Shown here: positions 1 through 23,156 of the stretch, in pieces
How positions within the stretch are numbered: position 1 is the stretch's first letter
Layout of the letters: every line of letters starts with the position of its first letter
IMG/VR virus record: IMGVR_UViG_3300013131_000253
Location: 1-23,156 of that record
Length of the DNA stretch: 23,156 nt
Origin: a virus
Reading direction: 5' to 3' (one strand)
Notes under the pieces: model-generated
The model's database searches: none
The model's input: the letters and a program-made list of their open reading frames with translations, nothing else
Told to the model about the DNA's origin: nothing
Made by a program: the position numbers and the translations under genes

Positions 1-2145
1 GCGGAAGTTATCATCTTCATGTCGGTACTTCACTTGGTAGAACTTGATGCCTGCTACAGGCCGCCAGCTGAATGTAATACGTACCGCAACACGACCATTC
101 AGGATATACTGCTGCTCAGCGCCTTTGAAGGTGTTAAGGCTAAGGTCTTGCGGTGTCGCTTGTATCTCGTTCAGGTTTGTTGTATCAGCAAACTGCAGCG
201 GTTCGCCATCTTCAATAAAACCATACTTCGATTGGTTATGTGACAGTGCAGTAACTGCGTAGTTGATGCCATCCTGCTCTTCAATCGACAGCACCCGCCA
301 GGTAGATGCTTCCAGTGTTGGGCTTTCTAACACCCAGATCGCGTTAGTATTCGGCACCGCCGAAAACGCATCTTGTACGCTGATTGTTGCATCAACGATC
401 GCATCAACTTCGCGTCTTTCGATGGTGCCATCTGGCAGCATTACATTTAAGAACGACCCAGCTGGGACGGTCAGGTCAGTATCAGCGGTGTCATCGATGG
501 TGATGCTATTCGTTGCTGCTGCAACGATACGACCAGCGCGACGGCTGCCTGCCTTGACCGGATCAGCAATCTTGATAATCTGCCCAGGGCGTAATGCGAT
601 ACCAGAATCAACGCTAACGCCAAATGATACAACTTCTTTTTCGTACTTCTCTGAGTACAGCATCCACTTGCCGATGCGGTTTGCTTGTCCTTTGCTGGTG
701 CATGCAAATGCAACGATTTCAGTACGTACCACGCCGTACTTATCGATCGCGCTAACATCTTCAACTACCTCATACGCCAAGTCCTTGAGGTCTAGGTCCA
801 GGTAGCTTACGACGACTACATTCGGCCTAATCTTCAGGCTGCTGCCGCTGTAGCTAAAACCACCCTCGGCAACATTCGCCAGCGTGAATAGGTGCGTTGC
901 ATCAGCTGGTGAATCCTGCGCAATCGTTAGCCCACCTTGGCTCCAGAACCCTTGACAGCGGAACACTGATAGCAGATCATTGATCAGCTTGTATGCTTCT
1001 TCTGCTGTTTGCAGTGTGCAGTTACAGGCGAAGCGTGCCTCCTTGGTATTGTTGCCAAGGCCTGCATCAACTAGCTGGTTTGCGTACTTCGACGCTGCAA
1101 AAAATGACCACTTATCAAGACGGTTTGCATTGCCGATGAATGCTGCTTTTTCGGCAGGTGTCAGGATGTGATCGCCGAAACCATATCGCGTTGATGTAAG
1201 CAGATCCCATAATATCCACGCTGGGCATGTGGTCCAGGTAGCAGCGCTGTAAGTACCATTCCAGACGAAGTTATCTGGGTAGATGATGCGCCCGGTACCC
1301 TGATCAACGGATACGCCAGCAGGGATGCGTACCTTGACGCCTTTGACTAGGTACTTCCGTGATGGAATCGAGCTGAACTGCTCTGCATCAACACGCAACC
1401 CGATCAATGCAGTGTTTGGATACGCTAGCTTCGCGTAGACGATCTGGGTGTAGCTAAGAAATACGATGTCATTACTGAGCAGCGGGTCGGTGCTGTCAGC
1501 TGTTACCCGTGTAACGCGGATGTCTACGTTATCGGTAGGGTTGGGCCGTTGCAGCTCCAGCAGATAATCCTTGCGGTACTCATCACCGGTGCGACCTGTT
1601 ATCTTGCCGCCGTTGGTGCTGTTGACCAGCGCCGTATATGCGCCGCCTGCATACGACACAGCGATTTCCAGTTCAACCGTAGCGCCAGTTGTATCACCGT
1701 TTTTTGCGTTGATCTTTTGCAACGATGGGATGCTAATCGTTACCTTGATCGCGTCGATCTCATCATTTACAATCGTCACGATAGCTGGCACGCTATCGCG
1801 CACCGTTACATTCACCGCAGTAGTGCTTTGAGTGCCGATTGACCCTGGCAGGTATGCCTGGCTTTGCGTGCCATTGCGTGCCGTGATTTCAACGTCCTTG
1901 AAGTTGAAGTTACCGGACTGGCTTAGCAGTGGTGTGTCATTAAAGAACACCGATTTGAATTGTGCATTGTCACCGGTGCCATCATCTACCAGGCCTTCGA
2001 TTTCACCTTCGGAGATGATTTCAACGATGCTTGCATATTGCCGTGAATCGAGGCTATCAGGTGCCGTTGATGGCGTCCGTGCGCTACCACCACCGCCACC
2101 CTTGCCACCTAGGGCACCACCAGCACCGCTGATCTGTGTCGTCAT
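1..2145 (-). CDS. J: Host specificity / central tail tip protein (lambda gpJ-like), 3'-truncated by window edge
   Basis: An open minus-strand frame starts with ATG at 2145 and runs 715 codons without a stop to base 1, so the C-terminus is missing. The start overlaps the gpI stop (ATGA), the usual I-J arrangement. The N-terminus has a Gly-rich stretch (GGALGGKGGGGG, about residues 9-20) followed by a region typical of gpJ (SIVEIISEGEIEGLVDD). Later segments such as WILWDLLTSTRYGFG and YKLINDLLSVFRCQGFWS are characteristic of the gpJ tail-tip core. Near the left edge, about residue 665 onward, a beta-rich segment (VRITFSWRPVAGIKFYQVKY) looks like the start of a fibronectin type III domain. In the family, gpJ trimers form the tail tip, and the distal C-terminus contacts the host receptor; that part lies outside the window, so receptor specificity cannot be judged. 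The assignment is firm from sequence and from the L-K-I-J order. Confidence 0.93.
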   Translation of the reverse strand, partial: MTTQISGAGGALGGKGGGGGSARTPSTAPDSLDSRQYASIVEIISEGEIEGLVDDGTGDNAQFKSVFFNDTPLLSQSGNFNFKDVEITARNGTQSQAYLPGSIGTQSTTAVNVTVRDSVPAIVTIVNDEIDAIKVTISIPSLQKINAKNGDTTGATVELEIAVSYAGGAYTALVNSTNGGKITGRTGDEYRKDYLLELQRPNPTDNVDIRVTRVTADSTDPLLSNDIVFLSYTQIVYAKLAYPNTALIGLRVDAEQFSSIPSRKYLVKGVKVRIPAGVSVDQGTGRIIYPDNFVWNGTYSAATWTTCPAWILWDLLTSTRYGFGDHILTPAEKAAFIGNANRLDKWSFFAASKYANQLVDAGLGNNTKEARFACNCTLQTAEEAYKLINDLLSVFRCQGFWSQGGLTIAQDSPADATHLFTLANVAEGGFSYSGSSLKIRPNVVVVSYLDLDLKDLAYEVVEDVSAIDKYGVVRTEIVAFACTSKGQANRIGKWMLYSEKYEKEVVSFGVSVDSGIALRPGQIIKIADPVKAGSRRAGRIVAAATNSITIDDTADTDLTVPAGSFLNVMLPDGTIERREVDAIVDATISVQDAFSAVPNTNAIWVLESPTLEASTWRVLSIEEQDGINYAVTALSHNQSKYGFIEDGEPLQFADTTNLNEIQATPQDLSLNTFKGAEQQYILNGRVAVRITFSWRPVAGIKFYQVKYRHEDDNFR

Positions 2146-2750
2146 GCCTTTACCTGCACCGTGTCGATGCCAGCGCTGATCACAACGCTACCGGTAATGG
2201 TCTTGCCGTAAACGATCGGCACGGGTGTGCCCGCGCGGGAGCTGTTTTGCAGGCCTGAGAAGTTGAACGTTTTGCGCGGGTCGCTTTGTGTATCTGCACC
2301 TTGCGGAATCTTTGGTACAGGGCTTAGCAGCTGCGCAACGCCTGTAAGGGTCAGAAATGCGCCGATCTTGAACAATGCCGCGCCAAATGCGTTGAATGTG
2401 CTAGCGCCAATCTTCATCGCTGCCGTGGCGCCTGCCGCTGCAGGGAAGAAGAACGACGCCGCAATCAACAGCACCCCGATGATGATCTGCCCTGCCTCCC
2501 CACCAGCGCCACCAATCACCGGCACGATGCTGATCTCCTGCTGCCCAGCTGGGTCATGCAGCTCATCAACGGTTAGTCCGTACTCCCCGATGCTGACTCG
2601 GTAATGCTGATCAGCCATGTGCTGCTCCAGCTCGGGCCAGTTCGCCAGCATGAACCGCACTGCTTCTGCTGCAGTGGCCACGTCAGCTTCCAGCACCCGA
2701 TGGCCAACGAACTTAGCAAGCTGCCCATACAGCCGGATCTTACGCAGCAT
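2142..2750 (-). CDS. I: Tail assembly protein I (lambda gpI-like)
   Basis: This 202-residue protein lies between gpK and gpJ, as in lambda. Residues about 1-78 look like the ubiquitin-like fold of gpI ([18 protein letters not shown] start; [11 protein letters not shown] end). Two hydrophobic, Gly/Ala-rich stretches follow, about 86-110 ([19 protein letters not shown]) and 118-142. The C-terminus carries the conserved-looking [19 protein letters not shown] region and ends in [13 protein letters not shown]. In lambda, gpI is needed for tail-tip assembly but is reported absent from the mature virion. The hydrophobic middle could be a membrane or tail-interior segment; the sequence alone cannot tell. 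The start overlaps the end of gpK by 11 bp, and the stop overlaps the gpJ start (ATGA). Confidence 0.88.
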
Positions 2751-3444
2751 GACGCAACCTCCTACCCATACACTTTAAGATCCACCCGCCAAGCAGATCC
2801 CTGCTCGACAGCCGGCCCTGCAGGTGATGTAGCACCATCCCATCCTCGACCATCACACCAACGTGATTCAAGCCGGTGCTGTTGATTGCAAACAGCAACG
2901 CATCACCAGGTTGCAGCGGTTCATCTTCACGCAGCTCGCGGAACCCTGCCGCTGCCCAGCAGCTATCAAACATCGGCGCTGCATTGAACAATGATGGATC
3001 GGTAGGTCGCGGCCAGTCCTGCAGCATGATGCCATGCTCGGCGTACCAATCACGCGCCAAGCTCCAGCAGTCCGTGATGCCCCATACCCACTGCCGACCA
3101 ATCAGCGGTGCCTTGTAGCCGCATGGCGCGCAGCCGCCCCAGGTATTGAGCTGTGGGTTGACGATATGCCACGGCAGGCCGCTTGCCTCGCACGCAACCC
3201 GATCCGCCTCTGATGGCACTGCTGCGCTGACCGGATGGCTGTGGACAATTGCCACCACCTCACCCAGGTCCTCGGCTGCTTTGTAATCATCAGGCGCCAG
3301 GATGAACATCGCCTCTGGCGTAGCGGCAAGGTTGCGGCAGCGGATGTACCGGTCGCGTCCTTTGATGATCACCACCAGGCCACATGCCTCGCGTGGCAGC
3401 TCGACTAACGCATGAGCCATTGCCTCATCTTGCCAGGTCATCAT
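2740..3444 (-). CDS. K: Tail tip peptidase gpK: JAMM/MPN metalloprotease plus NlpC/P60 domain
   Basis: The 234-residue protein has two catalytic domains, as in lambda gpK. The N-terminal JAMM/MPN domain (about 1-100) shows E19 in PREACG, the H68-S-H70-P motif, and S78xxD81, i.e. the full zinc-ligand signature. The C-terminal NlpC/P60 domain (about 115-230) has the nucleophile C126 in [13 protein letters not shown]194 in LNHVGVM and H206/H207 in VLHHLQG. Members cleave peptidoglycan stem peptides during DNA entry and may process tail proteins. All expected catalytic residues are present, so an active enzyme is likely. It begins at the end of gpL: the ATGATG at its start overlaps the gpL stop, and ATG at 3441 is an equally good start. 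Confidence 0.93.
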
Positions 3445-4202
3445 GTCGTATATGCTCCGATGCCAGGGAAGCCGCCATAAGGCAACTGGTTGTCAGCACC
3501 GAATCGTGCTTCGCAGCTGCTGATACGCTTGCCGCATACATCCTGGCTAGCGCTTGTCACGGCCACATCACTCACGTTAAAGTAGTTGATGCCGGTGTAG
3601 CTGCATTCAGCGGAACGATATACCCATTGGCAACGGGTGATGCACTGCCGCTTTGGTGCACGTACACCAGCTAGGTCAAATACAGATGCAAGCTCAAACT
3701 CAACGACATCACGATTCTCGGCAGACTTGCGGTCGATGTAATAAATCTCACGCGGCCACTCAGCTAACGGATCAGCGCTAGCGTTACCAGCTGCGAAGTT
3801 CACCGCGTCAAGGTACCTGGCTAGCGTGCGGATGCGTGTCACCTTCGCGCCTTCGAGGCCATCGGGCAGCGTGGCCAGCAGGGATGTCACAGTGCCGAGC
3901 AGGTTGGCAACACGCACCGTTGGCCGCGGCAGTGCACCTTGGCCGCTATATGCAAACCCTTCTGCTTCGATCGGCAGCGCTTGATATGCCTGCCCTGCCC
4001 AGGTGATGTCAGTCGTCAGGCCATTGACGCCAGCGTGGAAGTAATAGGTTTGGTTGATGCCATGCTGCGCTAGGTTCAGCTCCAGCTGAAATAGCTCAAT
4101 GATCGCGCTAGGTGCTGCTGATTGCAGATCACCGATGAGCGATGTTTCGCTGTCGCTGGTAACGTAACCAGCAGCCCAGTAGCCGGTTACAACGTAAGCC
4201 AT
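3441..4202 (-). CDS. L: Minor tail protein L (lambda gpL-like, iron-sulfur type)
   Basis: This 253-residue protein matches the gpL family by sequence style ([40 protein letters not shown]) and by position before gpK. The C-terminal domain has cysteines at 187, 191, 200, 223 and 230. C191, C200, C223 and C230 have spacings of 9, 23 and 7 residues, which I recall to be the same as the four cysteines that bind a [4Fe-4S] cluster in lambda gpL. This supports an Fe-S-containing tail tip. C187 is extra and its role is unknown. The stop overlaps the start of gpK, and 3 bases separate its start from the gene upstream. Confidence 0.92.
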
Positions 4203-4205
4203 GCG

Positions 4206-4628
4206 TTAGGCAGCCACTGCCTTGATAACAGCAAAGCCAATCACGATTGCTTCGCTAAGGTTGCCGCTGGTAACATTCCGCACATTGATTGATGCAGATC
4301 CTGCACCGCATTGCGCATTGAGCAGATATGCCCCAGCTGTGCCAGCGCTTATATGATTCAGCACCAGCAGATCAGTGGCGGCGATGGTGTTGTTGGTCAA
4401 TGTGAATGACACCGTCGTTGCAGCATTCAACGCAGCACCGTTCATGGTGATCTGCCCGCAGCGTTTGTCGAGCGTCACGCCAGTACTCTTGCTAGTGGCT
4501 TGCGTTACAGCACCACCTTCGCCGGTAATGTACCCAGCCTTATCAGTATTCAGGTTGGTGAAGTTAGCATCCAGCTCGGTATGCGTGAGCGGGCTGCCCT
4601 TGCCTGCGCGGGTGACGATCGTGCTCAT
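4206..4628 (-). CDS. Small tail-associated structural protein with fiber-like N-terminal motif, function unknown
   Basis: This 140-residue protein sits between gpM and gpL, where lambda has no gene. The N-terminus (VTRAGKGSPLTHTELDANF, residues 5-23) is a motif I recognise from tail-fiber-like proteins, especially of cyanophages. It is followed by ITGEGGAVTQATSKSTGVTL and a beta-rich domain with alternating hydrophobic residues (TTVSFTLTNNTIAATDLLVL; SINVRNVTSGNLSEAIVIGF). There is no signal peptide or membrane segment. The likely role is a tail tip decoration or fiber-type protein; this is inferred from position and fold style only. A 27-bp gap separates it from gpM. Confidence 0.75.
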   Translation of the reverse strand: MSTIVTRAGKGSPLTHTELDANFTNLNTDKAGYITGEGGAVTQATSKSTGVTLDKRCGQITMNGAALNAATTVSFTLTNNTIAATDLLVLNHISAGTAGAYLLNAQCGAGSASINVRNVTSGNLSEAIVIGFAVIKAVAA

Positions 4629-4655
4629 GGATCCAGTGGGTGTATTGTCAGTCTA

Positions 4656-5087
4656 TCAAAGATCATAAACCTGGCGGAATGTTGCTGTTATCGTGTTTCG
4701 GTTGAATACATTCATGGTCTTGTCCCATGTTTCGCATACCCACTTATAGACCGGTGACAGCGTGTCGTCATCGATGAACTTGGTGTCATCTTCTGCTAGC
4801 AGGAAGTCGTCATCCTCTGTCAGCAGGAAGGTGACAGCCCCACCATCGGATGGGCGCCAGTAAAACGCTTCGCCATCATCAGCGCGTGCATCGAGGAAGG
4901 TTTCAACCTGCAGCGTTTCTGCATTGGTCAGGTTATTCCAGGTGATGTTCCAGGTCTTCGGGTTTTGGTTCAACCCGAATCGTATCCGTGATTCGTAGCC
5001 ATCGCCAAACTGCACCTTCCGCAGTTTTGGCGCGGATTGTTTGGTAAGACCGTAGTCGGGCGAGATGTCAGGGAAGAATACAGTCAT
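4656..5087 (-). CDS. M: Minor tail protein M (lambda gpM-like) with acidic peptide insertion
   Basis: The 143-residue protein follows the tape measure gene, with TGATG overlap of stop and start, as gpM does in lambda. Family-typical parts are SAPKLRKVQFGDGYESRI (about 18-35), TWNITWNNLT (45-54), FLDARADDGEAFYW (64-77) and YKWVCETWD (114-122). Between FYW and the KWVC strand lies an extra acidic segment of about 28 residues (84-112) containing FLLTEDDDFLLAED and FIDDD. gpM proteins usually pass from the W-x-P loop straight into the VC strand, so this looks like an insertion. A nearly identical peptide is in the 54-residue protein at 11669-11833. Function is tail-tip assembly, connecting the tube end to the L/K/I/J complex. 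Confidence 0.9.
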   Translation of the reverse strand: MTVFFPDISPDYGLTKQSAPKLRKVQFGDGYESRIRFGLNQNPKTWNITWNNLTNAETLQVETFLDARADDGEAFYWRPSDGGAVTFLLTEDDDFLLAEDDTKFIDDDTLSPVYKWVCETWDKTMNVFNRNTITATFRQVYDL

Positions 5088-8000
5088 CAGCGTGCACCTG
5101 CGAGGATCCCACCAGGCCGTTGCTGCCTGACCAGTTCAGCCTGCACCGCAGCTGATATGGCGCGTCCTAGCGCAGCGCCCTGCTGCTGATCACCTTCGAC
5201 GCGGCTGCCCTTTGCATCAACATTGACGACCACATTGACACCACCGCCGCCACCAGCTGCCTCGACGCCGAGTCGCCCGCTCGGCATCCGCCGCAGCGGC
5301 ATGATCGCTTCTGGGCCTGCTTCGCCCATCAGCCCGACACCCTTGGCAAATGGGAACAGCGTCGGTGCTGTTACCAGGCCGCCCTTAGCAAATGGGACGA
5401 TGCCATTGGCGCCGTACGCGTTGCCCTTGGCGTTCTTGAACAACCCGCCAAGCAGCCCGCCACCGGTGCCGGTGCCAGACATGGTGCCGAATAGCGCCAT
5501 GTTGATGGCCACGTCGAGCAGCTTGTTAGCGATGCTCTGCAGCAGGTTGCTTGCTACTTCCTGCAAGCTCTTGGTGCCATCGATTGCGCCTTGGATAGCG
5601 CCGACCACACCATCCTTGATTGACATGCCAATGTCGCCATAGAGTTTCTTCATTTCTTCAGCAGCTTCTTTCTGTTGCCGCAGCGCTTCATTGCCGCGCA
5701 CCAATGCCTCGACACGTGTCTTTTCGTCGTCGGTCATATCTTTGGTAAGCTCCTGCAGCCGTTGCTTGAGGATTACCTCAGCCTCGGTCCCCATCAGTTG
5801 GGCCTGCAGCAGCTCGCGTTCATCAGCCAGCTTGTTGATCGCTTCCTGCGCCGTTGCAGCACGCTTATTTTCAAGCTCGGCTAGGTCAAATGCTAGCTGC
5901 CGTGAAACAGCACCGGACTGCACTGCCAGCTTGTCCAGCGCGTTCTTCCGTGCAGCAGCAGGCAGGTCCTTATCTGCCATGATCGCAGCGGCCTGCTGAC
6001 GGATGCTGAGCAGTTCTTTCTGTGCATTACGCGCCAGGATCAGCTGCTGGTTATCCTGCAGCCGTGCATCAAGGATGCGCCCTTCCATGTCGTATAGCTC
6101 GCGTGCATTGGCTAGCTCGATGCCACTGGACTGCACCTTGGCGGCGGCTGCCGCGGCTGCCTTGGCGGCCTGGTCAGCACCACTAGCGCGGCCGGTGCGG
6201 CCAGCATCAGCGGCCGGAGCTGCACCGCCACCAGCCGCTGGGATGACCGGCACTGCGGCATCACTCGGAGCGGCACGCTCACCTGTAGCAACATCGCGCT
6301 TCAGCTGTGCCAGCTCAGCGCGAGCACGCGTCAGATTTCTACCAATCGACGCGCGGCTTTGCCCTTCAGTAGTCGTCCGTTGTTTTTCAAGCAGGCTGAT
6401 CTCCTGCTGTTTGCTGACCATCCGATTGCGTGCCTGCGCGATTGCTGCTGGGTCACCTGCTGCAGCGCGCCCGCCAAGCTTTTGTGATTCGGTACGGTAA
6501 CCAGCAAGCGCAATCGTTGCGGCAGTGATACCAGCCGCTAGCGCCACCCATGGATTCAGCAGCACCACTGCGTTCAATGCAATTATCTTCACTTTTGCCG
6601 CAACAGCCGCAAACGTTAGGCCCTGCAGCGCAGTCGCGGCAGCACTGATCGCAGCGCCAATACTCAGCGCCTTAAACGCAGCAAGGCTGATCACAATGCC
6701 ACCAACAGCAATACCAGCTGCTGCTGCCGCTGCCGCTGCATCACGCAATGGCTGAGGCCATGATTGCGTTAGGCTGATCGCTTCATTGAGCAATCCCGCT
6801 AGTGGATTCAGCACCGCAATAAACGAATCACCGATTGCATTAGTAACGATCTCGATGTTGCCGCCCAGCACCTTCATGGTGTAGGCGAAGCCTTGCATGT
6901 TCTTTTGAGTATTTGCTCCTTCTCCACTTGCATCACGCAGGTCGCCAAACATCGCGCGGATGCTTTCGCTGGATTGGTTCATCAATGCAATGAACTTAGA
7001 TCCTGCTTCAGTGCCGAATAGTGCCTTAGACAGGATCGCCTTATCAGTGGCGCTCAACCCATCCATGCTCGCCTTCAGGCCAAGGATCACCTGATCCATC
7101 GGTCGCAACTTGCCGTTTGCATCCAGCACCTGCGAGCCTAATGCAGCCATTGCTTTGGTGAGCTGCTGGTTGCCGCGCGTCAGGCTTGCCATCTCTGAAT
7201 CAGCACCGCCGGCAGCGATCTGCAGCCGTGCCAAGCCGGTTCGCAATGCAGTGCCTGCATCACTACCGCGAATGCCAGACTGCGCCAGTAGTGCGATAGT
7301 GGCAGCTGTGTCATCCATCGTGACGCCAAGGCTATGCGCAATTGGTGCGGCATACTTCATCGCCTCACCAACGTCCTGCACCCGCTGGTTAGCGCTGTTT
7401 GCTGAATCAACCAGTACATCCACCACCCGCGCCGTTTCGCCGGTGCTGATGCCAAACTGCCGGAGCGTATCAGCAGCAATCGAACCCATCTCCTCAAATG
7501 TGATCCCGGTAGCCTCAGCGCCGGTAACAATCCCGCGCAGTGCCTGGCCAGTTTCCTGCGCGGTGAAGCCAGCGCGTGACAATGCCGTAGCCAGGTTGGC
7601 CACCTCGATCGGCGTGCCAGCTGCTGCGGCTGCAACGCCTTCGATTTCCTTACGCAGATCTCGATAGGTGCCAGCGAAGTCACCGCTACCACCTGCTGCG
7701 ACTGCTGCAGCGGTGCGCACTGCCTGATCGAACTCGGCAGCCCCAGCGATGATCCCACGCGTGATGCGCCCGACGCCAGCCGTTGCGGCAACGCCGATCA
7801 GCTGCTCTTTCAACGTGGCGCCACTCTTCTCCACCTGGCCATCGAGCCCACGCAGCTTGCCCTTCAGCTGGTCGATTTCACGCCCCAGCCTGTTGTATGC
7901 CTTCCCGCCGATGTCCGCTCGTTCACGCAACGTTTGCAGTGCGCTCAGGTGATTCCGCAGTGCTGCAGTGCTGTTGCCGGCAGCGGCTGCAGTGCCCTTC

Positions 8001-8146
8001 ACCACACGATTCAGCTGTCCGATCTGCTGATCCGTCAGCCGCGCCGAGCTGCCGATTCCCTTGAGAGACTGACCTAGCCCTGTCAGCTGCTGCTGGCCTG
8101 TGATCTTCGCCGCAATCCTGATCGCAGCATCCATATTCATCGCCAT
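5087..8146 (-). CDS. H: Tail tape measure protein (TP901-type core, lambda gpH-like C-terminus)
   Basis: At 1019 residues this is the longest gene here. Residues about 1-115 are helical and coiled-coil prone. Residues about 125-330 match the TP901 tape measure core (FDQAVRTAAAVAAGGSG; DTLRQFGISTGETARVVDVL; SGIRGSDAGTALRTGLARLQ; KALFGTEAGSKFI at 374-386). Hydrophobic helices at about 470-550 are candidate membrane-insertion segments. A long helical, Ala-rich region (560-830) follows. The C-terminus has the gpH-like MSIKDGVVGAIQGAIDGTKS region (841-860) and the frequent tape-measure signature LMGEAGPEAIMPLRR (939-953). It templates tail length and is thought to be ejected with the DNA. By the rule of thumb of about 0.15 nm per residue, the tail would be about 150 nm. 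Three bases separate it from the G-T stop. Confidence 0.95.
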   Translation of the reverse strand: MAMNMDAAIRIAAKITGQQQLTGLGQSLKGIGSSARLTDQQIGQLNRVVKGTAAAAGNSTAALRNHLSALQTLRERADIGGKAYNRLGREIDQLKGKLRGLDGQVEKSGATLKEQLIGVAATAGVGRITRGIIAGAAEFDQAVRTAAAVAAGGSGDFAGTYRDLRKEIEGVAAAAAGTPIEVANLATALSRAGFTAQETGQALRGIVTGAEATGITFEEMGSIAADTLRQFGISTGETARVVDVLVDSANSANQRVQDVGEAMKYAAPIAHSLGVTMDDTAATIALLAQSGIRGSDAGTALRTGLARLQIAAGGADSEMASLTRGNQQLTKAMAALGSQVLDANGKLRPMDQVILGLKASMDGLSATDKAILSKALFGTEAGSKFIALMNQSSESIRAMFGDLRDASGEGANTQKNMQGFAYTMKVLGGNIEIVTNAIGDSFIAVLNPLAGLLNEAISLTQSWPQPLRDAAAAAAAAGIAVGGIVISLAAFKALSIGAAISAAATALQGLTFAAVAAKVKIIALNAVVLLNPWVALAAGITAATIALAGYRTESQKLGGRAAAGDPAAIAQARNRMVSKQQEISLLEKQRTTTEGQSRASIGRNLTRARAELAQLKRDVATGERAAPSDAAVPVIPAAGGGAAPAADAGRTGRASGADQAAKAAAAAAAKVQSSGIELANARELYDMEGRILDARLQDNQQLILARNAQKELLSIRQQAAAIMADKDLPAAARKNALDKLAVQSGAVSRQLAFDLAELENKRAATAQEAINKLADERELLQAQLMGTEAEVILKQRLQELTKDMTDDEKTRVEALVRGNEALRQQKEAAEEMKKLYGDIGMSIKDGVVGAIQGAIDGTKSLQEVASNLLQSIANKLLDVAINMALFGTMSGTGTGGGLLGGLFKNAKGNAYGANGIVPFAKGGLVTAPTLFPFAKGVGLMGEAGPEAIMPLRRMPSGRLGVEAAGGGGGVNVVVNVDAKGSRVEGDQQQGAALGRAISAAVQAELVRQQRPGGILAGAR

Positions 8147-8149
8147 CGC

Positions 8150-8479
8150 TCAGCTCCCCCTACGCGACAACCCAGCCAGTACCGCACCTTCGATCACCTG
8201 CAGATCTTCCAGCACAGCACGTGGTTCGCTGATCTCATACAGTCTAGTCACCCACTCAACCGCGCCATAATCCAGCCCGACCGGGCCGCTCATGCCGCCC
8301 ATGCGCCATTGCGTCTGGCAACGCAGGAACACCATCACCGCGTCCCAGTGTTCTTCCCATACCTCATAGCAATCCTCAATTGGCGCAGCAGCAGGTAGCG
8401 CGATCCCGAATGCTTTGGCATCATCCTGGGTGTCATCTTGCACAGAGCCGCGTAACCAGTAGTCAGCGGCTCCTGTTAG
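8150..8479 (-). CDS. Tail assembly chaperone T extension (DUF1799-like), made as G-T by -1 frameshift
   Basis: This frame is entered by -1 slippage from the upstream chaperone gene. Reading from the reused C at 8479 gives LTGAADYWLRGSVQDDTQDD and then the 97-residue segment often called as a separate GTG-start gene (8443). The region GAADYWLRG upstream of that GTG is protein-like, and no ribosome-binding site lies at a proper distance from the GTG, so the frame is probably not translated independently. Hallmarks are PIEDCYEVWEEHWDAVMVFL and the W-x-x-R-L-Y-E segment, resembling DUF1799/GT extensions. The fusion would be 115 + 109 = 224 residues. In lambda, the minor gpGT product binds the tape measure and tail tube subunits during assembly. 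Confidence 0.85.
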   Translation of the reverse strand, partial: LTGAADYWLRGSVQDDTQDDAKAFGIALPAAAPIEDCYEVWEEHWDAVMVFLRCQTQWRMGGMSGPVGLDYGAVEWVTRLYEISEPRAVLEDLQVIEGAVLAGLSRRGS

Positions 8480-8485
8480 TTTTTT
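8445..8485 (-). promoter_or_regulatory. Programmed -1 ribosomal frameshift site with downstream stem-loop
   Basis: In the minus-strand message the 0-frame codons AAA AAC TAA are preceded by A, giving the heptamer A_AAA_AAC (8485-8479), a canonical X_XXY_YYZ slippery site, directly before the stop codon of the first chaperone. After a 6-nt spacer comes a perfect 7-bp GC-rich inverted repeat: GAGCCGC (8472-8466) with GCGGCTC (8451-8445). It can be extended inside by 4 pairs across one bulged C. An AAGG sequence about 8-11 nt upstream of the heptamer could act as a weak internal Shine-Dalgarno stimulator. A -1 slip here joins the two chaperone frames exactly. Confidence 0.88.
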
Positions 8486-8823
8486 TCCTTTACCTTTGCC
8501 GTTGCGTTAATCCATGCACCAACTAGCTCAGCGCTCATTGTTGGGATCTTCAGCAGTTCATCAAGCGCCTTGGATGTGAACTTCACATCCTCGCCGCTGT
8601 CATCCTTGATCTCATCCCAGCCTGCAATAATCTCCCTGGCAGTTGCATCAAGGTCAATCTCGGCGCCTTCATTCAGCTTGGTAGCAACATCACGCGCATA
8701 GGTCTGTGTCATCCGGCGATAACACACCTTGAACGAAAACGGCACATAGTCACCGCTATCGTCCGCCAGCTCTACTTCAACCGGCCACAGGAAGGTAGGA
8801 TCCTTCTTCAGTACAAATGCCAT
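8476..8823 (-). CDS. G: Tail assembly chaperone G (lambda gpG analogue)
   Basis: The 115-residue protein lies between the major tail protein and the tape measure gene, the fixed position of the G chaperone. It starts MAFVLKKDPTFLWPVEVEL, a typical opening for these proteins, and contains a charged helical middle (YARDVATKLNEGAEIDLDAT) and the C-terminal helix PTMSAELVGAWINATAKVKE. The message ends in the slippery A_AAA_AAC TAA, so most ribosomes should make this short form and a minority the G-T fusion. The start ATG shares one base with the stop region of the major tail gene, consistent with coupling. The product is expected to act only during assembly. Confidence 0.85.
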   Translation of the reverse strand: MAFVLKKDPTFLWPVEVELADDSGDYVPFSFKVCYRRMTQTYARDVATKLNEGAEIDLDATAREIIAGWDEIKDDSGEDVKFTSKALDELLKIPTMSAELVGAWINATAKVKEKN

Positions 8824-9989
8824 CAGGCAAATACCAAGCGCAGTTCGTCGTTGCCAGCAGTGCTAGGGATCAGCGTGTACGGGATGCTCAGCATGTGGAT
8901 GCCGTCCTGATCCTCGTAGCTCGGGTCACCGATGTCAGCACGGCCAGCGCTGATCAGCGACACGATATTGCCGCCGGTGTTGCCATGGATGAATGACAGG
9001 TCACCCAGCGTGCCATCGGTCAGCGCTGCGGTGAAATAATCCTTCGCCGCAATGGTAGGCGCTTCGATCACCACCGTGCCGGTAGCAGCGCGATCAGTTA
9101 GCAGCACCTCCTTGGTGCAGTTGACCAGCTCGCGGTAGATGATGCTGTTGCCGATGTTCATCGACACCGACTGCAGGCAGGTGCCATAACCAAGCAGGTT
9201 GAAGCCACCGCTGTTGCCAGACTTGAAGATCAGCGGTGTTGCCTGATCCGTGTAGGTAGGTGCCACGAATGCCGTATCAGTCGGCGCGTTATAGATCCCG
9301 GTCATCGTGAAGTCGATTGTAGGGATCTCGCCAACCGTTGTATTGATCGCAAAGGTGCCGCGGCAACCAGTCAGTTTGTGCAGCACCCCGTCGATGTTGT
9401 AGTGAATGGTGACGCTGCTGAACGTGGAGCTAACCGGTGTGTAGACGGTCTGTAGGCCGATGCTATAGGCGCTGGTGTTATCAGGTGTCACGGCGGTGCC
9501 CAGCGGTCGCAGTGTTGCCACCTTGGTCGAACCGACGTAATCGGTCACGATTGCAACGGTGCCGCTTGCGGTGCCGCCGGTGATGCGCAGGATTAGCCCG
9601 TTATAGGCGTCATTGGTGCTGCTGGCGCCAGCCGCCAAGGTGATGCTGTTCGATGCGCCGGCCGCAGCAGTGCCGGCCTCAGCAGGTGTGTAGGCAGTCT
9701 CGGCCAGTCCGCACGCACGCAACACCGAACCAAACCGTGGCGCGGTTCCAGCGATGCCGCTGCCGGCCAGCTCTACGCTGAACGTGCACTCAACCCTGGT
9801 ATTGGCCAGCAGCTGCTCAGATGCGCCCAGGTACGGCCGCACCAGGTCGCGGTTCACCACATCCGACTGCATCGGCGTGATGTTCAAATCACGCACCAGT
9901 ACTGCATCAGTAGCAGCCGGTGTTGGATCAGTGCCGTAGCTAGATTCGATTTCGGCCAGAATCAGCCGCTTGCGAGAGAGGAGTGGCAT
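8823..9989 (-). CDS. Major tail (tube) protein
   Basis: The 388-residue protein precedes the frameshifted chaperones, where the tail tube protein lies (lambda V position). The N-terminus SRKRLILAEIESSYGTDPTP is typical of long tail tube proteins of siphophages. The central part (about 95-190) is a Thr/Ala/Gly/Ser-rich beta domain (AGASNSITLAAGASSTNDAY; LILRITGGTASGTVAIVTDY) that looks like an inserted surface domain. The C-terminal half returns to tube-like sequence (GCRGTFAINTTVGEIPTIDF; QSVSMNIGNSIIYRELVNC) and ends HMLSIPYTLIPS. It is longer than lambda gpV (246 residues), consistent with the insertion. The stop overlaps the start of the next gene. Confidence 0.85.
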   Translation of the reverse strand: MPLLSRKRLILAEIESSYGTDPTPAATDAVLVRDLNITPMQSDVVNRDLVRPYLGASEQLLANTRVECTFSVELAGSGIAGTAPRFGSVLRACGLAETAYTPAEAGTAAAGASNSITLAAGASSTNDAYNGLILRITGGTASGTVAIVTDYVGSTKVATLRPLGTAVTPDNTSAYSIGLQTVYTPVSSTFSSVTIHYNIDGVLHKLTGCRGTFAINTTVGEIPTIDFTMTGIYNAPTDTAFVAPTYTDQATPLIFKSGNSGGFNLLGYGTCLQSVSMNIGNSIIYRELVNCTKEVLLTDRAATGTVVIEAPTIAAKDYFTAALTDGTLGDLSFIHGNTGGNIVSLISAGRADIGDPSYEDQDGIHMLSIPYTLIPSTAGNDELRLVFA

Positions 9990-9992
9990 GGC

Positions 9993-10160
9993 TCAGTTCG
10001 TGGTAGCTGGCAGGGTTTGATGCACCAACGTCCGCTGACCAGTGGTCGAATCGAAAATAAACGACCCGCCATGTCCGCTGTAGTGGTCCACCTTCAGTAT
10101 AGAGTCGGCGTCTGGCACGTCCTGCGGCTCAGGTGGTGGCACCGGAATCATGCGAGTCAT
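9993..10160 (-). CDS. Small tail-region protein, function unknown (55 aa)
   Basis: An ATG at 10160 opens a 55-codon frame that fills most of the gap between the tail terminator-like gene and the major tail gene, ending 3 bases before the latter's start. The protein starts MTRMIPVPPPEPQDVPDADS and ends TTGQRTLVHQTLPATTN. It has a proline-rich N-terminus and a short beta-prone middle (HYSGHGGSFIFDSTTG). I do not recognise a family. Gene packing, co-orientation and the otherwise empty 195-bp gap support it being real; its short length is the main doubt. No strong ribosome-binding site is visible. Confidence 0.55.
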   Translation of the reverse strand: MTRMIPVPPPEPQDVPDADSILKVDHYSGHGGSFIFDSTTGQRTLVHQTLPATTN

Positions 10161-10184
10161 AGCGTCAACGCTGTTGGCTTCATT

Positions 10185-10616
10185 CTACGGAGCCTGCGAT
10201 AAGTCAGTAACGCTGCTGCGGTACAGCACCCGGTACAAGCAAAACACCACACCAATGGCAGTATCACCTGATTCGATGCTGAAGTCCGTCGTTGCAGGCT
10301 GCACATCAATCGCAAGGCCGCTCAGGGTGAGGTCTGCCATGATCCTGCCGTGCAGGTCATCGATGATCGGATCGGCTAGCTGATCTGGCACATCACCACG
10401 AACGAGCACGACCACCCGCACCGTCAGCGTATGGTCCAGCGTTGGCAGGCTGGTGTTCTGCGCAACTACGTCATTAACCGGCTCGACGATGATCGCCGGC
10501 GATTCAGCGCGCGCTACTGGCTCCACCCTGCTGCGGTAGATCCTGCTGCCGACGCCAGTAGTGCCAACCAGTACCGTGCGGATATTCGCTAGGATCTGCT
10601 CACGTAGCGTTGCCAT
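10185..10616 (-). CDS. Tail terminator / minor tail protein (lambda gpU position)
   Basis: The 143-residue protein opens MATLREQILANIRTVLVGT and contains the phrase SRIYRSRVEPVARAESPAII (about 24-43). This combination is typical of phage minor tail or tail-terminator proteins encoded just upstream of the tail tube gene. The middle is beta-rich (LDHTLTVRVVVLVRGDVPDQ), and the C-terminus (VVFCLYRVLYRSS) carries a final hydrophobic strand. In the family, a hexamer of this protein caps the tail tube and provides the head-facing interface. Its start overlaps the stop of the upstream gene by one base. Confidence 0.75.
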   Translation of the reverse strand: MATLREQILANIRTVLVGTTGVGSRIYRSRVEPVARAESPAIIVEPVNDVVAQNTSLPTLDHTLTVRVVVLVRGDVPDQLADPIIDDLHGRIMADLTLSGLAIDVQPATTDFSIESGDTAIGVVFCLYRVLYRSSVTDLSQAP

Positions 10617-11230
10617 CAGCTGCGCACCTCACTGGCCAGCAGCCGGCCGCGCCTAAATGAGATGTTGGTGGTGTCGCTGTGGTTCGCGATGCGTAGCGCC
10701 ACCTCGTCATTGGCGGCCATGCTGATCATCCAGCTTGTTACCAGCTTGGCTTCTTCAGTGCCGGTCCCGGTGAACGCACGGCATTCGGTTTCGTCAATGG
10801 CGACGCCGTTCTTGGCCAGCTTGATCCCGAGCGTTTTGTTGTTGCCGGTTACGGTGCGGGCGTCGATGCTGCCGTAGAACCGCATCAGCCGTGTGGCGCC
10901 GCTGGTATTCTTAATGCCGAATAGGTCAGTGGTGCCGAGCGTCATCCCATGAGCGGTGCTGCTGTCGAACGTGGCAGTGAGCCCAGTGGAGATGTAGGTG
11001 CCTTGCGTCAGGCCGCTGATCGTGCCATCAGTCATGCGGCTAGCCTGGCCGCGCACCAGCACGCCTTCCAGGTAATACGACAGCGCCGCCCATGCGCTGG
11101 TGCCATCGCCCACCTTGAAGCGTCGTGTATCGGTTTCGATGCCGATCTCACCCAGCGCCAGCACCGGTGCCGCTGCAGTCCATTGCGCTGCGGTGCCGCG
11201 TCGTAGCCGGATTCGTGCCGTGCTGCTCAT
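10616..11230 (-). CDS. Mtd_N-like plus jelly-roll structural protein
   Basis: Residues about 4-52 (ARIRLRRGTAAQWTAAAPVL, then EIGIETDTRRFKVGDGTSAW) match the short beta-prism repeat at the N-terminus of tail fiber and major tropism determinant proteins (Mtd_N type). Residues about 60-204 look like a C1q/TNF-like jelly roll, with NKTLGIKLAKNGVAIDETEC, VTSWMISMAANDEVALRI and a closing strand RRGRLLASEV. Such proteins usually sit on the virion surface. Here the gene lies among head-tail joining genes: its start overlaps the FII-like gene by 4 bp (ATGA) and its end overlaps the tail-terminator gene. A neck whisker or capsid decoration is plausible; this is inference from domain and position. Confidence 0.7.
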   Translation of the reverse strand: MSSTARIRLRRGTAAQWTAAAPVLALGEIGIETDTRRFKVGDGTSAWAALSYYLEGVLVRGQASRMTDGTISGLTQGTYISTGLTATFDSSTAHGMTLGTTDLFGIKNTSGATRLMRFYGSIDARTVTGNNKTLGIKLAKNGVAIDETECRAFTGTGTEEAKLVTSWMISMAANDEVALRIANHSDTTNISFRRGRLLASEVRS

Positions 11231-11664
11231 GCTGCGCCACCGTCGAAGTCGTTGCCTTCAATGTAGGCAGCATCAGCGCCGCCACCATCGATGTCAGGAT
11301 CGAGCTGCACCTGCAGCAGCTCATCGATCTCGGCATCAGCGCCATTGGCATCCAGCGGCGTGGCAGCGGTGGTGTACGGCACCTCAGCGGCGCGCTGCAG
11401 GCTTAGCTGCACGAAGGCACCATCGGTCATCAGCATCGCCGTGCGTACCTCATACGCGACGCCGTTCACTGTTACCTGCGAGCCATACAGCAGGTTGCTA
11501 AACTTCGATGCTTCGCACGTCAGCACGTAGTCGGTAGTGATAACCTGGTTGTCGATCACTACTTCACTTGGCATGTCAAGGATGCCTAGTCCGGTCGTTG
11601 CGCCAGCTGCAACATCAACGCCAAAATCAGCTAGGTAGATGCTTGGATCATCAAGTAGCGTCAT
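11227..11664 (-). CDS. FII: Head-tail attachment protein (lambda gpFII-like)
   Basis: This is a protein of about 145 residues read from ATG at 11664 (TTG at 11679 is the longer alternative). It contains YLADFGVDVAAGA, LGILDMPSEVVIDNQVITTD and YGSQVTVNGVAYEVRTAMLM, the pattern of phage head-tail attachment proteins: an N-terminal D-F-G-V strand, a Y-x-L-T-C strand and a hairpin before V-x-L-S-L. The C-terminus is an unusual acidic tail (ANGADAEIDELLQVQLDPDI; YIEGNDFDGGAA) that lambda FII lacks. In the family this protein docks on the gpW ring and gives the binding site for the tail. The ATG is chosen because it lies just after the stop of the small upstream gene (11669). Confidence 0.78.
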   Translation of the reverse strand: MTLLDDPSIYLADFGVDVAAGATTGLGILDMPSEVVIDNQVITTDYVLTCEASKFSNLLYGSQVTVNGVAYEVRTAMLMTDGAFVQLSLQRAAEVPYTTAATPLDANGADAEIDELLQVQLDPDIDGGGADAAYIEGNDFDGGAA

Positions 11665-11668
11665 GGCA

Positions 11669-11833
11669 TCAATACTCAATCAGGAACTTGTCGCTGTTCT
11701 CCTGCAGCAGGAAGTCGTCATCTTCTGTTAGCAGCTTGTCAGTTGCTACCACCAGCGGTTTCACCGACAGGTTGTAAAGCATGTCAGCAACACTTTGCTG
11801 CAGCAGCGTGCCGTTTTCCTGCAGGTTTTTCAT
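11669..11833 (-). CDS. Small acidic-motif structural protein (54 aa)
   Basis: ATG at 11833 follows the stop of the upstream gene by one base, and the 54-codon frame ends 4 bases before the FII-like ATG, so it fits the operon exactly. The protein begins MKNLQENGTLLQQSVADMLY and ends with the acidic motif LLTEDDDFLLQENSDKFLIE. The same motif is embedded in the gpM protein of this phage (FLLTEDDDFLLAEDDTKFID), with 17 identical nucleotides. Motifs of this type (LLTEDGD.LL) recur in phage tail and head proteins, but I know of no assigned function. Close packing and the motif support a real gene. Confidence 0.65.
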   Translation of the reverse strand: MKNLQENGTLLQQSVADMLYNLSVKPLVVATDKLLTEDDDFLLQENSDKFLIEY

Positions 11834-11834
11834 C

Positions 11835-12170
11835 TTAAATTGCGCCGACCTTACAGCTCAGCGTAGGCGTACCGCCCGTGATTGAAACCACCCGGAACCG
11901 TACATAACGCACCGGCGCCATTAGGAAGTAACCAGTCGTGCCATTCGCATCAAGGATGGTGTTGGCATTCGCTGAATCTAGGTTGAAGTAATCGGTGCCA
12001 TCCAAGCTGCCTTCAAACCGCACTTCAACCTCAGTGCCAACACTGGCCAGTGTTACCTGAAATGTAAGCTGCGCGCCAGTTGTTACCTGCGCATCAGTGA
12101 CGCCAACAGCGGTCAGCGTGCCAAGGGTGGCAATGTCAAAATCAGCGCTGTAGCCGAATGGGATTGTCAT
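11835..12170 (-). CDS. Beta-rich head-associated protein, decoration-like
   Basis: The 111-residue protein has no signal peptide or membrane segment and is dominated by alternating hydrophobic strands (GAQLTFQVTLASVGTEVEVR; PVRYVRFRVVSI; PTLSCKVGAI). Its layout resembles the 136-residue protein upstream: a strand with E-x-R-F-E-G-S-L-D-G-T-D-Y, then P/A-x-R-Y-V/F-x strands, then a closing hydrophobic strand. A shared beta-sandwich origin is likely. It follows the intrinsic terminator at 12208-12231, so its message level may be lower than that of the capsid genes. Position between capsid and connector genes suggests a head decoration or head-completion role (inference). Confidence 0.6.
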   Translation of the reverse strand: MTIPFGYSADFDIATLGTLTAVGVTDAQVTTGAQLTFQVTLASVGTEVEVRFEGSLDGTDYFNLDSANANTILDANGTTGYFLMAPVRYVRFRVVSITGGTPTLSCKVGAI

Positions 12171-12207
12171 GTGCCTACATTACTCAAGTCCATGCTAGCC
12201 ACACAAA

Positions 12208-12231
12208 ACCCCGCTCCTTGCGAAGCGGGGT
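12208..12231 (-). terminator. Intrinsic (Rho-independent) terminator after capsid/decoration genes
   Basis: On the minus strand an 8-bp stem ACCCCGCT / AGCGGGGT with an 8-nt loop is followed at once by TTTT. It lies in the 83-bp gap between the 136-residue and 111-residue genes. It would partly stop transcripts coming from the capsid genes, a common way to keep capsid and decoration messages above downstream connector genes. The U run is short (4), so read-through is probable and is needed for the tail genes. Confidence 0.8.
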
Positions 12232-12253
12232 ACGTGGTTCAGTGTCAGGCCGA

Positions 12254-12664
12254 TCAGGCGTACTTGAGAACTGCCACAGCGTTGATGCTGTAGGTATGGG
12301 TTGAGGTGTCAACCGTGCTGACAGCTTTGATAAAGCGCTTTGCGGCACCCTTTGGGAACACCAGGAACTGCTTAGAGGCAGAAGTACTCACCTGAGAGAA
12401 TGCAACAGCACCAGATGCTTGCACCGTGCCACCACGGCTGAACACTGTGGTGATGTCGCTATAGTCGCCGGCTTGGGTATCGGCAGACTGCAGCTTCACA
12501 TTCAGGGTGCTGGTGCCGCCGTTCTCGACATCAAGAATCACGCAGACATCGCCTTCGTAGTTCTTCATATCAACCGCGGTGCCATCAAGCGCAGTGGTGC
12601 GTTGAGCAGTGGCAGCAAACGCAATATGCGAGAGCTTTTCAAGGCCAGTGGACAGGACAGTCAT
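12254..12664 (-). CDS. Putative capsid decoration / head-associated beta protein
   Basis: The 136-residue protein directly follows the capsid gene cluster. It has MTVLSTGLEKLSHIAFAATA at the N-terminus, then beta-rich sequence (GTSTLNVKLQSADTQAGDYS; AKRFIKAVSTVDTSTHTY; SINAVAVLKYA). The pattern T-L-N-V-K-L-Q-S-A-D followed by an F-I-K-A strand is known to me from head-associated proteins next to capsid genes. It has the best ribosome-binding site in the block: AAGGAG, 8 nt before ATG, placed at the end of the preceding gene. With the terminator just downstream, this suggests a highly expressed virion protein. The decoration role is inferred. Confidence 0.68.
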   Translation of the reverse strand: MTVLSTGLEKLSHIAFAATAQRTTALDGTAVDMKNYEGDVCVILDVENGGTSTLNVKLQSADTQAGDYSDITTVFSRGGTVQASGAVAFSQVSTSASKQFLVFPKGAAKRFIKAVSTVDTSTHTYSINAVAVLKYA

Positions 12665-12668
12665 CGGA

Positions 12669-12887
12669 TTACTCCTTAAATGATCGTGGTTGACGGGTGC
12701 GCTTCACCTCAACAGGTGCAGCAGTGGATTCAGGTTCAACAGGTGCCGGCTCGATTGGATCAGGCGCCAGCCTGGCTTTGTTGTTGCTGATGTTCAGCAG
12801 TGCTTCATGCGCAGGGAGGTCAACGATGGAGCCCACCGCAGCAGGCCCCAGGCTGGTCAATACCCCTCGCAGGATCTCGACTCTCAT
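12669..12887 (-). CDS. Small post-capsid protein, function unknown (72 aa)
   Basis: The 72-residue protein starts 5 bases after the capsid stop. The N-terminal half (MRVEILRGVLTSLGPAAVGS, then IVDLPAHEALLNI) resembles small phage proteins that follow the capsid gene and begin with a K/R-V-x-I-L-x-G-V strand and a G-x-I-V-x-L-P hairpin. The C-terminal half is low-complexity, rich in Pro, Glu and Val (DPIEPAPVEPESTAAPVE), and ends basic (KRTRQPRSFKE). Possible roles are head assembly or completion, as for lambda FI which sits near this position, but the sequence does not prove it. Its last codons contain the AAGGAG ribosome-binding site of the next gene. Confidence 0.65.
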   Translation of the reverse strand: MRVEILRGVLTSLGPAAVGSIVDLPAHEALLNISNNKARLAPDPIEPAPVEPESTAAPVEVKRTRQPRSFKE

Positions 12888-12892
12888 GGCAA

Positions 12893-15757
12893 TCAGGACG
12901 CGAAGCAGAATGCGCCGGGTTGCTTAACGGCAACATCCAGATCCTGATGAGCGATCACCCGCACGGTGCCGGCAGTGGCGCCAGCGTACGGATCAACCAT
13001 GAGATCCAGGCCGGACCACATCCCCATCACCATCTGGCTGAAGTCGCCGAAGAATGCCTGGTTGGTGCTCACCTGGTTCGAGACGATCGCCGGATAACCA
13101 TTGATCTGACCGTCCTCGAACACGAACCCAGCAGCCACTGCAGACGCATTCTTAGCGGTGCCCTTCAGTGCGCCGCGGGTGGTGGCGTTGACGATGTAGT
13201 ACATCGAAGCCACATCAGCGTTCGCGACCGCGACATCAGTCTCCATTGCCACGAAGCCCACAAAGGTGGCCGCGTAGGTTTCGGTGCCGATGCTTGGCGT
13301 CAGCGACAGCCCGAGCGGTTGGTTGCTAGAACCGGTGCCGTACAGCGCAGCGCGGTCGATCTCCAGCGCGATCACACGCGCCAGGTCGTTGCGGATCATC
13401 CCCTCCACGTCGATGCTCGACTGGAGCAGCAGCCGGCGGCTGTAATCCACGAACGCTGCAACGGTCTTGGGTGTCATGTTCACCTGATCGATCGCTTGCT
13501 GCGATTCGGTAGGTGCAACGTTCTCACCCACCCAGTACGCGGTAGCGGCTGAGGTTTGGCGGGGGATCGCAATGTTCCCCTGCAGACCTGACAGCATGGT
13601 TACGCCAGCCTGCGCCAGTGCCAGGCGGTTGCGCAGCAGGTCGATGAACGATCCAGCCAGCAGCTCATCGGGGACCAGGTTGCCGCCAGCGGATGGGATG
13701 TCCACGGTCAGGTCACGACGCAGCACCTCATTCGGCACCACGATGCCGTTGCTGGCGCGTTCGTACTGCGCAGCAGCAGCACGGCCAACCTCAATCTCGA
13801 ACTCAGCCGAGCGGCGAGCCGAGGCATCGCCAGGGTTGGCGAGATAGTTCAGGGCGCGAACGAAACTGAACCGCTTGGTTTCAGCCTTGCTAAGGCCGAT
13901 GTCGTTGCGGGTGATGTCTTCAGAACGGATGGGTTGGGTCATGGCAGTTTGGCCGAGTTTGTCAAGAACCGCCTCGCGGGCTTCCGCCAGGCTTTTGTCG
14001 TTAGCGATCAGCTCACGGGCCAGGTCGGCCATGTTGTGCTTCTCGCCAAGCGCGGTGATGGCTGCGATGCGGTCACGCTCAGCCTTTGCGGCCTCAGACC
14101 GGATCACTTCCATATCGGGTGCAGTAGGTGCATCCATGATGGGTGAAGCGGCATCGGCCGCTATGGTGGACGCTTCGATTGTAGGCAATGCCAGCGAGCG
14201 GCCTATACCAATGGACGGATCAGCCGGGATGCTGACAACGCTGATCTCATATGGCTGCCAGCGTGTTGCCACCATCGCGCCATCACGTTCCTCCATCTGA
14301 TCGATCGCGTAGCCAAACGACACGCCACGCAGGATGCCATCGCGTACATCACTGAGCACTTCCTGCGCTGCCTTGTTGCGGCTGAACCGCACCTTGGCAT
14401 AACCGCGTTTCTTGTCGCCATCAATCCAGGCGCGTTCCACCACGCCTAGCACCCGATCCGGGTCATGGTTGAACAGCAACGGTGCACCATCGTTCAAGCG
14501 CTCCAGCATCGCAGCATCCATCGCATGGCTCAGCACCTCCTTGCCGAAGTACCGCTCTACCGGATACTCCGAGCTAAACGGGAACTGCATCACCCGATCA
14601 TCGATCGCATCGAACTGCGTCACCTCGCTGCGTTGATACCGGCAGCCATCAGCAGCACGCAATGCGTCGATCTTGTTCAGGGTGCTGAACCGATGGCCTA
14701 CCAGCGTCTCAGTTTCGGCCCATTTGCCTTCGCTGTCCTGCCGGTAGATGCGGATCAGCGCCGCCGGGTCATCAGCGCTTGCGTTAATGCTGAACTCGCT
14801 GTCAGGGACGCCTAGGGTGCCCTCGCGCATGATGTGCTCAATGCGCCCACGGGCTATCCCACCCGAGCTGTTCCATGACACGAAGTCACCTTCGCGCAGC
14901 TCATCTGGTTTGGCGCGGTCATCCTGCATGATCGGTGCGTCCACTTTGGTTAGCATTGATTCTGCCAGTAATGCAGTTTTGTCGGATTTCATGTAGCCAC
15001 CAATTGCCTCATCTAGAACAGCAACAACAGCAACGGGTGATGCAACACTTGCGTCCTTGTAGATCTCAGCTTCAGCTTCGCCGTCTTCCATTTCGATGCT
15101 CACCGTGCCATCGGTCACCATCTTCACAACACAGCCGATGTAGGTCTTGTCGTTCCAGGTCCAGCTGACATAGTCATTCTTCATCAGCTGCCGTTTGCCG
15201 GTCGCTTCCTCAAACTGAATCGCGGTGTGATCATGCTCAACCAGCCACTGCCGCGCCTGCTCTGCCGTGAATTGCTCAATGCTGAACCGGATTGCCTGCA
15301 GCTCCGATTCATTGTCCTTGATGCCGTAGATGAAGTCAACGCCTTCGCCACCGGCACCATTCTCGCGGCGAAACTCGTCATACTGCGCAGGGTCACGCAG
15401 CCGTGCGGCGTGCTCCATCGGATACGGCCGTTGTTGATCCATGATGCGATCCATCTTTGACACCAGACTATCGGCCCAGCTTTTGCCAGGGTCACCGCCC
15501 CATGCTGCCCAAGCCACCCTGCCGGGCGATGGATAGCCATCTTCGCCAGGCCTGAACCCCTCGGCTTGCTTGTCTACCTCGTGGCGTGCAAACCACGCGG
15601 ACATGGTGATGATCGTCTCATCACTCAGCTCATCACCGCTCAGGATCTGCGTCGCACGACGGGCTGCTACCTCAGTGCCGCCCTTGCGACCTTCAGCTTT
15701 CCAGTCGCGGTACCGCTGCGCTTCCTCGCGCATCCCTGCAGTTGGCATGGCACTCAT
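12893..15757 (-). CDS. Prohead protease-major capsid protein fusion with Tudor-like inserts
   Basis: This 954-residue polyprotein starts with ATGA overlap of the portal stop. Residues 1-105 form an N-terminal module (EGRKGGTEVAARRATQILSG; GYPSPGRVAWAAWGGDPGKS). Residues about 193-237 (NDYVSWTWNDKTYIG) and 288-360 (GDFVSWNSSGGIARGRIEHI; GHRFSTLNK) are SH3/Tudor-like, the second resembling the HVA1 type. Residues about 375-520 are the U35-type prohead protease, with H431 in LLFNHDPDRVLG and S480 in ILRGVSFGYAI. Residues 545-605 form a helical delta/scaffold-like segment. Residues about 605-954 form the HK97-fold capsid (GGNLVPDELLAGSFIDLLRN; AYWVGENVAPTESQ; DRAALYGTGSSNQPLGL; GYPAIVSNQV). The expected role is self-cleavage after prohead assembly, releasing mature capsid protein. 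No internal start with a ribosome-binding site is seen before the capsid part. Confidence 0.93.
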   Translation of the reverse strand: MSAMPTAGMREEAQRYRDWKAEGRKGGTEVAARRATQILSGDELSDETIITMSAWFARHEVDKQAEGFRPGEDGYPSPGRVAWAAWGGDPGKSWADSLVSKMDRIMDQQRPYPMEHAARLRDPAQYDEFRRENGAGGEGVDFIYGIKDNESELQAIRFSIEQFTAEQARQWLVEHDHTAIQFEEATGKRQLMKNDYVSWTWNDKTYIGCVVKMVTDGTVSIEMEDGEAEAEIYKDASVASPVAVVAVLDEAIGGYMKSDKTALLAESMLTKVDAPIMQDDRAKPDELREGDFVSWNSSGGIARGRIEHIMREGTLGVPDSEFSINASADDPAALIRIYRQDSEGKWAETETLVGHRFSTLNKIDALRAADGCRYQRSEVTQFDAIDDRVMQFPFSSEYPVERYFGKEVLSHAMDAAMLERLNDGAPLLFNHDPDRVLGVVERAWIDGDKKRGYAKVRFSRNKAAQEVLSDVRDGILRGVSFGYAIDQMEERDGAMVATRWQPYEISVVSIPADPSIGIGRSLALPTIEASTIAADAASPIMDAPTAPDMEVIRSEAAKAERDRIAAITALGEKHNMADLARELIANDKSLAEAREAVLDKLGQTAMTQPIRSEDITRNDIGLSKAETKRFSFVRALNYLANPGDASARRSAEFEIEVGRAAAAQYERASNGIVVPNEVLRRDLTVDIPSAGGNLVPDELLAGSFIDLLRNRLALAQAGVTMLSGLQGNIAIPRQTSAATAYWVGENVAPTESQQAIDQVNMTPKTVAAFVDYSRRLLLQSSIDVEGMIRNDLARVIALEIDRAALYGTGSSNQPLGLSLTPSIGTETYAATFVGFVAMETDVAVANADVASMYYIVNATTRGALKGTAKNASAVAAGFVFEDGQINGYPAIVSNQVSTNQAFFGDFSQMVMGMWSGLDLMVDPYAGATAGTVRVIAHQDLDVAVKQPGAFCFAS

Positions 15758-17286
15758 GGCTGTAGATCCTCCGGTGGCAATACAGGCGCTGCAGCAGCTG
15801 GTGGCGGCGGTGCTGCATCCTTCAAGATGTCAAGGTCCAACCGTAGGCCGGCATCCTTAGCGGTCTGCTGCTCACGGGCTAGTTCTGCCACGTTGTCATC
15901 AAAATCACCGCCGCCAGTGTTCGCGATGATCTGCGCCTTGGTCATGTAACCAGCCTGTTCTGCCTCACGGTATGCCTTCACTTCCTTAAGGGGATCCACC
16001 CAGCTCCAGCCGCGGCATAGCCATTTCGGGCTGTCGTATCGCTCTGGTCGCAGTTCGTAGTCACCCAGAGGCAGCTCACCTGACAGCACTGCAAGGTTCA
16101 ACCATTCGCGGAACACCCGCATGTGTAGGTTTTCGATCAGGTAGTTCTGCACCACACGCCAGTGTTCGCGATCTTCCAGCAGGCTGAGCCTGGAGCTGCT
16201 GTAGTTGGTTTCACTGAAGTCACGGCTCAGTGTTTCGTAGCTGCAGCCAAATCCTGATGCAAACCGCCGCACCTTGTTGCGGACGAACATCTCAAACTGT
16301 TGATCTGGTGAGTCGATGCTTGGCACCGTTACGCTCTCACCCGGCGCTAGGTATTTGAACGTACCAGGCTCGAACTCGGTGATGCGCTGCCCATCTTCAA
16401 CGCCATCGGCCATTACCTCACCTTCGTTGTTGGTAATGAAGCCCATCAAGCTAGCGCCTGCGCGTGCGCGGATTACTGCTGCTTCCTCGTAACCCTGCAG
16501 TTGATGCGCATCTGCCATCACCGCATGAAACCACGGCACACCACGGTTCTGGCCGGGTCGTTCTGGCAGGAACAGGTGAATTACATCCTCAGCCGGCAGG
16601 AAAATGTGCTTGTCATTTCGCTGCTGACTGTTCTGAAACCAGTAATCACCCGGATGCCTGGTAAGCAGCGCATAGCGTACCGGCCGGCCCCATTCGTTCA
16701 CCTCAACGCCATTGCGCCACTCATTACCACGTCCGAGTGTGCCGCCTTGATATTCCTCATCCAGCATGTCCGATTCAAGCATCTGCAACGCCAATGGCAC
16801 CTTCGAGCCGCCGAATGGTGACCGTACGATCCTGAACAGCGCTTCGCCGCTTTCTGGTAATGCGCCAGCTGCTAACCACTCCAGGTCATGGAAGCTATAG
16901 CGACCTGCTACATCACAATGATCCTTCCTGCACCACAGCCGCCACTTCGCTTCAATCAGTTTGTTGACGCGATCATCACGCCGGTTGCCGCGTACCATCA
17001 TCACCTGTGACTGCAGCTGCACACCAGTGCCGATCACATTGATCTGTGTGGTGCGTTTTGCCTGCTTTGCGTACGGGTTATTCCGTACCATCTCACGCGA
17101 GCGGTCGCGCAGCTTCCGCAGGCTGGTGCGAATCTCGGCGTCAGCGCTGGTCTGCGTTGCTAACCAGTCGGACGTAAGCCGGCTGATCATCGCGCCCTGG
17201 TACGTGCGCCGCTGTCGTGGTGGTGTCACCGTTGCCTGTGGCTTGCCAAAGCCGAACGCGTGGCGGATTGCGTTACGCCAGCCCAT
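15754..17286 (-). CDS. B: Portal protein (lambda gpB family)
   Basis: The 510-residue protein lies between gpW-like and protease-capsid genes, as in lambda. Family features include the N-terminal MGWRNAIRHAFGFGKPQ, the region LRDRSREMVRNNPYAKQAKR followed by QINVIGTGVQLQSQ, the core ESGEALFRIVRSP (about 155-167), DVIHLFLPERPGQNRGVPWF (about 235-254) and the C-terminal WVDPLKEVKAYREAEQAGYM. A proline/alanine-rich tail (DAAPPPPAAAAPVLPPEDLQ) closes it. A dodecamer is expected to form the DNA channel and motor docking site at one capsid vertex. Length is close to lambda gpB (533). The start is 2 bases after the gpW-like stop. Confidence 0.95.
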   Translation of the reverse strand: MGWRNAIRHAFGFGKPQATVTPPRQRRTYQGAMISRLTSDWLATQTSADAEIRTSLRKLRDRSREMVRNNPYAKQAKRTTQINVIGTGVQLQSQVMMVRGNRRDDRVNKLIEAKWRLWCRKDHCDVAGRYSFHDLEWLAAGALPESGEALFRIVRSPFGGSKVPLALQMLESDMLDEEYQGGTLGRGNEWRNGVEVNEWGRPVRYALLTRHPGDYWFQNSQQRNDKHIFLPAEDVIHLFLPERPGQNRGVPWFHAVMADAHQLQGYEEAAVIRARAGASLMGFITNNEGEVMADGVEDGQRITEFEPGTFKYLAPGESVTVPSIDSPDQQFEMFVRNKVRRFASGFGCSYETLSRDFSETNYSSSRLSLLEDREHWRVVQNYLIENLHMRVFREWLNLAVLSGELPLGDYELRPERYDSPKWLCRGWSWVDPLKEVKAYREAEQAGYMTKAQIIANTGGGDFDDNVAELAREQQTAKDAGLRLDLDILKDAAPPPPAAAAPVLPPEDLQP

Positions 17287-17288
17287 TG

Positions 17289-17855
17289 CTACGGCCCAAA
17301 CCTTACGAACAGGTTACGGGGATTCCCCATCCCGTTTGCGATCATCTCCGCCGAGCGCTCACGTGCTACCTCTGCCTTCAGCTTCGATTCAAGCGCCAGC
17401 AGATCGGTCAGCTCCATACGCTTCAGCCGCCGGTTGCCGATCGTGTACTCATCAACGGCGCCACCGCTTATCCGTGCGCGGATCGCCGCTTGGACTGAAT
17501 CAAGGTCCTGCTGTGCCTGCGTGCGGCCATCAAAAGCCGCTGGGCTGCCGGTGTACGCCAAACTCGGCAGCAGCGTGATGCTGCCCGTGCCGATCGTGGT
17601 CAATGCCCCACCAGCGATGGCCTCTGCTACCGCCTGCCAGGCGTAACTAGCAGTTGCGCTGATCGACTCATTGATCGTCCAGCTGAACGACCATCCGGTG
17701 CCTGATGCGCTGCCGGTCAGCGTCTCGCCCGCGCCAGTCGTCGTGCCACGCAGGTAGTACCGCAGCAGGTGCGTAGTCGATGTGATCCCATCAGTCGTTG
17801 GGTCATCAACCCAGGTGACCGTGTCGAGATCGCGGGCGCTGGCGGGGATCTTCAT
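17289..17855 (-). CDS. W: Head-tail joining protein (gpW-like) with N-terminal beta domain
   Basis: The 188-residue protein lies between large terminase and portal, the lambda W position. Residues about 115-188 are gpW-like: helix QAQQDLDSVQAAIRARISGG, hairpin VDEYTIGNRRLKRMELTDLL and helix LESKLKAEVARERS. Residues about 1-105 form a beta-rich domain (THLLRYYLRGTTTGAGETL; SYAWQAVAEA) ending in TGSITLLPSLAYTGSPAAFD, of a sort I have seen fused to gpW-like domains in other phages; lambda gpW (68 residues) lacks it. The gpW domain forms the ring under the portal. The extra domain probably decorates the neck (inference). Confidence 0.8.
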   Translation of the reverse strand: MKIPASARDLDTVTWVDDPTTDGITSTTHLLRYYLRGTTTGAGETLTGSASGTGWSFSWTINESISATASYAWQAVAEAIAGGALTTIGTGSITLLPSLAYTGSPAAFDGRTQAQQDLDSVQAAIRARISGGAVDEYTIGNRRLKRMELTDLLALESKLKAEVARERSAEMIANGMGNPRNLFVRFGP

Positions 17856-17870
17856 GTTTCGATTGTAGGC

Positions 17871-19748
17871 TCACCACCCATGGACGAATCCACCACGGCG
17901 CTGCGGGCGTGGTGCTGCAGCAGCAGCCGCTGGACGATCTGGTTTCGCTGCTGGCGCCGCGGTCAGCTGCGCCTCTAGCTGATCCCACATCGTCGCGCGG
18001 TTGTAACGTCTGCGGACCAGTTCCATCATCGCCAGGCAGTAGACGCATAGATCCAGCGGTTCATTTCTGGCGCCGCTTGGTTTCTGCCATTCCAAAACCT
18101 GGAATCCCTTCACCGTTCGTGGTATCAACCGCTCGCAGGTCAGACCCTCTAGGTACTCCTCAGTGGCGTTCTGCCCGAAGTGCACCGCACCATCACGCTT
18201 CAGCCTTGCATAAATCGTGCGCTTGAGCGTATCAGTGCCGATCATGTACAGCGTCACACCACCCTTCAGCGTTCTACCTTTCCAGTTGGTGTCGATCTTC
18301 TTCCCCTTGCCGATCGCTGGCGCTGCCCTGGTGCTGCTGCCCTTGATCGCTACGACACCATCCCGCGCACGTTGGCGACAGTATTCATACGCCTCCTGCG
18401 TGAAGTGCCCGCCGGTATCCACCGCAAGGTGGCGTGGGCGCATGGTGCCACCGCTTTCATGAGGGAACTCCGTTTGCCTGATGCTGTCGATCTGCTTCCA
18501 TACATCATCCTGCGCTGGATCACCCTCGACCTTTTGATGCCACACCAGCCACATCTCATCACCGCGGCCGATGCCCCATACGCTGGTCTCCAGCCAGGTG
18601 TCCTGCACGTCCACGGCCATCAGCAGCACCAGCACACCAGCTGGGCACTGCCCGCTCGGGTACGGCTCCTTCGCAGCGCGTTCCATCAACCCATCAGCGT
18701 TGATCCGCGCGATGGCTTCGTCTTCCCACGCCTCTGCAGCACGTTTATTCACCCAGCCCTTCAGCAGCAGCGCATCAGTCTTGGCCCGCAGAAACTCATC
18801 ACGGATCTGCTCCCAGCTGGTCCATCCTGCTGGTGCATACCACGCCGGAAGGTGAAAGCCTGCGGTGATGCCATCACCCTTAGCAGTTGGCAGCCACAAT
18901 CCGCGGCTGAGCATTTCGGTCTTGTGATACTGCGCCACCCGCTCACCACATGCTGGGCACTGACACCACACCTCACCATCAGGTCGATCCCATGTCATGT
19001 GCTCACGCCATCGGATCACTTCCTGCGCACCGCAGCACGGCATGTACATCGCATAACGCCGTTGATCACTACGGGTTTCGTATTCCGCTGTAATACGGCA
19101 CGCGCCACGCGTGCCCGGCGTGCTGGTGATTAGCACCTTACCCATCGGGAACGTACTGGTTCTGGCTTCGGCGTTTTCCAGCGGGTCGCCCTTATCATCA
19201 GCCTCGATCGGGTAGCTCGACACCTCATCCGCTGCTAGGTAGGCCGCTGGCATTGACTGCAGGCTTGATGCAGAGTTCGCGCCAGCCAGCACAAACATGC
19301 CGCCATCAAACTCCTTCAGGAACATCGTATTTGCTGAATCACGGCTGCGTGCTGGTGCTAATCGTTCATTCAGGCATGGTGTCTCTAGCAACATCGGCTC
19401 CAGCCGTTGGCGGTTCAGTCGTTTTGCCATGTCCAGCGTTGGTTGCACCAGCAACGTTGGTCCTGGCCATAAATCAATAATTGCACCAAGCCAGTTCAAT
19501 GCAACTTCTGTCTTGCCTAGCTGGGACCCAAATAGCAATACCACCCGCCGCGTTGGATTTGTAGGGCTCAGGCAGTCCATTGGCTCGCGTAGGTATGGCG
19601 TCCTGGCAGTACGCCATGGACCCTTCTCTGCTGCACCCTTACCGCTCAGGATACGATTCTGATCTGCCCATTGGCTAACAGTACGAGCTGATGGTGGCAT
19701 CAACCCACGACGTTTTGCCTGCCGCACAATCGCCGCTGCATCAGCCAT
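17871..19748 (-). CDS. A: Terminase large subunit (GpA family)
   Basis: The 625-residue GpA-type terminase couples ATP hydrolysis to packaging and cuts the concatemer. The ATPase has Walker A G74-SQLGKTE (74-81), a Walker B segment YLAADEV with D174/E175, and the coupling motif ITSTPGT (207-213). Zinc-finger-like cysteines lie at 238/239 and 262/264/267 (MPCCGAQE; CQCPACGE). The C-terminal nuclease has acidic residues D380 (MAVDVQDTWLE), D444 (LAVDTGG) and D566 (RNEPLDLCVY). The C-terminus is a low-complexity Pro/Ala/Arg tail. The start overlaps the small-subunit stop by 8 bp. GpA-type enzymes are usually associated with cos packaging, so cohesive ends are expected, though no cos site could be identified. 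Confidence 0.96.
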   Translation of the reverse strand: MADAAAIVRQAKRRGLMPPSARTVSQWADQNRILSGKGAAEKGPWRTARTPYLREPMDCLSPTNPTRRVVLLFGSQLGKTEVALNWLGAIIDLWPGPTLLVQPTLDMAKRLNRQRLEPMLLETPCLNERLAPARSRDSANTMFLKEFDGGMFVLAGANSASSLQSMPAAYLAADEVSSYPIEADDKGDPLENAEARTSTFPMGKVLITSTPGTRGACRITAEYETRSDQRRYAMYMPCCGAQEVIRWREHMTWDRPDGEVWCQCPACGERVAQYHKTEMLSRGLWLPTAKGDGITAGFHLPAWYAPAGWTSWEQIRDEFLRAKTDALLLKGWVNKRAAEAWEDEAIARINADGLMERAAKEPYPSGQCPAGVLVLLMAVDVQDTWLETSVWGIGRGDEMWLVWHQKVEGDPAQDDVWKQIDSIRQTEFPHESGGTMRPRHLAVDTGGHFTQEAYEYCRQRARDGVVAIKGSSTRAAPAIGKGKKIDTNWKGRTLKGGVTLYMIGTDTLKRTIYARLKRDGAVHFGQNATEEYLEGLTCERLIPRTVKGFQVLEWQKPSGARNEPLDLCVYCLAMMELVRRRYNRATMWDQLEAQLTAAPAAKPDRPAAAAAAPRPQRRGGFVHGW

Positions 19749-20376
19749 TAGCCAGCATCCTCAGCGCAGTATTGATCTCAGCATCAAGTAACTGCCGCAC
19801 CTCATGCGGATCTCTGGTTACCGCAAGCTGGCTTGCGACACGATCAGGGATGCTCATCATGTTGTCACGTATTGCGCGGGTCAGCGTCATCACTTCTTTC
19901 TTGACATCATCAGCAATGACCAGCTCACCCTTCTCCTGCAGCAGCTTGATCCGTTCGCGTTCGGCGCGGTACACCTCACGAGCACGCTGCGCTTCGGCAT
20001 AAGTCGGGCCGCCTTGCATCGGCTGTGTAATCGGCTCCTTCGGCGGTTTGCTGCGTGGTGCTGACCGCTCCGGTGGTGGCGCTGGTGTCGGCAGCGGCTC
20101 CGGCTCCGGCAGCGGCTCCGGCAGCGGTGCTGGCGGGTCGATCGTCACCGTTACCAGTGGCTTCTCGATCGCAACCGGCTTCGGTGGTGATGGTGGTGCG
20201 GCTGATGGCCGCGGCTGCCGCTGGTCCATGCTGCCCGCCAGCTCCTGGTCCGCTACGTCCGGGTCGATCTCATAGCCGCGTCCGACCTTCGTTGCTGAGA
20301 TTTTGCCCTGCGCGATGTACTGCGACACCCGCATCTTGCTGATGCCGCGATGCTTCGCGTATTCAACGGTGTTCAT
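19741..20376 (-). CDS. Terminase small subunit (Nu1-like, HTH plus helical domain)
   Basis: Read from ATG at 20376 the protein has 211 residues. It begins with a winged-helix/MerR-like DNA-binding domain (MNTVEYAKHRGISKMRVSQY; IAQGKISATKVGRGYEI, about 1-40), as in Nu1, which binds cos. A Pro/Glu linker (about 65-125) contains a repeating PLPEPLPEPEPLP stretch. The C-terminal helical part (about 128-211; YAEAQRAREVYRAERERIKL; KGELVIADDVKKEVMTLTRA) resembles small terminase or DUF1441-like domains. The frame stays open upstream to 20520, but the extra 48 residues are Arg-rich, lie across the start of the divergent gene and do not look protein-like, so the HTH start is preferred. Confidence 0.85.
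   Translation of the reverse strand: MNTVEYAKHRGISKMRVSQYIAQGKISATKVGRGYEIDPDVADQELAGSMDQRQPRPSAAPPSPPKPVAIEKPLVTVTIDPPAPLPEPLPEPEPLPTPAPPPERSAPRSKPPKEPITQPMQGGPTYAEAQRAREVYRAERERIKLLQEKGELVIADDVKKEVMTLTRAIRDNMMSIPDRVASQLAVTRDPHEVRQLLDAEINTALRMLANG
20094..20138. repeat. Short tandem repeats coding for a Pro/Glu linker
   Basis: Imperfect copies of GGCTCCGGCAGC and GGCTCCGGC occur in tandem. On the minus strand they encode the (PEPLP)-type linker of the small terminase. The repeats are codon-level duplications, likely to vary in copy number between related phages. They join the DNA-binding and the oligomerisation domains. Confidence 0.7.
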
Positions 20377-20444
20377 GCGGCGCAAGGGCTTCCTAGATCG
20401 GCGGCGACATGCCAAGATTCCCAGACCACCCCGCCATCCACCCC

Positions 20445-20669
20445 ATGGAAACCAAACTGTCGAAGCTGAAAGCGGCCTGGCATGGCGGCGATCAGATCGG
20501 AGCGCTGCGGATCGCTGCACAGTTTCCGCGGCTGGGCGATGCCAAGAAAACGATCACTCAAGCATGGGCAGCGGCGCAAAATCCTGCATTCTACCGTCAG
20601 CTGGGACACGACCCCGAGCAGCTGGTCAACGATGGGCTGGAAGCGCTGGTAGCACGCTATGAGCTGTGA
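20445..20669 (+). CDS. Small conserved phage protein, function unknown (only plus-strand gene)
   Basis: The 74-residue protein starts METKLSKLKAAWHGGDQIGA and continues LRIAAQFPRLGDAKKTIT, AAAQNPAFYRQLGHDPEQLV and ALVARYEL. I recognise this all-helical pattern (a G-D-x-x-x-A-L-x-I-A-A-x-F-P-R-L-G segment and N-P-x-F-Y-x-Q-L-G) from small proteins near terminase genes in other phages, but it has no known function. An upstream in-frame ATG at 20409 would add 12 residues that do not match the pattern. The gene is divergent from the small terminase and convergent with the PLP-enzyme gene, ending 5 bases short of it. Being the only opposite-strand gene, it needs its own promoter in the short divergent spacer. 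Confidence 0.75.
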   Translation: METKLSKLKAAWHGGDQIGALRIAAQFPRLGDAKKTITQAWAAAQNPAFYRQLGHDPEQLVNDGLEALVARYEL

Positions 20670-20674
20670 GCCGA

Positions 20675-21376
20675 TCATCGCATAACATTCCAGAACAACA
20701 CACGGCCTGTGGAGTATCGCTTGACGTACTCCCAAGCCTTTGCGTCATAGTTGCTGCAGCTCGGAAACGGTGGTTTCACCTTGGCATCCTGCGCGAAGTC
20801 GAGCGGGTGAACGTAGACTTTGGCGGCGCCGACATCAGCAGGCTGCAGCGTGCGACCGATCTGCACGACGTGAAAGGATCGAGCGCTGATGCCACGCTGT
20901 AGACCACGGCAGAGAACACCTGATCCGCCGACGCACCAGACCTGATCGATGTCGCCGGCCTGCTGCTGCGCTGCTGCTGCGCGTGCGGCGATGGAAATAA
21001 ATGCAGTCTCGGTTTCAAGGCCAAAGGGCAGCAGGTAGGCGCCGGTTTGCTGGCAGTATGCACGCGCCTTGGCCTTGACGTTGCTGAGGTAGCCAGCGGG
21101 GACCTGGACGATCTTGGCGCCAGCCTGATGCGCTTCCATCGTGCGCGGGTGCGGGCGGTTGCGCTTGGCGCAGAAGATAGTTGCCTGGACGCCTAGCTCG
21201 CGTGCGGCGTGGGCGATAGCGATCTGGGCGCCACCGTAGGCGGGCGAGGCGTAGACTACCTCGCGGTGGCCTGCGATCAGCTGATCGGCGAACGAGCGCT
21301 TGGTGCCACCGGGGATGTGGTCATCACGAACGACGAGTATGCCGTCGTGGTCTTGCACCAGCGGCGGGGCGATCAC
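20675..21376 (-). CDS. PLP-dependent enzyme, fold type II (ACC deaminase / cysteine synthase-like), phage type
   Basis: Read from GTG at 21376, which overlaps the methyltransferase stop as GTGA, the protein has 233 residues. Fold-type-II features are visible: the candidate Schiff-base lysine in PGGTKRSFADQL (about K24), the Ser/Tyr-Gly loop YASPAYGGAQIAIAHAAREL that corresponds to the S-G-N-x-G substrate loop, and the phosphate-binding VWCVGGSGVLCRGLQ. Other parts are CAKRNRPHPRTMEAHQAGAK and the C-terminal PSCSNYDAKAWEYVKR / LFWNVM. It is shorter than cellular relatives (about 300-400 residues). Substrate is unknown. Coupling with a DNA methyltransferase and ParB-like gene suggests a role in base modification or amino acid supply, but this is inference. 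Confidence 0.8.
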   Translation of the reverse strand: MIAPPLVQDHDGILVVRDDHIPGGTKRSFADQLIAGHREVVYASPAYGGAQIAIAHAARELGVQATIFCAKRNRPHPRTMEAHQAGAKIVQVPAGYLSNVKAKARAYCQQTGAYLLPFGLETETAFISIAARAAAAQQQAGDIDQVWCVGGSGVLCRGLQRGISARSFHVVQIGRTLQPADVGAAKVYVHPLDFAQDAKVKPPFPSCSNYDAKAWEYVKRYSTGRVLFWNVMR

Positions 21377-22263
21377 TGAAGCACCTCGCCAAACTCCTGC
21401 GCGGGATCGAGGTCGCCGAACTGGCACTCGCCGCAGTTGGCAGCAGCACGCTTGCCGTCGCCTTTGACAAAGACAAGCACGTTCTGATGGGTTTTGCCTA
21501 GTTTGCGGCTGCTGCTGAACTGCTTGCCTGCGCGAATTGGCAGCGAACCAACTGCGGTGACAAGAATGGCCTCGTTGTAATAGTTAAGTCCTGCAGCGCG
21601 GAATGCTTCAACGGTATCACCGACGAAATTGTAGTAATTACCTTTCTTGTCGCGGACATCACCCACAACAAAGCAGGCAAACCGATCATCACGAAGCAGC
21701 GTGCAAGCCTTGGCGATGATCTCAAAGTAGGCCGACCGGAACTCGCTGTAGCTGAGCGTTGATAGATCAGATGGGTTGTCGCTGTAAACCTCCAGATCAG
21801 CGTACGGCGGGCAGGAGAACAGGAAGTCAGCCTGCACGTCGGCGCAGATGCGATCAATGGTCCGGCTGTCGCCGCAGTGCCAGACAGGCTGCGGATCGGT
21901 GGCAATGTCCTGCTGGCTGCGGTTGGCATCTACCTGCTCTTGGCGCAGCTCGACGCCGACGTACTGGCGGTTGCAGTGGCTGGCGACGATGCCACGAACG
22001 GAGCCACCAGCGAACGGGTCGAGGATGGTGCCGCCGTCTGGGCAGAACCAGCGGTAGGCCAGCTCGCATAGAACGGGATCAAAGATACTAGTGCCGGAGC
22101 TGTAGCTCTCAGGGCCTTCGTAGTAATCACGCTGAAACTCCTCGGTTGTCAGAGTGCGGCCAAGCCGCTTCTCTGCTTCCTGTTTCTTGAAGTAATACTG
22201 CGGATCGTTGCCGCTGTCTGACTTCATAAGCACGCCATCAACGTGCTGTTGCTGCTTAGTCAT
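21373..22263 (-). CDS. DNA methyltransferase (motif I before motif IV), likely detached half of a ParB-methyltransferase fusion
   Basis: The 296-residue protein has the SAM-binding motif I LDPFAGGSVRG (81-91), a downstream acidic strand YVGVELRQEQVDANR, and catalytic motif IV FSCPPYADLEVY (149-160). Motif I preceding motif IV, with an S-C-P-P-Y form, fits N6-adenine or N4-cytosine amino-methyltransferases of phages; the target base and site cannot be told. SIFDPVLCELAYRWFCPDGG (59-78) and KTHQNVLVFVKG (257-268) are hallmarks of the methyltransferase half of phage ParB-methyltransferase proteins. The proposed ATG at 22263 follows an 8-G tract with no usable Shine-Dalgarno sequence, which makes independent translation doubtful. 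The stop overlaps the PLP-enzyme GTG (GTGA). Confidence 0.88.
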   Translation of the reverse strand: MTKQQQHVDGVLMKSDSGNDPQYYFKKQEAEKRLGRTLTTEEFQRDYYEGPESYSSGTSIFDPVLCELAYRWFCPDGGTILDPFAGGSVRGIVASHCNRQYVGVELRQEQVDANRSQQDIATDPQPVWHCGDSRTIDRICADVQADFLFSCPPYADLEVYSDNPSDLSTLSYSEFRSAYFEIIAKACTLLRDDRFACFVVGDVRDKKGNYYNFVGDTVEAFRAAGLNYYNEAILVTAVGSLPIRAGKQFSSSRKLGKTHQNVLVFVKGDGKRAAANCGECQFGDLDPAQEFGEVLQ

Positions 22264-22277
22264 ACCCCCCCCACGAC
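22259..22277. repeat. Direct repeat copy 1 with 8-base poly-G/C tract
   Basis: The sequence GTCATAC8ACGAC style element (GTCATA, eight C, ACGAC on the plus strand) matches the copy at 22444-22463 base for base except for one C fewer. On the minus strand it ends at the methyltransferase ATG. Confidence 0.9.
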
Positions 22278-22323
22278 GTGTTCGCCGCGCATTAGATCTT
22301 GGCCAAAGGTGCGTGCGTAATTC

Positions 22324-23064
22324 TTAGACAACTGCCCGTCCCCTGCCGTCGCCGCGTGCTTTGCTGCGTCCATAGTCAGCGGCTGGCATCATCGATCCCC
22401 CTGGGCTGGCCTTGTCGGCTGATTGTCCGGTGATATGCCCCATGTCATACCCCCCCCCACGACCCAGCTCCGACTTGATCCCCAACGCCAGCCATCCCCG
22501 CTTGCGCTCCTGCCACCAGCCCTCACGGGCGTTGAGCACGCTGAAGGGCGGGATGCCGAAGCGATCGGCCAGACTTGATGACTCCGGCGCATCTGCCTGA
22601 TCGCCCGCGCTGCCGTCGTCATCACCGAGCGGGTCCTCCCCACCCATCAACGAACCCAACTCCGCTTCGCTGAACCCCACCAGCGACAGATCAAACCCCA
22701 GCCCGTCCAGGTCCGTCAGCTCAGCACTCAGCAGCTCCTCATCCCACCCGGCATTCAGCGCCAACTGGTTGTCCGCAATCACATACGCCCGTCGCTGATC
22801 CGCCGTCAGGTGGTCCAGCACCACCACCGGCACCTCACGTAGCTCCAGCTCCTGCGCAGCCAGCAGCCGCCCATGGCCCGCAATGATCTCACCATCGCCA
22901 GCGATCAGCAGCGGATTTGTGAAGCCAAACTCCTGGATGCTTGCGACGATCTGCGCTACCTGCTCAGCGCTATGCGTTCGCGCATTTCGGTCATACCCTC
23001 GCAGCTTGCTAATCGGCCAGCGCTGCACCCCATCGGGCACCGTAATCGGCATCAGTAAAGCCAT
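22324..23064 (-). CDS. ParB-like nuclease-domain protein, N-terminal half of a ParB-methyltransferase system
   Basis: Residues about 12-115 are a ParB/Srx-like domain: VQRWPISKLRGYDRNARTHS, EIIAGHGRLLAA (59-70, with the G-H-G-R box) and VIADNQLALNAGWDEELL (95-112). Residues about 125-140 (LVGFSEAELGSLMG) are also typical. An acidic linker (GGEDPLGDDDGSAGDQ) leads to LADRFGIPPFSVLNAREGWW and QERKRGWLALGIKSELGRGG (165-204), which in other phages link ParB to the methyltransferase. The end (PAADYGRSKARGDGRGRAVV) precedes TAA at 22324. The downstream methyltransferase is in the same frame, 20 sense codons after this stop. No plasmid-type ParA partner is near, so partitioning is unlikely; DNA recognition or nicking tied to methylation is more plausible. 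The start is ATG 23064; ATG 23052 is an alternative. Confidence 0.87.
   Translation of the reverse strand: MALLMPITVPDGVQRWPISKLRGYDRNARTHSAEQVAQIVASIQEFGFTNPLLIAGDGEIIAGHGRLLAAQELELREVPVVVLDHLTADQRRAYVIADNQLALNAGWDEELLSAELTDLDGLGFDLSLVGFSEAELGSLMGGEDPLGDDDGSAGDQADAPESSSLADRFGIPPFSVLNAREGWWQERKRGWLALGIKSELGRGGGYDMGHITGQSADKASPGGSMMPAADYGRSKARGDGRGRAVV
22444..22463. repeat. Direct repeat copy 2 with 9-base poly-G/C tract
   Basis: Plus-strand GTCATA, nine C, ACGAC. It lies in the ParB-like reading frame (encoding R-G-G-G-Y-D). It matches 22259-22277 apart from one base in the homopolymer. The offset between copies is 185-186 bp. Confidence 0.9.
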
Positions 23065-23114
23065 CGGTAAAGCAACCCTAGCCTAGCTTTACTCAGGCTG
23101 CAGGATCAGTAAAG
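23051..23114. promoter_or_regulatory. Clustered GTAAAG repeats with inverted copy upstream of ParB-like gene
   Basis: ATCAGTAAAG occurs at 23051-23060 and 23105-23114 and ATCGGTAAAG at 23063-23072. An inverted CTTTACT at 23087-23093 pairs with AGTAAAG at 23108-23114 as a 7-bp dyad around a 14-base spacer that holds the palindrome CTGCAG. The cluster covers the presumed leader and the first codons of the ParB-like gene. It could be an operator or an early-promoter regulatory site; no clear -35/-10 pair was identified. The rest of 23065-23156 shows only a possible end of an upstream minus-strand gene (last codons F-D-P-A-D-D-F, stop TAG at 23133-23135). Confidence 0.4.
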
Positions 23115-23156
23115 GGTGCCCCAGGGTTCCCGCTAGAAATCATCTGCGGGGTCGAA

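Follow-up and report, generated by a model that had tools for sequence, protein, structure and literature searches.

Our analysis indicates that a phage ParB-like/methyltransferase module is probably an SSR contingency (phase-variation) locus. Slippery repeats lie exactly where the methyltransferase (MTase) joins its partner genes, so one unit gained or lost should switch the enzyme from a longer, fused version to one that starts on its own codon, or back again. The window, meaning the whole stretch of DNA analyzed, is a 23,156-bp linear virus record from IMG/VR (IMGVR_UViG_3300013131_000253). In the window, both repeats lie in coding or initiation regions where a length change alters the reading frame. 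In relatives, repeats at this place exceed background and differ in length between near-identical genomes.

Two poly-G tracts at the gene junctions

On its minus strand the window carries GTCGT-G9-TATGAC at 22444-22463 and GTCGT-G8-TATGAC at 22259-22277, which lie 186 nt apart and are the only GTCGT-Gn-TATGAC elements present. Their G9 and G8 tracts are also the only G/C runs of six or more in the whole 23,156 bp; under a first-order Markov model of the window, runs of eight or more are expected 0.27 times per window, and at least two arose in 3% of simulations. The ParB ORF (23064..22324) and the MTase ORF (22263..21373) share one minus-strand frame. An earlier note on this DNA had described two poly-G repeats identical but for nine versus eight G, with a ParB-like gene and a methyltransferase gene in a common frame and an offset of 186 nt, and all of this was borne out. 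A search of viral contigs, a set from which the closest records may have been kept out, found no near copy of the window. The features of the module are as follows:

22324..23064, minus strand: ParB-like protein, 246 aa, with a C-terminal tail (Pfam ParB_N, 9.7e-07; PHROG 15396, 4e-72; N-terminal part of PHROG 498)
22450..22458, minus strand: SSR site 1, G9 following ELGRG within the ParB tail (from sequence; relatives have G7-G15 or other repeats in the tail)
22324..22331, minus strand: 8-nt overlap of the ParB stop (TAA 22326-22324) and linker start (TTG 22331-22329), sequence GTTGTCTAAG
22260..22331, minus strand: linker ORF in frame +1, 23 codons, (M)SKNYARTFGQDLMRGEHVVGGV-stop (same peptide internal in L133, L181 and L086)
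22278..22307, minus strand: conserved motif FGQDLMRGEH (carried by 120 distinct loci)
22265..22272, minus strand: SSR site 2, G8 immediately preceding the MTase start codon, in the split state (from sequence and registers)
22260..22263, minus strand: ATGA, overlap of the linker stop (TGA) and MTase start (ATG), sequence ATGACTAAG
21373..22263, minus strand: DNA amino-methyltransferase, 296 aa, with DPFAGG and SCPPY (Pfam N6_N4_Mtase, 9.4e-11; PHROG 12517, 6e-105)
20675..21427, minus strand: PLP-dependent-enzyme-like protein overlapping the MTase 3' end (Pfam PALP, 1.3e-11; homologue in 139 fetched loci)

PHROG 498, a phage ParB-methyltransferase family, matches the two halves of the module at 2.8e-58 and 4.9e-83. 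By sequence, the ParB-like N-terminal and amino-MTase C-terminal parts fit this family, and DNA methylation is the predicted activity; a PDB fold search returned general methyltransferase folds only. The PLP-like gene belongs to the same module in many relatives. In Erythrobacter phage vB_EliS_R6L (L003 3001-4608), PLP is nested inside the MTase as a single ORF (MTase 1-117, PLP, MTase 125-284). In Pseudanabaena phage Pam4 (L004 2080-4608) the MTase contains a long insert at a similar position; the insert does not match the window's PLP protein, yet its record names the gene a PLP-dependent enzyme. The PLP neighbors and the nesting suggest a ParB-MTase-PLP module, perhaps doing more than plain methylation.

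A conserved linker between ParB and the methyltransferase

The earlier note had placed the repeats on either side of a break between ParB and MTase. The repeats do bracket it, but it is not an empty gap, since it can be read in frame +1 as a conserved linker, (M)SKNYARTFGQDLMRGEHVVGG, with the motif FGQDLMRGEHxVGG across relatives. In the window, the TTG start of the linker overlaps the ParB stop, and its TGA stop overlaps the MTase ATG. AGGGGA, which lies a few nt before the TTG, may serve as a ribosome site. Relatives show ATGGCTAA, ATGACTAA or GTGACTAA at the overlap of ParB stop and linker start. The motif is internal in the single-ORF relatives L133, L181 and L086, where ParB tail, linker and MTase form one protein, and it constitutes the methyltransferase N-terminus in L002 and L027.

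We read the linker in each register of tract 2. With the window's 8 G it ends VGGV-stop, the split state; with 6, 9 or 12 G, linker and MTase become one protein of about 319 codons; and tracts of 7 or 10 G bring it to the third-frame TAA at +5 of the MTase ATG (ATGACTAA in the window), 5 nt past that start. With its stop on the MTase ATG or 5 nt past it, the linker leaves room for the MTase to be made separately by termination-reinitiation. At tract 1, G9 completes the 246-aa ParB with its stop on the linker start, while shortening to G8 gives a ParB of 224 aa and lengthening to G10 one of 206 aa. Site 1 in relatives has G7-G15 or other repeats, with some readings completing the tail and some not. 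In the near-identical contigs L026 and L028, whose tract 2 is G11, an in-frame TAG breaks the conserved ParB tail (GCGGGTTAGGATAAGG).

In a structural model of the natural fusion L133 (523 aa), the ParB-like and methyltransferase domains are both predicted with confidence and are separated by a low-confidence segment comprising the tail and linker (residues 209-278), which is probably disordered. The SSRs fall in this segment, so frameshifts there spare both domains. In this fused relative the MTase domain is modelled with high confidence without the linker.

SSRs recur at one place across relatives

Scanning viral contigs with the MTase yielded 80 loci, to which a scan with the linker motif alone added others; most relatives are metagenome contigs. 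Among the MTase-scan loci, fixed fusions were mostly without poly-G and split genes carried G runs of 6 to 15, often two. In the motif-only loci, an SSR lay within about 50 nt after the motif in 25 of 107, versus 82 of 13,110 equal windows (0.6%) of the same contigs (Fisher p about 3e-30, not corrected for relatedness). The repeat at this second site can be G7-G13, (GA)6-7, (ACCG)6-7.5 or (AGGC)3.75, and its place is constant; (GACA)8.75, (AG)9, (GCCAA)4.8 and (AGGC)15 occur elsewhere in the junction. The ParB-MTase junction as a whole carried 1.26 SSRs per kb against 0.165 per kb in the remaining contig sequence, a 7.6-fold higher density; some loci had up to four, and 70 of the 88 consisted of G on the coding strand. 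On the figures from the Markov simulation and the Fisher test we rejected a chance origin.

Some SSRs in these phage genes are very long, such as (AGGC)15 at the L237 junction and (GACA)8.75 in the L170 ParB tail. The L111 junction combines three G tracts with (ACCG)6.25, and looking for further (ACCG)n members turned up none beyond the two already known. A third SSR site lies inside the MTase N-terminal coding region (NAIPGG), with G8-G10 in L090, L101, L137, L075 and L078; a shift there would truncate the MTase itself.

On an MTase-domain tree built with FastTree, whose weak branches are not to be over-read, parsimony puts the changes in SSR presence at 26, and well-supported branches force at least 7 of these. 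Many family members are without an SSR, in fixed fused or split forms. One SSR-less lineage (L116, L127, L169, L179, L183 and L196) has ParB and linker as one ORF and an MTase that starts at an ATGA overlap, so that the split is present here in a fixed form. Microcystis phage Mae-JY30 is split and has the linker but no SSR. Scanning a genome collection gave two MAG matches only, both alphaproteobacterial and of the same arrangement (L204 from Devosia and L205 from Sphingomonadaceae); these two give the only indication of hosts. A protein search of 398 genomes around L205 returned, besides L205 itself, distant methyltransferases only.

Tract lengths differ between near-identical contigs

By comparing assembled contigs, we identified two near-identical pairs of viral contigs that differ in tract length, each with partners from different metagenomes and all relatives of the window. 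Over 3,601 bp, L170 (G9, fused) matches L201 (G7, split) at 99.8% identity; the two differ by four mismatches and by two gap columns that equal the tract difference. L090 (G9) and L101 (G10) are 99.9% identical over 3,196 bp, with two mismatches and one gap. At the tract inside the MTase N-terminus, L075 (G8) and L078 (G9), which are 92% identical, also differ. Tract length was the same within the near-identical pairs L005/L006, L008/L009, L026/L028 and L034/L035.

Start-stop overlaps are conserved beside the tract

A start codon in the MTase frame lies within 14 nt of the tract in 29 of 32 SSR loci. Over a comparable span in 69 control loci without an SSR, a start codon overlapping a TGA stop was found in 5, compared with 26 of the 32 SSR loci within 14 nt of the tract (p = 1e-13). 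The third frame is stopped as well in 14/32 SSR loci and 0/69 controls (p = 9e-9), with the consensus RTGAGTAA. Overlaps at the SSR loci comprise 11 ATGA, 14 GTGA and two TTGA sites, with no CTGA: TGA is preceded by A, G or T in these loci and never by C, the commonest base there in controls. This pattern points to use of the MTase start beside the tract, and hence to a toggle between fused and split forms over a plain ON/OFF switch.

With start and stop overlapping beside the tract, its length determines whether linker and MTase form one reading frame or the linker stops on the MTase start codon. Registers were fused in 15 loci and split in 21, which does not differ from the 1:2 of random registers, although four of these 36 (L088, L090, L101 and L137) have extra tracts or a less clear reading. 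The earlier note's suggestion that tract length drives phase variation of a phage methyltransferase thus gains support from the enrichment, the registers and the length differences between near-identical contigs. Its idea that tract length switches between fused and split forms is also supported, except that tract 2 toggles fusion of the linker, not of ParB, to the MTase.

A proposed switch and its alternatives

In the model we favor, ParB-like protein, short linker peptide and methyltransferase would be read from three head-to-tail ORFs whose stops and starts overlap. The register in which ribosomes leave the linker would depend on slippage of the G tract that immediately precedes the MTase start. 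One register in three (G6, G9 or G12 in the window) would yield linker and MTase as a single polypeptide; in the other two, the linker would stop on the MTase start or 5 nt past it, and a separate MTase would follow by termination-reinitiation. Tract 1 would decide whether the ParB tail is complete or truncated and whether ribosomes arrive at the linker start; because the ParB stop overlaps that start, it may also set the number of ribosomes reaching the MTase. From the sequence patterns we infer the switching itself, by replication slippage, with its rate and phenotype, and both start codons are presumably used.

Most SSR contingency loci work as plain ON/OFF switches, and the MTase might likewise be made only when fused to the linker start, with the internal ATG or GTG unused and the split form OFF. 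The share of fused registers (15/36) is not far from one third, a frameshift at the third tract, in the MTase N-terminus (L075 G8, L078 G9), does truncate the enzyme, and the tract would act in this manner if the internal starts were weak. We nonetheless consider this unlikely: the stop-straddled start is strongly conserved beside the SSR (26/32 vs 5/69), it is only ever ATG, GTG or TTG and never CTG, the domain after it is complete, and in the SSR-less L116 group this ATGA split is fixed. Another possibility is that ribosomes (programmed frameshifting) or RNA polymerase (transcriptional slippage) slip on the G run, giving fused and split products at a fixed ratio from one DNA: G-GGG-GGG can be slippery, and after a -1 shift at G8 linker and MTase would be joined. 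This is highly improbable as the main mechanism, as tract lengths spread over all registers, near-identical contigs differ in the DNA, and di- and tetranucleotide repeats replace the run, a pattern that suits replication slippage rather than ribosome slippage. The G run could still leak by ribosome slippage.

In the earlier note's own model, the two poly-G repeats recombine, 186 bp are lost and ParB becomes fused to the MTase. Its arithmetic holds, in that keeping G8 gives ...ELGRGGGMTKQQQH... in a 501-residue fusion and keeping G9 gives ...GRGGGYD-stop, and ParB-MTase fusions without tail and linker do exist, with L007 joining ELGRG almost directly to a window-like MTase N-terminus. The model is scarcely credible all the same. 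The flank identity is peculiar to the window and absent from other tract-bearing loci, the 186 bp between the tracts are conserved coding sequence (ParB tail and linker), and 19-20 bp is short for efficient homologous recombination. The fused relatives inspected (L015, L016, L017 and L007) have no G-tract scar at the junction and carry unrelated linkers without poly-G, and we rejected the deletion. We give hardly any weight to a homopolymer sequencing or assembly error concealing one uninterrupted ORF. Long G runs are error-prone and the window is an IMG/VR virus record, but a change at tract 2 alone would leave ParB unjoined to the MTase, because the overlap of ParB stop and linker start is independent of tract 2. 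SSRs are moreover enriched at the same place in many unrelated contigs, and neither (ACCG)n or (GA)n arrays nor conserved ATGA overlaps can arise from error.

If the module switches as proposed, DNA modification may differ between its fused and split states; the most likely reason is that this hedges between host systems that restrict unmodified DNA and those that restrict modified DNA. Phage methyltransferases commonly protect DNA. Type IV systems, on the other hand, cut modified DNA (PMC13076061), and a bet-hedge against restriction is thus plausible. Our broader proposal is tentative: a widespread phage family would maintain dedicated hypermutable repeats at the start-stop overlaps of a ParB-MTase(-PLP) module, slippage would toggle domain tethering (fused versus translationally coupled separate polypeptides), and a phage stock would contain particles of mixed DNA modification as a bet-hedge against restriction. 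If true, phage populations would be epigenetically mixed by design, with consequences for how they get past restriction barriers and for the habit of correcting frameshifts like these in viral genomes.

Comparison with known systems

Slippery-repeat phase variation is known mainly from bacterial pathogens and from restriction-modification systems. Our search of the literature (open-licence papers) found no report of a phase-variable phage methyltransferase or ParB-methyltransferase module. A close formal likeness is M.NgoAV of Neisseria gonorrhoeae, in which a poly-G tract ends one of the ORFs hsdS1/hsdS2, one G less fuses that ORF to the next, and both split and fused forms occur among natural alleles of 6-9 G (PMC9577141). 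The window tract similarly sits at the junction of two modification-system ORFs, one register of which fuses them. NgoAV, however, concerns the specificity subunit of a bacterial Type I system, whereas here the module is a phage ParB-like/MTase one, the fused part is a short linker, and a start-stop overlap is conserved next to the SSR in the phage loci; the protein-family matches were to ParB and amino-MTase families, with none to HsdS.

In bacterial Mod phasevarions such as H. pylori Hpy300X, an SSR lies in the MTase gene and one nucleotide gained restores the fused full-length protein (PMC12003011); unlike our module, these are Type III restriction-modification genes of bacteria with no ParB-like partner. 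Hypermutable polyG tracts switch a receptor-binding protein in Campylobacter phages (Sorensen et al, 2021, as cited in PMC11868660). Going by that citation, the likeness is phage-borne SSR phase variation with poly-G, and the differences are that a DNA-modification gene is involved here and that di- and tetranucleotide repeats occur too. Phage ParB-methyltransferase fusions (PHROG 498; Listeria phage B054 gp77 and Mycobacterium prophage prophiGD43A-5) contain the same two kinds of domain, and the records of these two annotate the MTase match as a ParB-domain protein. Unlike the window, PHROG 498 fusions are fixed as far as seen, with no SSR described, among the part of the MTase-related cultured phages that we checked. 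Set against these systems, what is new is an SSR phase-variation signature recurring in a DNA-modification gene of a large, mostly uncultivated phage family, in which a conserved start-stop overlap would turn slippage into a toggle between fused and split forms.
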